In this document: piece by piece, positions 1 to 64,000 of the stretch
How positions within the stretch are numbered: position 1 is the first letter of the stretch
Layout: each line of letters starts with the position of its first letter
Assembly: GCF_900115675.1 (NCBI RefSeq)
Contig: NZ_FOXI01000007.1
Location: 1-64,000 of the forward strand
From: Halolamina pelagica
Lineage (GTDB): Archaea > Halobacteriota > Halobacteria > Halobacteriales > Haloferacaceae
Direction of reading: 5' to 3'
Length of the DNA stretch: 64,000 bases
Position numbers and translations under genes: made by a program
Notes under the pieces: model-generated
The model's database searches: none
Told to the model about the DNA's origin: nothing
What the model saw: the letters and a program-made list of their open reading frames with translations, nothing else

Positions 1-121
1 TAACGGCGGTGTGGCCCCGCCATCGGCCTGTCATGCCGACAGGCCGTAAACCAGTAAATATCCCAACCCAGCGGTGCGGTGCCGTGGGAAGCCTCTCCGT
101 TTACGGCGAGGAGGAGGTCAC
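1..121 (+). mobile_element. Solo right end of an IS200/IS605 (TnpB) element, cut by window edge
   Basis: This stretch matches 23725-23845 base for base except position 96 (T here, G there). It holds a perfect 8-bp stem (24-31 with 39-46), a second hairpin around 68-90, and a terminal hairpin at about 92-111 followed by the end sequence GGAGGTCA. In this IS family the 3' end encodes the omega RNA that guides TnpB. The T at 96 breaks one pair of the terminal stem, so this copy looks decayed. No tnpB is visible, but the window starts here, so the body may lie to the left. Confidence 0.75.
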
Positions 122-147
122 ACCGCCCGGGACACCCGACCCCAAAG

Positions 148-960
148 ATGGACGAACACGCCGCGGTCGACGCCGTCGACGACCCCGTCACGGTCGACCG
201 CATCGCCGCCGATCTCCGCGAACTGGGCGTCGACGCGGGCGACACCCTCCTCGTCCACAGCGCGCTCTCGGAACTCGGCTGGGTGGCGGGCGGCCCCCAG
301 GCCGTCGTCGACGCGCTCCAGCGCGTGGTCACCGAGTCCGGGACCGTCGTCGTGCCGACCCACTCGACGCAGTACAGCGACCCGTCGGTCTGGACGAGCC
401 CCCCGGTGCCGGACGACTGGATCCCACAGATCCGCGAGTCGATGCCGCCGTACCGGCCGGCGGTGACGCCGACGCGCTCGATGGGTGCAGTGGCGGAGTG
501 TTTCCGGGACTACCCGGGTACTCGACGAAGCCGGCACCCGCTCTACTCCTTCGCCGCGTGGGGCGCCGACGCCGAGGCGGTCGCCGACGACCACCGCCTC
601 GAGAACGGGATGGGCGAGCACTCCCCGCTCGCCCGAGTGTACGAGCGCGACGGCTCGGTGCTCCTGCTCGGCACGGGCCACGGGACGAACACCTCGCTCC
701 ATCTCGCGGAGTACCGCGCCGAGGTCGACGCCGAGGAGACCACCGCGGGTGCGCCAGTCCTCCGCGACGGTGAACGCGAGTGGGTCGAGTGGGAGGACAT
801 CGAGCACGACAGCAGCGACTTCCCGGAGATCGGTGCGGCGTTCGAGCGTGAACGTCCCGATGCGGTGACCGAGGGCGAGGTGGGTGCGGCGACGGCCAAA
901 CTAGTCGATCAGCCGGCACTCGTCGACTTCGCCGTCGAGTGGCTCGCCGCTACCCGCTGA
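148..960 (+). CDS. AAC(3)-family aminoglycoside N-acetyltransferase-like protein
   Basis: The 270-aa product fits the AAC(3) family, cytoplasmic enzymes that transfer acetyl from acetyl-CoA to an amino group. It shows the early VHSALSELG stretch (His37), HPLYSFAAWG (His130) and a GEHSPLA segment. The ATG at 148 is chosen because the longer frame from 79 reads out of the IS right end and adds non-conserved residues. The true substrate in archaea is unknown; members in haloarchaea need not be resistance enzymes. The start codon lies 27 bases past the IS end, so the native upstream region has probably been replaced by IS sequence. Confidence 0.82.
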   Translation: MDEHAAVDAVDDPVTVDRIAADLRELGVDAGDTLLVHSALSELGWVAGGPQAVVDALQRVVTESGTVVVPTHSTQYSDPSVWTSPPVPDDWIPQIRESMPPYRPAVTPTRSMGAVAECFRDYPGTRRSRHPLYSFAAWGADAEAVADDHRLENGMGEHSPLARVYERDGSVLLLGTGHGTNTSLHLAEYRAEVDAEETTAGAPVLRDGEREWVEWEDIEHDSSDFPEIGAAFERERPDAVTEGEVGAATAKLVDQPALVDFAVEWLAATR

Positions 961-1007
961 GCGCTTGCACCGACACCGTTTACCCCGACCGACCACTGCC
1001 TCCCACA

Positions 1008-3770
1008 ATGCGAATTCGGGGCCCTATCGTCGACGTGGCCGAACCGCGGACCGCGGGCGGCGCCGACCTCGTCGAGCTCACGATCCGGCCCGAGCGCGGC
1101 GCCGCCGACCCCACCACGGTGACGCTGTGGAACAAGTGGTCGGAGACCGCCGAGTACGCCGAGGAGGGGATGGAGCTGCTCGTCACCGACGCCGACGAGG
1201 ACGAGTTCCGCGGCGAGACGACCTACGAGACCACCCCCGACTCGTGGGTCGTCCTCGAACCCGAGTTCCTCGTCGACGTGACCGCCGTCCGCTCGTGGGT
1301 GCAGTGCCCCCGGATGTACTACCTGAACAAGCTCTCCGGGGTGCCGCTGAAGTACCCCGTCGTGAAGGGGACCGTCGTCCACGAGGTGTTCGGCGACCTC
1401 CTGCGCGGCCGCGACCTCGACGACGCCATCGAGCACCGCGTCGGCGAGGCCGGCCTCGAACTCGGCGCGCTCGGCTACGACCGCGATGAGGTCGAGAACG
1501 AGGTGCGCAGGAACGCCGCCGCCGTCGAGGGGTGGCTCCAGCAGGGCACGCTCACCGAGGAGGACACCTGGCGCTCCGAGTACACGCTCATCTCCCCCAC
1601 CTTCGGCCTCAAGGGCCGCGCCGACGCGCTGCGCCGGGGGATGCCCGTCGAACTCAAGACCGGGAAGAACACCAAACGCGAGCCGCGCTTCCAGGACAAG
1701 ATGCAGGCGGCCTGCTACGCGCTGATGCTGGAGGAGCAGGGCGTCGACGCCGACACCGGGACGCTGCTCTACACCAAGAACACCGCGCTCGAACGCGCCG
1801 AGGAGACCGGCGACCTCTCGCCCGCCAAGGAGTTCTCGGTCGGCCCCGGCCTGCTGAAGTTCGTCGTCCGAACCCGGAACGAACTGGCGGCGATGGAGTT
1901 CGACGCCTCGGTCCCCACGGGGTTCGAGGCCGACGCCAACTGCCAGTACTGCTTCGAGCAGGACACCTGCATGGTCGTCTCCGGGCGCCTCGATCAGGAG
2001 TCGAAAGCCGGCCAGATCGGCCAGGCTCTCCCGCCCGAGGAGCGCGCGTACTTCGAGGGGTTCTACCAGTCCATCGAGGCCGAGCGCCGCGAGGTCCACG
2101 CCGAGTACCGCAAACTCTGGGAACAGGGCGCGCAGGAACGCGCCGACGACGACCGAGCCCTCATCGACCTCGAACCGATCGACCGCGAGGAGATCCCGGG
2201 CGGGCGCTGGCGCCTCCGAGCCCGGAAACCGGACGACGCCGTCTCGAAGCTCCGCGAGGGCGACGTGGCGCTCGCGAGCGACGGCGACCCCGTCTCCGGG
2301 CACGCGGAACTCTGCCGGATCCAGTCGCTCGGAACCGGGAAATCCGGCGCCGAGATCGTCGTCGAGGCCGACGAACCCGTCGACGTGCGTCGGCTCGACG
2401 TGTACCCCTCCGAACTCTCGGTCGACCGGATGCTGACCGCGCTCCACGACGGCGTGCTGACGGGCGACCCGGACCGGAAGGACGTGCTGTTCGGCCGCCG
2501 GGAGCCCGAGTTCACGGGGCCCGAGCGGGAGTACATCGACAACAACGACGCCCAGAACGAGGCGGTCAACCTCGCGACCCGCGCGGAGGACTTCGCGCTG
2601 GTCCACGGCCCGCCCGGGACCGGGAAGACCTACACCATCGCCCGGACGGTGCAGGCCATGATCGAGCAGGGCGAGCGCGTGCTGCTCTCGGCGTTCACCA
2701 ACCGCGCGGTCGACAACGCGCTCGAAGCGGTGCTGGAGCAGGGCGTCGACGAGAGCGAGATCGTCCGGGTCGGCACCGAGTCCGGGATCCGCGAGGACAT
2801 GCAGGACCTCCACTTGGAGCAGGCCGGCGACCCCGGCGACCGGATTGCGGAGCTCCGGGATGCCTCGCTCGTGGCGGCGACGACCGCCTCCTGTGGCTCG
2901 CGGGTGATGCGCGAGGAGGCGTTCGACGTGGCGCTGGTCGACGAGGCCTCACAGCTGACCGAGCCGGCGACGCTGGCGGCGATCAACCTCGCCGACCGGT
3001 TCGTGCTCGTCGGCGACCACGAACAGCTCCCCCCGGTCGTGCAGGCCGAGGGCGGCGAGGCCTGGAGCAGCGAGTACGGGCTGGCGGAAGCCGACGGCGG
3101 CACCGCGACCGGCGGAGGCGCCGACGCCGCCGTCGACGACCAGCCCGCCCGCCTCGACCTCTCGACCTCGCTGTTCGAGCGCCTGCACGATCTCGCCCCT
3201 GGGGCGTCAGTGCTGTTGGACCGCCAGTATCGGATGGCCCAGCGGATCCAGGCGTTCCCCTCGCGGGAGTTCTACGACGGCGCGCTCCGGCCGGCGAACG
3301 GGGCCGTGGCGGCCCAGCGACTGTCGGACCTCGACGGCGTCGACGCCGACGCGCTCCCTCCCGAACTGCGTGATCCCGTCGCCTTCGTCGATCCCGACGG
3401 CGAACGTGTGGGCAACACCAACCCCGCGGAGGCCGACCGCGTCGCCGAGATCGTCGACCGGTTCGTCGCCGCGGGCGTCGATCCGGACGACATCGGCGTG
3501 ATCGCGCCGTTCCGCGCGCAGGTCGCGGAGATCTCCCGGCGCGTCGACGCCACCGTCGACACGGTCGACCGGTTCCAGGGGTCGAGCGAGGAGGTGATCG
3601 TCGTCTCCTTCGTCGCCACGGGCGACCTCGACGGCCCGATCTACGACGACCCGCGGCGGATGAACGTCGCGCTCACGCGGGCGAAGAAGTCGCTCGTCCT
3701 CGTCGGCGATCCGGGGGCGCTCGCTTCGGAGCCGTTCTACTCGGGCATGCTCGACTGGGCGCGGAGATAG
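1008..3770 (+). CDS. Dna2-like nuclease-helicase: Cas4-type Fe-S nuclease fused to SF1 helicase
   Basis: The 920-aa protein has an N-terminal PD-(D/E)XK nuclease of the Cas4/Dna2 type. Cys100 (in CPRMYYLNKLSG) and Cys312, Cys315 and Cys321 make the four ligands expected for a 4Fe-4S cluster, and VELKTGK carries the catalytic Glu/Lys pair. The C-terminal half is a UPF1/DNA2-like SF1 helicase: Walker A GPPGTGKT near 534, DEASQ near 645, GDHEQLPP, DRQYRMAQRI, VDRFQGSSEE and RRMNVALTRAKKSL. It likely trims DNA flaps or resects ends in replication and repair. ATG at 1008 is chosen because the upstream frame overlaps the previous gene. It is not CRISPR-linked: no cas gene is nearby. Confidence 0.9.
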   Translation: MRIRGPIVDVAEPRTAGGADLVELTIRPERGAADPTTVTLWNKWSETAEYAEEGMELLVTDADEDEFRGETTYETTPDSWVVLEPEFLVDVTAVRSWVQCPRMYYLNKLSGVPLKYPVVKGTVVHEVFGDLLRGRDLDDAIEHRVGEAGLELGALGYDRDEVENEVRRNAAAVEGWLQQGTLTEEDTWRSEYTLISPTFGLKGRADALRRGMPVELKTGKNTKREPRFQDKMQAACYALMLEEQGVDADTGTLLYTKNTALERAEETGDLSPAKEFSVGPGLLKFVVRTRNELAAMEFDASVPTGFEADANCQYCFEQDTCMVVSGRLDQESKAGQIGQALPPEERAYFEGFYQSIEAERREVHAEYRKLWEQGAQERADDDRALIDLEPIDREEIPGGRWRLRARKPDDAVSKLREGDVALASDGDPVSGHAELCRIQSLGTGKSGAEIVVEADEPVDVRRLDVYPSELSVDRMLTALHDGVLTGDPDRKDVLFGRREPEFTGPEREYIDNNDAQNEAVNLATRAEDFALVHGPPGTGKTYTIARTVQAMIEQGERVLLSAFTNRAVDNALEAVLEQGVDESEIVRVGTESGIREDMQDLHLEQAGDPGDRIAELRDASLVAATTASCGSRVMREEAFDVALVDEASQLTEPATLAAINLADRFVLVGDHEQLPPVVQAEGGEAWSSEYGLAEADGGTATGGGADAAVDDQPARLDLSTSLFERLHDLAPGASVLLDRQYRMAQRIQAFPSREFYDGALRPANGAVAAQRLSDLDGVDADALPPELRDPVAFVDPDGERVGNTNPAEADRVAEIVDRFVAAGVDPDDIGVIAPFRAQVAEISRRVDATVDTVDRFQGSSEEVIVVSFVATGDLDGPIYDDPRRMNVALTRAKKSLVLVGDPGALASEPFYSGMLDWARR

Positions 3771-3912
3771 ACCAAACGCGTCAGTTTCTGGAAATAAACG
3801 GAGGAACCCGGGGCGGGTTCCCCGCCGTATCCCGGCAAGCCCCGGGGTCGGCCCACAAGCCTTTTGTTCGGCATCCCCGTGACTCTCGACCAACGATGAG
3901 GGGAGCGCACGT

Positions 3913-5097
3913 ATGAAACTGGCAATGATCGGGTTCGGCCAGGCTGGGGGCAAGATCGTCGACAAGTTCGTCGGCTACGACGCCGAGCAGGGCTCGAACA
4001 TCGTCCGCGCGGCCGTGGCCGTCAACACCGCGAAAGCGGACCTGATGGGCCTCGAGAACATCCCGGAGAGCCAACGGGTGCTCATCGGGCAGTCCCGGGT
4101 GAAGGGCCACGGCGTCGGCGCCGACAACGAACTCGGCGCGGAGATCGCCGAGGAGGACATGGACGAAGTGCAGGGCGCCATCGACTCCATCCCGGTCCAC
4201 GAGGTCGACGCCTTCCTCGTGATCGCCGGGCTGGGCGGTGGCACCGGCTCGGGCGGCGCGCCCGTCATCTCGAAGCACCTCAAGCGCATCTACACCGAAC
4301 CCGTCTACGGCATGGGGATCCTGCCGGGCTCGGACGAGGGGGGGATCTACACCCTCAACGCGGCGCGCTCCTTCCAGACGTTCGTCCGCGAGGTGGACAA
4401 CCTCCTCGTGTTCGACAACGACGCGTGGCGGAAGACCGGCGAGTCCGTCCAGGGCGGCTACGACCAGATCAACGACGAGATCGTCAAGCGATTCGGCATC
4501 CTGTTCGGCGCCGGCGAGGTCGAACAGGGCGGCGAGGTCGCCGAAAGCGTGGTCGACTCCTCGGAGATCATCAACACGCTCGCGGGCGGCGGCGTCTCCA
4601 CCGTCGGCTACGCCCGCGAGGAGGTCGAGAACACCGGCGGCGGCAACGGCGGCCTGCTCTCGCGGCTCACCGGCGGCGAGGAGGAGGACGAACTCGACAC
4701 CGCCCACACGACCAACCGCATCACCAGCCTCGTGCGGAAGGCCGCGCTGGGGCGGCTCACGCTCCCCTGTGAGATCGAGGGCACCGAACGCGCGCTGCTC
4801 GTGATGGCCGGCCCGCCGAAGTACCTCAACCGGAAAGGCATCGAGCGCGGGCGGAAGTGGCTCGAGGAGCAGACCGGGTCGATGGAGGTCCGCGGCGGCG
4901 ACTACCCCGTCCGCGGGGCGAACTTCGTCGCCGGCGTGATCCTGCTGTCGGGCGTGAACAACGTCCCGCGGATCAAGGAGCTCCAGCAGGTCGCGATCGA
5001 GGCCCAGGACAACATCGAGGACATCCGCGACGAGAGCGACGAGAACCTCGAGGAGCTCGTCAACGACGACGACGACGAGCTCGAGTCGCTGTTCTGA
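3913..5097 (+). CDS. cetZ1: CetZ1-type tubulin-like GTPase
   Basis: The 394-aa protein is a CetZ, the haloarchaeal branch of the FtsZ/tubulin superfamily that controls cell shape and motility. Visible signatures are the N-terminal MIGFGQAGGK, the GTP-binding tubulin motif GLGGGTGSGG near residues 106-115, VNTAKAD, and the acidic end finishing in DDELESLF. From memory it is close to Haloferax CetZ1 along its whole length, including the variable Gly-rich linker near 238-256. It is monocistronic, with a 142-base leader region after the helicase; the cofC start follows the stop by 15 bases. Confidence 0.95.
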   Translation: MKLAMIGFGQAGGKIVDKFVGYDAEQGSNIVRAAVAVNTAKADLMGLENIPESQRVLIGQSRVKGHGVGADNELGAEIAEEDMDEVQGAIDSIPVHEVDAFLVIAGLGGGTGSGGAPVISKHLKRIYTEPVYGMGILPGSDEGGIYTLNAARSFQTFVREVDNLLVFDNDAWRKTGESVQGGYDQINDEIVKRFGILFGAGEVEQGGEVAESVVDSSEIINTLAGGGVSTVGYAREEVENTGGGNGGLLSRLTGGEEEDELDTAHTTNRITSLVRKAALGRLTLPCEIEGTERALLVMAGPPKYLNRKGIERGRKWLEEQTGSMEVRGGDYPVRGANFVAGVILLSGVNNVPRIKELQQVAIEAQDNIEDIRDESDENLEELVNDDDDELESLF

Positions 5098-5112
5098 CCA
5101 CGCCCTCCCCTC

Positions 5113-5724
5113 GTGCGCGTCGTCGTTCCGTTTTCTACCGACCGACCGAAGACGCGGCTGGCAGAGGTGCTCACGCCCGACGAGCGACGCGAGTTCGCCG
5201 AGGCGATGCTCGCCGACGTGCTTGACGCGCTCGACGCCGTCGACCGCGATCTCGACGTGACGGTGCTCGCGACCGATTCAGTCGACGTGGACGCGCCGGT
5301 CGTCGTCGACGACCGCCCGCTGACTACCGCCGTGAACGACTGCCTCGATTCGGTGCCGACCGCGGTGGTGATGGCCGACCTCGCGATCGCGACTCCCGAC
5401 GCGCTGTCCGACCTCCTCGACTCGGCGGCCGACCTCGCGATCGCGGCCGGCCTCGGCGGCGGCACGAACGCCTTCCTCGCCCGCAACTCGACGTTCCACG
5501 TCGACTACCACGGCGCCTCCTACCGCGACCACCTCGAGATCGCCGACGAGGCCGAGCTCTCGGTCCGGGAGGTCGACTCCCGCCTGCTCGCGGTCGACAT
5601 CGACGAGCCCGAGGACCTCGCGGAGGTGCTGCTCCACGGCGACGGCGCCGCGCTGGACTGGCTCGTGGACGCGGGGTTCGAACTGGATGTGGGTGGTGGG
5701 CGGGTCGAAGTCGTTCGGGAGTGA
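5113..5724 (+). CDS. cofC: 2-phospho-L-lactate guanylyltransferase CofC
   Basis: The 203-aa product is a CofC nucleotidyltransferase, which activates 2-phospho-L-lactate with GTP in coenzyme F420 side-chain assembly. The start is a GTG; the product opens with MRVVVPFSTDRPKTRLAEVL, containing the conserved Lys-Thr-Arg-Leu of this fold, and a later AGLGGGTNAF segment fits the family. Its neighbours support the call: cofG and cofH, for the deazaflavin head group, lie downstream. Confidence 0.9.
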   Translation: MRVVVPFSTDRPKTRLAEVLTPDERREFAEAMLADVLDALDAVDRDLDVTVLATDSVDVDAPVVVDDRPLTTAVNDCLDSVPTAVVMADLAIATPDALSDLLDSAADLAIAAGLGGGTNAFLARNSTFHVDYHGASYRDHLEIADEAELSVREVDSRLLAVDIDEPEDLAEVLLHGDGAALDWLVDAGFELDVGGGRVEVVRE

Positions 5725-5794
5725 CTTCGGGAGGAAAGCGTTTTGCAGCAGCAGTCGGTGTATCGGGACAGACGCCTCTCGAAGCGAACGATCT

Positions 5795-5989
5795 ATGGAC
5801 CGAACCGCTAGCGACGATCGCAAACAGGCGATTGCCGGACTATACTACGACGGAAAGATCAGTTTCGAGGAGGTACGGGACCAGCTCGGTCGGGAAGAAG
5901 CCGAGAACATCCGAATCCTCGACCAGCAGTTGAGCGAAGAGTGCGTCGAGGAAGTCGCAGCCGAGTTGGCCGAATCAAATCCCGAGTGA
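5795..5989 (+). CDS. Small acidic protein, function unknown
   Basis: This 64-aa product begins MDRTASDDRKQAIAGLYY and is rich in Glu. It contains YDGKISFEEVRDQLGREEA, which reads like a short helix-turn-helix or UPF0175-like segment, but I cannot assign a family. ATG at 5795 is preferred over the start at 5687, which lies inside cofC. It sits between cofC and cofG on the same strand, 34 bases before cofG. No toxin partner is visible beside it. Confidence 0.6.
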   Translation: MDRTASDDRKQAIAGLYYDGKISFEEVRDQLGREEAENIRILDQQLSEECVEEVAAELAESNPE

Positions 5990-6023
5990 AACCTTCATAC
6001 TCGTCCCCCTGCCACCTCCGGGC

Positions 6024-7196
6024 GTGATCCCGGGCGCCGACGAGTACGACATCGACCTCTCGATCCCCGAGGAGGCGATCGACCGCCTGCTCGACGTGAC
6101 GCCCAACGATGTGGACGCCGCCGACGCGCTCACCTTCTCCCGGAACGTGTTCATCCCGCTCACCACGGCCTGTCGCTACACCTGCACCTACTGCACCTAC
6201 TACGACGTTCCGGGCGAGGCGACGCTGATGTCGCCCGCGGAGATCCGCGAGGAGTGTCGCATCGGCGCCGACGCCGGCTGTACGGAGGCGCTGTTCACCT
6301 TCGGCGACGACCCCGACGACCGCTACACCGAGATCCACGACCAGTTGGCCGAGTGGGGCCACGACTCGATCCACGAGTACCTGCGCGAGGCCTGCGAGAT
6401 CGCCCTCGAGGAAGGTCTGCTCCCCCACTCCAACCCCGGCGACCAGACCCGCGAGCAGATGGCCGAGGTCGCCGACGTGAACGCCTCGATGGGCGTGATG
6501 CTGGAGACGACCGCGGACGTGCGCGCCCACTCGGGCGGACGCCGGAAGAACCCCGGCCAGCGGCTCAACACGATCCGGAACGCCGGCGAACTGGGGGTGC
6601 CGTTCACCACGGGGATCCTCGTCGGCATCGGCGAGGACTGGCGCGACCGCGCCGAGAGCCTGCTGGCGATCCGCGCGCTCCACGAGCGCTACGACCACGT
6701 CCAGGAGGTGATCGTCCAGAACGTCGTGCCCAACGAGCGCTCGAACTTCGAGCAGCCCGACGTGGCGACGATGCGCCGCGCGGTGGCGATGGCCCGCGCC
6801 GCGCTCCCCGAGGAGGTCTCGGTGCAGGTGCCGCCGAACCTCTCGCCCGCCCGCGAGCTGCTCGACTGCGGCGTCGACGACCTCGGCGGCGTCTCGCCGG
6901 TCACGGACGACTACATCAACCCCGACTACGAGTGGCCCGCGCTGCGGGAACTGGGCGACATCGCCGACGAGGCGGGCGTGCCGCTGTACGAGCGCCTGCC
7001 GACGTACGACCGCTACCTGTCGAGCGGCCTGCGCCGCGAGGGGTTCGACGGTCGGGTCGCCGACGCTCCGGATGCGGACAGGGGCGACGGCTGGCTCCCG
7101 CCCGCCGTTTGCGAGCGCGTCGACGCCGACGACGCCCACGGCGCGCGGTTCCGGTCGGTGGCTCGCCGCGACGGCCCGCTCTCGGTGCCGGAGTAG
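6024..7196 (+). CDS. cofG: FO synthase subunit CofG (radical SAM)
   Basis: The 390-aa radical-SAM enzyme works with CofH to make FO, the 7,8-didemethyl-8-hydroxy-5-deazariboflavin chromophore of F420. The CRYTCTYC motif (Cys50, Cys54, Cys57) binds the 4Fe-4S cluster; family blocks FTFGDDPDDRY, HSNPGDQTREQM, TTGILVGIGE and VQNVVPNERS follow. The start is GTG at 6024. cofH lies on the opposite strand 3.6 kb away, separated by mscS and the nested IS elements, so the subunits are not co-transcribed here. Confidence 0.95.
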   Translation: MIPGADEYDIDLSIPEEAIDRLLDVTPNDVDAADALTFSRNVFIPLTTACRYTCTYCTYYDVPGEATLMSPAEIREECRIGADAGCTEALFTFGDDPDDRYTEIHDQLAEWGHDSIHEYLREACEIALEEGLLPHSNPGDQTREQMAEVADVNASMGVMLETTADVRAHSGGRRKNPGQRLNTIRNAGELGVPFTTGILVGIGEDWRDRAESLLAIRALHERYDHVQEVIVQNVVPNERSNFEQPDVATMRRAVAMARAALPEEVSVQVPPNLSPARELLDCGVDDLGGVSPVTDDYINPDYEWPALRELGDIADEAGVPLYERLPTYDRYLSSGLRREGFDGRVADAPDADRGDGWLPPAVCERVDADDAHGARFRSVARRDGPLSVPE

Positions 7197-7285
7197 CCGG
7201 TTCCGGGGCGCGGGAAGGAACGGGCCCGAACGCCGCCGCTCCGGAGCCAGTAGCTCTTTGCGGGGGGCGATGTTGAGTCACCCGC

Positions 7286-8155
7286 ATGGATCCACTCACG
7301 ACGCTCCAGTTCGGGCTCGGCGGCGAACTGTTCGGCGTCTCGCTGTCGGCGCTGGCCGGGCAGGCGATCGCGTTCGTCCTCGGCTTCCTCGCGACGTGGG
7401 CGCTCGGGCGGCTCGTCCTGGTCCCGCTGTTGGTTCGCCTGCTGCAGGCGCGCGGGTTCACCGAGGCGCTCCGCAGCCTGACCAAAAGCATCGCCAACGC
7501 GCTGGTGCTGTTCGCGGCCGTCGCCGTCGCGTTCATGGCCGCGGGGTTCCCGAGCTTCCTCACCGCGGCCGCGACGCTCTCTGGCGCGCTCGCGCTGGCG
7601 GTCGGCTTCGCCGCCCAGGACCTCGTCGGCAACTTCGTCGCCGGCGTGTTCATCATAAAGGACAAACCGTTCGAGGTGGGCGACTGGATCGAGTGGAGCG
7701 GCAACTCCGGCCGCGTCGAGCAGATCGACCTCCGGGTCTCGACGGTCCGGACGTTCGACAACGAGCGCATCACCGTCCCCAACAGCGACCTCGCGAACAA
7801 CGCGATCACCAACCCCGTGGCCTACGAGCGCCTGCGACAGAAGTTCGTCTTCGGCATCGGCTACGACGACGACATCGACCTGGCCCGCGAGGCGATCGTC
7901 GAGGAGATCGGCGCCGTCGACGGCGTGCTCGACGAGCCCGAGCCGACCACCCGCGTCACCGAACTCGGCGACTCCGCGGTGGGCATCCAGGCGCGGTTCT
8001 GGATCGACAACCCCGACCGCGGCGACTACGTCGCGGTCCGCAGCGACGCGGTCCAACAGGTGAAAGAGCGCTTCGACGACGAGGGGATCGACATGCCCTA
8101 CGTCCACCGTCAGCTGGTCGGCGAGGTCGACGTGACCGAGCGCGCCGAGTCCTAG
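7286..8155 (+). CDS. Small-conductance mechanosensitive channel (MscS family)
   Basis: The 289-aa membrane protein has about three N-terminal transmembrane helices, then the MscS beta domain. The pore-helix region reads roughly residues 95-120 (Ala/Gly-rich, with AVGFAAQDLVGNFVAGVF), and the beta-domain shows FEVGDWIEW, VEQIDLRVSTVRT and NNAITN. It would open under membrane tension to release solutes on osmotic downshift. Its stop is next to the left end of the outer IS element. Confidence 0.92.
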   Translation: MDPLTTLQFGLGGELFGVSLSALAGQAIAFVLGFLATWALGRLVLVPLLVRLLQARGFTEALRSLTKSIANALVLFAAVAVAFMAAGFPSFLTAAATLSGALALAVGFAAQDLVGNFVAGVFIIKDKPFEVGDWIEWSGNSGRVEQIDLRVSTVRTFDNERITVPNSDLANNAITNPVAYERLRQKFVFGIGYDDDIDLAREAIVEEIGAVDGVLDEPEPTTRVTELGDSAVGIQARFWIDNPDRGDYVAVRSDAVQQVKERFDDEGIDMPYVHRQLVGEVDVTERAES

Positions 8156-8634
8156 CTCAGTCCAGCATAACACAAGGTGGAGCCTCCGGCCTCAAGGAGC
8201 GACCGAAGAGAGCGAGTAGGCCGGAGAGGAAACCGACATGGTACGACACAAACGGCGCACTCCGACCCGCTGACTCTCGAACATAAAAGTACCGTCGGAA
8301 TCTCTCTGAAGTATGGGTGTGCGTCGAACTGCCGTCGTGAAACTCGCCGTTTCCGACGAGCAACGCGACGTACTTCACCGAACCGCCGAGCAATACCTGT
8401 ACTGCGCGAACCGAACCGCCGACTACTGTTGGTCGGACACCTCCTACACCGAGTGTCAGACCAACAAGCGGGAGGTTCGTGACGCGCTTTACTCCGAACT
8501 CCGCAAGGAGACGGACCTACAGGCACAACTCGTCCAAGCCGCGATACGTCGCGCAGTCGAAGCCGTCAAAGGCGTTATCGAACGCTGGAAGAAGGAACAG
8601 CGAGTCTCTTGTCCCACGTTCACTGCCGAAACGG

Positions 8635-8697
8635 TGACATCCTCCTCGCCGTGAACGGCGAGGCTTCCCCTACGAGGGGAATCCAGCTTGGCAGGTT
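8635..8697 (-). ncRNA. Putative omega-RNA 3' end of the inner element
   Basis: On the minus strand, directly after the tnpB stop, there are two hairpins: CCCCTCGTAGGGG and CCTCGCCG-TTCA-CGGCGAGG, ending GGATGTCA. In the IS200/IS605 family this right-end RNA (overlapping the tnpB 3' end) is the TnpB guide scaffold and the flanking bases act as guide. Its extent into the coding sequence cannot be seen from sequence alone. Confidence 0.55.
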
Positions 8698-9933
8698 TCA
8701 GTCCGAGTCGGCCGCGAGCCTCATCTGCGAGGATTTCTCGCTCGTCTCGCGGGGGACTGTGGCGCTGTCACAGGCGCTCCCGTCCCGAGGCGAGTCATCG
8801 CGTCCGGGTTCCCAACGGACGCTCTCTCCCCACGGGTTAGCGCGGCGGGCGATATTCGCCGCCGCGTTGATGTCTGCTTGGAACTCCGAGACGTGGCAGT
8901 CGTCGTGCGGACACACGAACTCCGCTTGCTCATCCCGCCGACCGAGACGGCCGCAAGCGTGGCACGTCTGCGAGGTGTACGCCGCGTTGACGTACTCGAC
9001 GCGAATCCCTGCCTCGGTCGCTTTGTCTTCGATGCGACCCTGCAAGCGGGCGAATGCCCAGTTGTGGAGGCGGCGATTCATCCACTTCCCGTAGTCGAGA
9101 TACTCGCGGATGTACGACAAGTCTTCGAGGACGATAACCGCGTCCTCGAACTGTCGGGCATATTCGACGGCCTCCCGAGACGCCTTCTCGACAATATCTG
9201 TCAGGGCGTTCTGGTAGTGCTCGAATCGTTCGTCAATCCGCCACTGGGCGGCGTCACGCTCTTGCAGTCGCTTGAGCGTGGTATGCATCTCTTTGCGAAG
9301 GTGTCGCGCTCGACTGCCGCTGACGAGCATCGGCTTCCGTGGCACGTCGCGTTTGAGGGCACAGCCCGTGATCAACGCGCTCTCGCCGACGTCGAAGCCG
9401 ATGTACGTCGGGTCGTCCGGCTCGGTCGGTTCTTCGACCGAGTATTCGACGGTGACGTGCAACTCCCACGACGTGCGGTGTCGCTGAAGGCGTAGTTCGC
9501 CCGCCGTCGCGTCGCCGTCAAGCAGGTCGAACCAGAGTGATTCCTGTTCGGGATTGATCTGAAGCGGAATCCAGAAGTTCGTCCCGCGACCGGGTTGCGG
9601 AACCTGCCAGACGAAGCCGTGGTCGCGCTCCGGCGAGTGGTCGAATGTGGCCGCTCGATTGACGAGCCGAGCTGGATGCTCGTCGTCCAACTCCTCGGCG
9701 TTGTACGTATCCCGAAGCTTCGGGACGTAGGACTTGAGCGCGTCCTTGGCCTGATACGGCAGGTGGTAGGGCGTCACGATGTCGTTGACGGCAGACATCG
9801 TGTTCGCCCCCGCGTCGAATGCGTCGTGGAGTGCGTCGCGGTAGGTGTCCAAGAGGCGCTGTAGGCGTTGCTCTTTGCCCGTGGTGGGCGTTGCGAGCGT
9901 GGCCTGTAGCGTCTTCGTCACCGTCTCGGACAC
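8698..9933 (-). CDS. tnpB: TnpB RNA-guided endonuclease (inner element)
   Basis: The product is 411 aa from a GTG at 9933. That start aligns residue for residue with the start of the other TnpB at 15105 (VSETVTKTLQATL against MTATTTKTLEATL); an ATG at 9960 would add nine residues. RuvC residues are intact: Asp in GFDVGESAL, Glu in IVLEDLSYIRE, Asp in QADINAAANIA. The zinc ribbon reads CHACGRLG ... CPHDDC. TnpB is an RNA-guided DNA nuclease that helps retain the IS. It shares most of its sequence with the 15105 copy, so the two are recent relatives. Confidence 0.92.
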   Translation of the reverse strand: MSETVTKTLQATLATPTTGKEQRLQRLLDTYRDALHDAFDAGANTMSAVNDIVTPYHLPYQAKDALKSYVPKLRDTYNAEELDDEHPARLVNRAATFDHSPERDHGFVWQVPQPGRGTNFWIPLQINPEQESLWFDLLDGDATAGELRLQRHRTSWELHVTVEYSVEEPTEPDDPTYIGFDVGESALITGCALKRDVPRKPMLVSGSRARHLRKEMHTTLKRLQERDAAQWRIDERFEHYQNALTDIVEKASREAVEYARQFEDAVIVLEDLSYIREYLDYGKWMNRRLHNWAFARLQGRIEDKATEAGIRVEYVNAAYTSQTCHACGRLGRRDEQAEFVCPHDDCHVSEFQADINAAANIARRANPWGESVRWEPGRDDSPRDGSACDSATVPRETSEKSSQMRLAADSD

Positions 9934-9987
9934 ACTACCCAACAGGCGACCGACACACATAAACGTAACGTTGGTGTAACATCATGC

Positions 9988-10125
9988 ATGAAGTACGTCA
10001 AGATAGAGTTCGAGGACGAATCACAGTACGAGATCCTGAAAGAGACGAAGAAGCGCCACGGTCTGACGTGGAAAGGAATGCTACTCCACGCGCAGAGGGA
10101 TTTGGATTCCGACAGTGCCGATTGA
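9988..10125 (+). CDS. Small IS-borne protein, divergent from tnpB
   Basis: This 45-aa gene begins MKYVKIEFEDESQYEILK and contains KKRHGLTWKGMLLHAQRD. The pattern of a short strand followed by two helices looks like a ribbon-helix-helix or similar DNA-binding fold, but this is only inference. It lies inside the inner element between the left end and tnpB, on the opposite strand, where a tnpA would normally sit. The ATG at 9984 in another frame is rejected because this frame has a plausible composition and a natural stop. Confidence 0.6.
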   Translation: MKYVKIEFEDESQYEILKETKKRHGLTWKGMLLHAQRDLDSDSAD

Positions 10126-10757
10126 GCGGTGGAAAGCGTAGTCAAGTGACGCGATTCCCCACCCGGCCTCAAGGCCGGGGTTCCCTCGCTGATTAAAGAT
10201 GGCGGAAACAGTACATCCACACCGTCGCCAACGAACTTGTCATGGAGGCCGTCGAACACGACTGCGACGTAATCGTGTTTGAGGACTTAACCGACATACG
10301 CGATCGACTTCCGCAGGCGAAGTGGCACCACATCTGGGCGTTCCGACGCCTCTACGAGTACGTCTCCTTCAAAGCGCCCGAGCAGGGCGTCTCCGTGGAG
10401 CAAGTCGAGCCGAACCACACGTCCCAACGCTGTTCTCGGACGAACTGTGGGTTCACACACGAAGCGAACCGCCACGGAGAACACTTCGAGTGCCAGAAGT
10501 GCGGCTACGAAGTGAACGCGGACTACAACGCCGCGAAGAACATCGGGCTACGGTACGCTCGAAAGCGAACACACAGACTCCGTTCCTCGCCCAAGTCGGG
10601 GAGCGGAGACGCACCAGTAAACGTGCGTGTGAATGGTGGGACGTTGAACGGCAAGAGTCACCAGCCGATTGCTGGCGACTGATTGCCGGGAGTCCACATC
10701 AAAGCCCCCCCTCAAGGACCGAGGCGCGTATGCGCCGAGGGAGTAGGGTGGGGTAGT

Positions 10758-12107
10758 TTACTCCAGTAGCGGCGTCCCGTCGGCTTTCGGCCCGAGTTCC
10801 GGGCCGTACGGGCCGCCGTCCATCGGCACTCGCCGCGTCCGTTCGTAACCCGTCGAGCGCTCGGCCAGCGGGCGACCGATCGCGCTCACCATCTCGACGT
10901 AGTCCTCGACGCTGCGGAACTCGCCGTACTGGCCGCCGGCGCGCTTGGTGATCTCCTCGGAGAGGATCGTCCCCATGAAGTCGTCGGCGCCGCAGTTGAG
11001 CAGCTTCAGCCCGTGTTCGTCGCCGGACTTCACCCACGAGGACTGGATGTGCTCGACGTTGTCGAGGAAGAGCCGCGCGACGGCGACGAGCAGTTCGTCC
11101 TCGTCCCGGCTGGCGCCGGAGTCGACGACGCCGGCCTCGTACAGCGGCGTGTTCTGGTGGATGAACGAGAGCGGGACGAACTCCGTGATCGCGCCCGTGC
11201 GGTCCTGGAGGTCGCGGATCACCTGCAGGTGTTTCGCGCGGTGCATCTCGTTCTCGACGTGGCCGTACATCATCGTCGAGGTCAGCGGCAGGCCCGCGGC
11301 GGCGGCGCCCTCCATCGCGTCGACCCACTCGCCGGTGTCCATCTTCCCCGGGCAGATCACGTCCCGCACCTCGTCGACGAGGATCTCCGCGGCCGTGCCG
11401 GGCGCCGAATCGAGCCCGGCCTGGCGCAGTCGCCCGTAAATCGACTCGTAGGAGCGGTCGGTCCCGCGGCGCGCGTGGTACGCCTCCTCTGGCGTCATCG
11501 AGTGGACGTGGACGCCGCCGACGGACATCGCCTCCAGCTGCTCGACGTACGTTCCGGGATCGGTCGCGTAGCGCTCGGGCGGTTTGTAGTTTACCGTCCG
11601 GGCCGCGTCGTCGTACGTCTCCAGGATCTCGCGGTGCTCGTCGTCGAGCACGAACGCCGGGTGGAGCCCGGAGACGGAGGTGACCTCGTACACCCCGCGC
11701 TCGACGGCGTCGCGGACGGCTTCGCGGCTCTCCGCGGGCGTCTTGGTGAACCCCGTGTGCTCCACGTCGGCGTCTTTCTCGAACGCGCTGTCGGGGTTTT
11801 TGAAGTTACAGAACAGACAGCCGGTGTTGCACGCCGTGGTGACGTTGTTGTTGACGTTGGCGACGAACGTCACAACGTCGCCGACTTCCTCGGCGCGCCG
11901 GCGGTCCGCGAGTTCCAGGACGCGCTCCTTCCGGGCGGCGTCGATGCCCGGCGAGTCGGTGCCGGTCGTCAGCAGTTCGACGGCGTCGTCGACGGCGAGC
12001 CGGTTCCCGTCGGCGGCCTTCGCGAGCGCGTTCTCGAAGGACTGGTCGGTCTCGGGGACGTGCTCGAACTGGAGCGCCCCCTCGTCGAGGTCGGCCGCCG
12101 TGGTCAT
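10758..12107 (-). CDS. cofH: FO synthase subunit CofH (radical SAM)
   Basis: The 449-aa enzyme couples tyrosine with 5-amino-6-ribitylaminouracil in FO synthesis, the partner of CofG. It has the radical-SAM motif CNTGCLFC (Cys93, Cys97, Cys100), then VTSVSGLHP, GLPLTSTMMYGHVE, FVPLSFIHQNTP and NCGADDFMGTI. ATG at 12107 is chosen; the longer upstream frame is Arg/Pro-rich and not conserved. It is transcribed toward cofG, and its stop lies within a few bases of the outer IS right end. Confidence 0.95.
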   Translation of the reverse strand: MTTAADLDEGALQFEHVPETDQSFENALAKAADGNRLAVDDAVELLTTGTDSPGIDAARKERVLELADRRRAEEVGDVVTFVANVNNNVTTACNTGCLFCNFKNPDSAFEKDADVEHTGFTKTPAESREAVRDAVERGVYEVTSVSGLHPAFVLDDEHREILETYDDAARTVNYKPPERYATDPGTYVEQLEAMSVGGVHVHSMTPEEAYHARRGTDRSYESIYGRLRQAGLDSAPGTAAEILVDEVRDVICPGKMDTGEWVDAMEGAAAAGLPLTSTMMYGHVENEMHRAKHLQVIRDLQDRTGAITEFVPLSFIHQNTPLYEAGVVDSGASRDEDELLVAVARLFLDNVEHIQSSWVKSGDEHGLKLLNCGADDFMGTILSEEITKRAGGQYGEFRSVEDYVEMVSAIGRPLAERSTGYERTRRVPMDGGPYGPELGPKADGTPLLE

Positions 12108-12276
12108 ACAGGGAGGCGGCAGTCGAGCGCCAAAAACCGTCCGGTGGTGCGAGCGGTCGTCGATTCGCAGCGTCGTCGCCGGTGGAAACACACGACTGTG
12201 CATATCTCCACGTGAAACCGAGGGGTAGTGGCCACTGATGTGAAGATTGAAGGTGGGTCGCGCCCCGTCTCCAGGC

Positions 12277-13317
12277 GTGACCAGCGTCAAGGAGTTCCGC
12301 GTCGACCGGGAGCCGACCGACGACGCGCTGGGCCGCGGGCGCTTCGTCTTCACCGACGACTACTCCGTGTTCGACTGGGGGCCGATGCCCGACACGATCC
12401 CCGAGAAGGGCCGGAGCCTCTGTACGATGGGGGCGGACAACTTCGAGCGCCTCGGCGCGGCGGGGGTCCCGACCCACTACCGCGGCGTCGTCGACCCGGC
12501 CGAGGCCGCCGTCGACGACCCGCCGGTAGCCGACCTCGACGCCGTCGAGGGGCCGCCCCGGGAGATGGCGATCGACCTCACGGTCGTCGCCGAGCTCCCC
12601 CACGGCGACGACGGCTACGACTACGACGCCTTCCACGCGGCCACCGGGAGCCACTACCTCGTCCCCCTCGAGATCGTCTTCCGGAACGAGGTACCCGTCG
12701 GCTCCAGCCTCCGGAGCCGGAAGGAGCCGGAGGACGTGGGGCTCGACCGCCACCGCTGGCCCGACGAGGCCGTCTCGCTGCCCGAACCGATCGTCGAGTT
12801 CTCCACCAAGTTCGAGGAGCAGGACCGCTACCTCGACGCCGACGAGGCCGCCGAGATCGCCGGCCGCGCCGACCTCGACGCCCTCCGGGAGACCGCGCTG
12901 GCGGTGAACGACGCGATCACCGACCGCGCTGCCGAAACGGGGTTCGTCCACGAGGACGGCAAGATCGAGTGCCTCTGGGTCGACGGCGAGATCCGGGTCG
13001 CCGACGTGGCGGGCACGTTCGACGAGAACCGCTTCGCCTACGACGGTCAGGAGCTCTCGAAGGAGGTGCTGCGGCAGTTCTACAAGGCCTACGATCCCGA
13101 CTGGGTGGCGGCGGTGAAGGACGCCAAAGCCGTCGCCCAGGCCGAGGGCGTCGCCGACTGGAAGTCCTCCTGCGACGAGTCGCCCGACCCCCTGCCCGCG
13201 GACGTACGCCGGACTGCCGGCGAGATGTACGCCGCCGGGACGAACGCCTACACCGGGACCGACTGGTTCGACGCGCCCGCCATCGAGGACGCCGTCGACG
13301 CCGTGCGGGACCTGTAG
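12277..13317 (+). CDS. purC: Phosphoribosylaminoimidazole-succinocarboxamide synthase (PurC)
   Basis: The 346-aa product is the haloarchaeal form of SAICAR synthetase, which joins aspartate to CAIR in purine biosynthesis. Conserved blocks include [13 protein letters not shown] near the N-terminus, [16 protein letters not shown] and a [12 protein letters not shown] segment. GTG at 12277 is preferred because the family opens with TSVKEFRV. It is divergent from cofH. purS-purQ lie 6 kb downstream with an IS-split gene and others between. Confidence 0.93.
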
Positions 13318-14710
13318 GACGGCGGTCTTTTTCACGGATCGACGACGACCTGTCGGCATGTCGCCCTCCACCGACGCCAGCGGCACCCCGGTCAGTCGCC
13401 GTGCTGCGCTCGCCACCGGCGTCGCCGCGGCCGCCGCGCTCGCCGGCTGTGCCGGCGTCGACGACATCCGCGACGCGATCAATCCCCGGACGTACGACAG
13501 CGACGCCGAACTCGGCGACCCGCCGGAGCCGTGGCCCACGCCGGGTCACGACGCGCTCCGGACCGGCTCCCGCGACACCGAGACGACGGTGTCGGAGGAC
13601 CCCGCCATCGAGCGTGTCGGCCCCGGCGGCGGCGACTTCTACGAGCGGGCGCCGATGGTCGATAGCCAGGCCGTCTACGCGCCGGTCTGGAAACAGGCCG
13701 AGCCGGAGTACGTCCGAGCGTTCGTCGCGACGGGCCGCGACGGCGAGGCTCGCTGGCGCCACGACTGGTCAGAGAGCAGCGGCGCCGCCGCGCCGACGCT
13801 CCACGGCGGGACGGCGTTCCTGACCCGGGCTGGGGGGGACGATGGCCGTCGATCGCCGGACCGGCGAGATCCGGTGGACGTCCGCCGCCGGAACCGTCCC
13901 GAGCACGCCGACGGCCGTCGGCGACCGCCTCTACCTCGGCGGGAAATCGCTGCTGGCCCTCGACGGGGCGACCGGCGAACGGCTGTGGACTGCTGACGCG
14001 GTCCCGGCCCACGCCGGCGAACTCGCGGCGACCGAAGACACCGTCGTCGCCGCCAGCGACGGCACGCTGTTCGCGATCGACGCCGCCGACGGCTCGGTTC
14101 GCTGGCAGGCCGACCTCGATCAAGGCTCCTACGTCAGCCCGGTCGTCGGCGAGGACGTGGTCGCGCTGATGGGCAGCGACGGGCTGCTGCAGGTCCGCGC
14201 GCGTGCCGACGGGGGCGAACGCTGGACCGTCCAGTTCGATCGCGCCGCACAGGCCCCGCCCGCGATCGCCGACGACGTCGTCTACGCCGTCGACGAGGAC
14301 CCCTACGCCTGCCGGGCCTACGACGCCGGTAGTGGCGAGGCGCTGTGGGACACGGATCTCGGCGTCGGGAGCGAGGACCGGCCCGCCGTGGATCCGGAGA
14401 CGGTGTACGTCGCGAACCAGGACACGCTCGACTGTCTCGACCGGGCGACCGGCGAGATCCGACGGCGGATCCCGCTGGACCTCGACACGTTCTCCCAGCA
14501 CGGCGTCGCGCTGGCCGACGACGCCGTGTTCCTGGTTGCCCAGCGCGACGGGGAGAGCGGCGTCTGTCTTGATTCAGCGAGAGAATCCCGCCGTTCACGG
14601 CGGGCGTGAATCGCGGAAGCTCGGTGCGACAGTCCACGTAGTTCTGCCGGCCGAATACCCAACGGCACAAGGATTATTGAGATTGGGTATCTTATATTTG
14701 GTGGGGCCAA

Positions 14711-15103
14711 ATGGAGTATCACCTGCAATCCGGGTCGCACACGGTCTACGCGCTCCAATACCACTTCGTGACCGTCACGAAGTACCGCGCCGACATCCTC
14801 ACTGATGAGCGGCTGGAGCGCGTGGCTGAAGTCGCTCACGAGATTGCAGAAGACTTCGAGGCCGACATCAAGAACGTGGACGGCGGCACCGACCACGTTC
14901 ACATCCTGTTCACGACCAGACCCACCACCGACCTCACCAAGTTCATCAACTCGCTCAAGGGCGTCACATCCCGCCGGATTCGGCAGGAGTACCCTGAGGT
15001 GAAACAGACGCTCGAAGATGCGTTCTGGCAACCGGGATATTTCCTCGCCACGACCGGTCAAGTGAGCATCGACGTGCTGATGGACTACGTGGAAAACCAG
15101 TAG
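14711..15103 (+). CDS. tnpA: IS200-type TnpA transposase (Y1 HUH)
   Basis: The 130-aa enzyme cuts and rejoins single-stranded DNA at the element ends. The HUH metal site is DHVHILF (His62, His64) and the nucleophilic tyrosine is most likely Tyr126 in MDYVENQ, in the usual C-terminal helix. Length and motif spacing match the family, so it should be active. One base separates it from tnpB. It is the only tnpA in the window and could act on the related ends of the tnpA-less copies. Confidence 0.96.
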   Translation: MEYHLQSGSHTVYALQYHFVTVTKYRADILTDERLERVAEVAHEIAEDFEADIKNVDGGTDHVHILFTTRPTTDLTKFINSLKGVTSRRIRQEYPEVKQTLEDAFWQPGYFLATTGQVSIDVLMDYVENQ

Positions 15104-15104
15104 C

Positions 15105-16361
15105 ATGACCGCGACAACCACGAAAACGCTGGAGGCCACGCTCGCCCCACCGACTACCCACAAAGAGCGCAAACTGTGCGACCTGCTCGACACTTACCGG
15201 GCAGGACTCCACGAGGCGTTCGAGGATGGGTGTAACACGATGACCGCCACCAGCGACGTGGTGACGCCCTACGACCTGCCGTACCAGGCGAAGGCGGCCC
15301 TGTGCAACTACGTCCCGCAACTGCACGGCACCTACGACGCCGAAGAGTTAGACGACGACCACCCGGTTCGGCTCACCAACCAAGCCGCCGAGTTCGACTA
15401 CTCGCCGGACCGCGACTACGAGTTTACGTGGTGGGTGCCACAGCCCGGTCGCGGGACGAACTTCTGGATACCACTCCGTATCAATCCCGCTCAAGAAGAA
15501 CTGTGGCACGACCTCGTGGACGGTGAGGCGTCGGCAGGCCAACTCCCCCTGCAACGCCACCGCACGTCGTGGACGCTTCACGTCACCGTCGAGTTTCCGG
15601 TCGAAGAACCGGACTACGAACCGACAGACGGCGATGTAACACCAGTCGGCTTCGACATTGGCGAAGCACACCTGCTCGCGGGCTGTGCCTGCGAGCAGGA
15701 CACTCCGACCGATCCACTTCTCATCACCGGTGGCCGCGCTCGGCACCTCCGCAAAGAGATGTACACGACGCTCAAACGACTTCAAGAGCGTGACGCCTCC
15801 CAGTGGCGGATTGACGAACGGTTCGACCACTACCAGAACGCACTCACGGACATCATCGAGAAGGCGTCTCGGCAGGCCGTCGAGTACGCCTGCCGGTTCG
15901 AGAAGCCTGTGGTCGTGCTGGAAGACCTCTCGTACATCCGCGAAGACCTCGATTACGGCGAGTGGATGAACCGACGCCTCCACGCATGGGCGTTCGCTCG
16001 CCTCCAACAACGTATCGAAGACAAAGCACGAGAGGCCGGGCTTCCGGTCGAATACATCCGCCCAGAGTATACGAGCCAGACGTGCCACGAGTGCGGCCAC
16101 GTCGGGTACCGGAACGGCGACGAGTTCCGGTGTACGAACGACGAGTGTTGGGTGTCGGAGTATCACGCAGACATCAACGCGGCGGTCAACATTGCTGACC
16201 GTCACGACCCGTGGGGTGAGAGCCTGCCGCTGAAACCGGCGGGCGATGACATTCCACGGGATGGGAGCGCCTGTGACAGCGCCGCGACCCCCACCGAGCA
16301 GAGCCAACCACGGCAGATGACGCTCGGCGAAGTCAGGTCGGAACCCTCTGCCGGTAGTTAG
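15105..16361 (+). CDS. tnpB: TnpB RNA-guided endonuclease (intact element)
   Basis: The 418-aa protein has all RuvC catalytic residues: Asp in GFDIGEAHLL, Glu in VVLEDLSYIRE and Asp in HADINAAVNIA. The zinc ribbon reads CHECGHVG ... CTNDEC. The conserved block RHLRKEM is shared with the copy at 8698-9933. It should act with an RNA from the right end to cut DNA carrying the TTGAT-type TAM. A short tail rich in Pro, Thr and Gln follows the catalytic part. Confidence 0.95.
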   Translation: MTATTTKTLEATLAPPTTHKERKLCDLLDTYRAGLHEAFEDGCNTMTATSDVVTPYDLPYQAKAALCNYVPQLHGTYDAEELDDDHPVRLTNQAAEFDYSPDRDYEFTWWVPQPGRGTNFWIPLRINPAQEELWHDLVDGEASAGQLPLQRHRTSWTLHVTVEFPVEEPDYEPTDGDVTPVGFDIGEAHLLAGCACEQDTPTDPLLITGGRARHLRKEMYTTLKRLQERDASQWRIDERFDHYQNALTDIIEKASRQAVEYACRFEKPVVVLEDLSYIREDLDYGEWMNRRLHAWAFARLQQRIEDKAREAGLPVEYIRPEYTSQTCHECGHVGYRNGDEFRCTNDECWVSEYHADINAAVNIADRHDPWGESLPLKPAGDDIPRDGSACDSAATPTEQSQPRQMTLGEVRSEPSAGS

Positions 16362-16412
16362 CCGGTATTCCCATGCAGGGAAGCCGCGCCGTTCACGGCG
16401 CGGAGGATGTCA
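16362..16412 (+). ncRNA. Putative omega-RNA 3' end of the intact element
   Basis: Directly after the tnpB stop come two hairpins, TTCCCATGCAGGGAA and CCGCGCCG-TTCA-CGGCGCGG, then GGATGTCA. This is the right-end structure that in TnpB systems is transcribed with the tnpB 3' end as guide RNA. The flank CCGAGTGGGCTGAGAC would be its current guide segment. Confidence 0.55.
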
Positions 16413-16436
16413 CCGAGTGGGCTGAGACGGCACTGA

Positions 16437-16691
16437 CTACAGCAGGGAGGGGAGCACTAGCATCAGGAGGAAGAGATGCCAGACGATCGCCGCGTGGCGA
16501 GCCCGGGGCGTCGACTGGGGCGGGTTCCGGAAGATCGCGTCGTAGACGAACACCGTCGCGAGCAGCGCCCCGGCCAGTAGCCCCAGCCGGAACTCCACGT
16601 CGGTCACCACGCCGATGACCGAACCGCCGCCCAGCGAGACCGCGATCGCGAGTAGGATCTTGTCGTAGTAGCTGGGGAAGCGTAGTTCCAT
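16437..16691 (-). CDS. Small membrane protein, function unknown
   Basis: The 84-aa product starts MELRFPSYYDKILL and has about three hydrophobic segments (near 11-30, 34-51 and 65-84), one containing SLGGGSVIGVVTDVEF. No family is recognised with confidence. It is convergent with the interrupted propeller gene, whose rebuilt stop lies just before this gene's stop. It is divergent from the Rieske oxygenase at 16802. Confidence 0.72.
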   Translation of the reverse strand: MELRFPSYYDKILLAIAVSLGGGSVIGVVTDVEFRLGLLAGALLATVFVYDAIFRNPPQSTPRARHAAIVWHLFLLMLVLPSLL

Positions 16692-16801
16692 TACGGAGAA
16701 CCTACGCGGTCCAGACTGAAAAGCAGTCGAACCGGTCCCCCGAGCGAGAACGAACCCGTCACCGAGCGTGACTTTTTACCGTGCTACTCCGTATCACGAC
16801 T

Positions 16802-17884
16802 ATGGCCCGCTGGACCGACGACCCGACCGAGCCGGTCGGGACCGGCATCGAGGAGGCCCGGACGCTCCCCGCGTCCGCGTACACCGACCAGGCGACCTTC
16901 GAGACCGAACAGGCGCGGATCTTCGCCGACTCCTGGCAGTATCTCGGCGACGCGTCCGGCCTCCGCGAGCCGGGTGACTACACCACCCACGAGATCGCGG
17001 GGCGGCCGCTGTTCGTGATGCGCCACGAGGACGGCGACCTGCGGGCGTTTTACAACGTCTGCGCCCACCGCGGGTCGAAGATGCTCGAGGGCGACGGGAA
17101 CGCACGCCGCATCCGATGTCCCTACCACCACTGGACGTACACGCCCGACGGGTCGCTCGCGAGCACGCCCAAAGCGTTCACCCACGGCGTCCGGAACCAG
17201 GACGTCGACGAGCCCTGCGAGTACGACCCCGAGGAGAACGCGCTGAAGTCCGTCGCGGTGGAGACGGTCGGGCCGTTCGTCTTCGGTAACCTCGCGGCCG
17301 ACCCGACGCCGTTCGACGAGGTGTACGAGGGCGTCGCCGACCAGGTCGCCGGCCACGGTCTCGCTGACCTCGAACGGGTCGAACGGATCGAACCGGAGCT
17401 CGACTGCAACTGGAAGGTAATGGTGAGCAACTACCTCGAGTGCGACCACTGCCACGCGAACCACCCGACGTTCGTCCAGAACGTCGACATGGACGAGTAC
17501 CAGATCGAGGTTCACGACCGTCACTCCGTCCAGCACGGCCCGCTCGTCGACGGCGACGGCGAGTCGCGCTTTTACTACCTCTGGCCGAACTTCATGCTCA
17601 ACATCTACGGCGACGGCGCCGGCTGTTCGGCCTACCGCGTCCACCCCGTCGACCGGGAGACGACCGTCGTCGTCGCCGACTACTACGCCGAGGACGGGGA
17701 GCGAACCGAGGCGTACGAGGAGATGTTCGCGACCAGCCAGCGACTCCAGGCGGAGGATTTCGAACTGGTCGAGCGCCAGCAGCAGGGTGTCGCCTCCGGC
17801 GCGTTCGCGCAGGGCCGGCTCGGCCCGAACGAGCACGCCGTCCACCACTTCCACCGGATGGTGGCGGCCGCGCTCGACGGCTGA
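16802..17884 (+). CDS. Rieske non-heme iron oxygenase, alpha-subunit type
   Basis: The 360-aa product has a Rieske 2Fe-2S centre (CAHRG with Cys87/His89; CPYHHW with Cys106/His109) and a mononuclear iron site in NYLECDHCHANHP (His216, His221). Architecture resembles ring-hydroxylating or quaternary-amine monooxygenases such as GbcA/CntA. The substrate cannot be read from sequence. No reductase or ferredoxin gene is adjacent, so it must borrow electrons from a partner elsewhere. ATG at 16802 follows a leaderless-type upstream region. Confidence 0.9.
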   Translation: MARWTDDPTEPVGTGIEEARTLPASAYTDQATFETEQARIFADSWQYLGDASGLREPGDYTTHEIAGRPLFVMRHEDGDLRAFYNVCAHRGSKMLEGDGNARRIRCPYHHWTYTPDGSLASTPKAFTHGVRNQDVDEPCEYDPEENALKSVAVETVGPFVFGNLAADPTPFDEVYEGVADQVAGHGLADLERVERIEPELDCNWKVMVSNYLECDHCHANHPTFVQNVDMDEYQIEVHDRHSVQHGPLVDGDGESRFYYLWPNFMLNIYGDGAGCSAYRVHPVDRETTVVVADYYAEDGERTEAYEEMFATSQRLQAEDFELVERQQQGVASGAFAQGRLGPNEHAVHHFHRMVAAALDG

Positions 17885-17894
17885 GCCCGGACGC

Positions 17895-19136
17895 TCACTC
17901 GGCGACGACCGTCGCCAGCCAGCCCGTCACGAGGGTCCCCGCGAGGGCGACGACGCCGATCGCGCCGAAAGCCGCGCTCGGCCCAGTCACGTCGACGATG
18001 TAACCGAAGGCCGGCGGGGCGATCGCGCTGCCGAGCATCACGCCGACGCTGACCACGGCGAAGTTCGTCCCGACCGTGTCCTCCGCCGAGAGGCGGTCGG
18101 TCAGGCCGTCCCTGGCTGGCCCGGCGAGGCTCCGCGCGGCGCCGACGCCGAGCAGGGCACCCACGGCCACGATCGCCGGGACGAAGCCGGAGGCCAGCAG
18201 CGCGACGAACCCCGTGACCGCGGCGAAACTCGCCACCATCACGGGCCCGGGGGCGATCCTGTCGGTCAGGTCGCCGCCGAGGACGATGGCGACGGCGCCG
18301 ACGACGAACAGCCCCGTGAGCGCCAGGTTCGCCGTGTCCGGCGCGACGTCGTACACCCGGTCGAGGAACACGACGGCGTAGGTGTTGACGCCCCACGACG
18401 CCGTCGAGGTCAGGAGTGCGAGCAGCGTGAGCCCCAGGATCCCCGGCGAGTTCGCCAGCGCGCGGAGGGCGGCGACGGCGCGGTCCCGCAGGGGTTCGTC
18501 GGCGTCAGCGTCGGCCGCCTCGGCGCCGACGTTCGGCCCCGTCACGTCGTCGGCGACGATGAACCGGAGCAGGACCGTGGCAACGATCGCGTAGACGAGG
18601 CCGAGCGCACCGATGGCGCCGACGGCGTGGCGCCACGTCAGCCCGGCGCCGGTGAACAGGTTGAACGTGACCGGCGGGGTGGCGAAGCCGAGGGCGCCGC
18701 CGACGCCGTACACCGAGAAGGCGCGGCCGCGGAGGCCGTCCGGGGTCGCGTCCGAGAGCAACGGATAGTGGGCGGGGTGGTGGCCGCCGACGCCGACGCC
18801 GACGAGCGCCTGACCGAGGACGAGCATCGGGAAGTTCGGCGCGACCGCGACGGCGAGCACCCCGAGCGCGCCCGCGACCGAGGAGAGCGCGAAGGCGATG
18901 GTCCGGTCCCTGGCGTCGGCGAGCCAGCCGAACGGAAGCTGGAACACGGTGTTGACCGCCCCCTGGACCCCGATGGCGACGCCGAGCATCGCCAGCGAGA
19001 CGTCGAACTCCGTCGAGAGCGTCCCGAGTATCGGCGGGAAGAGCACGAGATACGCGTGGTTGACGTACTGCGAGCCGCTGACGAGGCCGACCACCGTCGC
19101 CGTCTCCTTCGACGCGTCACGGACGCGGGTCGCCAT
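17895..19136 (-). CDS. Major facilitator superfamily transporter
   Basis: The 413-aa protein has about 12 hydrophobic segments in two halves joined by an acidic cytoplasmic loop (ADADADEPLRDR near 205-216). The MFS signature appears as GWLADARDRT after helix 2 and as GGDLTDRIAPG in the second half. The substrate is unknown. The ATG at 19136 is used; longer starts add a basic, non-conserved leader that overlaps the purS promoter region. It is divergent from purS. Confidence 0.88.
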   Translation of the reverse strand: MATRVRDASKETATVVGLVSGSQYVNHAYLVLFPPILGTLSTEFDVSLAMLGVAIGVQGAVNTVFQLPFGWLADARDRTIAFALSSVAGALGVLAVAVAPNFPMLVLGQALVGVGVGGHHPAHYPLLSDATPDGLRGRAFSVYGVGGALGFATPPVTFNLFTGAGLTWRHAVGAIGALGLVYAIVATVLLRFIVADDVTGPNVGAEAADADADEPLRDRAVAALRALANSPGILGLTLLALLTSTASWGVNTYAVVFLDRVYDVAPDTANLALTGLFVVGAVAIVLGGDLTDRIAPGPVMVASFAAVTGFVALLASGFVPAIVAVGALLGVGAARSLAGPARDGLTDRLSAEDTVGTNFAVVSVGVMLGSAIAPPAFGYIVDVTGPSAAFGAIGVVALAGTLVTGWLATVVAE

Positions 19137-19290
19137 CAGGCGGGGAAGGACCGCCCCGCTTCCAACCCTACGGCTGCCGGCAACCGACGGGGGTTTCTCA
19201 GTTCCCGAACAGAAGCGACCGGTAACCACGTACGTGTATATCCGTAGCCGACCACAACCCCTTTTACGCACGGACGAACATACTCAATCG

Positions 19291-19548
19291 ATGACCGCCT
19301 ACACCGCGACGGTGACGGTGCGGCTGAAGCGCGGCGTGCTCGACCCCGAGGCCGACACGACCCAGAAGACGCTTGAGCGGCTGGGGTTCGAGCTCTCGGA
19401 TCTGCGCTCGGCCGACCAGTTCGAGGTGGACCTGGACGCCGAGAGCGCCGACGCCGCCGCCGAGCGCGCCGACGAGATGGCCCAGCGGCTGCTGGCGAAC
19501 CCGACGCTCCACGACTACGACGTGGTGGTGGAGGAGCAGGGCGTATGA
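19291..19548 (+). CDS. purS: Phosphoribosylformylglycinamidine synthase subunit PurS
   Basis: The 85-aa protein is the small structural subunit of the three-part FGAM synthase (PurS, PurQ, PurL). It opens TAYTATVTVRLKRGVLDPEA and includes the family's KTLERLGF and LLANPTLHDYDV segments. Its stop overlaps the purQ start in ATGA, so translation is probably coupled. The purL subunit is not in the window. Confidence 0.95.
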   Translation: MTAYTATVTVRLKRGVLDPEADTTQKTLERLGFELSDLRSADQFEVDLDAESADAAAERADEMAQRLLANPTLHDYDVVVEEQGV

Positions 19549-20222
19549 CGGTCTCGGTGGTGCAGTTCGGCGGCTCGAACTGCGACCGCGACGCCGTGCG
19601 CGCGCTCGACCGCGTCGGCGTCGACGCCGAGCGTGTCTGGCACGAGGACGGCCTCCCCGCGGACAGCGAGGGGATCGTCCTCCCCGGCGGCTTCTCCTAC
19701 GGCGACTACCTCCGGGCCGGCGCGATGGCCGCCCACTCGCCGGTCATGGACGAGGTCCGCGCAGCCGCCGAGGACGGGACGCCGGTGCTCGGCGTCTGCA
19801 ACGGCGCCCAGATCGGCAGCGAGAGCCGGCTCACCCCGGGCGCGTTCACGACCAACCGCAGCGCGCGCTTCCAGTGTGAGGACGTCTACCTGCGCGTCGA
19901 GAACGCCGAGACGCCGTGGACGGACGCGTACGACGAGGGCGACGTGATCGAACTCCCGATCGCCCACGGCGAGGGCCGCTTCGAGATCGACGACGCGGCG
20001 TACGAGCAGCTGGTCGACGACGACCGCGTCCTCTTCCGCTACTGCGACGCCGACGGGAACGTGACCGACGCCGCGAACCCCAACGGCTCGAAGGGGAACG
20101 TCGCGGGCATCCTGGGTGAGCGCGAGAACGTGGCCGTGCTGATGCCCCACCCCGAGCGAGCGGCGCTCGCGGAACTGGGCGGCAGTACGGACGGGCAGGG
20201 CGTGCTGGAAGGCTTCGCCTAG
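19545..20222 (+). CDS. purQ: Phosphoribosylformylglycinamidine synthase glutaminase PurQ
   Basis: The 225-aa class I glutamine amidotransferase releases ammonia for FGAM synthesis. The nucleophile is Cys85 in GVCNGAQ and the rest of the triad is His202/Glu204 in MPHPER. LPGGFSYGDYLRAGA is the family's oxyanion region. It overlaps purS by four bases. Confidence 0.96.
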   Translation: MTVSVVQFGGSNCDRDAVRALDRVGVDAERVWHEDGLPADSEGIVLPGGFSYGDYLRAGAMAAHSPVMDEVRAAAEDGTPVLGVCNGAQIGSESRLTPGAFTTNRSARFQCEDVYLRVENAETPWTDAYDEGDVIELPIAHGEGRFEIDDAAYEQLVDDDRVLFRYCDADGNVTDAANPNGSKGNVAGILGERENVAVLMPHPERAALAELGGSTDGQGVLEGFA

Positions 20223-20285
20223 TCGCTCCCCGCTGCTTCTCCTGGTGGATCGCGCCCCAGCGACGCCATCGGAAGTGCTTATTCT

Positions 20286-20308
20286 TTAGTGATATCACTA
20301 AGTTATAC
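20286..20308 (+). promoter_or_regulatory. Perfect 16-bp palindrome and TATA box before the THI5/NMT1-like gene
   Basis: TTAGTGATATCACTAA (20286-20301) is its own reverse complement. It abuts a TATA-like TTATA at 20303-20307, about 27 bases before the ATG at 20334, the spacing of a leaderless haloarchaeal promoter. The palindrome overlaps the BRE position, so a dimeric regulator bound here would block TFB/TBP. Which regulator binds is unknown. Confidence 0.65.
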
Positions 20309-20333
20309 CACTGGGGAGCACCAGTGGACGGGC

Positions 20334-21236
20334 ATGGAGACCATCACACTCGGACTGGAGTGGTTCCTCAACCCCGACCACATCCCCTTCTTCGTCGCCG
20401 ACGAGCGGGGGTACTACGCGGAAGAAGGGCTGGAGATCGAGTTCTGGGAGCCCGAGGAGCACTACGACACGCTGGAGGCGCTGGCAGACGGCGAGCTGGA
20501 TTTTGCGATCACGGAGCCGATCCACCTCGTCCCCGACCGCGCGGCTGGGGTGCCGGTACGGGGGGTCGCCACGTTCCTGCACACCCAGGGCGGGATCCAG
20601 TACGCGACCGATCGGGGCTGGGAATCACCCGCCGACATGCCGCCGGGGGTCCGGCTGAACTACCCCGGCGCGCCCGGTGAAGGCGGCCGGAAGATGGTCG
20701 CGTACATGGCCCGGCAGGCCGGCGGCGACCTGACGGCCGACGACATCGAGCCGGTGGATCGGGGGTTCTACCACACCGACGCGCTGCTCGACGGTGCGGC
20801 CGACGCCGCCTTCCTGGCGTTCCACAACTTCGAGATCGTCGAGAGCCGCCACCGGGGGTTCGACGCCGGGTTGTGGGAGCTCCCTGACTACGGCGTCCCG
20901 GACTTCAACCGACTCGTCCTGACCGCCTCGGACGAGAAGATCGAGGCGGAGCCCGGGCAGGTCCAACGGTTCGTGCGTGCGACCCGGCGGGGCGTCGCCG
21001 ACACGGTCGAGGAGGGTCGGGAGGCGGCCGAGGCGCTCTTCGAACGCCACCCGGAGGTCCGGGAGGAGGATCCCGAGCTGATGGAGCTGATCACCGACGC
21101 CACACTCGACTGTTTCACGCCGGACCTGACACAGGACCGGACGATGTACGAGGAGCTCATCGAGTTCTGTGCCGAACTGGAACTCTCCCAGGACCCCGTC
21201 GACGTGGACGACGTACTCGCCGAGGAGTTCGCGTAG
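20334..21236 (+). CDS. THI5/NMT1-like substrate-binding protein
   Basis: The 300-aa product has the THI5/NMT1 opening LGLEWFLNPDHIPFFVA, a GYYAEEGLEIEF segment and a periplasmic-binding-protein fold pattern. There is no signal peptide or lipobox and no ABC permease or ATPase next door, so it may be cytosolic. It could bind a pyrimidine precursor of thiamine (as ThiY does) or act enzymatically; the Cys-rich motif of fungal THI5 is absent. The start is ATG at 20334, set by the promoter spacing. Confidence 0.75.
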   Translation: METITLGLEWFLNPDHIPFFVADERGYYAEEGLEIEFWEPEEHYDTLEALADGELDFAITEPIHLVPDRAAGVPVRGVATFLHTQGGIQYATDRGWESPADMPPGVRLNYPGAPGEGGRKMVAYMARQAGGDLTADDIEPVDRGFYHTDALLDGAADAAFLAFHNFEIVESRHRGFDAGLWELPDYGVPDFNRLVLTASDEKIEAEPGQVQRFVRATRRGVADTVEEGREAAEALFERHPEVREEDPELMELITDATLDCFTPDLTQDRTMYEELIEFCAELELSQDPVDVDDVLAEEFA

Positions 21237-21368
21237 TCGGGGCGGGGCCCCGGCGTAGCGGGGTTCGGCGACCGCTCGGCCGGAAGCTAGGGGTTCGGAC
21301 CGCGTCCCAGGGAGTGGGAACGCGAAGCAGCGTTATTACCGGCTACAACCTCGTTCCCGACCGAGAGG

Positions 21369-22748
21369 ATGGCCGAACCGAACGCCCCCGCCGACGAGAC
21401 GGGGCTCGAACGAACGATCGGGCTGGTCGGGGCGATCACGATCGGCATGGGGACGATGATCGGTGCCGGGATCTTCGTCTTTCCGGGACTCGCGGTCGGC
21501 CGCGCGGGTTTGGGCGCGGCGGTCTCGTTCGCGATCGGAACGGTCGTCGCGGTCGTGATCGCGCTCCCGACGGCCGAACTCGCGACGGCGATGCCCGAGA
21601 GCGGCGGGGGGTACTACTTCGTCTCGCGCGGGCTGGGCGGGTTTCTGGGGAGCGTCGTCGGGCTCAGCGTGACGGTGGGGCTGGTCTTCGCGGCCGCGTT
21701 CTACCTCGTCGGGTTCGGCGAGTACACGCTCGCGGTGGTCGCCGAAGCGGGCCTCCGGGCGGCCATCCCGAGCGCGGTCGGCGGCGTCGGGATCGGCTAC
21801 GTGCTCGCGATCGTCGGCGGGACGGCGCTGACGGTCGTCAGCATCCTCGGCACGGAACACGTCGAGTCGCTCCAGAACGCGCTGGTCGGGCTGCTGATCG
21901 CGATCCTCGTCGTCTTCCTGCTCCGGAGCGGGCTCGACGTGCTCGGACTGCTCGGCCGGCCGCGCGTGCCGGCGCAACTGCTCCCGAACGGCTCGCTACC
22001 GGTGTTGACGACGGCCGCACTCGTGTTCACGTCGTTCCTCGGGTTCGCACAGATCGCGGCCGTGGCCGGCGAGGTCGTCGAGCCGAGCCGCACCCTCCCC
22101 CGTGCGCTCGTGGGGTCGATCCTCGTCGTCGGCGTACTGTACGTGGCCACCGTCTTCGTCACCGCGGGCACGTTCTCGCCGCCGCGGCTCCAGCAACTGG
22201 GAGAGACGGCGATCGTCGAGGTGGCCCGCGTCTACCTCGGCGTCGGGGGCGCGGTCGCGATCCTCCTCGCGGGGTTCCTCGCGACGCTCTCGAGCGCCAA
22301 CGCGACGCTCCTCGGGGGGTCCCGCGTCCTGCACGCGCTCAGCCGTGACGACGTCGTCCCGCCACACGCCGGGCGGATCAGCCAGCGCTACGGGACCCCC
22401 CACTTCGCGCTCTCGTTCGTCGGGGGGCTCGCGATCTGTCTCGTCGTCGTCGGCCGGCTCGATACGCTCGCCGAGGTCGCCTCCTTCCTCCATCTGGTCA
22501 TGTACGGGCTCATGTGCGTGGCGCAGCTCCGGCTCAGCCGTGCGACCCCGGTGTGGTACGACCCGAGCTTTCAGTGTCCCGGGACCCCGTACGTCCCGAT
22601 GGCGGGCGTGCTCGCCAGCGTCGGCTTGATCGCGTTCATGCAGTCGCTCTCCCAGGCCGTCGGGATCGTGATCATCGTCTTCAGCGGCCTCTGGTACCGG
22701 GCGTACGCCGACGGCGTGACGGTGACCCCGGAGGTGAACGATGCCTGA
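21369..22748 (+). CDS. APC-family amino acid/polyamine permease
   Basis: The 459-aa protein has about 12 transmembrane segments and the APC signature GMGTMIGAGIFVFPG near the start, then MPESGGGYYFVSRGLG and GEVVEPSRTLPRAL. It imports amino acids or related amines; the substrate is not predictable. Its last eight bases overlap the next gene, a UspA-like protein, which suggests a regulated pair of the kind common in haloarchaea. Confidence 0.9.
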   Translation: MAEPNAPADETGLERTIGLVGAITIGMGTMIGAGIFVFPGLAVGRAGLGAAVSFAIGTVVAVVIALPTAELATAMPESGGGYYFVSRGLGGFLGSVVGLSVTVGLVFAAAFYLVGFGEYTLAVVAEAGLRAAIPSAVGGVGIGYVLAIVGGTALTVVSILGTEHVESLQNALVGLLIAILVVFLLRSGLDVLGLLGRPRVPAQLLPNGSLPVLTTAALVFTSFLGFAQIAAVAGEVVEPSRTLPRALVGSILVVGVLYVATVFVTAGTFSPPRLQQLGETAIVEVARVYLGVGGAVAILLAGFLATLSSANATLLGGSRVLHALSRDDVVPPHAGRISQRYGTPHFALSFVGGLAICLVVVGRLDTLAEVASFLHLVMYGLMCVAQLRLSRATPVWYDPSFQCPGTPYVPMAGVLASVGLIAFMQSLSQAVGIVIIVFSGLWYRAYADGVTVTPEVNDA

Positions 22749-23451
22749 GACGCCACACGTGATCGTCCCCGTCGCCGTCCTGGAGGGCGAGGTCGTCCCG
22801 GATCCGCTCGTCGAGTTCCTCTCCTCGGCGCCGGTCGTCGTCCTCGGGTACCACCGGATCCCGGAACAGACCACGCCCGAGCAGGCACGCGAGGAGTTCG
22901 GGGAGCGCGCGAACCGGGAACTCGAGACCCTCACCGAGGCGTTCGAGGCCGGCGCCGCGACCGCCGAATCCCGGTTGGCCTTCACCCACGACGTGGCCCA
23001 GACCATCCAGCGGGTCGTGGAGGAGGTCGACCGCGGCGTCGTCCTGCGTCCGAACCCCGTCCAGCACGTCGACACGGTGTTCGTCGGCGTCCGCAACAGC
23101 ACCCTCGTCCCGGCGATCACCGCGACCGTGGCGACGCTGATCGGGCCGACCGACGCCGAGTTGTCCCTCCGCCGGCTCCAGGGCGGCGCGGGCGACGGTC
23201 AGTTACTGGCCGGCATGGAGACCGCCCTCGAAGAGGCGGGGATCGCCGACGACCGGATCACGGTCGACTCCCGGGAGGCAGTCTCGATCGACGACGCGGT
23301 CGAGACGATCTCGGAGGAGCAAGACCTCGTCATCCTCGGCGAGGACGACCCGAGCATCCTGAACGTCGTGTGGGAGCCGACGTCGGAACGCGTCGCCGAA
23401 CGGACGCTCGCGCCCGTGCTGGTCGTCCAGCGCCCCTTCGAGAACGAGTGA
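22741..23451 (+). CDS. Universal stress protein (UspA)-like regulator paired with the permease
   Basis: The 236-aa product begins MPETPHVIVPVAVLEGEVV and ends with a UspA-type VVWEPTSERVAERTLAPVLVV element. The strict G-x2-G-x9-G-S/T ATP motif is not clear. Overlap with the permease stop implies translational coupling. In known cases Usp domains bind or gate the partner transporter, which is the likeliest role here by inference. Confidence 0.72.
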   Translation: MPETPHVIVPVAVLEGEVVPDPLVEFLSSAPVVVLGYHRIPEQTTPEQAREEFGERANRELETLTEAFEAGAATAESRLAFTHDVAQTIQRVVEEVDRGVVLRPNPVQHVDTVFVGVRNSTLVPAITATVATLIGPTDAELSLRRLQGGAGDGQLLAGMETALEEAGIADDRITVDSREAVSIDDAVETISEEQDLVILGEDDPSILNVVWEPTSERVAERTLAPVLVVQRPFENE

Positions 23452-23479
23452 GGGGCCGGTCCGGCACCGGCTATCTTTC

Positions 23480-23845
23480 TTCGAGGAGAGAATCCCGCCG
23501 GTCACGGCGGGTGTGAATCTGACAACGCCTCCACAACCCACATTCACCATCAATACGGATATTTAACTGGGAACGTATCGTAGCATGACGTACACCGAGG
23601 CGGTCACGCCGCCCACTCAAATGTACAATATCGGGACTCCGAGGCCCAGAACGTTCGAGACACACTCTCGAACCGCTGTGGTGTCTCGGCTCAGATAACT
23701 CCGAGTCCCCTGCCGGGATAGGAGTAACGGCGGTGTGGCCCCGCCATCGGCCTGTCATGCCGACAGGCCGTAAACCAGTAAATATCCCAACCCAGCGGTG
23801 CGGTGCCGTGGGAAGCCTCGCCGTTTACGGCGAGGAGGAGGTCAC
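23480..23845 (+). mobile_element. Internally deleted IS200/IS605 element keeping both ends
   Basis: The left end (GAGGAGAGAATCCC with hairpin CCCGCC-ggtcac-GGCGGG, 23494-23511) resembles the left end at 14574. The right end (23725-23845) matches 1-121 with one difference and keeps all three hairpins intact. Only about 0.37 kb remains. Before the right end, one frame reads SEAQNVRDTLSNRCGVSAQI and stops at 23720, which looks like a TnpB C-terminal tail. A start codon at 23585 opens a 37-aa frame that crosses the deletion. No transposase is left, so it could move only with TnpA supplied in trans. Confidence 0.8.
23725..23845 (+). ncRNA. Orphan omega-RNA-like right end
   Basis: The segment keeps an 8-bp stem (CGGCCTGT/ACAGGCCG), a middle CCCAGCGG...CCGTGGG hairpin, a perfect terminal stem CCTCGCCG-TTTA-CGGCGAGG and the end GGAGGTCA. 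All pairs are intact, unlike the copy at 1-121. Related TnpB proteins in the window have different right ends, so which TnpB, if any, would use it is unknown. Confidence 0.5.
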
Positions 23846-23891
23846 TTCCGGGGGATCGCCCCGGCTCGCACTACCGGAGCCTCGGGACCGA

Positions 23892-24968
23892 TCAGCGGGC
23901 CAGCGGCGTATTGAACGACTGCTCCTCCTCCAGCACCAGTTCCCACGTGAACTCACACTCGCACTCGACCTGCTCGAACACCGAGGGATCCTGCCGGAGG
24001 TCGAAGTCCTTGATCGCGCGCTGGACGCGGTCGTCGCACTCGCCGCAGTTGTGCGCACCCCGATCCGACCCGTGGCCCACCGGATCCGACACCACGATGG
24101 CGTCGACGTCCGTCGTCGTCCGGAGCACCTCCGCGACCGACCAGAGCCACGGCGGCCGGTAGCCGCCCTCGTAGAACAGCTCGTCGACCATCGTGTAGCG
24201 CTGGACGTTGCAGGGGTTCATCGAGACGGTGTGACAGCCGTCGACGGCGCCACAGCGCCGCACGCTCGACTGCATGTCCTCCAAGGCTTCCTGCTCCGAG
24301 AGGAACGGCGGCTTCATGAGCAGGTACGCCTTCACGCCGCCGCCGGCCTCGCGAGCCTCGGCGCAGGCGTCCTCGAAGTCCGCGAAGTCGAAGTACTTGT
24401 TCACGCAGTCGTGACGCACGCGGTCGGTCGCGGTTTCGAGGCCGACGGCCACGTCCGTTTCGAGCCCCTGCTCGGTGAAGTCGCGGACCTTCTCGCGGTC
24501 GACGAAGTCGGGCAGCGACTCGACGACGATGCGGTCGCGGTCGGCGAACGTCTCGGCGATCGCTCGGCGGGTCTCCGCGGGCACCTCGCGCTCGTCGAGG
24601 AACGAGCCGGAGGTGTAGATCTTGATCAGCCCGGACTGCTCGTCGGCCTCCTCGGCCTCGTGGTCGAGGGCGACCTGGATCTGGTCCATCAGTGCCTCGT
24701 GGCTCACGCTGCCGCCCTCGACGGACTCGGCGACGTAGCCACACATCGTGCAGCCGCCGGCGCGGGCCCAGCGACAGCCACCGGTGTTGAGGATGATCGT
24801 CAGGCTCTGGTACACCCCGTCGGGGGTGTTGTCCTCGTCGATCCACACCCGGGTGGGCTCGTGGGGGTCGTAGCTGTCGTCGTTCTCGGCACGGATGTCG
24901 CGCATCACCTGGTTGTGCGCGTCCATCCCCCGCCCGCGCTCGTACACTTCGGGCGTCGGCTTGCTCAT
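23892..24968 (-). CDS. Archaeosine synthase radical-SAM subunit RaSEA
   Basis: The 358-aa enzyme belongs to the RaSEA family, which with ArcS converts lysine-modified preQ0 in tRNA position 15 to archaeosine. The Fe-S motif is CRWARAGGCTMC (Cys65, Cys73, Cys76), followed by IYTSGSFLDEREVP and KAYLLMKPPFLSE. The tRNA transglycosylase tgtA of the same pathway is at 51278. Its 3' end is 46 bases from the IS remnant, so the insertion left the gene whole. Confidence 0.9.
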   Translation of the reverse strand: MSKPTPEVYERGRGMDAHNQVMRDIRAENDDSYDPHEPTRVWIDEDNTPDGVYQSLTIILNTGGCRWARAGGCTMCGYVAESVEGGSVSHEALMDQIQVALDHEAEEADEQSGLIKIYTSGSFLDEREVPAETRRAIAETFADRDRIVVESLPDFVDREKVRDFTEQGLETDVAVGLETATDRVRHDCVNKYFDFADFEDACAEAREAGGGVKAYLLMKPPFLSEQEALEDMQSSVRRCGAVDGCHTVSMNPCNVQRYTMVDELFYEGGYRPPWLWSVAEVLRTTTDVDAIVVSDPVGHGSDRGAHNCGECDDRVQRAIKDFDLRQDPSVFEQVECECEFTWELVLEEEQSFNTPLAR

Positions 24969-25046
24969 GGCCGAATTGGGCCGGGCACGGGGAAAACGGC
25001 TTCGACAGGCCGGGCGACGGCCGACCTCACCGGAACGGCCCGTGAC

Positions 25047-25415
25047 TCACTCGACAGTCGCGGCTGCGGGGTCCGACGGACCGAAGACCCACCAACCACC
25101 GGCGCCCAGACCGGCGCCGACGGCGTCGGCGACCAGGTCGAGCAGCGAAACCGCCCGCCCCGGAACCGGCCCCTGGAGGAGTTCGACGACGCCGCCGAAG
25201 AGAGTCACGAGGACGATGACGGCCAGCGTCGCCCGGAGCGTTCGCTCACGCAGCGCGACCAGCGTCCCGGCCGCGAGCACCGCGTACCCCGCGACGTGGA
25301 GGAGTTTGTCGACGCCGACGGGGCCGACCGTTCCCCCGCCCCCGCCGCCCGGGACGAGCGAGGCGGCGAGAATGACGAGCGCCACGGCGACGGGGAGCCA
25401 GCCACGCGTGCGCAT
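25047..25415 (-). CDS. VanZ-like membrane protein
   Basis: The 122-aa protein has about four hydrophobic helices and the VanZ-like pattern VDKLLHVAGYAVLAAG ... VVELLQ. VanZ-family proteins are widespread; a role in archaea is not established. The start is ATG at 25415, and it lies 78 bases from the RaSEA gene on the same strand and divergent from the next gene. Confidence 0.78.
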   Translation of the reverse strand: MRTRGWLPVAVALVILAASLVPGGGGGGTVGPVGVDKLLHVAGYAVLAAGTLVALRERTLRATLAVIVLVTLFGGVVELLQGPVPGRAVSLLDLVADAVGAGLGAGGWWVFGPSDPAAATVE

Positions 25416-25492
25416 ACGCCAGCGTGGGTCGGCGACCCCAAATCGGTTGCGTGCCGGGTGCCTTTATGTCGCCGCCGGAGGAACGCCCGGGT

Positions 25493-25891
25493 ATGTCCCG
25501 AGCCGACTCCTCCACCGGCTTCCTCTCGGAGAACCGCGAACTGCTCGTCGCCGTCGCCGCGGGGGCGGTGATCTTCCTGATCTTGCTGGGCCTGCTCGGC
25601 TTCGGCGGCGCCGTCGGGTTCGTCGGGTTCGCCGCCTACACCGTCCTCTGGCTGGCGGTGGCCGCGTTCGTGCTGTGGCTGTTCTACCGCCTCGTCGTCG
25701 CCGTCGAGCGGATCGCCCACGCCCAGCAGCGCATCGCCGCGGCGCAGAACCCGCCCGGCGGCTCGGCGGCGACGGACACGGTGGACGTCACCGACGGAAG
25801 CGACTCGGAGACCGGAGCCAACGAAGGAACCGGGAGCGACAACGGTGACAGCGACGCCAGCGACGACCACGCCGACGGCGACGACGCGTAG
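25493..25891 (+). CDS. Two-helix membrane protein with acidic tail
   Basis: The 132-aa product has two adjacent hydrophobic helices (about 20-41 and 44-67), then an amphipathic segment (VERIAHAQQRIAAAQ) and a tail rich in Asp, Ser and Gly. No named family is recognised. ATG at 25493 is chosen because the upstream frame overlaps the VanZ promoter. It precedes the S9 peptidase by 50 bases on the same strand. Confidence 0.7.
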   Translation: MSRADSSTGFLSENRELLVAVAAGAVIFLILLGLLGFGGAVGFVGFAAYTVLWLAVAAFVLWLFYRLVVAVERIAHAQQRIAAAQNPPGGSAATDTVDVTDGSDSETGANEGTGSDNGDSDASDDHADGDDA

Positions 25892-25941
25892 GTTTCACCG
25901 AAGTCACAGGAACTATCTCCCGGCCCGCGTACTCGCAAACG

Positions 25942-27774
25942 ATGAGCAGCGACACCGCAGGCAAGAGACGGTTCACCCCCGAGGAACTGGCCCGACTCCC
26001 CGAGTTTCACCACCCCCGCGTGGGGCCGGACGGCGAACGGGTCGCGTTCTACTACGACGGCACCGGTCGCAACGAACTGTACGTCCAAGACGTCGAAACC
26101 GGCGAGCGCCGGCAGCTCAGCGACGGCGAGGTCCCCCGGGCCGCCCGCTGGCCGATCGCGTGGGGCGCCGACGGCGACCGCGTGTTCTTCCACCTCGACG
26201 ACGCCGGCGACGAGCAGAACGACATCTGGGCGCTCACCCTCGACGGCGACGCCGAACCGGTCGTCGAGACGCCCGGCCAAGCGACGCTGCAGGACGTGGC
26301 CGACGACGGCCGGCTGCTGTACGGCAGCGACGAGGGCGAGCAGCTGAACCTCTACCTGTTCGACCCCGACACCGGCGCGTCCGAGCAGCTCACCGAGAAC
26401 GACGAGCCGGTCCGGGCGGGCAGCTTCTCGCCCGACGGCGACCGGATCGCCTACGCCACCAACGAGACCGAGGCGATGGAGAACGAGGACGCGTACGTGC
26501 TGGACCTCGAGACCGGCGACTCGCGCCGGCTCGACCTCGGGGAGACCGGCTCCCAGAGCTACCCGGTCGACTGGCACCCCGACGGCGAGCGCCTGCTGGT
26601 CCGCGACGACGCGGAGGACTTCACCCAGGCCGGCGTCTACGACCTCGACGCCGACTCGGTGCGCTGGCTGGGCGACGGCAGCGCCGAGGAGTCGTCGGAG
26701 GCGTTCGGCCCGGACGGCGAGACGGCGTACGTCCTGCGCAGCGAGAGCGCCGGCCGGGAGCCGATCGTCTACGACCTCGACGGCGGCGGCCTGCGCGACC
26801 TCGACCTCGCAGAGGGCGTCGCCTCGCTGGCCGGCGGCGAGCACTTCCTCGCGGACGGGCGGCCGGTGTTCACCCAGACGACGCCCGAGAGCCGGGCGTC
26901 GCTGCTGGCGTACGATGGCGGCGCGACCGAGACGCTGATCGAACCCGATTACGGCGACATCGACCCCGACGCGTTCGTCGACGCCGAGTACGTCACCTAC
27001 GAGTCCGCGGACGGCATGGAGATCGGCGCGCTGCTGTACGACGCGCGGGACCGGCCGGCCGGGAGCGAGGACGAGGTCACCCCGGGCGTCGTGAAGGTCC
27101 ACGGCGGCCCGCACGGCCAGTCGATGCAGTCGTTCGACCTCTACGCGCAGTTCCTCGTGAGTCAGGGCTACTCGGTGCTGTTACCCAACTACCGCGGCTC
27201 CGTTGGTCGCGGCCGGGAGTTCCAGCAGGCGATCCTCGGCGACTGGGGCGGCGCCGAGCAGGAGGACGTCGCCGCCGGCGGGCGCTGGCTGGGCGACCGC
27301 GAGTTCGTCGACGCCGACCGCCTCGCCGTCTTCGGCGGCTCCTACGGCGGCTACTCGGCGTACTGCCAGCTCACGATGCACCCCGAGATCTGGACGACCG
27401 GCGTCGCGTGGATCGGCATCACCGACCTCGAACTGCTGTACGAGGAGTCGATGCCGCACTTCAAGGCGACGCTGGAACAGCAGTTGGGCGACCCCGAGGA
27501 GAACGCCGACCTCTGGCGGGATCGCTCGCCGATCACCCACGTCGGGAACATGCAGGCGCCGGTGTTCGTCGTCCACGGCGTCAACGACCCGCGGTGCCCG
27601 ATCTCGCAGGCGCGGACGTTCCGCGACGCGCTGCGGAATCGCGGCTGGGAGGAGGGCCCGGACGGCGACTTCGAGTACGAGGAGCTCGAGGCTGAGGGCC
27701 ACGGCAGCTCCGACGTGGAGCAGAAAGTGCGCGCGTTCGGGCTGATCGGCGAGTTCCTCGAACGACGCTTGTAG
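25942..27774 (+). CDS. S9-family prolyl oligopeptidase / acylaminoacyl peptidase
   Basis: The 610-aa protein has an N-terminal seven-bladed propeller (repeats like FSPDGDRIAYATNE and DWHPDGERLLV) and a C-terminal alpha/beta-hydrolase. The nucleophile is Ser467 in FGGSYGGY; the Asp lies in VHGVNDPRCP and the His in EAEGHGSSD. There is no signal peptide, so it acts on peptides in the cytoplasm. Length is typical of the family. Confidence 0.94.
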   Translation: MSSDTAGKRRFTPEELARLPEFHHPRVGPDGERVAFYYDGTGRNELYVQDVETGERRQLSDGEVPRAARWPIAWGADGDRVFFHLDDAGDEQNDIWALTLDGDAEPVVETPGQATLQDVADDGRLLYGSDEGEQLNLYLFDPDTGASEQLTENDEPVRAGSFSPDGDRIAYATNETEAMENEDAYVLDLETGDSRRLDLGETGSQSYPVDWHPDGERLLVRDDAEDFTQAGVYDLDADSVRWLGDGSAEESSEAFGPDGETAYVLRSESAGREPIVYDLDGGGLRDLDLAEGVASLAGGEHFLADGRPVFTQTTPESRASLLAYDGGATETLIEPDYGDIDPDAFVDAEYVTYESADGMEIGALLYDARDRPAGSEDEVTPGVVKVHGGPHGQSMQSFDLYAQFLVSQGYSVLLPNYRGSVGRGREFQQAILGDWGGAEQEDVAAGGRWLGDREFVDADRLAVFGGSYGGYSAYCQLTMHPEIWTTGVAWIGITDLELLYEESMPHFKATLEQQLGDPEENADLWRDRSPITHVGNMQAPVFVVHGVNDPRCPISQARTFRDALRNRGWEEGPDGDFEYEELEAEGHGSSDVEQKVRAFGLIGEFLERRL

Positions 27775-28203
27775 CTACTCCCGACCGACGACGACCGCGG
27801 TCCGGATGTCCAGCGCGGCGTCGAACTCGCTGCCGCGACGGGTCTCGGCGCCGATGCGGAGCAGCTGGCGCTCGTGAGCCCGCTGAACAGTGCTTTTCCC
27901 CTCAGGCGAGAGCGAGAGCACCGACGCCACGCCCTCCCAGTAGTCCGGCGGGACGAAGAACAGCTCCCGGCGCTCGTCGCTGTAGGGCGACTCGAACCGC
28001 CGCTGGAGCGACTCACGGCGGTCGATCAGGTGGGCGTCGACCCGCCCCAGCAGCTCCGGGAGTTCGCGCGGGGGGATCCCGTCACCGTGGGCCACCTGCT
28101 GGAGCACCGTGGCGTCGAACGGCACCGCGTCGGCGTCCGGGACCGGCGTCGCCTCGGCGGGGTCCGGGGCGTCGTCCCAGCGGCCCGGCGTGTCCGAGGG
28201 CAT
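27775..28203 (-). CDS. Conserved haloarchaeal protein, function unknown
   Basis: The 142-aa product starts MPSDTPGRWDDAPDPAE (another ATG one codon upstream is possible) and contains FDATVLQQVAHGDGIPP and the block RELFFVPPDYWEGV. The N-terminus is acidic, the middle helical. It is convergent with the peptidase, whose stop adjoins its own stop. I do not recognise a family. Confidence 0.7.
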   Translation of the reverse strand: MPSDTPGRWDDAPDPAEATPVPDADAVPFDATVLQQVAHGDGIPPRELPELLGRVDAHLIDRRESLQRRFESPYSDERRELFFVPPDYWEGVASVLSLSPEGKSTVQRAHERQLLRIGAETRRGSEFDAALDIRTAVVVGRE

Positions 28204-28327
28204 CATCGGCCCATCACCGATGGTCGCGTGCGGTCCTGAACGCGAGAACGGAGATCCATCGAGAGGCACATACGCCCCACTTGTGCGCTCTCGGGGATAA
28301 GGAACGCGGAGGTGTCGGTTCGGGCCG

Positions 28328-29128
28328 CTACTGGTTCCACGGCGCCGCGTCGAAGTCGACGATGCGGTGGCGCTCGTCGATCCCGTCGATGGCGGCGAGG
28401 TCCTCGCCCTCGAGGTCGAGCTCCCGGGCCGCCCAGTTGTCCCGGATGTGTGCCTCGCTGGTCGCCTTCGGGATCGCGACGACGTTCTCCTTCGAGAGCA
28501 GCCACGCGAGGCTCACCTGCGCGGGCGAGGCGTCGTGCTTGGTGGCGATCTCCTGGATCGTCTCGACGTCGGCGACCTGGTTCCGGGCGATCGGGCAGTA
28601 CGCGACCAGCGCGTAGTCGTGTTCGACGGCGTGGGCGCGAAGCTCGTCCTGCGGGAGCATCGGGTGGCACTCGACCTGGTGGGCCGCGAGCAGCGGGTCG
28701 AGGCGCTCGAGAGCAGCGTCGAGCTGGTCGACGCGGAAGTTCGACAGCCCCACCGCGTCGACGACGCCGTCGGCGTGGAGGTCGTTCAGCGCGTCGATCG
28801 TTCCCTCGGGGTCGTAGCTGTCGATCGGCCAGTGGACGTACAGCAGGTCGATCGTGTCGACGCCCAGCCGCTCGGCGCTCTCGCGGGCGGTCTCGACGGC
28901 ATCGTCGTACGCGAGGTTCCCGGTGGCGAGCTTCGTCGCGACGAACACGTCCTCCCGCGGGACGTCGCTGTCGGCGAGCCCGTCGCCGACGGCCGCCTCG
29001 TTGCCGTAGCTCTGGGCGGTGTCGACGTGGCGGTAGCCGGCGTCGAGCGCGGTGCTGACGCTGTCGGCGCACTGGTCGGGGTCGTCGTTCTCGTACGTGC
29101 CGAGGCCGAGTCGGGGAATCTCCTGCAT
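28328..29128 (-). CDS. Aldo/keto reductase
   Basis: The 266-aa NADP(H)-dependent reductase has the catalytic tetrad Asp36, Tyr41 (HVDTAQSYGNE), Lys66 (FVATKLA) and His99 (LLYVHWPID), plus the cofactor-binding block IPKATSEAHIRDN. The physiological substrate is unknown; the sequence resembles 2,5-diketogluconate reductases. It lies 71 bases downstream of the PHP gene on the same strand and may share its transcript. Confidence 0.92.
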   Translation of the reverse strand: MQEIPRLGLGTYENDDPDQCADSVSTALDAGYRHVDTAQSYGNEAAVGDGLADSDVPREDVFVATKLATGNLAYDDAVETARESAERLGVDTIDLLYVHWPIDSYDPEGTIDALNDLHADGVVDAVGLSNFRVDQLDAALERLDPLLAAHQVECHPMLPQDELRAHAVEHDYALVAYCPIARNQVADVETIQEIATKHDASPAQVSLAWLLSKENVVAIPKATSEAHIRDNWAARELDLEGEDLAAIDGIDERHRIVDFDAAPWNQ

Positions 29129-29199
29129 GCCCCGACCGCAGGGCCGGGGGCGTGTCAACCCTGCGGTGGCGGCGGGCCGTCCCGACGCCGCCGGGCGCC

Positions 29200-29976
29200 T
29201 CACACGTCGAGCGTCGTCGGCTCGATACCGTAGTCGTCGAGGTGCCGCTCGAGCGCGTCGATCCGGCCGCCCACCTCCTCGGGGTGGTGGGCGTCGCTGC
29301 CGACGACGAACTCGACGCCGTGGTCGAGGAAGGTGTCGAGCAGGTCGGGTGCGGGGTGGAACTCGCCGTAGTCGTCGAGGACGCGCCCGGCGTTGATCTC
29401 CGGGACGGTCGCCGAGTCCGCGAACGCGGCGGCGGCCTGTTCGTAGTGCTCGGTCGTCGAGTACCCCCGGAGTTCGGGCGTCCGCTCGACGAGGTCGGCG
29501 TGGGCCGCGATGTCGAACAGTTCGCTGTCGGCCAGATCGGCCAGGTTGTCGTAGTAGCCGTCGACGACTGCGCGGCGCGCGGCGTCGTCGAGGCCGACGA
29601 AGTTCTCGGCCCACTGCACGTCCGCGCCGTCGACGGAGTGGACGCTGCCGACGGCGTAGTCGAACCCCGCCTCGTCGAGGAACGACGCGATGTCGGCCTC
29701 GCGGCCGGGGACGTAGTCCATCTCGACGGCGTCGAACACCGCGATGTCGGTCTCAGTCCGGGCCCACTCGATCCCCTCGCGGCGTCGCTGGTACGTCTCG
29801 TCGAGCGCGAAGCCGAGGCCGTCGAGGCGCCGTCGCGCGTCGCCCTCGGCGGTCACGTTGCAGTGGTCGGCGAAGCCGATCCCGTCGAGGCCGGCGGCCT
29901 CGGCGGCCCGGACCATCCCCGGGATGAAGTGGCCGTCCGAGTAGTTCGTATGGGTGTGGTAGTCGAACCGGACCAT
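29200..29976 (-). CDS. PHP-domain phosphoesterase (histidinol-phosphatase-like)
   Basis: The 258-aa protein opens with MVRFDYHTHTNYSDGH, the PHP metal motif (HxH), then GFADHCN, VGSVHSVDG, FDIAAHADL and VGSDAHHPEEVGGR, giving the full set of metal ligands. Length fits histidinol-phosphate phosphatase HisK, but without other his genes nearby a general phosphoesterase is as likely. Its ATG overlaps the cupin stop by one base (TGATG). Confidence 0.86.
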   Translation of the reverse strand: MVRFDYHTHTNYSDGHFIPGMVRAAEAAGLDGIGFADHCNVTAEGDARRRLDGLGFALDETYQRRREGIEWARTETDIAVFDAVEMDYVPGREADIASFLDEAGFDYAVGSVHSVDGADVQWAENFVGLDDAARRAVVDGYYDNLADLADSELFDIAAHADLVERTPELRGYSTTEHYEQAAAAFADSATVPEINAGRVLDDYGEFHPAPDLLDTFLDHGVEFVVGSDAHHPEEVGGRIDALERHLDDYGIEPTTLDV

Positions 29977-30284
29977 CAGGGCAGCGGCGCCAGCGTCGCC
30001 GTGAAGACGGCCACGTCGTCGGTGTCGTTGCGCGCGCCGTGGGCGACGCCGCGCTCGTGGGCGACGACGCCGGGGGCGACGATCGGTTCCGCCTCGTCCT
30101 CCTGGATCACGGTGACCGTCCCGGCGAGCACGTGGAACACGTTCAGGCTCTCGGGGTGGTCGTGGCTGTCGAGTTCGGCGCCCGGGCCGAGGAAGAACGC
30201 CTTCACGAGGGCGTCGTCGTCGACGACGAGCTCGCGGGTCTCGATCGTCCCGGGTTCGGGCGTCACGTCGGGGAGTCGGTCCAT
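29976..30284 (-). CDS. Cupin-domain protein
   Basis: The 102-aa single-domain cupin has DSHDHPESLNVFHVLAG and a second motif VAHERGVAHGARN, giving His ligands for a metal. It may sense or bind a small acid or be an isomerase; sequence does not decide. It is first in an operon with the PHP gene. ATG at 30284 is chosen; the longer frame upstream runs through the hairpin region. Confidence 0.85.
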   Translation of the reverse strand: MDRLPDVTPEPGTIETRELVVDDDALVKAFFLGPGAELDSHDHPESLNVFHVLAGTVTVIQEDEAEPIVAPGVVAHERGVAHGARNDTDDVAVFTATLAPLP

Positions 30285-30421
30285 ACACCCCTTCAGCACG
30301 CGGGGGAGAAAAATCCGGCTACGCCGGCGGGCAGTCGCCACAAAACCGACGGGCGTCTCCGCCCCGGTTCCCGTTCGAACGGCTGCTGTAGCTGTGGCTA
30401 CGGGACCGAACGGTCGGAGAA

Positions 30422-30592
30422 GTGGCGACGCCGGTGGAAGGCGTCGCACGGAACCGGTGCGCCACGGCGCGCGACTGGGACAGATCACCCCGGTGCCCCG
30501 CCTCTGACAAGAGGGCACCCCCAGTCGTCCGCGTCGCCGCCGTCACGCCGAAAGCCGCCTCCTCCAGCCCACACCGAGAGGATGGGCGGCTG
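30422..30592. ncRNA. Candidate structured RNA: three stable hairpins in the 30285-30631 gap
   Basis: No credible gene fills this gap. Hairpin A pairs 30425-30432 with 30440-30447 (8 bp, 7-nt loop). Hairpin B pairs CGACTGGG (30472-30479) with 30520-30527 and, inside it, GGTGCCC (30492-30498) with 30513-30519, plus a short CTCT/AGAG tip. Hairpin C pairs AGCCGCC (30553-30559) with 30585-30591 and inner TCCTC with GAGGA. The strand is undecided. It may be a terminator array for the secreted-protein gene ending at 30632, or an independent RNA. The left end also holds the cupin promoter. Confidence 0.4.
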
Positions 30593-30631
30593 GAAACCCA
30601 CTGCGGCAAGCGTCGGCGGGGAGATTACCGA

Positions 30632-31948
30632 TTAGTTGTTGCCGTTACCGTTCCCCACGCCGGGGTTCTCGTCCTCATCGTCGTCGTCATCGTCGTCCTC
30701 CTCGTCTTCCTCGTCCTCCTCGTCTTCCTCATCCTCTTCGTCGTCGCTCTCGGACGCCTCGTTCTCGCTCTCGGCGTCGTCGCCGTCAGCGTCGTCACCG
30801 TTGTTCGGCGCCTTGTCGGAGTTACCCGGCGACTCGTCGCCCTCGTCATCGTCGCTGTTGCCCGGGGCGTCGTCGGAGTTACCCGGGGCGTCGTCGGAGT
30901 TACCCGGGGCGTCGCCGGAGTTGCCCGGCGCGTCGTCGTTGCCGTTACCGAGCTGCTCCTGGATCATCTGGCCGAGGTTCCCCTCCTGGTTACCGCTGAG
31001 CCAGTTCTGGATGACCGCGAACACGTTCTTCGCGCGGTCGGAGGCGTTCTCGTCGGGACCGGCCTCGTCGTCCTCGTCGCGGACGAGTTCGCCGTCCTCG
31101 ATCGTGTACTCGAGTACGAGTTCGTCCTCACCGGACGTGATCTCGAGTGTGAGTTCCTCTGTCGCGTTCGTCTCGAAGGTCAGCGAGCCGTTGGCGTCGG
31201 TCGTGCCGACCGTCTCGCCGTTGGCCGCGACCGTCGCGTTCTCGACGGCGCTGTCGTTCCTCGTGACGGTCAGGTCGACGGTGCCGTTGTCGTAGCTCAC
31301 GTCGGCCGCGAGCGCGGACTCGTCATCGTCCTCCTCGTCCTCGCGGACGAGCTCACCGTCCTCGATCTCGTACTCGAGTTCGAGCTCCTGCTCGCCCGAC
31401 TCGACCTCGATCTCGAGCTCCTCGGTCGCGTTCGTCTCGAACGTGATCGAGCCGTTGGCGTCGGTCGTGCCGACCGTCTCGTCGTTGGCTTCGACCGTCG
31501 CGTTCTCGACGCCCGTCCCGTTCTGAGTCACCGTCATCTCGACGGTGCCGTTGTCGTAGCTCACGTCGGCCGCGAGCTCGGGCTCGTCGTCATCGTCGTC
31601 CTCGTCGGACTCACGGACGAGTTCGCCGTCCTCGATCTCGTACTCGACCTCGTGGTCGATCCCCTCGCCCTCGAGTTCGAGTTCGAGCTCGTCACCGTCA
31701 CTCGCGTTCGTGTCGAACGTGAGCGTACCGTTCGCGTCGGTCGTGCCGACGTCCTCGTCGTTGGCCTCGACCGAGACGTTCTCGACGCCCGTCCCGTTCT
31801 GCGTGACGGTGAGCGCCACTGTCCCGTCGTCGTAGTTCGCCTCGATGCTCGTGTCGGCGCTCGTGTCGGTCTGGGCGGTGACCGCCCCCGCACCTGCGGA
31901 GACGACCAGCGCCGCCACCAGCACCGTGAGCAGTTTCGTTGCGTTCAT
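30632..31948 (-). CDS. Secreted acidic repeat protein
   Basis: The 438-aa protein has a Sec signal peptide ending near GAVTA (about residue 25). Three Ig/CarboxypepD-like repeats of about 90 aa follow, each running through TVTQNGTGVENATVEAN, VGTTDANGS and YEIEDGELVR. There are many N-x-S/T sites for N-glycosylation. Next comes a short helical segment (VFAVIQNWLSGNQEG), a tandem DDAPGNS array, an almost pure Asp/Glu stretch, and a Gly/Asn end. No PGF-CTERM or transmembrane anchor is present, so it may be released or bound through charge. Function is unknown; surface or cation-binding roles are plausible. Confidence 0.85.
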   Translation of the reverse strand: MNATKLLTVLVAALVVSAGAGAVTAQTDTSADTSIEANYDDGTVALTVTQNGTGVENVSVEANDEDVGTTDANGTLTFDTNASDGDELELELEGEGIDHEVEYEIEDGELVRESDEDDDDDEPELAADVSYDNGTVEMTVTQNGTGVENATVEANDETVGTTDANGSITFETNATEELEIEVESGEQELELEYEIEDGELVREDEEDDDESALAADVSYDNGTVDLTVTRNDSAVENATVAANGETVGTTDANGSLTFETNATEELTLEITSGEDELVLEYTIEDGELVRDEDDEAGPDENASDRAKNVFAVIQNWLSGNQEGNLGQMIQEQLGNGNDDAPGNSGDAPGNSDDAPGNSDDAPGNSDDDEGDESPGNSDKAPNNGDDADGDDAESENEASESDDEEDEEDEEDEEDEEDDDDDDDEDENPGVGNGNGNN

Positions 31949-32138
31949 TGCGTCCGTAGCCAGGAGCTACGAACACTTGAAGGGGGATAGCGACAAACGG
32001 GGATTTTGCCGTTTGAGGCCGTAATAAGCCGGATTAAGTCGGTTTAAGCGTCGGGGGAGCGTGCCGTCGATCCGCCACGGCAGAACAGGTGGCGCGGCCG
32101 CCCGGCACGACCGGTTCGTCCTGTTCGCGCGCCGACGA

Positions 32139-32468
32139 CTACTGCCGTTCCGCGACCAGTTCCTCGGCGACCGCCTCGGCGTCGAGCAGCGACGGGTCGA
32201 CCACGAGGTCGACGGTGCCGCCGACGGACTCCGGGAGCTCGCCGTCGCCGTAACAGACCGCCCGCACGTCCGGGTTCGCCTCCTTGGCGAGCGTGATCGA
32301 GATCCCCTCCGTGAGGTCGGTGAGCACGAACAGGTCCGCCGTCTCGATGCCGGCCTCACCCAGCGCGTCAGCGAAGACGGGGCTCTCCACGCGCTCGACC
32401 GTGACGCCGAGCGCCTCGAGTTCCGCGCCGATGGCCTCCGGGTCGGGGCCGGCGACGATGGCCCGCAT
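32139..32468 (-). CDS. Small nucleotide-fold protein downstream of GMP synthase
   Basis: The 109-aa product begins [20 protein letters not shown] and reads like a short TrkA-N/receiver-like alpha/beta fold (ADLFVLTDLTEGISITLAKE). I recall it as a haloarchaeal DUF7126-type family; function is unknown. Its ATG overlaps the guaAb stop by one base (TGATG), so it is the third gene of the pyrG-guaAb operon. Confidence 0.78.
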   Translation of the reverse strand: MRAIVAGPDPEAIGAELEALGVTVERVESPVFADALGEAGIETADLFVLTDLTEGISITLAKEANPDVRAVCYGDGELPESVGGTVDLVVDPSLLDAEAVAEELVAERQ

Positions 32469-33384
32469 CACTCGTACTCGATGGTCGCGGGCGGTTTGTG
32501 CGTCACGTCGTACACCACCCGCGCGACGTTCTCGTTCATCCCGGTGATCCGGCTCTGGATGCGCTGGAGCGTGTCCCAGTCGAGTTCCTGTGCCCGGGCG
32601 GTCATCCCGTCCCGGCTCTCGACGGAGCGGACGGCGACGACCCAGCCGTGGACGCGGTTGTCGCCCTTGACGCCCGTCGCCTTCCCGAGCACGGCCCCGA
32701 AGGCCTGCCAGGGCTCGTGTTCCGCGGTCTCCTCCTCGACGACGTGGCAGGCGTCGCGGGCCACCTCGACTTTCTCCTTCGTCACTTCGCCGACGATGCG
32801 GACCGCCAGCCCCGGCCCGGGGAACGGCATGCGCTCGGAGATAACCTCCTCCAGACCGAGTTCGCGGGCCACCTCGCGGACCTCGTCCTTGTAGAGGTCG
32901 CGGACGGGTTCGACGATCCCCTCGAAGTCGACCGCCTCGGGCAGGCCGCCGACGTTGTGGTGGGACTTGATGTTCCCCTCGCTCTCGATGCGGTCGGGGT
33001 AGATGGTCCCCTGCACGAGGTAGTCGGCGTCGGCCTCACGCGCCTCGCGTTCGAACTCGCGGATGAACTGCTCGCCGATGACGTGGCGCTTCTCCTCGGG
33101 GTCGGTGACGCCGGCGAGCTCCACGAGGAACCGCTCCTCGGCCTCGACGACCGTCAGCGAGTCCATGAAGTCGAACGTCTCGCGGATGCTCTCGGTCTCG
33201 CCTTTCCGCATCAGCCCCGTGTCGACGTAGACCGGGACGAGGCGGTCCCCGATGGCCTCGTAGGCCAGCGCGGCCGCGACTGAGGAGTCGACGCCGCCCG
33301 AGAGGGCGATGATCGCCTTCCCGTCACCGACTTCGTCGCGGATCTCCTCGACCTTCTCGTCGATGAACGACTGGGCGTCGACCA

Positions 33385-33385
<1 letters not shown>
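32468..33385 (-). CDS. guaAb: GMP synthase, ATP-pyrophosphatase subunit B
   Basis: The 305-aa subunit adenylates XMP before amination. The PP-loop is [12 protein letters not shown] near residues 27-38; family blocks [25 protein letters not shown] and HHNVGGLPE follow, with [13 protein letters not shown] and the C-terminal KPPATIEYE. In archaea the glutaminase subunit is a separate gene, not seen in this window. It overlaps pyrG and the small downstream gene by one base each. Confidence 0.96.
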
Positions 33386-35163
<1,778 letters not shown>

Positions 35164-35183
35164 TCACTGCGCTGCGAACGGCC

Positions 35184-36488
35184 TCACTGTTCCGCGAACA
35201 GTTCCTCGGCGTACGCCTGCGCGCGCTCCCGGATCGCGGCGGCGTCGACGCCGACGTGCTCGCCGCCCGCGTAGCGCACGCGGCCGTCGACCATCGTGAA
35301 CCGCACGTCGTCGCCGTGCGCCGCGAAGACGAGATGCGAGACGGGATCGTGGATCGGCGTCGCGCGCTCGGTGTCGGTGGTGAGCCCGACGACGTCGGCC
35401 TTCCAGCCCGCTCGGAGCGCGCCGACGCACTCGAAGCCCGCGGCGTCGGCGCCGTTGACCGTCGCCATCTCGAAGGCGGCCTCAGCGCTGATCGCGGTGG
35501 GGTCGGTCTCGCTGACCTTCCCCAGCAGGCTGGCCTGGCGCATCTCGGTGAACGCGTCGAGGGTGTTGTTGCAGGGCGGGCCGTCGTTGCCCAGCGCGAC
35601 GTTGATCCCCCGGCGCCGGTAGTCCTCGACGGGCGCGACGCCGGAGGCGAGCTTCATGTTCGAGGACGGGCAGTGGGTGACGTGGGTGCCAGTCTCCGCG
35701 AGCACCTCGCGCTCGGCCTCGTCGGTGTGGACGCAGTGGGCCAGCACCACGTCCTCCCCGGTCAGGCCCACCTCGTCGAGCCAGTGGACGTTGCGCATCC
35801 CGGTCTCGGACTCGACGGTCGCGATCTCGTCCTCGTTCTCGCTGGCGTGGGTGTGGATGACGACGCCGTCGTAGCGGTCCGCGAGGTCGCGGGCGCCGCG
35901 CAGGCACGCCTCGGTACAGGAGACCGCAAATCGGGGCGTGACGGCGTACTGGATCCGGCCGTTCGCGGTGTCGTGGTACTGCCGGATCAGCGCCTCGCTG
36001 TCCCGCAGCGCGCGCTCGGTGGGTTCCTCCAACCCGTCGGGGCAGTCCTTGTCCATCAGCACCTTCCCCATCCGGGCCCGGATCCCGCGCTCCCGGGCGG
36101 CCGCGAACGCCTCGCCGGCGTGGTGGACCGAGAGATGGTCGACGACGGTGGTCGTGCCGGAGGCCAGACACTCGAGGTAGCCGAGGTCGGCCGCGAGGCG
36201 CATCCCCTCGGCGTCGAGGTCGGCCTCCATCGGGAGGACGTAGTCGAACAGCCAGTCGAGCAGTTCCGCGTCGTCGGCGACGCCGCGCCCCAGCGACTGG
36301 ACGGAATGGACGTGCGCGCCGACGAGCCCGGGGGCGACGATGTCGAACTCGCGGCGCTCGTGGCCCGGGAACCGGTCGCGGAGGTCCGCGGCGGCCCCGA
36401 CGGCCTCGATGCGGTCGCCCGAGGTGACGACGGCGCCGTCCTCGAGGACCGTCCCGGCGTCGACGACGACGGTTCCGGTGAGCAGCAT
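35184..36488 (-). CDS. Amidohydrolase, MTA/SAH (5'-deoxyadenosine) deaminase-like
   Basis: The 434-aa metal-dependent hydrolase has GAHVHSVQS (HxH), VVIHTHASE, VLAHCVHTD and ALGNDGPPCNN, the ligand and catalytic set of the ATZ/TRZ-MtaD group. It probably deaminates 5'-deoxyadenosine, methylthioadenosine or S-adenosylhomocysteine. ATG at 36488 is used. A longer frame to 36584 would read straight through the IS scar at 36536-36576, so it is rejected. The scar sits 48 bases upstream and may affect its promoter. Confidence 0.88.
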   Translation of the reverse strand: MLLTGTVVVDAGTVLEDGAVVTSGDRIEAVGAAADLRDRFPGHERREFDIVAPGLVGAHVHSVQSLGRGVADDAELLDWLFDYVLPMEADLDAEGMRLAADLGYLECLASGTTTVVDHLSVHHAGEAFAAARERGIRARMGKVLMDKDCPDGLEEPTERALRDSEALIRQYHDTANGRIQYAVTPRFAVSCTEACLRGARDLADRYDGVVIHTHASENEDEIATVESETGMRNVHWLDEVGLTGEDVVLAHCVHTDEAEREVLAETGTHVTHCPSSNMKLASGVAPVEDYRRRGINVALGNDGPPCNNTLDAFTEMRQASLLGKVSETDPTAISAEAAFEMATVNGADAAGFECVGALRAGWKADVVGLTTDTERATPIHDPVSHLVFAAHGDDVRFTMVDGRVRYAGGEHVGVDAAAIRERAQAYAEELFAEQ

Positions 36489-36535
36489 CCCCTCCCTGGG
36501 AGGGCGTGCAGGATTAAGAGGGTGGCTATCTTGAT

Positions 36536-36576
36536 TCAGCGAGAGAATCCCGCCGTTCACGGCGCGGAGGATGTCA
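36536..36576 (+). mobile_element. 41-bp IS200/IS605 scar: left and right ends fused
   Basis: Preceded by TTGAT (36531-36535), the 41 bases equal 14574-14602 joined to 16401-16412 of the intact element, without a mismatch. The join falls in CGCCGTTCACGGCG, a 14-bp sequence present in both end hairpins of that element (14589-14602 and 16387-16400). So the element was lost by a deletion between its two end repeats, not by clean TnpA excision. Confidence 0.9.
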
Positions 36577-36599
36577 CGCCGCACCGCTTCCGCGGGCGC

Positions 36600-36794
36600 T
36601 CAGACCCCCAGCGCGTCCAGCAGATCGAACCCCCAGCCGAGGTGCGCCATCACGTAGTAGCCCACGTAGATCCCGACGATGGCGACGACACCCGGCAGCG
36701 CCGGCGGCGCCGGGATGGGGAGCCGGAGGAACGTGAACAGCGCACCGGTGATGATTCCGACCGCCAGCGCCGCGACGACGGCAGCGACGTTCAT
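36600..36794 (-). CDS. XapX-domain small membrane protein
   Basis: The 64-aa product has two hydrophobic segments and the XapX pattern GALFTFLRLPIPAPPALPG followed by VVAIVGIYVGY. XapX proteins are often near xanthine or transport genes, but the function is unknown. It is divergent from the cyclophilin gene with about 108 bases between starts. Confidence 0.85.
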   Translation of the reverse strand: MNVAAVVAALAVGIITGALFTFLRLPIPAPPALPGVVAIVGIYVGYYVMAHLGWGFDLLDALGV

Positions 36795-36902
36795 GGTTCC
36801 CGGAGCCACGCGGTCGGCGTAAGTAAAGGCGGCTATCGGCGCCGACGCCGCGATGCGGCCGGAGTCAGCAAGGTTAACCGTCGCCCGGCCCGATTCTTCG
36901 CC

Positions 36903-37481
36903 ATGAGCTACGAGGACGAGATGGAGAACCCCGAGAACCCCGTCGCGACGATCCACACCACCCACGGCGACATCGTCGTGGAACTGTTCGAGCAGCGCGC
37001 GCCGACGACGGTGCGGAACTTCGTCACGCTGGCGACCCACGCCGAGGACTACGAGGACGCCGAGATCGGCCCCGAGGGCGAGGCCTGGGAGGACGACGGC
37101 GAGAAGCGCGTCGACCCCCTCTACGACGACGTCGCCTTCCACCGCATCATCTCCGACTTCATGATCCAGGGCGGCGACCCGTCCGAGACCGGTCGCGGCG
37201 GCCCCGGCTACCAGTTCGACGACGAGTTCCACGAGGACCTGACCCACGACGGCGCCGGGATCCTCTCGATGGCCAACTCCGGCCCGGACACCAACGGCTC
37301 GCAGTTCTTCATCACACTCGACGCCCAGCCCCACCTCGACGGCAAGCACGCCGTCTTCGGCCGCGTCATCGACGGGATGGACGTGGTTGAGGACCTCGGC
37401 TCGGTCCCGACCGACCGGAACGACCAGCCCCAGGTCGAGGCGAAGCTCGAGTCCGTCGACATCGACGAGAGCGCCGAATAA
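36903..37481 (+). CDS. Cyclophilin-type peptidyl-prolyl isomerase
   Basis: The 192-aa protein catalyses cis-trans isomerisation of X-Pro bonds. Family blocks are VAFHRIISDFMIQGGD (with the catalytic Arg), GAGILSMANSGPDTNGSQFF and HAVFGRVIDGMDVV. No signal peptide is present, so it is a cytoplasmic foldase. It has an acidic insertion (DYEDAEIGPEGEAWEDDGE) typical of haloarchaeal forms. Its ATG at 36903 follows a plausible leaderless region. Confidence 0.95.
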   Translation: MSYEDEMENPENPVATIHTTHGDIVVELFEQRAPTTVRNFVTLATHAEDYEDAEIGPEGEAWEDDGEKRVDPLYDDVAFHRIISDFMIQGGDPSETGRGGPGYQFDDEFHEDLTHDGAGILSMANSGPDTNGSQFFITLDAQPHLDGKHAVFGRVIDGMDVVEDLGSVPTDRNDQPQVEAKLESVDIDESAE

Positions 37482-37550
37482 GCGCTCTCGTCTGCCCGCC
37501 GGCCGAAGTCCGGCGACGTCGACGAGGAAGGCAGTCGCGGCTCGTGACCC

Positions 37551-37572
37551 GCCGCGACCGCCGTGTCGCGGC
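37551..37572 (+). terminator. Hairpin after the cyclophilin gene
   Basis: GCCGCGAC and GTCGCGGC form a perfect 8-bp stem with a 6-nt loop, 69 bases after the cyclophilin stop. No T-run follows, so it may be a weak terminator or processing site. The rest of the 37482-37732 gap holds only the promoter of the next gene. Confidence 0.4.
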
Positions 37573-37732
37573 TGAGGGCCTCGACGCCGTGACTGTGTAC
37601 CGCCGCGAACTGCGCCGCCGCCGTTCTGCGATCTTCCACCCTCCTCAGCGACGCGAGTACGCTGATTGCGCTCCACATAAGCGTTGCCGGCAAAGCTTAT
37701 CCCTATCCGTGCCAGAGGTTGACACGCACAGC

Positions 37733-38074
37733 ATGTTCGAGCAGTTCTCCAGCGGCTACTACCTGGGGGTGTTGTACGTCCAACCGGGGGCGGCGGAGGC
37801 CGCCCTCAACGTCGAGGATCACGAGGCGGTCAACCGCCAGCTCTACGGCGACAGCGAGGGGATCGAGCGGCTCGACTCCCCGCTCGTGATGAAGCTCGAC
37901 GGCACACACTTCCCGGTCCGGGGCGAGGAGGGGGTCCCGACGGGCACGCTGACGGTGCCCGAGTCGCTGGCCGACGACGACCTGCCCGCGCGTCGGGAGG
38001 TGCTGCTCGCTCGCCCGGAGCGCGCCGGCCAACTGCTCAAGTACGGCGGCTGGCAGCCGCCGGACGCCGCGTAA
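37733..38074 (+). CDS. Conserved haloarchaeal protein (DUF5802-like)
   Basis: The 113-aa product begins MFEQFSSGYYLGVLYVQP and ends LLKYGGWQPPDAA. I recall this pattern as a haloarchaea-specific family of unknown function. It has no membrane segment. The start at 37733 follows an AAGCTTAT TATA-like region about 37 bases upstream, so the gene probably has its own promoter. Confidence 0.82.
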   Translation: MFEQFSSGYYLGVLYVQPGAAEAALNVEDHEAVNRQLYGDSEGIERLDSPLVMKLDGTHFPVRGEEGVPTGTLTVPESLADDDLPARREVLLARPERAGQLLKYGGWQPPDAA

Positions 38075-38157
38075 GCACCGCTCGTCGGGGCGAAGGCACC
38101 GCCTAACGGACCAACAAGCACCGCGTTACTTTATCCGTGTACTCCAACTCTCCAGCT

Positions 38158-38289
38158 ATGGCCACGGGTCAACGCTCGAACGACAGGGTCGAGGAACAGC
38201 TGCTGGAAGCGCTCGACGCCGCCGAGAACCGGGAGGTACGGTACCACATCCGCGAGACGCTGCAGCACCTCCACCTCGACGACGGCTGA
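38158..38289 (+). CDS. Small conserved haloarchaeal protein
   Basis: This 43-aa product starts MATGQRSNDRVEEQLLEA and ends LQHLHLDDG. It is mostly helical and acidic, with the recurrent haloarchaeal YHIRETLQ pattern. Function is unknown. It follows an AT-richer leader with TTACTTTATCC about 20-30 bases upstream, consistent with an independent leaderless promoter. Confidence 0.65.
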   Translation: MATGQRSNDRVEEQLLEALDAAENREVRYHIRETLQHLHLDDG

Positions 38290-38357
38290 GCCCTCCCCGG
38301 CGACGCGGCGAAGCCGAGCCCCGAAGCTACAAACCCCTCCCCGCCCGCGGGTTCGGT

Positions 38358-39260
38358 ATGCTCGACCGCCTGCTGGGCCGGCGCCACCTGAAAGAGCGCA
38401 TCGCCGAACTCGAAGCGGAGTGTGAGAGCCTCCAGGCTCGGGCCGAATCAGCCAAGGAGAGCCGCGCCGACGCCGTCAGCGCGCGCCAGGAGGCCGAACG
38501 CGAGGTCAACCGGCTGGAGGACCGGATCACCGAACTCGAGGATCGTCTCGAACGCGCCGAGGGCGACGCCGAACTCGACCTGGCCTTCCGGTACGAGGAG
38601 ACCTGCCGCGGCGACCGCGTCGGCGCCGTCGCCGACCGCCTGCGCAGCGTCGACGCCGGGCGCGAGGGCGCACTGACCGCGTTCGTCGACGACGACGATG
38701 CGGTCCCCGAACCGGTCCGGGAGACCCTCGGCGACCGAGCGCCGCTGGTCTCGCGGGCCGCGCCCTGTCTGGTCTGTGCCGACGACGCCGGCCTCGTCGC
38801 CGCCGCGCTCTCGCTCCCGATCGAACCGGACCCGTTCGTCGAGTGGGACGACGGGTTCCGCGTCGATCCCGCGTGGGTGCGGCCGACCGGCCGACTCTGC
38901 TTCGCGCTCGTGCGCTCGGACACGTTCGCCCTCGGGGTGTACGAGGACGGCGACCGCGTCGAGTTCGAGGGGTTCGAGAGCGACGTGATGGACGAGCACT
39001 CCAAGGGCGGGTTCTCCCAGGACCGCTTCGAGCGCCGCCGGGACAACCAGATCGACGACCACCTCGAGAAGGCCGCCGAGTCGATCGAGAACCGCGCGAC
39101 CGACGCGGACCGCGTGGTGGTCGTCGGCGAGCGCAGCGTGCTCGGGGAGCTGCGCGAGCTCGCGGACGCGACCGCCCGCGTCGACGCCACCGGCGACCCG
39201 GAGGCGGCGCTCGAACACGCGTTCTCGGACTTCTGGAGCGTCGGCGTCCGCGGGCTCTGA
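38358..39260 (+). CDS. Vms1/Ankzf1-like peptidyl-tRNA hydrolase (archaeal release-factor family)
   Basis: The 300-aa product has an N-terminal coiled coil (about residues 10-75) and a release-factor-like domain with SKGGFSQDRFERRRDNQ, the Vms1/eRF1-like catalytic loop, followed by VVVVGERSVLGELRE. In eukaryotes Vms1 frees nascent chains from obstructed 60S ribosomes. An archaeal rescue role is inferred. The Gln in GGFSQ is in place, so activity is plausible. Confidence 0.8.
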   Translation: MLDRLLGRRHLKERIAELEAECESLQARAESAKESRADAVSARQEAEREVNRLEDRITELEDRLERAEGDAELDLAFRYEETCRGDRVGAVADRLRSVDAGREGALTAFVDDDDAVPEPVRETLGDRAPLVSRAAPCLVCADDAGLVAAALSLPIEPDPFVEWDDGFRVDPAWVRPTGRLCFALVRSDTFALGVYEDGDRVEFEGFESDVMDEHSKGGFSQDRFERRRDNQIDDHLEKAAESIENRATDADRVVVVGERSVLGELRELADATARVDATGDPEAALEHAFSDFWSVGVRGL

Positions 39261-39308
39261 GTTTCCGCGAGCCACCGATTTATACCCTCCCTCCTCCATC
39301 CCCACACC

Positions 39309-40346
39309 ATGCCCGACCAGCGACGACTCGCGATCCTCGCCCACGAGAAGTTCCCCGACCGCGCGAAGACCGCACTCGGCGTGATGCGCTACAGCGACGA
39401 CGAGACCGTCGCCGTCATCGACCGCGACGCCGCGGGGAGCCGGGTCCACGACCACACCGACACCGTGCCGGACGCCCCCATCGTCGGCTCCTTTTCGGAG
39501 ATCGACGACGAGGTCGACGCGCTCCTGATCGGCATCGCCCCGATCGGCGGCGGCTTCGACGAGTCCTGGCGCCCGGACGTGACCGCGGCGCTGGAAGCCG
39601 GCGTCGACGTGGTCGCCGGCCTGCACTACTTCCTCAACGAGGACGAGGAGTTCGCGACGCTCGCGGCCGAACACGGCGCGGAGATCCACGACGTGCGCGA
39701 ACCCCACCCCGGGATCGGCGTCGCGGAGGGGAAGTCAGACGAGATCGACGCCGAAGTCGTCCTCACGGTCGGGACCGACTGCTCGGTCGGGAAGATGACC
39801 GCCACCTGCGAACTGGTCGACGCCGCCCGGGAGGCCGGCATCGACGCCGGTTTCGTCCCCACCGGGCAGACCGGGATCATGATCGCCGGCTGGGGAAACC
39901 CCGTGGACCGTGTGGTCTCGGACTTCACCGCCGGCGCCGTCGAGGAGATGCTGCTCGAGAAGGGCGACGAGCACGACGTGCTGTTCGTCGAGGGGCAGGG
40001 GAGCATCGTCCACCCCGCCTACTCCGCGGTCACCTGCGGCATCCTGCACGGCTCGATGGCCGACAAACTGGTGCTCTGTCACGAGGCCGGCCGCGAGGTC
40101 GTCCACGGCTACGAGGACACCGAGCTGCCGCCGATCCCGGAGTACGTCGACCTCTACGAGTCGCTCGCGGCGCCGGTCCACGAGGCCGAGGTCGTCGCCG
40201 GCGCGCTCAACACGAAGGAGATCGACGACGACGACGCGGCCCGGGAGGCCGTCGAGGCGTTCGGCGACGAGCTCGGCGGCGCCGCCACCGACCCCGTCCG
40301 GTTCGATCCCGCGGAGATCGTCGACGAGATCGTGGGGGAGCGATGA
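39309..40346 (+). CDS. DUF1611 (DgcN-like) P-loop acyltransferase
   Basis: The 345-aa protein is in the DUF1611 family. In Pseudoalteromonas the family member DgcN N-acetylates D-glutamate. It has a P-loop-like GTDCSVGKMT (155-164), GFVPTGQTGIMIAGWG and FVEGQGSIVHPAYSA. It overlaps the next gene, an enolase-superfamily racemase, in ATGA. The pair DgcN-DgcA converts D-Glu to N-acetyl-L-Glu in that bacterium; here the archaeal pair may do the same or act in a related dipeptide pathway. Confidence 0.85.
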   Translation: MPDQRRLAILAHEKFPDRAKTALGVMRYSDDETVAVIDRDAAGSRVHDHTDTVPDAPIVGSFSEIDDEVDALLIGIAPIGGGFDESWRPDVTAALEAGVDVVAGLHYFLNEDEEFATLAAEHGAEIHDVREPHPGIGVAEGKSDEIDAEVVLTVGTDCSVGKMTATCELVDAAREAGIDAGFVPTGQTGIMIAGWGNPVDRVVSDFTAGAVEEMLLEKGDEHDVLFVEGQGSIVHPAYSAVTCGILHGSMADKLVLCHEAGREVVHGYEDTELPPIPEYVDLYESLAAPVHEAEVVAGALNTKEIDDDDAAREAVEAFGDELGGAATDPVRFDPAEIVDEIVGER

Positions 40347-41383
40347 GCCTCGACACCGAGTTCGAGCGCGTCTCGCTCCCGCTGGCGAACGCGTTCACCA
40401 TCTCGCGGGGCACCCAGGAGACCGCCGAGAACGTGATCGTCAAGATCACCGACGAGGGCGGGATGACGGGCGTCGGCGGCGCCGCGCCCTCGTCGCACTA
40501 CGGCGAGACGGCGGATACGGTCGAGGCGGTCCTGCCGGACCTGCTCGACGTGGTCGAGGAGGTGGGCGACCCCCACGCGCTGACGACCATCGAGGAGCGC
40601 ATGCGCCACACCGTCGAACGCAACCCCGCGGCGCGGTGTGCGGTCTCGATCGCGCTGCACGACCTCGCGGCCAAGCGCACCGGGCTGCCGCTCTACCGGA
40701 TGTGGGGGCTCGACCCCAGCGAGACGCCGACGAGTTCGTTCACGATCGGCCTCGACACGACCGGGCGCATCCGCGAGAAGACCGCCGACGCCGTCGACGC
40801 CGGCTACTCGACGCTGAAGGTCAAACTCGGCACCGACCGCGACCGGGAGATCATCGAGGCGATCCGCGAGGAGGCGCCCGAGGCGACGCTGCGCGTCGAC
40901 GCCAACGAGGCGTGGACGCCCCGCGAGACCGTCCAGAACTCCCGCTGGCTCGCCGAGCACGACGTGGAGTTCATCGAACAGCCCGTGCCCGCCGAGGACC
41001 CCGAGGGGCTCAAGTTCGCCTACGAGCGGAGCGAGCTCCCCATCGCCGCCGACGAGTCCTGCATCACGCTCGAGGACGTCCCCGAGATCGCTGACAAGTG
41101 CGATATCGCGAACCTGAAGCTGATGAAGTGTGGCGGCCTGCTGGAGGCGAAACGGATGGTCCACGCCGCCCGCGCCGAGGGGCTGGAAGTGATGCTCGGC
41201 TGCATGATCGAGAGCAACGCCAGCATCGCCGCGGGGGTCCACCTCGGCCCGCTGCTGGACTACGCCGACCTCGACGGCTCGCTGCTGCTCGACTCCGATC
41301 CCTACGCTGGCGTCGACCTCGTCGCGGGAGAGATGCGGCTGGCGGAACTGGGGCTGCCCGGCACCGGCGCGCGAACGGAGTAG
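40343..41383 (+). CDS. Enolase-superfamily epimerase (dipeptide epimerase / DgcA-like)
   Basis: The 346-aa enzyme has the racemase acid/base lysines Lys159 and Lys161 (LKVKLG), Lys262 (LKLMKCGG), and metal ligands Asp186, Glu212 (FIEQP) and Asp237 (AADES). This set matches L-Ala-D/L-Glu epimerase and its relative N-acetyl-D-glutamate racemase DgcA. Co-translation with the DUF1611 gene favours the DgcA role. ATG at 40343 is fixed by the overlap. Confidence 0.9.
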   Translation: MSLDTEFERVSLPLANAFTISRGTQETAENVIVKITDEGGMTGVGGAAPSSHYGETADTVEAVLPDLLDVVEEVGDPHALTTIEERMRHTVERNPAARCAVSIALHDLAAKRTGLPLYRMWGLDPSETPTSSFTIGLDTTGRIREKTADAVDAGYSTLKVKLGTDRDREIIEAIREEAPEATLRVDANEAWTPRETVQNSRWLAEHDVEFIEQPVPAEDPEGLKFAYERSELPIAADESCITLEDVPEIADKCDIANLKLMKCGGLLEAKRMVHAARAEGLEVMLGCMIESNASIAAGVHLGPLLDYADLDGSLLLDSDPYAGVDLVAGEMRLAELGLPGTGARTE

Positions 41384-41424
41384 TCGGTTCGCGCGGTCAT
41401 CCCGCCGACCTGTAGCTATTTCCG

Positions 41425-41660
41425 GTGTCGAACGCGACCAGTACCGAGATGGCGGCGCCACCGGCGGTCCCGTTCGGGGTTGGCGCGACGGCAGCAGCGG
41501 TGACCATCGCGAGCCTGCTGGCGACGCTCGCGACGGATATCCGGCTGTGGCCGCCGGGACGGACCGCCCCAAACCCGTGCGCCACTGGGGGCTCGTCGCC
41601 GTCTTCGACGGCTGTATCCTCGGGCTCGCCTCCCGCGGTCCGTCGGCGTCCGGACGCTCT
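41425..41660 (+). pseudogene. Possible remnant of a membrane protein, frameshifted and truncated
   Basis: A GTG at 41425 opens a frame with a hydrophobic helix (TAAAVTIASLLATLATD) then RLWPPG. The sense then continues in a second frame as HWGLVAVFDGCILGLA before running into the antisense of the next gene. The sequence resembles the N-terminus of haloarchaeal isoprenylcysteine-methyltransferase-like membrane proteins, from memory. A small indel near 41555 would explain the break. The rest of the gene is missing. Confidence 0.4.
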
Positions 41661-41678
41661 CGGGGGAGTGAGCCGCGA

Positions 41679-42713
41679 TCACTCCTCGAGCGCCACGTCC
41701 CGGTCCGTCTCCCGGAGGATGAACGGGCCGATGGAGAGCGTGCGCTTGGTGACGGTGACGATCCGGAGGATGTACGAGAGCAGCACCGCGAACGGCAGCA
41801 GCGCGACGGCGACGACGGCCGCGGCCTGCAGCAGCGCGAACGGGACGCCGGCGACGCCGCCCGGGGCCGGGTCGAAGAACAGTAGCGCCCACGTCGACAC
41901 CAACAACGACGGCAGCGACGTCCAGAGGATGCTGCGCGAGAGGTCGATCAACTCCCACTGGAAGTAGAGCGTCTTGAAGTGCTCGCGGGCGGGGCCGAAC
42001 AGTTCGAGCACGCTCGCCAGCGCCGCCAGCCGGTCGCTCGCCTGGTCGCTCAAGCTATCTGCGTACTCGACCTGGAGCCGGTTCGCGGTGTAGAGCTTCC
42101 AGGAGTAGTTGAAGTTCAGCGCCGCCGAGATGACCTCGAACTCGCCGAATCGGGCGCCCTCGAGGTCCGAACGCACCCCCTCGCTGTTCTCCCGGATGGC
42201 GTCGACGAACTCGATGATCCGGCCGCGGAGTTCGTCGTCCTCGAGGTCCTCGACGGCCGACGCCACGTCCTCGGCGCGCTGCTCGGTCGCGCCCACGAGC
42301 GACCGGAGAAACGCCGACGGCTCGGTCGGGCTGATGGGGTCCTCCAGCAGGTCGCCCACGTCCGATCGGAACCTCGTCGCCTCCTCCATCCGGCCGCGCT
42401 GGTCACCGACGGCGCCCTGCTCCTGGGAGAGCACCAACTGCGAGAGCGTCAGCACCAGTGTCACGCCGGTCACCGTCGACCCGATGAGCGCCTGCGCCAG
42501 CGTCTCCATCGGGTCGCCGTCGGTGAGTAGCGGATAGACGGAGTCCGGGCGGGCGATCCCGCCAGCGACGACGCCGAGAAAGAGCGCGCTGACGACGCCC
42601 AGCGCGACCAGTCGGCGGTCCGCGCCCATGTACAACCAGAGCTTGGCGGTGCTTACCTCCGCACGCTCCCGGATCGTGTCCTGGGTCTCGCCAGGCGATT
42701 CGGGCGTGCTCAC
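41679..42713 (-). CDS. Membrane protein, function unknown
   Basis: The 344-aa protein has two N-terminal hydrophobic segments (about 35-55 and 73-98), a long helical cytoplasmic region with acidic patches, and two C-terminal segments ending in LLSYILRIVTVTKR. No family can be named with confidence. It follows the PspA gene on the same strand with 31 bases between, so it may share a stress-related transcript. Confidence 0.75.
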   Translation of the reverse strand: MSTPESPGETQDTIRERAEVSTAKLWLYMGADRRLVALGVVSALFLGVVAGGIARPDSVYPLLTDGDPMETLAQALIGSTVTGVTLVLTLSQLVLSQEQGAVGDQRGRMEEATRFRSDVGDLLEDPISPTEPSAFLRSLVGATEQRAEDVASAVEDLEDDELRGRIIEFVDAIRENSEGVRSDLEGARFGEFEVISAALNFNYSWKLYTANRLQVEYADSLSDQASDRLAALASVLELFGPAREHFKTLYFQWELIDLSRSILWTSLPSLLVSTWALLFFDPAPGGVAGVPFALLQAAAVVAVALLPFAVLLSYILRIVTVTKRTLSIGPFILRETDRDVALEE

Positions 42714-42744
42714 GGCCGCTCACCGCCGGAAAACTGTCGGAGGG

Positions 42745-43590
42745 TCACTCCTCGTCCCGGAGCTCCTCGAGTTCGCTCTCGATTTCGGGGTCGGCCTCGG
42801 CATCCGCGCCGGCCTCGGCATCCGCGCCGGTCTCGGCGTCGGCGGGTTCGGTTTCGGCCTCGCTCGGTTCGTCGGCACCGTTGGCCGCCACCTCCTCGCC
42901 GAGTTCGCCCTTCAGCGTCGCGAGTTCGGACTCGACCTCGGCGTCGGTCCGGCCCTGTTCGAGTTCGCGGTCGATGCGGTCCTCGTCGGAGAGGGCGTTC
43001 TCGAAGGCGCCCGTCTCCTCGAGTTCGTCCATCGCCTCCGCGCGGGCCTCCATCTCCTCGGTGCGCTCCTCGGAGCGTTCGATCGCCCGAGTCACGTCGC
43101 TCATCTCGTCGCCGGCGCCCGTCATCGCCTCGGAGACGCGGGTCTCGGCCTCGGCGGCGTCGTGGCGCGCCTTCAGCGTCTCCTTGCGGGTGCGGAACTC
43201 CTCGATCTGGCTCTGGAGTTCGTCCTTCTTCTCGACGAGTCGGTCCTGGGACTGCTGGAGGTCGGCGATCTGGGCCTCCAGGTCCTCGATCTCGTTCATC
43301 TTCGACTTCTTCTTCTCCAAGGCCTCGCGGGCGAGGTCGTCGCGGTCCTGCCGGACCGCCTCGCGGGCCTGCTCGTTGTGCTTCTCGACGTTCTCCTCCA
43401 GCCGGCGCTTCTGGATCTCCAGCCGTTTCTTCTGGGTCGTGAGGTCGGCGATGCCCTGCTTGACCTCCTGGAGCTGGTCGCGCATCTGCTCGTAGGAGTA
43501 GTCGAGGGTCTCGTTCGGGTCCTCGGCCCGGTTGAGCACCGAGTTCAGCTTCGACCGCACGATGTAGGAGGCACGCGAGAGGATTCCCAT
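42745..43590 (-). CDS. PspA/IM30 (Vipp1)-family membrane-stress protein
   Basis: The 281-aa product begins MGILSRASYIVRSKLNSVLN, the amphipathic helix of PspA/Vipp1 proteins, then long coiled coils (about 25-190) and an acidic Asp/Glu/Ala tail with repeated DAEAGADAE units. Family members form rods or rings on membranes under stress. The tail is longer than in bacterial PspA and may be an adaptation to high salt. It is divergent from the hydrolase gene at 43687. Confidence 0.9.
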   Translation of the reverse strand: MGILSRASYIVRSKLNSVLNRAEDPNETLDYSYEQMRDQLQEVKQGIADLTTQKKRLEIQKRRLEENVEKHNEQAREAVRQDRDDLAREALEKKKSKMNEIEDLEAQIADLQQSQDRLVEKKDELQSQIEEFRTRKETLKARHDAAEAETRVSEAMTGAGDEMSDVTRAIERSEERTEEMEARAEAMDELEETGAFENALSDEDRIDRELEQGRTDAEVESELATLKGELGEEVAANGADEPSEAETEPADAETGADAEAGADAEADPEIESELEELRDEE

Positions 43591-43686
43591 ACCGGTGTAT
43601 GGGGCCGTCAGCGCCTTAAAACCTCCCGCGAGTGACCAGTAGCCGCGAGCGGAAGGTGCTTTGGAGTGGCTCTCCCACCCGGAGCC

Positions 43687-44346
43687 ATGAGCGACAGCGA
43701 ACCGGTCGTCGTCCCGAGCGCGCGGGACGTGCGGGCGAGCCTCGACACGGCGCCCGGCGACGGTCGGGCGGGCGCCGACGAAGGCACCCCAGCCGACGCC
43801 TGTGTCGTCGCCTGCCCGCCCCACCCACAGCATCGCGGCCACCGCGGCGACGGGCGACTCGTCGCCATCAGCGACCGCCTGACCGAGGCCGGCGTCGACT
43901 GCCTGCGCTTCGACTACGGCGACTGGGACGAGGGGTACGGCGAACTCGGCGACACCTACGCCGCGATCGAGTGGGCGAGCGAACGCTACGAGACGGTCGG
44001 GCTGACGGGGTTCAGCTTCGGGGGCTGTCTCACCCTGCTCGCGGCGGCGGGGACCGCCGTCGACGGCACCGCGGCCGCGACGCCGGATCTCGCCGCCGTC
44101 GCCGCGCTCGCGCCGCCGAGTCGGCTGAACGACGACCTGCACGCGCTCCCCGCGATGGCGCGCATCGACGCCCCCGCGACGGTCGTCTACGGCGAGCGCG
44201 ACGACATCGCGGACTGGGAGCCGGTCGTGGAGCGCGCCGAGGAGCTCGGCTGGCCGACGACGGGGCTGTCGGCGGGCCACCTCTTCGTCGGACGGATCGA
44301 AGAGGCAGGCGACGCTCTCGGCGAGTTCCTGCTGGACTCGCTCTGA
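43687..44346 (+). CDS. Alpha/beta-hydrolase (dienelactone-hydrolase-like)
   Basis: The 219-aa product has VACPPHPQHRGHRGD (oxyanion region), a nucleophile elbow GFSFGG, an Asp in YGERDDIADW and a late His in SAGHLFVG. This completes an esterase-type triad. It matches the short haloarchaeal family of hydrolases acting on unknown esters. ATG at 43687 is preferred over 43666, which has a weaker context. Confidence 0.85.
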   Translation: MSDSEPVVVPSARDVRASLDTAPGDGRAGADEGTPADACVVACPPHPQHRGHRGDGRLVAISDRLTEAGVDCLRFDYGDWDEGYGELGDTYAAIEWASERYETVGLTGFSFGGCLTLLAAAGTAVDGTAAATPDLAAVAALAPPSRLNDDLHALPAMARIDAPATVVYGERDDIADWEPVVERAEELGWPTTGLSAGHLFVGRIEEAGDALGEFLLDSL

Positions 44347-44347
44347 G

Positions 44348-44767
44348 CTACTGCGCCCCTTCGCGGTAGCCCGCGACGACGTAGCTCCCGGTGAGGCTCA
44401 GGACCATCGTGAGCACGAACGCCCAGAAGCCGACCGTGAGCGCGTCGGCGACCAGCGCGCCGGTCGACGCCCGCTCGATCGGTTCCCAGACGTAGATCCC
44501 GACCGCGGCGACGGCGCCGACGGCGAACGGCGCGAGAAAGCGGGGACTCCACAGCGAGCCGCCGGTCTCGGCGTAGCTCGCGACGTAGTTCCGGAACGTG
44601 GCGACGAAGACGTAGACGGCGAACGCCCAGAGCAGGCCGCTGAGGACGGCGGCGAGCAGCGCCGGGACGTGGATCGCCGTCGCACCGGATAGCGAGCCGC
44701 CAGCCCCCACCAGAAACGCTGCGAAGAGGAGGAGGTGCCACCGTTCGAACCGATCCTGGAGGGGCAT
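44348..44767 (-). CDS. Four-helix membrane protein, function unknown
   Basis: The 139-aa product has four hydrophobic segments (about 10-25, 30-52, 72-90 and 108-130) after MPLQDRFERWHL. No family is recognised. It is convergent with the hydrolase and lies 43 bases downstream of the TFS stop on the same strand, so read-through is possible. Confidence 0.7.
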   Translation of the reverse strand: MPLQDRFERWHLLLFAAFLVGAGGSLSGATAIHVPALLAAVLSGLLWAFAVYVFVATFRNYVASYAETGGSLWSPRFLAPFAVGAVAAVGIYVWEPIERASTGALVADALTVGFWAFVLTMVLSLTGSYVVAGYREGAQ

Positions 44768-44810
44768 TACGCCGAAAGTCGACCGGCCGGGAGAAAAGCG
44801 TGCCGCCGGT

Positions 44811-45134
44811 TCAGTTGTACTCGCGCCAGGTGTTGTCGCACTCCTTGCAGCGCAGGAACCGGGTCGGGGGCTCGTCGGCGGAGGCGGTCTGGCGGATCTC
44901 GTACCACGCCTCGCCGTGGCCACACTCCTCGCAGGTCACGTCCGAGGCCGTTGGTTTGCCCTCGTACTCGGCCTCGTCGTCGGCCTCGATCAGGTCGCCG
45001 TGGGTCTGTTCGTCGGTGGAGACGAACGCTTCCTCGGCCGCCTCGTCGCGGGGCTGGCTGGCGTCGCACTCGGTGCAGACCATCCGGTCGCCCTCCGCGA
45101 CCATCATCGAGCCGCAGTCGTCGCAGAACTGCAT
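44811..45134 (-). CDS. Transcription elongation/cleavage factor TFS (RPB9/TFIIS-like)
   Basis: The 107-aa protein has two zinc ribbons: CDDCGS ... CTECD at the N-terminus and CEECGH ... CKECD at the C-terminus, with the acidic loop ASADEPPTRF that in TFIIS/TFS stimulates RNA cleavage by stalled RNA polymerase. It acts in the cytoplasm on the archaeal polymerase. It starts at 45134, 34 bases after the gene at 45169 on the same strand. Confidence 0.93.
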   Translation of the reverse strand: MQFCDDCGSMMVAEGDRMVCTECDASQPRDEAAEEAFVSTDEQTHGDLIEADDEAEYEGKPTASDVTCEECGHGEAWYEIRQTASADEPPTRFLRCKECDNTWREYN

Positions 45135-45168
45135 ACCGGAGCACGGGGGGCCGCGCGGGAAAGCCTGT

Positions 45169-45753
45169 TCACTCCTCGCTGACGAACCCCGGCAGCGCCT
45201 CGTCGTCGGCGGCGACCTTCGGACAGCCCCGCACCCGGAAGTGGCCGTCGTCGACGAGTTCGACGATCTCGGTGCCCTCGTTGGTGCAGGTCGCGGCCGG
45301 CGGCTCAGCGAAGAACTCACACCGCTGGCAGTACTCCCGCTTGTCGACGACGTGCTCGTCGGGCGTCCCGGTCGGCTCGACCGTCGGTTCGACGCCCGGC
45401 TCCTCGCCCAGCAGGTCCGTAACCTCGGCGTCGCCCTCGACGACGGCGTCCCAGACCGCCTCGGCGTCGATGTCGCCGACCTCGACCTCCTCGAACAGCT
45501 CCGTGGCCTCGGCTTCGCTGACGGGCTCGCCCTCGTCGACCCCCGCGAACGGGTCGGCGTCCGTGTCGGCGGCCGCCTCGCGCTCGGCCTCGATGCGCTC
45601 GCGAAGCGCCGAGAGCGGGACGTCCCCCTCGGCGTCGTCGGCTCCCTCGTACTCGCTAGTGTCGTTGTCCTCGGCGGTGTCGTGCGCCTCCCGGTCGGCT
45701 CCGGCGTACTCCTCGGGGACCCCCTCGCCGTTCGCTTCGCGGTCCTCACCCAT
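45169..45753 (-). CDS. Acidic protein with C-terminal cysteine motif
   Basis: The 194-aa product is very acidic for its first 130 residues (EYEGADDAEGD and similar), then has CQRCEFF ... CTNEG ... RVRGCPKV, four cysteines that may bind zinc or an Fe-S cluster. Function is unknown. It overlaps the upstream gene by eight bases and precedes TFS, forming a three-gene unit possibly tied to transcription. Confidence 0.78.
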   Translation of the reverse strand: MGEDREANGEGVPEEYAGADREAHDTAEDNDTSEYEGADDAEGDVPLSALRERIEAEREAAADTDADPFAGVDEGEPVSEAEATELFEEVEVGDIDAEAVWDAVVEGDAEVTDLLGEEPGVEPTVEPTGTPDEHVVDKREYCQRCEFFAEPPAATCTNEGTEIVELVDDGHFRVRGCPKVAADDEALPGFVSEE

Positions 45754-46546
45754 CGTCGGAGAACACCTCCTCGGCTGGCGCGGGGTCGAACGACTCGCCC
45801 GTCAGCGCCGGCTGGTCGCCGGTCACGAGCGTCGCCGAGCCGAGGAACCGGCTGCCGGGCTCCACGTCGACGAACGACTCCCCGCAGTGGGGGCAGCGTG
45901 GCTCCGACAGCAGGCCCACGTGGACCCGCTTGCCGCAGTTCTCGCAGTCGGCCGTCCCGACGTTTCGGCGGTTGGCGTCGGCCTGTAACTCCTCGACGGC
46001 CTCGCGCCGGGCGTCGGCGGCCTCGAGTTCGGTGACCCGCTTTCGCAGGTCGACCACCGCGCTCGCGAGCCGGTCGAGTTTCCCCTCGGCGTCGTCGGCG
46101 CGGTCGGCCAGCGAGGCGAGCACCGCCTCGTAGTTGTCGAACCCGCCCTCGACCCGCCGGTCGAGGGACGCGAGCGCCCGGCGGAGGATGGCGATCTCGT
46201 CGGCCTCGGCGCGCTCGACCTCGTCGATCCGGTCGGCGAGGTCGGGGTGGTCGTGGTCGGCTTTCGCCCGCGACTGGGCGACCTGCATCACCTGAACGAC
46301 CCGGTCCCGCACGTCCTCGATCCGGTCGTCGGTCTCCCCCTCCAGCTCGTCGATCCGGTCGGCGAGCTCCGCGAGCTGCTGCTCCAGCGGCGGCACGTCC
46401 GTCGCGTCCTCGGCGTCGGTGAGAACTCGGTGGGTCGCGACGGCGCGAGCGAGCACCTCGCCCCGTTCCCGGCCGGTCTCAGCGGCCCGATCGTCGAGCC
46501 AGCGATCCAGTTCGGTCGGGAGTGATTGGGGCTGCTCCTCTTCCAT
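45746..46546 (-). CDS. Coiled-coil protein with zinc ribbon
   Basis: The 266-aa product opens with LPTELDRWLDDRAAETG, which resembles a ribbon-helix-helix. Long coiled coils follow (about 50-190), then a zinc ribbon CENCGKRVHVG ... CPHCGES near 200-225. The function is unknown; the architecture suggests a DNA- or partner-binding scaffold. It overlaps the next gene by eight bases and starts the unit ending in TFS. Confidence 0.78.
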   Translation of the reverse strand: MEEEQPQSLPTELDRWLDDRAAETGRERGEVLARAVATHRVLTDAEDATDVPPLEQQLAELADRIDELEGETDDRIEDVRDRVVQVMQVAQSRAKADHDHPDLADRIDEVERAEADEIAILRRALASLDRRVEGGFDNYEAVLASLADRADDAEGKLDRLASAVVDLRKRVTELEAADARREAVEELQADANRRNVGTADCENCGKRVHVGLLSEPRCPHCGESFVDVEPGSRFLGSATLVTGDQPALTGESFDPAPAEEVFSDDG

Positions 46547-46686
46547 CGGGAGTGGCTACTGGCCGGTCACATAAGTAATTCCGTGCTCGCGTCACCGGCG
46601 CGGCCGGGCGTCGACGCCAGCCGGGGCGGCGGTGGTAGCGTACCGCTATCAAAACCGTTTTTAACTATCTCTCGCCACAGACTGTC

Positions 46687-47469
46687 ATGTCCCTGAACAT
46701 CGGCGACGCCCTCTCGACCGGCGCGGAGAAGTTGACGACGACGGCCGGGATCCAGTTGGCCGTTGTCTACATCGCCCTCCAGTTCCTGACCGCACTCGGG
46801 ACCAACTCGGCGATCGCCACCGTCGAGACCCCCGCGGGAACCTCGGGGATGGCGACGCCGACGCTGGCGCTCCCGATCGGCGTCGCCGGCGGCGCCGCGC
46901 TGGCGACGCTGGGCGGGATCCTCAACGTCGCGCTGACGGTCGTGGTGCTGCGGGCGGTCACCCACGACGCCGCCGAGCTCGGCTCGATCCCCGCCGGGGT
47001 CGCCGACGACATGCTGAAGACGTGGGTGTTCCTCGTGATCGCGCTGATCGTGCAGGGGATCGCGATCGGGCTCGGCTTCGTCCTGCTGATCATCCCCGGC
47101 CTGTTCCTCCTCGTGAGCCTGATCTTCACGCAGGTGTTCGTCGCCGTCGAGGGCGAGGGGCCCTTCGAGGCGCTCTCCTCGAGTTGGTCGCTGGCGAAGG
47201 GGAACCGGTTCCCGCTGTTCGGCCTGGGCGTGGTGCTGTTCGTGATCAGCCTGCTGGCCAGCATCCCCACCGCCGTCGTGGCGTTCGTGAGTCCGATGGT
47301 GGGGACGGTGCTGAACTACGTCGTCTCCGGGTTCGTGAGCATCTTCTCGATCGCGGTGCTGGTCGCGGCCTACCAGCAGCTCTCGGGCGAGTCGGCGGCG
47401 ACGACGACCGAGACGGAGGACGACGGCGTCGAGCGGCTCGACGACGACTCGGGCTTCGATTACGCCTGA
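46687..47469 (+). CDS. Multi-pass membrane protein (DUF7847-like)
   Basis: The 260-aa product has about six hydrophobic segments, with FVLLIIPGLFLLVSLIF and a conserved VAVEGEGPFEALSSSW loop that recurs in haloarchaeal membrane proteins of the DUF7847/DUF975 type. Function is unknown. The TATA-like TTTTTAACTATC lies 27-35 bases upstream of ATG 46687, a leaderless arrangement. Confidence 0.78.
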   Translation: MSLNIGDALSTGAEKLTTTAGIQLAVVYIALQFLTALGTNSAIATVETPAGTSGMATPTLALPIGVAGGAALATLGGILNVALTVVVLRAVTHDAAELGSIPAGVADDMLKTWVFLVIALIVQGIAIGLGFVLLIIPGLFLLVSLIFTQVFVAVEGEGPFEALSSSWSLAKGNRFPLFGLGVVLFVISLLASIPTAVVAFVSPMVGTVLNYVVSGFVSIFSIAVLVAAYQQLSGESAATTTETEDDGVERLDDDSGFDYA

Positions 47470-47543
47470 TCGGGCGGCGTCGACGCCCTCGCCGGGCACT
47501 GAATGGTAACCCTTAACCTCGACGGGTCCGTCGTTTCGCCTGC

Positions 47544-47616
47544 GGGCCGGTGGGGTAGCTTGGTATCCTTCGGCCTTCGGGTGGCCGTAACCGCGATTCG
47601 AATTCGCGCCGGCCCA
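47544..47616 (+). tRNA. tRNA-Pro (anticodon CGG)
   Basis: The 73-nt gene folds fully: acceptor GGGCCGG/CCGGCCC, anticodon stem CGGCC/GGCCG with loop TTCGGGT (CGG at positions 34-36), and T-arm CGCGA-TTCGAAT-TCGCG with discriminator A73. The D-stem has one mismatch. CCA is not encoded and no intron is present. Its 3' end is duplicated downstream (see 47738-47753). Confidence 0.95.
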
Positions 47617-47622
47617 CTACCT

Positions 47623-47674
47623 TTCCCGCACTCACCGAACGCCGAGCGACAGCGAGGCGTTCCGAGTGCGGGAA
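47623..47674 (+). other. Long near-perfect hairpin after tRNA-Pro
   Basis: Two nested stems, TTCCCGCACTC (47623-47633) with GAGTGCGGGAA (47664-47674) and GAACGCC (47637-47643) with GGCGTTC (47656-47662), make an 18-bp hairpin with small internal asymmetry. No T-run follows. It could end tRNA transcription, be a processing signal, or be part of a small inserted segment. Confidence 0.6.
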
Positions 47675-47737
47675 GTCGTGTCGCCAAGCGAATTCGGGCA
47701 CGCGGGACGAGCGTAGCGAGTCCCGCGGCGTTCGACG

Positions 47738-47753
47738 TTCGCGCCGGCCCACT
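47738..47753 (+). repeat. Direct repeat of the tRNA-Pro 3' end (att-like)
   Basis: TTCGCGCCGGCCCACT here repeats 47603-47618, the last 14 bases of the tRNA plus two more, 135 bases apart. Both copies are soon followed by TTCCCGCA. Such copies of a tRNA 3' end usually mark integration by a tyrosine recombinase. No integrase gene is present between or beside them, so this would be a collapsed or very small element. The 47470-47923 gap otherwise holds only the kinase promoter. Confidence 0.6.
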
Positions 47754-47923
47754 TCCCGCATTCTGCATCGACGAGCCCCCGGCGTTCCGGTAACCCCGTC
47801 AGCGTGAGCGAGCGGTCGGCGGCGTGGTCTCCATCGACCTCACGGCTCGCAGTACCGTCGCAGCGTTCTCCACCACCCCCGAAGCGCTGACTATTAGTGC
47901 GCTCCCCACGGTTCTCGGACCGA

Positions 47924-48439
47924 ATGCTCGTCCTGGTCTGCGGGCTCCCCGGCACCGGCAAATCGACGGTGGCCGAGCGCATCGCCGAGCTGCTCCCGGC
48001 GCGCCTGCTGCGGACCGACGTGGTGCGGAAGGAACTGTTCCCCGAGCCGACGTACGCGGCCTCAGAGTCCGAAGCGGTGTACGACGAACTGTTCGAGCGG
48101 GCGCGTGACCGACTCGACGAGGACGAGCACGTCGTCCTCGACGCCACGTTCCGGCGACGAGAGCGCCGCGAGCGCGCGGCCACGGTCGCCGCCGAGACCG
48201 ACACCGAACACCGACTCGTCCGCGTCACGTGTGCGGAGTCGGTCGTCCGCGAGCGCATCCGCGAGCGCCAGCGCCACGAGGACGACGAGAGCGACGCCGA
48301 CTTCTCGGTGTACAACCAGCTCAAGGCGGAGTTCGAACCCATCGAACGCGACGACCACGTCGTCGTCGACAACTCGGGCTCGCTCTCGGAGACGCTGGAC
48401 GCCGTCGACGAGGCGTTCCGCGCCGCCGCCACCGCCTGA
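47924..48439 (+). CDS. P-loop kinase (zeta-toxin/adenylylsulfate-kinase-like)
   Basis: The 171-aa protein has Walker A GLPGTGKS at residues 7-14 and DATFRRRERRERAA, the lid-like region of AAA_33 small-molecule kinases. It probably phosphorylates a small metabolite; the substrate is unknown. No antitoxin is adjacent, so a toxin role is not supported. ATG at 47924 is chosen because upstream residues are not conserved. Confidence 0.83.
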   Translation: MLVLVCGLPGTGKSTVAERIAELLPARLLRTDVVRKELFPEPTYAASESEAVYDELFERARDRLDEDEHVVLDATFRRRERRERAATVAAETDTEHRLVRVTCAESVVRERIRERQRHEDDESDADFSVYNQLKAEFEPIERDDHVVVDNSGSLSETLDAVDEAFRAAATA

Positions 48440-48518
48440 GCGCGGCGAACGCGGGACTCCCTCGTACGTCCCGCTTCCTCGCAAACGTTATCCCCCGGCG
48501 CCTATCGAGAGTACGGTA

Positions 48519-49826
48519 ATGGACACGAAGACACGCGGCGCCGTCCTCGTGGTCGGCGCCGTCGCCCTCCTCCTCGTGACGATGGGTGCGAGCGCGGCGC
48601 TCGCACCCGACACCGCCGTGGCCGGCACCGACGACGAACGCCGAACCCTGGTCGGGATCCAGGGCGGCGGCGTGGGCTGGCACCAGTACGGCAGCGTCGC
48701 CGCCTACGAGGGCAACGACCTGGCGTGGCGCCTCGACGACACGGACAGCTACTTCGACGTGACCGAACTCGACAACGGCAGCGTGATGGCCGGGTTCATG
48801 GACGGCGGCTACGAGGACTGTGGCCCCTACGAGTCGCCCTGTACCCACACCGGCTTCCGCATCCTCGATCCCGAGACCGAGTCGATCGAGTACGAGTACT
48901 CCTTCCCGGTTCGGAGCAGCAGCAACAGCGAGGTCCACGACGTCGAGCAACTCGGTGGCGGCGAGTTCCTGATGACCGACATGGACGGCGAGCGCCTGTT
49001 GGTGGTGAAAAACGACGACGTGGTCTGGGAGTGGAACGCCAGCAGCTACTACGACGCCCCCGAGGATCCCACCCGAATCGACTGGCTCCACATCAACGAC
49101 GTGGACGTGATCGGCGACGACCAGTTCCTCGTCTCGGTCCGCAACGCCAACCAGATCCTCGTGATCGACCGCCAGGACGGGGTCGTCGAGACGATCAACG
49201 CGGACCGCGGCGGCGACGACGGCGCCTGCACCCACGACGGCCAGCTCGCCGACACCGACGGCGACGGCGACGTGCGCTGTGGCGACCCCGAAGTGCTCGA
49301 CCACCAGCACAACCCGCAGTGGCTGGGCGGCGATCCGACCGGCGACGGCGAGGCGGCCGTCCTCGTCGCCGACAGCGACAACGACCGCGTCGTCGAACTC
49401 CACCGCGACGACGGCGAGTGGGAGGTCGCGTGGACGCTCGAACGCGCCGGCGGCATCGAACTCGACTGGCCCCGCGACGCCGACCGCCTCGCGAACGGCA
49501 ACACGCTGGTGACGGACACGCTCAACACGCGCGTCTTCGAGATCACGCCCAACGGCACGGTCGTCTGGTCCATCTCGACCGAGCGCATCCCCTACGAGGC
49601 CGACCGCGAGCCCTACGGCGAACCGCCCGAGGGCGAGTGGTACGTCGGCGAGTCGCCGAACCAAGGCGCAGGCGGCGGCATCCCGCTGCTCTCGGACGCC
49701 GCGGCGCTGCTGCCCGGCGTGTTCCCGTGGCTGCCGTTCTGGTTCAACGGCGCCCAACTCGGACTGACGCTCGTCTCGGTCGGCGTCGCCGGCGTCGGCG
49801 CCCGGGACCTCTGGCGGTCGCGGTAG
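48519..49826 (+). CDS. Arylsulfotransferase (ASST)-like secreted propeller protein
   Basis: The 435-aa product has a signal peptide (ending near residues 28-36), a six-bladed propeller with ASST-type blocks (WLHINDVDVIG, LDHQHNPQWLG, RDADRLANGNTLVTDTLN) and a C-terminal transmembrane helix with a short basic end. The catalytic His of ASST could be in the DHQHNP block. It may transfer sulfate or be a non-enzymatic propeller. It lies on the outer face, held by its C-terminal helix. Confidence 0.85.
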   Translation: MDTKTRGAVLVVGAVALLLVTMGASAALAPDTAVAGTDDERRTLVGIQGGGVGWHQYGSVAAYEGNDLAWRLDDTDSYFDVTELDNGSVMAGFMDGGYEDCGPYESPCTHTGFRILDPETESIEYEYSFPVRSSSNSEVHDVEQLGGGEFLMTDMDGERLLVVKNDDVVWEWNASSYYDAPEDPTRIDWLHINDVDVIGDDQFLVSVRNANQILVIDRQDGVVETINADRGGDDGACTHDGQLADTDGDGDVRCGDPEVLDHQHNPQWLGGDPTGDGEAAVLVADSDNDRVVELHRDDGEWEVAWTLERAGGIELDWPRDADRLANGNTLVTDTLNTRVFEITPNGTVVWSISTERIPYEADREPYGEPPEGEWYVGESPNQGAGGGIPLLSDAAALLPGVFPWLPFWFNGAQLGLTLVSVGVAGVGARDLWRSR

Positions 49827-49886
49827 CGTCGACGACGCCGCGATCGGACCGACCCGTTTTTGCGCGGCCGGGACGCCCTCCCGCCC

Positions 49887-50429
49887 ATGACCGACGACCT
49901 CGCGTGGGAGACGCTCGACTCCGAGATCGACTACCGCTGTCCCGGCTTCGCCGTCCGCCGCGACGACGTTGCGCTCCCCGACGGCAGCGTGACCGACTAC
50001 CACTCCGTCGAGGAGGTCGAGACCGTGGTCGTCCTCCCGTTCCTCCCGGGCGACGACGAGGTGGTACTGATCGAGGAGTGGCGGCAGGCGGTCGGCCGGG
50101 TCAACCGTGGCCTCCCCGCCGGCGGCGTCGAACCCGACGAGGACGACCTCGAAGCCGCCGCCCGTCGGGAACTCCGGGAGGAGACGGGCTACGTCGCCGA
50201 CTCGATGGCCCACCTCTGTACGACCGAACCGGTCAACGGCATCGCGAACTCGACGCACCACACGTTCGTCGCCCACGGGTGTGAGCCGGCGGCCGAACAG
50301 GACCTCGACGACGACGAGAGCATCCGCACCCTGACGGTCGGCTACGACGACCTCGTGGCGGCAGTTCGCGACGGCGAGATCCGCGACGGCCGGGCGGCGC
50401 TGGCGGTTGCTCGCCACGAACTCGACTGA
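49887..50429 (+). CDS. Nudix hydrolase (ADP-ribose pyrophosphatase-like)
   Basis: The 180-aa protein has the Nudix box in GVEPDEDDLEAAARRELREETG, preceded by EEWRQAVGRVNRGLPAGG. Length and placement resemble ADP-ribose pyrophosphatases. The substrate is a nucleoside diphosphate derivative not fixed by sequence. ATG at 49887 is used. Confidence 0.92.
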   Translation: MTDDLAWETLDSEIDYRCPGFAVRRDDVALPDGSVTDYHSVEEVETVVVLPFLPGDDEVVLIEEWRQAVGRVNRGLPAGGVEPDEDDLEAAARRELREETGYVADSMAHLCTTEPVNGIANSTHHTFVAHGCEPAAEQDLDDDESIRTLTVGYDDLVAAVRDGEIRDGRAALAVARHELD

Positions 50430-50469
50430 CGAGGGCAACGACTTTGGGCGAGGGCGTCGGTGTTGCCGT

Positions 50470-51237
50470 ATGAACTCCCGTCTCCGTGCGGTCGGCGTCG
50501 GCGTCGGCGTCGGCATCGCCGGCATCGCCGCGGCGCTGGTGCTCGTGCTGCTGAGTGCCTTCCTCCTCGGCGCCCTCGGCGTGACGATCACGCCCGTCCT
50601 CAGCATCGTGCTCTCGCTGCTGCTCACGCAGGGCGTCGCCTTCCTCGGCGTCGGCTACCTCTACCTCCGCAACCGCGGGATCCCCGTCCGGTCGATCGGC
50701 CTCCGGCTCCCCTCGATCACGGAGTTCGGGATCGTGATCGGCGCGCTCGTGCTCTCGTTCGTCTACCTGATCGCCGTGAGCCAACTGCTCTCCGCGACCG
50801 GGACCGAGGCCGCCGAGAACCAGGTCGCCGACATGGCGATGCAGAACCCCGAGATCGTGCTGTACCTCCTGCCGGGCGCGTACCTCCTGATCGGCCCGGG
50901 CGAGGAACTGCTCTTCCGGGGCGTCGTCCAGAACCGCATCCGCGAGGCGTTCTCGCCGGTGCCGGGCGTGATCATCGCCAGCGCCATCTTCGCCGCGATC
51001 CACGTCGGCTCGCTGGTCGCCGCCGACCCGTCGGCGATACTGGTGACCGTCGGCGTCCTGATGGGCCCGAGCCTGATCCTCGGCGGGATCTACGAGTACA
51101 CCCGGAACCTCGTCGTCCCCATCCTGGTCCACGGCACGTACAACGCGATCATCTTCCTCTCGCTGTACCTCGTCGCGACCGGCACCGTCGAGGAGAGCGG
51201 CACCGCCGTCGCGGCGGTCGTCGCCGCGCTGCCCTGA
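50470..51237 (+). CDS. CPBP-family intramembrane metalloprotease (Abi/Rce1-like)
   Basis: The 255-aa membrane protein has the CPBP motif [14 protein letters not shown], a second motif AAIHVGSL, and a third LVHGTYNAI, giving the Glu-Glu-Arg and two His metal ligands. About eight transmembrane segments are visible. Substrates are unknown; eukaryotic relatives cleave prenylated CAAX proteins. Confidence 0.92.
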
Positions 51238-51277
51238 CAACGGAACCCCCTTACGCCGGGACGCCGCACCTCGGCCC

Positions 51278-52762
51278 ATGCGCGACGCCTTCGAGATCCG
51301 GGCCAGCGACGGGCTGGCCCGCGTCGGCCGACTGACGGTGCCCCGCGCGGGCGTCACCGTCGAGACGCCGGCGCTGATGCCGGTGGTCAACCCCAACCTC
51401 CAGACGATCTCGCCGCGCCGACTCCACGACGAGTTCGGCGCCGAGATCCTGATCACCAACTCCTACATCATCCGCAACACCGACGACCTCCGGGAGCGCG
51501 CCGAGGAGCAGGGCCTCCACGAGATGCTCGACTTCCCGGGCGCCATCGTCACCGACTCCGGCTCCTTCCAGCTCGCGGAGTACGGCGAGATCGACACCAC
51601 CACCACCGAGATCCTGCGGTTCCAGCACGAGATCGGCTCCGACGTCGGGACCCCCGTCGACGTCCCGACGCCGCCGGACGTCTCCCGCGAACGGGCCGAG
51701 GAGGAACTCGCCGCCACCGAGGAGGCGCTCGCCGACGCCGAGGCCGTCGACACCGGCGAGATGCTGGTCAACGCGCCCGTGCAGGGCTCGACGTACACCG
51801 ACCTGCGCGAGCAGGCGGGCGCCCACGCCGCGGGCACGGACCTCGACGTGTTCCCCGTCGGCGCCGTCGTCCCCCTGCTCAACAGCTACCGCTACGACGA
51901 CATGATCGACGTGGCCGCCGCCGCCAAGCGCGGCCTGGGCGCGGACTGCCCGGTCCACCTGTTCGGCGCCGGTCATCCCATGATGTTCGCGCTCGCGGCG
52001 GCCATGGGCTGTGACCTGTTCGACTCCGCCGCGTACGCGCTGTACGCCCGCGACGGCCGGTACCTGACGGTCCGGGGCACCGAACAGCTCGAGGACCTCT
52101 CCTATCTCCCCTGTCCGTGCCCGGTCTGTACCGAGCACGACCCCGACTCGCTGCGTGCCCTCGACGAGCGCGAGCGGGAGAACGCGCTCGCGGAGCACAA
52201 CCTCCACGTCACGTTCGCGGAGATCCGCCGGGTCCGGCAGGCGATCCGGGAGGGGAGCCTGCTGGAACTGGTCGAGGAGCGCGCCCGCGCCCACCCCGCC
52301 AGCGCCGACGGCTACAAGGCGCTGCTCGATCACGCCGACCAACTCGAACGGAGCGACCGCGTCTCGAAGGGGACGTTCTTCTACACCTCTCCCGAGAGCG
52401 CTCGGCGGCCGGAAGTGCTCCGCCACCACGAACGCCTCCAGCGCCTCGAAACGCCCGAGAGGGTGCTGCTGACGGAGTTCGGCGAGCCCACGGACCACGA
52501 CCACGACGCGGTCTGGCGGGTCGAACCGCCCTTCGGGCCGTTCCCGCCGTCGCTCTCGGAGACGTACCCACTACACGCGGAAACGCCCGACAGGATGGAG
52601 GACGCCGCGTACGTCGCCGCCGCCGACGGCGTCGCCGCGCTCGCGGCGGCCAACCCGGGGACGACCTTCACGCTGGGCCACGACGACTGGCCGGCACAAG
52701 CGCTGGAGGAACTGCCGGAGGGCGTGGTGACGGAGGACCTCTCGGAACTGGGAGCGAGTTAG
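51278..52762 (+). CDS. tgtA: tRNA-guanine(15) transglycosylase (archaeosine TGT)
   Basis: The 494-aa enzyme swaps guanine-15 of tRNA for preQ0, the first step of archaeosine formation. It has the TGT block IVTDSGSFQ with the active-site Asp, INTNSYII-like [20 protein letters not shown] and a zinc site CPCPVCTEH. Its stop lies within four bases of the PiT permease stop on the other strand. The later pathway enzyme RaSEA is at 23892; ArcS is not in the window. Confidence 0.95.
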
Positions 52763-53940
52763 AGCGACTCGACCGCGCTCATCACGCCGTAGCTCAGCAG
52801 CAGCGACAGCGCCAGCGAGCCGATCCACGCCAGCACCGTGAACAGCATCTTCTTCCGGCTCACCCCGGCGCCGCCGGCGGCGTAGCCCGAGCCGACGATG
52901 GCGGAGACGATGATCTCGTTGAACGAGACGGGGATGCCGAAGGCGACGGCGGTCTGGGCGATGGCGAAGCTCGGGATCAGCGCCGCGATCGAGCGCCGCG
53001 GGCCCAGACTGGAGTAGTCCTGTGCCAACGCCTTGATCATCCGGGGCGCGCCGGTCCACGAGCCCGCGAGCAGCCCCACCCCCCCGCCGACGAGGAGGGC
53101 GACGATGGGGATCGACTGGAACGTGTCCAGAAGCGGCACCAGCGGGCCGATCGCCAGCCCGACCTGCGAGCCGCCGGCGGAGAACGCCACCAGCCCGCCC
53201 AGCGCGAGCAGGAAGCGACGCTGGGCGCCGTCGGCGTCGCGGCGCGTGTCGGCCGCGAGCGCGAGGCCGATCCCGACCGCCAGCGCGAGCGTGACCGCGC
53301 CGCGGGCGAGCGCCCCGTCGCCGCCCAGCGAGCCCGCGATCTCGCCGGCGATCGAGCCGGTGCCGTCGGCCGGCCCCAGCAGCGCGAACCCGATGTTGGC
53401 GACGATGACGCCGACCAGTCCCGCGAGCGTGGGGACCAGCAACCGCTCGGGGACGTGTTCCGAGCGCAGCAGGCGGGCGGTCCCGTAGGCGATCCCGCCG
53501 CCGACGAAGGGGGTGAGCACCCACAGCGCGACGATCTCGCGGTACTTCGCCCACGCCGGGTCGCCGCCCATCGCGAGACCGACGCCGACGACGGCGCCGG
53601 TCACGGTGAAGGCAGTCGCAATGGGGTAGCCCTTGAACACGCCCAGCGCGACCAGCACGGCCGCGATCAGCAGCGCGACCGTGGCGGCGAGTGCGGTCAG
53701 CGCGACGCCGCCGACGAGTTCGGAGCCGACCGCCTCGGTGACGCTCTGGCCCTGCAACACCGCGCCGGCGAAGCCGAGGACGCCGACGATCAGGCCGGCC
53801 CGCATCACCGAGATGGCGTTGGCGCCGACGGCGGGCGCGAAGGGCGTCGACCCCGACGAGCCGGCGCCGATGGCCCACGCCATGAACAGGCTGGCGACCG
53901 CGGCGACGAGCGCCGTCCCGATCGTGAGCGGATCTACCAC
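52759..53940 (-). CDS. Inorganic phosphate transporter (PiT family)
   Basis: The 393-aa permease has about 10-11 transmembrane segments and two family repeats, here [16 protein letters not shown] and [18 protein letters not shown]. It imports phosphate with H+ or Na+. The start is GTG at 53940. A 56-aa membrane gene lies directly upstream on the same strand and may be an accessory subunit. Confidence 0.92.
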
Positions 53941-53950
53941 GTTCCCTCCG

Positions 53951-54121
53951 TCATCGACCTTTCCCGCTGTCGTAGCCTTCGCGCAGTCCGAGCAGCGTCC
54001 GGCGTACTAGTAGGTACATGAAGAAGACGAACCCCAGCATCCCGACGAGCACCACCGTGAACAGTGGGTTTGCGACGAGGAAATCGAGCGCCTCGCCCAC
54101 GACGTTCGCTGGAGCGATCAT
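53951..54121 (-). CDS. Single-helix small membrane protein upstream of PiT permease
   Basis: The 56-aa product starts MIAPANVVGEALDFLV and has one strong helix (LFTVVLVGMLGFVFFMYLL) followed by a basic, soluble end (RRTLLGLREGYDSGKGR). Its stop is 10 bases before the permease GTG, so the two are probably one operon. Function is unknown; a small regulator of the permease is a reasonable guess. Confidence 0.68.
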   Translation of the reverse strand: MIAPANVVGEALDFLVANPLFTVVLVGMLGFVFFMYLLVRRTLLGLREGYDSGKGR

Positions 54122-54165
54122 ACGCGGGGTTCTCCCGGCGGTCGGTTAGGCGTTTCGGCGGGGGC

Positions 54166-55227
54166 CTAGTCCTCCGCTGCCGCCGAGTCGCTCCCCGCGA
54201 CGGACTCCGCCGGCTCGACGGCCTCGCCGGCGGACTCCGCTGGGTCCGCGTCGGCCTCGTCGCCGTCAGTCGCCGGATCGGGATCCGCAGCAGCCTCATC
54301 GTCTTCGGACTCGACGACGCCGGCCCCGCCCGGCTCCTCGGCGTCGACGGCGTCGGGGTCCTGCACCCAGAGGTCGCCGAACAGGTCGTCCTGGTTCAGC
54401 CGCACGTCGCCGCGGTTCGAGAGGAAGAGGAGGGCGAGGTACGTCATCACCGGCCGCCCGCCCGCCCCGCGGACCTCCGCGAACAGCACCTCGTCGCGGC
54501 CGCGGCCGTACCGCTCGTCGAGCGCGGCGTCCACGTCGGCGATCACCTCGTCGATGTCCTCGGTGTGGGTGGTGCCGGTGACGTCGTCCTCGGTCGGCTC
54601 CTCGTCCCGGCGGAAGTCGTCGCCGGCGTGGTAGTCGAGCGTCTGGGGCCCCCGCGAGTAGCCCGACGGGGAGTCGGTCGTGTCGTAGCTCCGGGACTCC
54701 TTCCACCAGCTCCCGCGCTCGGCGTCCCGGAGCTCCCGGACGAGCTCGTCCAGCGTCTCGGGCGTGCCGCGGGTGGACTTCCGCTCGAGCCGGCGGTCCA
54801 TCTCGGCCTCGAGTTGGTCGACGGGGTCGAACCCGTCGTCGGCGCCGGGCGGGGGCGTCTCGTCCGCCATCGCAACCTCCCAGGGTTCGGGGCCGGGCTC
54901 CTCGGGTTCGTCGTCGCTCAGCATCGCGTCGGACTTCATCCGGAGCAGGACCGAGGCGTAGAACAGCGCCCGCCCCGACGCCCGGAGGTCGGCCTCGTCG
55001 AGTTCGTCGAGGAAGGCGTCGGTGACGGCGACGATGTCGATGTCCCACGGGTCGATCTCCCCCTCCTCGGCGAGCGAGACGAGCACCTCGACCGGCTCGA
55101 CCTCGCCCTCGTCGGCGTCGGTCGGCGCACGATCGTCGCTCACGAGGTCGTCGTCGACGCCCGGCTCGCCTCGCTCCGGCGCCGAGCGGTCCGACGAGAG
55201 GTCGAGCGAGAACTCCTCGTCGCTCAT
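54166..55227 (-). CDS. scpA: Segregation and condensation protein ScpA
   Basis: The 353-aa kleisin bridges the two heads of SMC. Its N-terminal block (EPVEVLVSLAEEGEIDPWDIDIVAVTD, here given in part) and helix with ASGRALFYASVLLRMKSDAM match ScpA. The C-terminal winged-helix area reads VMTYLALLFLSNRGDVRLNQ. A long acidic Ala/Asp/Glu tail (about 300-353) is extra. It follows smc by 81 bases on the same strand. Confidence 0.9.
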   Translation of the reverse strand: MSDEEFSLDLSSDRSAPERGEPGVDDDLVSDDRAPTDADEGEVEPVEVLVSLAEEGEIDPWDIDIVAVTDAFLDELDEADLRASGRALFYASVLLRMKSDAMLSDDEPEEPGPEPWEVAMADETPPPGADDGFDPVDQLEAEMDRRLERKSTRGTPETLDELVRELRDAERGSWWKESRSYDTTDSPSGYSRGPQTLDYHAGDDFRRDEEPTEDDVTGTTHTEDIDEVIADVDAALDERYGRGRDEVLFAEVRGAGGRPVMTYLALLFLSNRGDVRLNQDDLFGDLWVQDPDAVDAEEPGGAGVVESEDDEAAADPDPATDGDEADADPAESAGEAVEPAESVAGSDSAAAED

Positions 55228-55308
55228 GGTCGGCCTCCCGGGGCGGTTCCCCGCTCGGTCGCGGGGCTCCCTCGCGTTTTCCCGCCTCGCGTGTTCCCGC
55301 ATCGCGCG

Positions 55309-58300
55309 TCAGTCATCGTCGGTGGCCACCTCCGCATCCGGCGGCTCGCCCTCCGCGAGGTCGATCCCCGTGACGGCGGAGACGTTGTTCTCCTGCATCG
55401 TGACGCCGATGGCGCGCTCGGAGCGGTCGAGCAGCGCCGAGCGGTGGCTGACGACGACGAACTGCGCGTCGCCCGCGAGGTCGTCGACCATCTCGCCGAC
55501 GCGCTCGGCGTTGACCGCGTCGAGGAACGCGTCGATCTCGTCCAGCGCGTAGAACGGCGCGGGGTTGTGCCGCTGGATCGCGAAGATGAACGCGAGCGCG
55601 GTCAGTGACTTCTCCCCGCCGCTCATCGCGTCGAGTCGCTGGACGGGCTTGTCCGCGGGCTGGGCCTTCATCGTCAGCCCCTCCTCGAACGGGTTCTCGG
55701 GGTCCTCGAGCACGAGTTCCCCGGTACCGTCCGAGAGCCGCGAGAAGATGCGCTGGAACTGCTCGTCGATGGCCTCGAAGGCGTCCATGAACGTCCGGAC
55801 CTTCTGCTCCTCGAACCCCTCGATGCGCTCCTCGATCCCGTCGCGCTCCTCGACCAGCACCTCGCGCTGCTCCTGGAGCTCGTCGAGGTCGGACTCGACC
55901 TCGTCGTACTCGTCGATGGCGAGCATGTTCACCGGTTCGAGCTCCTCCATCGCCTCGGTCAGGCGCTCGATCTCGGCCTCGACCTCGTCGTGGTCCGGGA
56001 TCTCGTCGGCGTCGTACTCGCCGACCTGGCTCTCGAGTTCGGAGATCTCCTCGCTGAGCGCGACCGCGCTGCGCTTGAGCGAGTCGAGCCGGTTCTCCAC
56101 GCGGTCGGCCTCGTCCTTCCGGTCGTTGCGCTCGCTGCGGGCCTCGCGGACCTCGGCTTTGAGCGCCTCGCGTTCCTCCTTGAGCTCGGCGAGCTGCTCC
56201 TCGAGTTCGGCGACCGTCTCGTGTTTCTCCTCGAGCGCCGCCTCCTTCTCCTCGATCTCGGCCTCGAACTCCTCGACCTCCGCCTCGAGCTCGGCCTTCC
56301 TGTTCTGGGCGGATTCGACGGTGTCGTGGAGGTCCTCCAGCGACTCCTCGGCGTACTCCTTCTCGCGCCGGCGATCGGCGATCTCGGCGTCGAGGGCGTC
56401 GCTGCGGTCCTCCAGGTCGTCGATCTCCTCGCGGATCTCCTCGGCCCGCGCGGAGAGTTCGGGGATCTTCGAGTCGGCCATCTCGGCCTCGATCTCCGCG
56501 ATCGAGTCCTCCGCGGCCGCGATGCGCTCGTCGAGGTCTCCGATCTCCTCGTCGAGGTCGGTCATCTGCGCGTCGACGTCCTCGCGCTCCTCGCGGAGTT
56601 CGGCCAGTTCCGCCTCGATCTCCTCGACGCGGTTCTCGGCGTCGTCGACGTCCTCCTCGGCGTCGTCGATGTCGGCCTCGATCTCGCGGACCTTCTCGGC
56701 GGCCGCGCTCTTGCGCTCGCGGGCGTCGGTCAGGTCGGCTTCGACCGCGTCGATGTCGTCCTGGATCGACTGGCGCTCCTCCTCGAGGTCGTGGATCTGC
56801 TCGGCCAGCCGCTCCAGCCGGCCGCCGCCGGACTTCGAGAAGGAGTACCGGGAGCCGCCGCCGGAGCCGCCGGTCATGGCGCCCGACTTCTCCACGAGGT
56901 CGCCGTCGAGGGTGACCATCCGGTAGTCGCCCATGAAGTGGCGGGCGGTCTCCATGTCCTCGACGACCAGCGTCGACCCGAGGACGTACGAGAAGATGCC
57001 CGAGTACCGGTCGTCGTAGTCGACGAGGTCGCGGGCGAAGCCGACGACGCCGGGGTCGCTCGGCTCGCGGGGGAGACTCCGGTCGTCCATCTCCGTCATC
57101 GGGAGGAACGTCGCCCGGCCCGCGTTCCGGGACTTCAGGTAGTCGATGCAGGACGAGCCGACGCCGTCGTCGTCGACGACGACGTTGGCGAGCCGGCCGC
57201 CAGCGGCGGTCTCACACGCCTCGGCGTACTCCCGCGGGACCGAGGCGAGTTCGCCCACGGGACCGTGGACGCCGCTCATCCCGGCGTTCTTGATCGTCGT
57301 CACCGCGCGGGGCCAGGAGCTGTCGCCGGTGTCGCTGGCCTTGGCCTCCAGTTCCGCGTACTCGTTGCGGAGCTCGCGCAGCTCCTCGTCGACGTCCGAG
57401 AGGTCGCCGTTGAGCTCCTGTTTGCGCTCCTTGAGGTCGGCGACCATCGACTCGGCCTTGGACTCGTTCTTCTCGGCCTTGTCCAGTTCCGAGTGGAGGT
57501 TCGACACCCGGGCTCGGAGGTCGGGCAACGATTCACGGACGTCCTCGAGTTCGTCCTCGCGGTCGCTGACGCGGTTCGAGCGCCGCCGCGCCTCGTCGAG
57601 CAGGCGGTCCTTCTCACGCTGTTTCTCGTTTTTCTGCTCGCGCAGCGACTCCAGGGCCTCCTTCTCGCGTTCGAGTTCGGCCTTGAGTTCGTCGAACGCG
57701 GTGTCGACGTTCTCGATCTCGGTTTCGACCTCCTGGAGGTCGGTCTCCTTCGAGACGATGTCGCTCTTGACGTTTGCCTTCTCGACTTTCAGGTCCCGGA
57801 TCTCGTCGTCCAGTTCCTCGATCTCCTCCTCCTTCCGGTCGATGTCGACGAAGGCGCTCCGGCGCTCCGCTTCGGCCTCCTCGATGCGCTCCTCGTTGGC
57901 CTCGATGCGGTCCTCGAGCCGGGCGATCTCGCCTTTGACCTCCTCGATCTCGCTTTTGACCCGGAGCTGTTCGTCCTCGCCGGTGCGCTCGATCTCGGCG
58001 TCGAGCTCGTCGAGCTCGTCCTCCAGCCGCGAGAGCTTCCCCTCGGCCTCGTCGAGCGCGGCGCGTTTCTCCTCGAGGTCGGCCTCGGCGGACTCGGTCT
58101 TGGCCTCGGTCCGCTCGAGGTCCTCGCGTTTGTCCTCGAGTTCGGCCGCCCGGAGGTAGCCCTCGTACTCCTCGCGCTCGTCGCGCAGTTTCTGGTACTC
58201 GAGGGCGGTCTCTCGCTCGTCGGCCAACTGCTCGAGGCGGTTCTCCTTCTCCTCGATGCGGAGGTCCGCCTCGTTGATCCGGTCCTCGACGACCTCCAAC

Positions 58301-58896
58301 TCCTCGCGGGCGGACTCCTTCTTCGCGTCGAACTCGGCGACGCCCGCGATCTCGTCGATGATCCCCCGGCGCTGGTAGGGGGTCATGTTGATGATCTCGG
58401 TCACGTCGCCCTGCATGACGACGTTGTACCCCTCCGGCGTGATCCCGGCCTGGGCCAGCAGGTCCTGGATGTCCGAGAGGTTGGTCGACCGGCCGTTGAG
58501 GTAGTAGTAGGAGTAGTAGTTGTCCTCGGTCTCCTTCACCCGGCGCTTGACGGTGATCTCGTCCACGTCGCCGACGTTGTCGCTGCCGGCGGCGGTGGCC
58601 ACCTGCGAGCGCGTGAGGGTGCCGTCAGAGTTGTCCAGGACGACCGTCACCGACGCCTCCCGGGGCCCGCTCTGCTCGCCGTCCTCGCCGCCGGGGTTGT
58701 AGATCAGGTCGGTCAGCTTCTCGGCGCGGATGCCTCTCGTGCGAGCCAGTCCCAGGGCGAACAGGACGCCGTCGATGATGTTCGATTTCCCGGAGCCGTT
58801 GGGGCCGGTGATGACGGTGAAGTCCTCGTAGAACGGGATGTGAGTCTCGCGCCCGAAGCTCTTGAAGTCGTCCAGAACGAGTTCCTGAATGTGCAT
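55309..58896 (-). CDS. smc: Chromosome segregation protein SMC
   Basis: The 1,195-aa ATPase has Walker A GPNGSGKSNIIDG near residue 32, long coiled coils on both sides of a hinge (about 520-680, with ANVVVDDDGVGSSCI), the C-loop LSGGEKSLTALA and Walker B in FYALDEIDAFLD. With ScpA it compacts and disentangles DNA. The very end is short and acidic. The gene upstream (58903) is only six bases away, so both start from one transcript. Confidence 0.97.
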   Translation of the reverse strand: MHIQELVLDDFKSFGRETHIPFYEDFTVITGPNGSGKSNIIDGVLFALGLARTRGIRAEKLTDLIYNPGGEDGEQSGPREASVTVVLDNSDGTLTRSQVATAAGSDNVGDVDEITVKRRVKETEDNYYSYYYLNGRSTNLSDIQDLLAQAGITPEGYNVVMQGDVTEIINMTPYQRRGIIDEIAGVAEFDAKKESAREELEVVEDRINEADLRIEEKENRLEQLADERETALEYQKLRDEREEYEGYLRAAELEDKREDLERTEAKTESAEADLEEKRAALDEAEGKLSRLEDELDELDAEIERTGEDEQLRVKSEIEEVKGEIARLEDRIEANEERIEEAEAERRSAFVDIDRKEEEIEELDDEIRDLKVEKANVKSDIVSKETDLQEVETEIENVDTAFDELKAELEREKEALESLREQKNEKQREKDRLLDEARRRSNRVSDREDELEDVRESLPDLRARVSNLHSELDKAEKNESKAESMVADLKERKQELNGDLSDVDEELRELRNEYAELEAKASDTGDSSWPRAVTTIKNAGMSGVHGPVGELASVPREYAEACETAAGGRLANVVVDDDGVGSSCIDYLKSRNAGRATFLPMTEMDDRSLPREPSDPGVVGFARDLVDYDDRYSGIFSYVLGSTLVVEDMETARHFMGDYRMVTLDGDLVEKSGAMTGGSGGGSRYSFSKSGGGRLERLAEQIHDLEEERQSIQDDIDAVEADLTDARERKSAAAEKVREIEADIDDAEEDVDDAENRVEEIEAELAELREEREDVDAQMTDLDEEIGDLDERIAAAEDSIAEIEAEMADSKIPELSARAEEIREEIDDLEDRSDALDAEIADRRREKEYAEESLEDLHDTVESAQNRKAELEAEVEEFEAEIEEKEAALEEKHETVAELEEQLAELKEEREALKAEVREARSERNDRKDEADRVENRLDSLKRSAVALSEEISELESQVGEYDADEIPDHDEVEAEIERLTEAMEELEPVNMLAIDEYDEVESDLDELQEQREVLVEERDGIEERIEGFEEQKVRTFMDAFEAIDEQFQRIFSRLSDGTGELVLEDPENPFEEGLTMKAQPADKPVQRLDAMSGGEKSLTALAFIFAIQRHNPAPFYALDEIDAFLDAVNAERVGEMVDDLAGDAQFVVVSHRSALLDRSERAIGVTMQENNVSAVTGIDLAEGEPPDAEVATDDD

Positions 58897-58902
58897 GCGG
58901 CC

Positions 58903-59235
58903 TTACGCGACGATGATGTCGTCGCCGTCGTCGTCGGAGTCGTCCTCCGCCTCGACCTCCTCGGCGGGGGGTTCCTCGTCGACCCCGTCGTTGGCCACGA
59001 GCTCGGCGTCACGGCGCTCGTCGGTGCCCCGCGCCTGCGCCTGCTCCTCGGCGGTGGTGCGGCCGTCGTCGTTCCCGGTGCGGGCCGGCTCGCTCGCGTC
59101 CGCCTCCAGGTCCTCGGTCGTCTCCTCGAGTTGGCGGACCCGCTCCTTGGTCTCGACCAGTTCCTCGGTCAGCCCGTCGACCGCTGCCTGTAGCTCGGCG
59201 ACTTGTGACTCGAGATCGTCCGCTCGGTTGCTCAT
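58903..59235 (-). CDS. Small coiled-coil protein upstream of smc
   Basis: The 110-aa product begins MSNRADDLESQVAELQAA, has a coiled coil over about 5-48 and then an acidic tail ending DDGDDIIVA. I recall it as a haloarchaeal DUF7518-type family. Its position six bases before smc, on the same strand, suggests a link to chromosome organisation, but nothing in the sequence shows the role. Confidence 0.78.
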   Translation of the reverse strand: MSNRADDLESQVAELQAAVDGLTEELVETKERVRQLEETTEDLEADASEPARTGNDDGRTTAEEQAQARGTDERRDAELVANDGVDEEPPAEEVEAEDDSDDDGDDIIVA

Positions 59236-59384
59236 GGGCGGATTACCGAGGCCACTCGTATAAAGCCACGGACGAGCGGGAGGGGCGTTGATAAATCGCA
59301 TGACGGGATAGTGAATCCACCGGACGGTCACGGCACGCGTCATCCGGGGCGAACAGCTATGCGCATCGCGCGACGAGTCAACGT

Positions 59385-60218
59385 ATGAACGAGTTCGAGG
59401 GCGAGACGGCGGTCGTGACGGGTGCATCGTCGGGGATCGGCCGGGCGTCGGCGCTCCGGTTCGCCGAGGAGGGTGCGAACGTCGTCGTCGCCGACGTCGA
59501 CGCCGACGGCGGACGCGAGACGGTGGAACTGATCGAGGACGCCGGCGGCGACGCGACGTTCGCCGAGGTCGACGTGTCCGACACCGCCTCCGTCGAGCGG
59601 ATGGTCGAGGTGGCGGTCGAAACGTACGGGAGCCTCGACATCGCGCACAACAACGCCGGCATCCTCACCGGCTTCGTCGAGACCACCGGCATCGAGGAGG
59701 CCCAGTGGGACCGCATCGTCGACATCAACCTGAAGGGCGTCTGGGCGTGTATGAAGGCCGAACTCCCCGTGATGGTCGAGGAGGGCGGCGGCCGGATCGT
59801 CAATACGGCATCCGAGGCCGGGCTGGTCGGCATCGGCGGGCTGTCGAGCTACTCCGCGAGCAAGCACGGCGTCGTCGGCCTGACCAAGTCGGTCGCGCTT
59901 GAGTACGCCACGCGGGGCGTCCGGGTGAACGCCGTCGCCCCCGGGCCGACGGAGACGAACATCCAGTCGGGCGTACTCGGTAGCACGCCCGGGTCGTCGT
60001 CGCTCCTGGACCGCATCCGGACGGCGGTCGAACTGCTCCGGATGACCGTCCGCACGCTCCGGGCGGACTACGACACGTCCGCGATGCGGGAGGTGCCGAT
60101 GGACCGCATCGCCGACCCCGAGGAGATCGCCGGCCCCGTGGCCTTCCTCTGCTCGGACGACGCCTCGTACATCACCGGGCAGACGCTGGCGGTTGACGGC
60201 GGGCAGGCGGCCGACTGA
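59385..60218 (+). CDS. Short-chain dehydrogenase/reductase
   Basis: The 277-aa oxidoreductase has the NAD(P) motif [14 protein letters not shown], the NNAGI block, catalytic Tyr/Lys in YSASKHG, and ends [16 protein letters not shown]. The Asp after the second strand (ADVDADG) hints at NAD+ preference. A loop around 185-230 is longer than in typical SDRs. Substrate is unknown. Confidence 0.94.
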
Positions 60219-60260
60219 CGGGGGATCGGTCGCCCGAGGAGATCCGGAAAAGGGGAGCCG

Positions 60261-62039
60261 CTACGCCAGCAGCAGCGCCAGCGCCGCCACCAGCACCGCC
60301 AGCACGAGCAGCAGACTGCGGTCGATGCCGGCCTTCGTCCGCACCTCCTCGCGGCCGGTCACCCGCGCGATGGCCGCGTCGGGGTGCTTCGCCGTCCGGA
60401 CCGAGAGTTCCGCCAGCGCGACCGCGGCGTCGTCGACGCGGGCGTAGAGTTCGGTCACGCCGACCACGAGGGCACGGCTGCCGTACAGCGACCCGGGGTT
60501 GTAGAGGCTATCCACGTCGGGCACCTTGCCCAGCCCCGAGAGCGGCTTCTTCACGAGGCGGAAGCCGACCAGCCCCAGCACCGCGAGCACGACGCCCTCG
60601 ACGACGTGGGTGACAGTGTAGGTGTGGTAGACGTGCGAGACGACCGCCCCGTCGGTCACGTCGAACGGCAGCAGGCTGAACAGCGCGCCGTCGAAGACGC
60701 CGTAGAACACACACAGCGCCGCGACGAGCACCATCGCGACCGACTGGCCGCGGTTGGCGTCCCGGACCTCGCCGTCGTACTCGCCGTGGAAGAAGGCGTA
60801 GTAGCCGAACTTGATGAACGACATGAACGTGCCGACGCCGCCGAGCAGCAGCAGCAGTTCCAGCGTGTAGAAGTCGCCGAACGCGAGGGGTCCCTTCACG
60901 AAGTCGTAGTGGCTCGCCGATATCACGATCCCCTTGCTCACGAACCCGTTGAACCCGGGGAAGCCGGCGATCGAGAGCGCCGCGACGGTGAACGCCCCCG
61001 CGGTGATCGGCATCTCGCGGGCCAGCCCGCCCAGCTTCTTCAGGCTCTCCTCGCCGGTGCGGTAGACGACGACGCCGGCGGTCATGAACAGCAGCCCCTT
61101 GTAGAGGATGTGGTTGAACACGTGGGCGAACGCGCCGGCCTGGGCCAGCGCGGAGCCGATGCCGACGCCGGCGATCATGTAGCCCACCTGCGACTGGATG
61201 TGGTAGGAGAGCAGGCGGCGCATGTCGTTCTGGAACAGCGCCATCGTCGCGCCGAAGACGGCCATGATCCCGCCCATGTAGGCGACGGCGACGTTGCCGT
61301 CCTGCGGGAACACGCGGTACATGCCGTAGACGCCGGTCTTGGTGGTGTACACACAGAGGAACACGCTGGCCGCGATGTGCGGGCGCGGGTACGTGTCGGG
61401 CAGCCACGCGTGCAGGCCGACGAAGCCGACGTTGACGCCGACGCCCAGCGCCGCGAGCACGGGGGCGACAGAACCAGCCAGTCCCGCGGTCTCGGGGCCG
61501 CCGGGCACGCTCGCGAACAGGAAGGTGCCCGTCTCCGCGAAGTGCCAGATCACGGCGCCCAAGAAGAGCGTGCCGCCGATGCCGTGGAGCACGGCGTAGC
61601 GGAAGCCCGCCCGCACCGCCTTGCCGCCGTAGTGCCAGACAAGCAGCGTGCTGGTGACGGCCATCAGCTCCCAGAAGAAGATCAGCGTGAGCCAGTCGCC
61701 GCCGAAGACGGCGCCGAGGCTGGACGCGACGTAGGAGAGCGCGAACGCGGTCTGCAGGGGAGCGGCCTCGCTGTAGTAGGAGTACACCACGCCGACGGCG
61801 CCGATGAACGCGAAGATCAGCCCCATCAGCGTCGAGAACGGGTCGACGTTGAAGATCACCGTCTCGAAGCCGAACAGGTTGAACTCGGTGAAGTGCGCGC
61901 CCGCGTCGACCAGCCAGACGTACGGCACGACCGCGCCCGTGAGCACTGCCGCCAGCGCGTGGCCGGCCTTCCGGCCGAGGAACGGCAACAGGAGCGCGGC
62001 GACGATCACCGGAACGAACGGCGGGACGAGCGGTTCCAT
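60261..62039 (-). CDS. Mrp-type Na+/H+ antiporter subunit D / complex-I-like membrane subunit
   Basis: The 592-aa protein has about 14-16 transmembrane segments of the MrpD/NuoL-M-N superfamily, with FFWELMAVTST (conserved Glu), HAWLPDTYPRPH and a C-terminal extension after KPLSGLG. It probably pumps or exchanges H+/Na+ in a multi-subunit antiporter. It overlaps the next upstream gene by one base (TGATG), the last of three visible subunits. Confidence 0.9.
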   Translation of the reverse strand: MEPLVPPFVPVIVAALLLPFLGRKAGHALAAVLTGAVVPYVWLVDAGAHFTEFNLFGFETVIFNVDPFSTLMGLIFAFIGAVGVVYSYYSEAAPLQTAFALSYVASSLGAVFGGDWLTLIFFWELMAVTSTLLVWHYGGKAVRAGFRYAVLHGIGGTLFLGAVIWHFAETGTFLFASVPGGPETAGLAGSVAPVLAALGVGVNVGFVGLHAWLPDTYPRPHIAASVFLCVYTTKTGVYGMYRVFPQDGNVAVAYMGGIMAVFGATMALFQNDMRRLLSYHIQSQVGYMIAGVGIGSALAQAGAFAHVFNHILYKGLLFMTAGVVVYRTGEESLKKLGGLAREMPITAGAFTVAALSIAGFPGFNGFVSKGIVISASHYDFVKGPLAFGDFYTLELLLLLGGVGTFMSFIKFGYYAFFHGEYDGEVRDANRGQSVAMVLVAALCVFYGVFDGALFSLLPFDVTDGAVVSHVYHTYTVTHVVEGVVLAVLGLVGFRLVKKPLSGLGKVPDVDSLYNPGSLYGSRALVVGVTELYARVDDAAVALAELSVRTAKHPDAAIARVTGREEVRTKAGIDRSLLLVLAVLVAALALLLA

Positions 62040-63733
62040 CAGACGCTCACCCCCGTGACCGCGGCGACGATGCTACGCACGATCCGGAGGAACACTGCCG
62101 TGTCGGGGACGATCCCGAGCACGACCGACCCCGTGGCCGCGAACAGGATCGGCCCGAGCATGAACCACGTCGACTCGTCGCCGAGCCAGCCACGGGCCTC
62201 CCAGGCGCCGTGGTGGCCGTGCCCGTGGTCACCCTCGTGATCGTCGGCGTAGCCGTGTTCGTCGTGCTCGCCGTCGACGGCATCGGCGCCGTCGGCATCG
62301 CCCCCGTCGGTCGCCAGTTCGTCGTCGCCGAAGCGACCGCCGAGGGGGCCCTCGACGAGCGGTTTCGAGTCCGCCTCGCCCTTCGACTCGAAGAAGGCGG
62401 CGTAGACGACCGGCCAGAAGTACGCGATGTTGAGCACGCCCGAGACCAGCAGCGCGCCCGTGAAGGCGAGCTGGCCGGCCGAGACCGTGCCGATCAGCAG
62501 GAAGTACTTGCTCACGAAGCCGGCGATGAGGGGGATGCCCGCCATCCCCAGCGCGGCGATGCCGAAGGCGGTCATCGTCAGCGGCATCCGCTCGCCGATG
62601 CCCGCCATGTCGCTGATGTCGTCGGTGTGGGTCTCGACGTGGATCGCGCCCGCACAGAAGAACAGGGTGAGCTTCATGAACGCGTGGGCGGGGATGTGCA
62701 ACAGTCCGCCGACGAGCGCGTACGCCGACGCCCGGCCCGGCGCGACGGCGGCGCCGACGGCCAGCCCGAGCACGATGTAGGAGAGCTGGCTCACCGTCGA
62801 GAACGCCAGCCGGCGCTTGAGGTTGTCCTGCCGGAGCGCGATCACGCTCGCGGTGACGAGGGTGAACGCGGCGATGGCGGCCAGCGGCAGGCCCATCCCG
62901 ATGTCGGCGACGGCCTCGGGGCCGAACACCTCGAGGATCACCCGCGCGATCCCGAAGACGCCGGACTTCACGACCGCCACCGCGTGCAGCAGCCCCGAGA
63001 CCGGCGTCGGCGCCACCATCGCGTCGGGGAGCCAGGAGTGCAGCGGCATCAGCGCCGCCTTCACGCCGAAGCCCGTGATCAGCAGGGCGAACGCCGCCCG
63101 AGCGAGCATCGGGTCGGCGGCCGCGAGCTCGGCGATGCCGCCGGGCGCGAACGCGGTCGTCCCCGCGAGCAGGTAGACGAGCACCGAGCCCGCGAGCACG
63201 GCGACGCCGCCGCCGAACGTGTAGGTGAGGTACTTCCGACCGGCGGCGCGGGCCTCGTCGGTCTCGTCGTGACTGACGAGGGGGTAGGTCGCGACCGTGA
63301 GCAGTTCGTAGAACACGAACAGCACGAGCAGGTTCGACGCGAACGCGACGCCCAGCGCCGCCGCGACGCTGCCGGCGAAGGCCGCGAAGTAGCGCGTCTG
63401 GTCGTGTTCGTCGAGGCCGCGCATGTAGCCGATGCTGTAGAAGCTCGTCACCACCCAGAGCAGGCTGGCGAGCAGGCCGAACAGCACGCCCAGCGCGTCG
63501 GCCTGCACCGCGAACTCGACGCCCGGGACGAGCGTGCCGGCGCGGCTGACGTACGTGTCGCCGGCGAGCACGCCCGGCACCATGCTGGCGACGACGCCGA
63601 GCGCCGACAGCGCGGCGGCCACCGTCCAGCCCTCGCGGAGGTTCGGGCGCCCGCGCGAGGCGAGGATCGGGACGATGGCGACTGCCGGGACGAGCACCGC
63701 TGCGAGAGGTCTGAGTGAGGGTATCTCCGTCAT
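62039..63733 (-). CDS. Mrp-type antiporter subunit D paralogue with His/Asp-rich loop
   Basis: The 564-aa protein has about 14 transmembrane segments, LFVFYELLTVATYPLV (conserved Glu), MPLHSWLPDAMVAP and a conserved channel Lys in VVKSGVFG. Near its C-terminus a cytoplasmic or external loop (about residues 490-520) is unusually rich in His and Asp (DDHEGDHGHGHHGAW), which may bind metal or sense pH. It overlaps both neighbours. Confidence 0.9.
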   Translation of the reverse strand: MTEIPSLRPLAAVLVPAVAIVPILASRGRPNLREGWTVAAALSALGVVASMVPGVLAGDTYVSRAGTLVPGVEFAVQADALGVLFGLLASLLWVVTSFYSIGYMRGLDEHDQTRYFAAFAGSVAAALGVAFASNLLVLFVFYELLTVATYPLVSHDETDEARAAGRKYLTYTFGGGVAVLAGSVLVYLLAGTTAFAPGGIAELAAADPMLARAAFALLITGFGVKAALMPLHSWLPDAMVAPTPVSGLLHAVAVVKSGVFGIARVILEVFGPEAVADIGMGLPLAAIAAFTLVTASVIALRQDNLKRRLAFSTVSQLSYIVLGLAVGAAVAPGRASAYALVGGLLHIPAHAFMKLTLFFCAGAIHVETHTDDISDMAGIGERMPLTMTAFGIAALGMAGIPLIAGFVSKYFLLIGTVSAGQLAFTGALLVSGVLNIAYFWPVVYAAFFESKGEADSKPLVEGPLGGRFGDDELATDGGDADGADAVDGEHDEHGYADDHEGDHGHGHHGAWEARGWLGDESTWFMLGPILFAATGSVVLGIVPDTAVFLRIVRSIVAAVTGVSV

Positions 63734-64000
63734 GAGAGTAGTGCCTGAACCGTCGGTTCGAGGAGCTGTCCGTACTCGAAGGCGAGCATGCCGAGGACGA
63801 CCGCCGCGAGTGCCGCGGCGACGACGACGCCGGTCATCCCGGGCGAGACGCCGTCGACGGCGACGCGCTCGCCACTCGCGTCACGGAAGAACATCCGCTC
63901 GAGGATCCGCGCGAAGTACGCCAGCGTCAGCAGCGTACTCAGCAGGATCACCACCGCGAGCGGCCACGCCGCGGCCTCGACGGCGCCCAGCGCGATGTAC
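63730..64000 (-). CDS. Antiporter subunit D paralogue, C-terminal end (runs off window)
   Basis: The visible 89 codons carry one or two helices, the conserved YFARILERMFF block of MrpD-type subunits and a C-terminal helix ending LLEPTVQALLS. The frame stays open to base 64000, so the gene begins outside the window. Its stop overlaps the next start in ATGA, confirming the operon. Confidence 0.85.
   Translation of the reverse strand, partial: YIALGAVEAAAWPLAVVILLSTLLTLAYFARILERMFFRDASGERVAVDGVSPGMTGVVVAAALAAVVLGMLAFEYGQLLEPTVQALLS

Follow-up and report, generated by a model that had tools for sequence, protein, structure and literature searches.

A segment at 23475–23845 of the Halolamina pelagica DNA analysed here (64,000 nucleotides, hereafter the window, G000:C16:1–64000, whose position 1 is the end of contig C16) is, judged by sequence comparison, one copy of a widespread 371-base protein-free mobile element of salt-loving archaea, a palindrome-associated transposable element (PATE). 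In our view it is probably an IS200/IS605-type element without autonomy, in which a non-coding RNA takes the place of genes; TnpA, and perhaps TnpB, would be supplied in trans. Sequence data make mobilization by TnpA in trans very likely, and a TnpB might plausibly use the PATE RNA in the same way. The parts of the element mapped below, the right part at 1–121 and the IS605-type element at 14568–16413 lie on the forward strand.

The borders were fixed by six empty sites in relatives, which place the 371-bp element at 23475–23845, directly 3′ of CTAT, and which establish that insertion occurs without target duplication. An earlier sequence-only reading had put the left border at 23480 and the length at about 366 bp, and had started the flank, or guide, after GGTCA; the empty sites move the left border outward by five bases and place the start of the flank, and of the putative guide, after GGTCAC. 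At five of the six sites the relatives read CTAT joined directly to the right flank: this holds for the window copy (empty in G086), two copies of genome G099 (empty in G135/G137 and in G157), one divided between contigs C30 and C24 of the own genome, G000 (empty in G002), and one divided between contig C33 and window positions 1–121 (empty in G002 and G030). The flanks of this last copy adjoin in G002 as CACCTAT followed by ACC, and the corresponding site in G086 reads GTAT instead, with other DNA upstream. The sixth empty site, which belongs to a G099 copy apparently within a tnpB gene, reads CCGT in the relative G089. For this copy, L073 (G099:C1:1106512–1106886), a TNB domain follows 515 bp downstream on the same strand.

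The termini (CTTTC at the left, GGTCAC at the right) form no terminal inverted repeats; the palindromes are near-terminal. Among the own-genome domain matches, no Y1_Tnp (TnpA) or TNB (TnpB) domain falls inside the element, in agreement with the earlier statement that it holds no transposase. The longest open stretch in the three forward frames covers about 85 codons and runs out at the right end, and the reverse strand has a mechanical 95-aa open reading frame; with 371 bp and such short frames, the element is too small for a transposase gene. It thus has near-terminal palindromes, a short target, no target duplication, a length insufficient for a transposase and multiple copies, as expected of a PATE, and it encodes neither TnpA nor TnpB, at least one of which defines an autonomous IS200/IS605 element.

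Further copies, for which the sequence-only reading had suggested a search, were found in the own genome and in relatives. Of 17 matches in the own genome, two are complete, several are truncated at contig ends and some represent the shared ends of other elements; six distinct right flanks next to the PATE right end indicate at least six insertions. The right end at 1–121, described earlier as an orphan sister end that had lost one base pair, does carry that mismatch in its right hairpin (CTCTCCG opposite CGGCGAG). It is no orphan: the contig end truncates a second copy here, whose right part this is and whose left part lies on C33, as own-genome matches and the adjoining flanks in G002 indicate. 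Assembly breaks fall within PATE copies on contigs C5, C16, C24, C30, C33 and C36, the start of the window included. Matches, many of them to the ends only, occur in 86 of 119 family genomes. In G099 there are five copies, each at a site of its own; four are identical and the fifth differs by one base, which we take as a sign of recent transposition. Matches were also present in 82 plasmid records, nine of which have a query coverage of 80% or more (these include plasmids of Natrononativus, Salinirubellus, Halarchaeum and Natronorubrum); no genes are listed under the nine best plasmid places in the gene table, which is incomplete. E. coli genomes gave no matches. To call the element 'gutted' is therefore misleading, as it belongs to a widespread PATE lineage with an extra RNA domain of its own and is no recently decayed single copy.

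Both end hairpins of the window copy are perfect, as had been noted: a 7-bp stem at the left (CCCGCCG/CGGCGGG, 23494–23511) and an 8-bp stem at the right (CCTCGCCG/CGGCGAGG, 23816–23835). Decay of these hairpins, named earlier as evidence against the sequence-only reading, was looked for in the aligned copies and did not exceed single mismatches. In IS608, guides pair with the cleavage sites of TnpA. By analogy, AGAA at the foot of the left hairpin (23489–23492) and GAAG before the right hairpin (23812–23815) are the putative guides for cleavage at CTAT (23471–23474, also the would-be TAM) and at TCAC (23842–23845), respectively. Thirty CTAT-type copies came from a pattern search of the collected loci that required GAAT ahead of the left hairpin and a terminal TCAC or TCAA: CTAT stands to the left of 24, the right site is TCAC in 29, GGGAAGC precedes the right hairpin in 28, and the left-guide region reads GAGAAT in 27 and GCGAAT in 3, the GAAT being required by the pattern itself. 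Another subfamily, picked out by AAAG ahead of the left hairpin, comprises 13 copies: the left site is TTAC in 12 and TCAC in one, the right site is TCAA in all 13, and GGGAATC precedes the right hairpin in 12. The paired changes (TCAC/GAAG versus TCAA/GAAT, and CTAT/AGAA versus TTAC/AAAG) agree with guide pairing of the IS608 TnpA kind. Identity between the two subfamilies is uneven, a point against the reading that we favour, ranging from 0.32 to 0.88 per 20-base window with the lowest value at q101–120, and the alignment reveals a common interior architecture.

Four Y1_Tnp genes are present in the own genome. One of them belongs to an element on contig C34; CTAT stands to the left of this element, its right hairpin is the same as in the window copy, and its left hairpin differs in sequence from that of the PATE. 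This CTAT/TCAC element is the best candidate source of TnpA. An IS605-type element with related ends in the window (14568–16413; Pfam Y1_Tnp and Cas12f1-like_TNB) is another possible source; the C34 element fits better. The copies, the near-identity in G099, the six empty sites and the TnpA element with matching ends together support the proposal of the sequence-only reading that the element is non-autonomous and could be moved by TnpA in trans.

In its 3′ part, 23693–23845, the element has a domain of the omega-RNA (sotRNA) type. Rfam and an alignment with the 3′ ends of four tnpB genes identify it as a homologue of the final tnpB codons and 3′ end; excerpts of PMC12558985 treat the sotRNAs of haloarchaea as omega-RNAs. 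The Rfam family sot0042 (RF02656) matches 23693–23836 over the whole model (positions 1–174) with 67 bits and an E value of 3.6e-17, below its gathering score of 88, and across the window no Rfam family reaches its gathering threshold; the 3′ ends of four own-genome tnpB genes or remnants score 80.6 to 148.4 bits. The alignment identifies the domain as the tnpB C-terminal region plus the right end with a broken reading frame, and the omega-RNA stems are kept although the frame is broken. In the PATE a shorter hairpin stands where the tnpB-linked omega-RNA has one long stem, so that TnpB binding may be lost. The fold of 23585–23865 has a z-score of −5.15, and none of 200 shuffles folded as well. 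The earlier suggestion of a retained RNA gains support from this homology and from the covariation described below. Weak Rfam HgcC matches were seen at window 23747–23857 and at L187:1531–1661 (32 and 34.9 bits; gathering score 50); we speculate that in other archaea HgcC could be related to omega-RNAs.

No TNB domain adjoins the PATE omega-RNA; the nearest on its contig is about 7,500 bp away. Among 77 RF02656 matches in six genomes, 24 have a TNB domain 8–26 bp upstream (in one case 223 bp) and 53 have none, on the understanding that a tnpB with a decayed TNB domain would be missed in all six. The TNB lists are complete for G000 (17 of 17) and G099 (15 of 15). In G000, four matches lie beside tnpB (two of these frames being only 141 and 162 aa long) and four do not, those on C24 and C30 being the two halves of one copy; G099 has 3 beside tnpB and 11 without. 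For these two genomes together, 15 of 22 sot0042-type matches (14 insertions) thus lack an adjoining tnpB. The assignment 'without tnpB' is provisional in G083, G104, G055 and G067, for which 37 of 44, 23 of 27, 12 of 24 and 2 of 3 TNB rows, respectively, were compared, and G113 (36 RF02656 matches) was left out of this comparison.

Upstream of the omega-RNA lies a second RNA domain. In the alignment of copies, a TATA-like box, GGATATTTAA (23557–23566), which may act as a promoter, precedes the conserved GCATGACG; a hairpin GGCGG-TCACG-CCGCC (23599–23613; alignment A1) lies near the start of the putative RNA. The 5′ domain itself (23627–23690) consists of a hairpin at 23653–23673 with the loop CACAC (23661–23665) and an outer stem CCGAG/CTCGG; a search of five tnpB 3′ ends did not find it. 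We compared 31 non-redundant elements (the window copy and 30 others), leaving out long-insert copies, shorter copies and near-duplicates. The hairpin is present in nearly all of them, the exceptions being L200 and L053, and its stems change between clades yet still pair (TTCGAGA/TCTCGAA, CGGAAGA/TCTTCCG, CAGAAAG/CTTTCTG and others), with the loop mostly CACCC. Arms picked by pairing would give 100% by construction, and motif-placed loops were used instead: the motif alone located the loop in 27 of the 31 sequences (it was absent in four and fell in the wrong place in L057 and L059), and all eight pairs formed in 22 of the 27. When the arms of 13 distinct pairs were shuffled, none of 20,000 shuffles matched the observed pairing, the relatedness of the sequences being uncontrolled.

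A covariance model built from 13 CTAT-type sequences recovered all 31 elements except L200. The resulting 38-match alignment, which takes in five tnpB ends and two simple PATEs (seven omega-RNA rows that lack the 5′ domain) and one weak match (19.9 bits), has double changes in 14 of 20 pairs, and in 7 of 8 for the 5′ hairpin alone, counts that related sequences inflate. Covariation over the 5′ domain and the first omega-RNA stems was 0.398, compared with 0.150 ± 0.010 in shuffles (0 of 500 as high) and at most 0.068 in slid versions, in an alignment fitted to the model; the 13 model sequences alone show double changes in two pairs only. With the best candidates per genome scored, the model reached at least 45 bits, a cut-off of our own choosing, in at least 39 of 194 class genomes from seven families; the best tnpB 3′ end tested scored 41.5 bits.

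Two further pairings within the element were considered. A candidate pseudoknot between the 5′-domain loop and 23677–23683 is suggestive only: 27 of 29 sequences have a best loop-to-tail complement of 4 or 5 bp and two have one of 3 bp; when tried against 28 other tails, the loop AATCC (L057, L102) forms 5 bp with two and AACCC (L055) with none, 24 of 28 other loops pair equally well with the tail of L057, and the helix in alignment A2 varies by loss only (3 of 13). GGGACTC (23633–23639) is complementary to GAGTCCC (23703–23709) inside the omega-RNA domain, and the other PATE subfamily has GGGATTC/GAATCCC at this place. We do not regard this as a proven long-range stem, as it is essentially one clade-level double change and permutation of the nine distinct arm pairs gave a result no better than random (0.698 versus 0.707; 5,894 of 10,000 at least as high).

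The would-be guide segment is the right flank at 23846–23865. Under the homing logic proposed for TnpB, a guide is directed at the empty site of the element that supplies it. When up to three mismatches were allowed, a pattern search found the flank in two places of the own genome, its own position and C16:94411–94430, the latter without CTAT. The TAM-adjacent matches elsewhere in the genome that the sequence-only reading had proposed to look for were thus not found: no further target within three mismatches is CTAT-flanked, so the guide would address only its own empty site, provided that TnpB accepts the RNA. A candidate nuclease is the TnpB on contig C9 (L218/L031), an intact 416-aa frame between CTAT and TCAC ends; the earlier suggestion that orphan right-end RNAs could guide the TnpB of another copy is plausible. 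Its RuvC-I and RuvC-III Asp residues are present; the 13 aligned TnpBs linked to sot0042-type RNAs (C9 and 12 others) have no Glu at the usual RuvC-II position and carry one three residues before the TSK motif. Rearranged RuvC active sites of this kind exist. A TCAC-type tnpB was found in each of G000, G099 and G055, the three TCAC-PATE genomes in which tnpB right ends were read.

Together, these observations allow us to propose how the element could work. TnpA from another element, best from C34 with its CTAT/TCAC ends, would recognize both ends and move the PATE as single-stranded DNA. A transcript from the conserved TATA-like region, starting near 23585, would cover both RNA domains and run past the right end, giving a guide RNA with the flank as its guide. 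A matching intact TnpB, such as that of C9, would take up this RNA in trans and cut the empty donor site after excision, and the cut could then restore the lost PATE copy from the sister chromosome. More tentatively, and with a probability that we put short of even, PATEs may be guide-RNA-only selfish elements, in which a two-domain RNA hijacks foreign TnpA and TnpB, the 5′ domain serves as a switch or loading signal (because its GGGAYTC arm would be in competition for the first omega-RNA hairpin) and tnpB-less guides outnumber tnpB-linked ones in many haloarchaea.

Elements of the MITE type require just their ends, and the PATE could in principle be such a passive element, with an interior of inert tnpB debris. 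Core deletions down to about 50 bp, in Haloquadratum (as described in parts of PMC3119063) and at window 36530–36577, would fit this account. We nonetheless regard it as unlikely, as the 5′ domain covaries strongly and did not turn up in the five tnpB 3′ ends tested, the omega-RNA stems persist despite the broken frame, and the CTAT and TTAC subfamilies have their interior architecture in common.

A somewhat less unlikely reading, to which we still give a low probability, is that of a regulatory or decoy RNA: in place of serving as an active guide, the orphan RNA would inhibit or redirect TnpB by binding to it or to the tnpB mRNA, perhaps to the benefit of the host. The 5′ arm GGGACTC can pair with GAGTCCC in the first omega-RNA hairpin and would then block it (the minimum-energy fold being one prediction), and inverse expression profiles of Halobacterium omega-RNAs and tnpB are reported in the excerpts of PMC12558985; the fresh multi-site copies in G099, however, look selfish rather than domesticated. 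That the element is a single decayed and immobile remnant of a tnpB element is highly improbable: the broken tnpB C-terminal frame could be read in this way, but the multi-copy state, the empty sites and the near-identical copies elsewhere contradict it.

The reading that we favour, a non-autonomous element with an RNA for genes, extends what has been described. PATEs were described in Haloquadratum by Dyall-Smith et al. 2011 (PMC3119063), and, as far as excerpts of that paper go, the present element resembles them in its IS605-type near-terminal palindromes, lack of terminal inverted repeats and of target duplication, short 5′ target oligonucleotide, length insufficient for a transposase and, as in some families, homogeneity. 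It differs, by comparison with the palindromes, borders and core deletions described there, in its conserved covarying interior RNA. From tnpB-linked sot0042 RNAs, with which it has a whole-model match, the 3′ end and the would-be guide start in common, it differs in the lack of an adjoining tnpB, the short hairpin in place of one long stem, the extra 5′ domain and a score below gathering. A PATE-like element of Halanaerobium hydrogeniformans, comprising a left hairpin, the last 58 nt of tnpB and the whole right end, likewise keeps the omega-RNA region; it is a single sequence in a bacterial genome, and the excerpts of PMC7290912 do not describe an extra RNA domain. The PATE of virus HRTV-DL1 (OP630574) is strongly transcribed, almost exclusively in reverse, according to parts of PMC10544981; its ends are related to those of the window element and its interior is dissimilar, which rules out its expression as direct support for the window element. 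PATEs on H. lacusprofundi pHLAC01 and on pR1SE2 also have the CTAT-type left end, and match sot0042 with 98.9 and 84.2 bits; they derive from a separate tnpB deletion, without the 5′ hairpin domain. At L186:501–817 and L185:501–795 (pHLAC01 and pR1SE2) the region upstream of tnpB is fused directly to the omega-RNA, a similar outcome.

Smaller elements were also encountered. Window 36530–36577 holds a 48-bp 'terminal-only' element after CTAT, in which the left end is joined through a shared hairpin to the right end (GGATGTCAC); it resembles the 52-bp core-deleted Haloquadratum forms in the excerpts of PMC3119063. Stretches of about 50 bp with double perfect hairpins, differing in their stems and similar in layout, occur within PATE hairpin loops (L044:1777–1825; L193:673–721 and 808–848; L194:676–724; L043:205–245 and 568–615; L093:353–398) and elsewhere (L134:632–677; L143:2963–3012; L155:2365–2407), a pattern seen without a chance control; possibly they are a small mobile repeat like SMR-A.

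A literature search, blunted in part by unspecific matches, found nothing on tnpB-less guide-RNA elements beyond the papers cited here, and no MITE-type terms were found in PMC9956272. Three findings go beyond the portions of the cited papers considered: a 5′ domain that covaries, the spread across the class and how many omega-RNAs lack a tnpB. If our interpretation is true, the guide RNA of a TnpB/Cas12 ancestor can live and spread as a mobile element of its own, apart from the nuclease gene. The element would then offer a natural setting in which the action of guide RNAs in trans can be tested, and its covarying 5′ domain provides a concrete RNA structure to probe.

Follow-up and report, generated by a model that had tools for sequence, protein, structure and literature searches.

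The 64,000-nucleotide stretch of Halolamina pelagica DNA analyzed here (the window) contains a short hairpin between two minus-strand genes, one encoding a 5'-deoxyadenosine deaminase-like amidohydrolase (35184 to 36488; NF005557 above cut-off, PF01979) and the other, on the far side of the hairpin, a XapX-domain protein (36600 to 36794; TIGR03510 above cut-off). The question raised by this locus is how a sequence resembling both ends of an insertion sequence (IS) came to stand here without the genes of one. A first-pass annotation had proposed that it is a scar of an IS200/IS605 element, left when its two end hairpins were joined to each other rather than by clean TnpA excision.

A single hairpin built from both ends of an IS

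An intact parent-type IS200/IS605 element, delimited from its sequence, occupies positions 14568 to 16413 of the window on the plus strand. It carries a full-length tnpA for a Y1 transposase (14711 to 15103, plus strand; PF01797, E = 1e-40 over positions 1 to 121 of 121; NF033573 transpos_IS200 above cut-off) and a tnpB of the RNA-guided endonuclease family (15105 to 16361, plus strand; NF040570 guided_TnpB above cut-off, PF07282). Subterminal hairpins fold at both ends, and there are no terminal inverted repeats. The element shares 93% identity with a Halorientalis copy that is annotated as ISNph5 family and 87% with copies in Halobacterium salinarum. No other full-length copy of its subfamily is present in the genome; the full-length element closest to it is 72% identical. 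A repeat search placed the 14-mer CGCCGTTCACGGCG, longer than any other exact direct repeat in the IS region searched, in the cores of the left-end hairpin (14589 to 14602) and the right-end hairpin (16387 to 16400), both on the plus strand and 1798 bp apart.

The window also holds a second IS200/IS605 element (8635 to 9918, minus strand), which has a TnpB-type gene, is 74% identical to the intact IS and, over these coordinates, has a stop in the frame tried, and a noncoding PATE of about 370 bp (23471 to 23845), which follows CTAT and has both end hairpins. The genome also has left ends related to this PATE on contigs C23, C29, C30 and C33, and there is another right end near window position 95.

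Compared with the intact IS, positions 36536 to 36576 equal 14574 to 14602 plus 16401 to 16412 with no mismatch, so that the proposed join between the end hairpins holds letter for letter, with the 14-bp repeat as the overlap. The left-end match covers 29 nt (36536 to 36564) plus 7 nt upstream to 36529, 36 nt in total, and the right-end match covers the 26 nt ending at 36576 plus 1 nt downstream to 36577, 27 nt in total. The two matches overlap in CGCCGTTCACGGCG (36551 to 36564), and because both copies of the repeat are identical, the join may lie anywhere inside these 14 bp. The product is a single palindrome joining the left and right IS ends, with the join in a direct repeat common to both end palindromes. 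On the plus strand, it consists of a left-end-derived part that includes the left hairpin foot GAATC (36530 to 36550, an exact match to 14568 to 14588), the common core placed by sequence comparison (36551 to 36564), and the right-end-derived part CGGAGGATGTCAC (36565 to 36577, an exact match to 16401 to 16413). The distance of 48 bp between the 41-mer (starting at 36536) and the deaminase start at 36488 is as first reported.

The 41-mer occurs once in the 3.16-Mb genome even when three mismatches are allowed, and the reversed-pattern control gave no match. A local MITE family, with its one copy at up to three mismatches, is ruled out by this count, which does not fully exclude a MITE for the class as a whole. 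A REP/RAYT system was likewise considered and rejected, as TnpA scores 34.9 bits against the NF047646 cut-off of 80 and the copy number of the hairpin is low (one in its own genome). The hairpin nevertheless resembles the REP sequences of RAYT transposases in being solitary and related to IS200/IS605-type ends; REPs are high-copy and have their own transposase, whereas here there is mostly one per genome with a match and the TnpA of the window belongs to the ordinary IS200 type.

Empty sites and the probable insertion target

The deaminase/XapX locus is present without the insert in all six congeners examined. In the alignment of these six, conservation of the native flank reaches as far as GRCTAT, with divergence directly beyond it. 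Since the flank ends at CTAT, we infer that CTAT (36526 to 36529, plus strand) was the insertion target and that the terminal-only, one-hairpin remnant extends from 36530 to 36576 or 36577 on the plus strand, 47 to 48 bp with an ambiguous last C. This redraws two features of the first-pass annotation: TTGAT, which had been taken as the target, belongs to the element, and the 41-bp scar beginning at 36536 was drawn too short. The same tetranucleotide precedes most other one-hairpin copies and MITE left ends, and it is rare in the window (28 occurrences vs 70 expected). About 41 bp separate the insertion from the deaminase start downstream of it, and a conserved ATTAAGAG stretch that, judging from the alignment, is probably the TATA region has been left intact.

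Two further remnants in Natrinema versiforme occupy sites where a congener has no insert, and the one with a readable target follows CTAT. Together with the CTAT kept in the six empty sites, these remnant sites indicate that the element inserts on the 3' side of a short fixed target and does not duplicate it, although the intact copy follows CTGT; for this IS subfamily the probable target is corrected to CTAT. That intact copy, after CTGT (14564 to 14567) and not the usual CTAT, sits within a PQQ beta-propeller gene, in its 3' part.

These comparisons bear on the possibility that the hairpin is a native functional structure, a terminator or regulatory site whose resemblance to IS ends is coincidental, as its position between two same-strand genes might suggest. 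Such a structure is missing from all six congeners, which rules out both a conserved native sequence at the locus and a native 41-mer in these species; the hairpin is also identical to the two IS ends over 36 and 27 nt, and an Rfam search of the window gave no match. We regard this explanation as scarcely credible. The comparison of relatives called for by the first-pass annotation thus yielded the unscarred site in six congeners, while a filled site was not found.

Recurrence among haloarchaea

The suggestion that this is a regular outcome, for which a search of haloarchaeal genomes had been proposed, is borne out by a survey of 392 genomes of the order, one genome per species, in which one pattern and one tolerance were used throughout. 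One-hairpin remnants numbered 26, in 18 of the 392 genomes and 16 genera, and the reversed control gave none. The matched pattern found 160 left ends of two-hairpin elements in 82 genomes of the same survey, remnants making up about 1 in 7 of the ends counted (26 vs 160). Most genomes with a match carry one remnant, with a maximum of six per genome under the strict survey pattern. More one-hairpin forms were found in a family survey and on named haloarchaeal plasmids; viral contigs gave no match to a degenerate remnant pattern.

No pair of filled and collapsed alleles at one locus was found in Natrinema or, for three remnant loci, on haloarchaeal plasmids, and at the sites of remnants compared with relatives (one genome per species) only empty alleles turned up. 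An IS in one Natrinema genome (G468), considered as the filled allele of a nearby remnant in another (G432), proved to be a separate insertion 87 bp away.

A rival account is that the one-hairpin form can itself move as a mini-element (a minimal PATE or REP-like unit), is mobilized in trans by TnpA, and was already collapsed when it inserted here. Two identical 50-mers at unlinked sites of one genome (G425), near-identical forms at unrelated sites in Halapricum, Halorubrum and Halorientalis, and six strain-specific ISHwa23 insertions in Haloquadratum, all of them terminal-only (PMC3119063), are compatible with such movement. In the cases checked (G425 and G432), however, the genome that holds the remnants also has left ends of identical sequence, so that matching full-length left ends were at hand there, and the remnant studied here is the single copy in its own genome. 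Its right hairpin foot is absent, and the pairing at the stem base, considered next, is not what selected hairpin recognition would lead one to expect. On balance, we consider this explanation improbable, if worth keeping in mind.

Stem-base pairing and core homology

In right-end hairpins the position at the stem base is paired in all 33 sequences (TA in 13, GC in 11 and CG in 9). In one-hairpin forms the pair is mismatched in 23 of 47, compared with 0 of 33 right ends (Fisher p = 4e-7), and the 5' side of the stem base is C in 42 of the 47, whatever the 3' base. Distinct sequences were counted, which need not all represent independent events, and the result is the same without two of the 47 forms that are doubtful members. 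The 5' arm is thus that of the left end and the 3' arm that of the right end, the pair having not been restored. The chimeric stems support a repeat-mediated deletion of the element's core, and the broken pair speaks against continuing selection as a transposase substrate, being broken in about half of the remnants and never in right ends. It also provides a simple test separating collapsed elements from intact ends.

If the repeats must match, elements with dissimilar hairpin cores should rarely collapse. In left ends with a GGCG core, the homology to the usual right ends is only about 8 bp, and no mixed-core remnants were seen for 23 such ends, vs 26 remnants for 160 matched-core ends (one-sided p = 0.04), a borderline test in which the 23 were counted by hand from a list mixing core types. 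Two remnants (G346 and G466) have GGCG-type or near-GGCG arms on both sides, as expected if cores must match. A need for matching repeats is, on this test, suggestive only.

Known systems and the proposed origin

Terminal-only forms of 52 bp, arising by repeat-mediated deletion between end palindromes, have been described in Haloquadratum walsbyi for the PATE HqIRS46 and the IS605-type ISHwa23 (Dyall-Smith et al. 2011, PMC3119063), and among the papers searched it was the only one in which "terminal-only" occurs alongside transposon and haloarchaea. The remnant is like those PATEs in consisting of one fused near-terminal palindrome left by deletion between end palindromes; the repeats are 22 and 19 bp there and 14 bp here, and the product is 52 bp there and 47 to 48 bp here (PMC3119063). 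HqIRS46 was seen as filled and collapsed alleles in two strains (PMC3119063), whereas the collapse here is deduced from empty sites and chimeric stems. The phenomenon has thus been known since 2011; what is new is its occurrence in another genus, in another IS subfamily (ISNph5-like) and repeatedly in many haloarchaea, by which a loss route known from one species is extended to many haloarchaeal genera.

We consider it highly probable that the remnant is an ISNph5-like IS200/IS605 insertion that collapsed by recombination of its 14-bp end-hairpin repeats, that is, a terminal-only PATE. The parent would be an ISNph5-like element with tnpA and tnpB, the same ends and the same gene order, compared with which the remnant has no genes and one hairpin. 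Such an element would have inserted 3' of a CTAT lying between the genes for the XapX protein and the deoxyadenosine deaminase. Recombination between the 14-bp direct repeats in its two end hairpins, by slippage, template switching or single-strand annealing, would then have deleted about 1.8 kb including both transposition genes, leaving one chimeric hairpin. The chimera, its presence at a site empty in relatives and its recurrence elsewhere are observed; the former presence of a full two-hairpin element at exactly this site, and the enzymology of the deletion, we infer.

An alternative route to the same product would be driven by TnpB, which would cut the empty site after TnpA excision, sister-chromosome copy-back then switching template between the hairpins (abortive gap repair). 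Haloarchaea are polyploid, which fits such a route, as do the TnpB of the RNA-guided family encoded by the parent-type element and the join exactly within the common hairpin core. Ordinary repeat-mediated deletion predicts the same product, and HqIRS46, a PATE with no transposase gene, has four such collapses (PMC3119063); since this transposase-less element collapses likewise, TnpB in cis is not needed. We therefore think a TnpB-driven collapse unlikely and favor ordinary recombination between the repeats.

The collapsed form retains the left cleavage site, the left hairpin foot and the right cleavage site and is without the right hairpin foot GAAGC. Because this foot is lost, the remnant is most likely immobile, by analogy with the IS608/ISDra2 mechanism as generally understood. 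Whether the short form can move was asked as early as 2011 (PMC3119063), and our data sharpen this into a testable question, namely whether an element with one hairpin is dead or can still be moved. That single-hairpin remnants are still mobilized in trans by an IS200/IS605 TnpA seems doubtful; if true, no smaller substrates of this transposase would be known, and REP-like repeats could plausibly have started from such remnants.

Variant arrangements of ends were also observed. Two left ends lie in tandem, 44 bp apart, at G363:C1:1178492-1178583, and at L004 (about position 165) a right end is directly followed by a left-end or one-hairpin form, which resembles an RE-LE junction or a tandem insertion. 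Remnants L204, L205 and L207, with CGGCGGGCGAGGA(T/C)GTCA, have a junction one base longer than the usual form. At L079 (near 1540) and L207 (1550 to 1552), the terminal TGTCA of the remnant provides the TGA stop of a gene running towards it.
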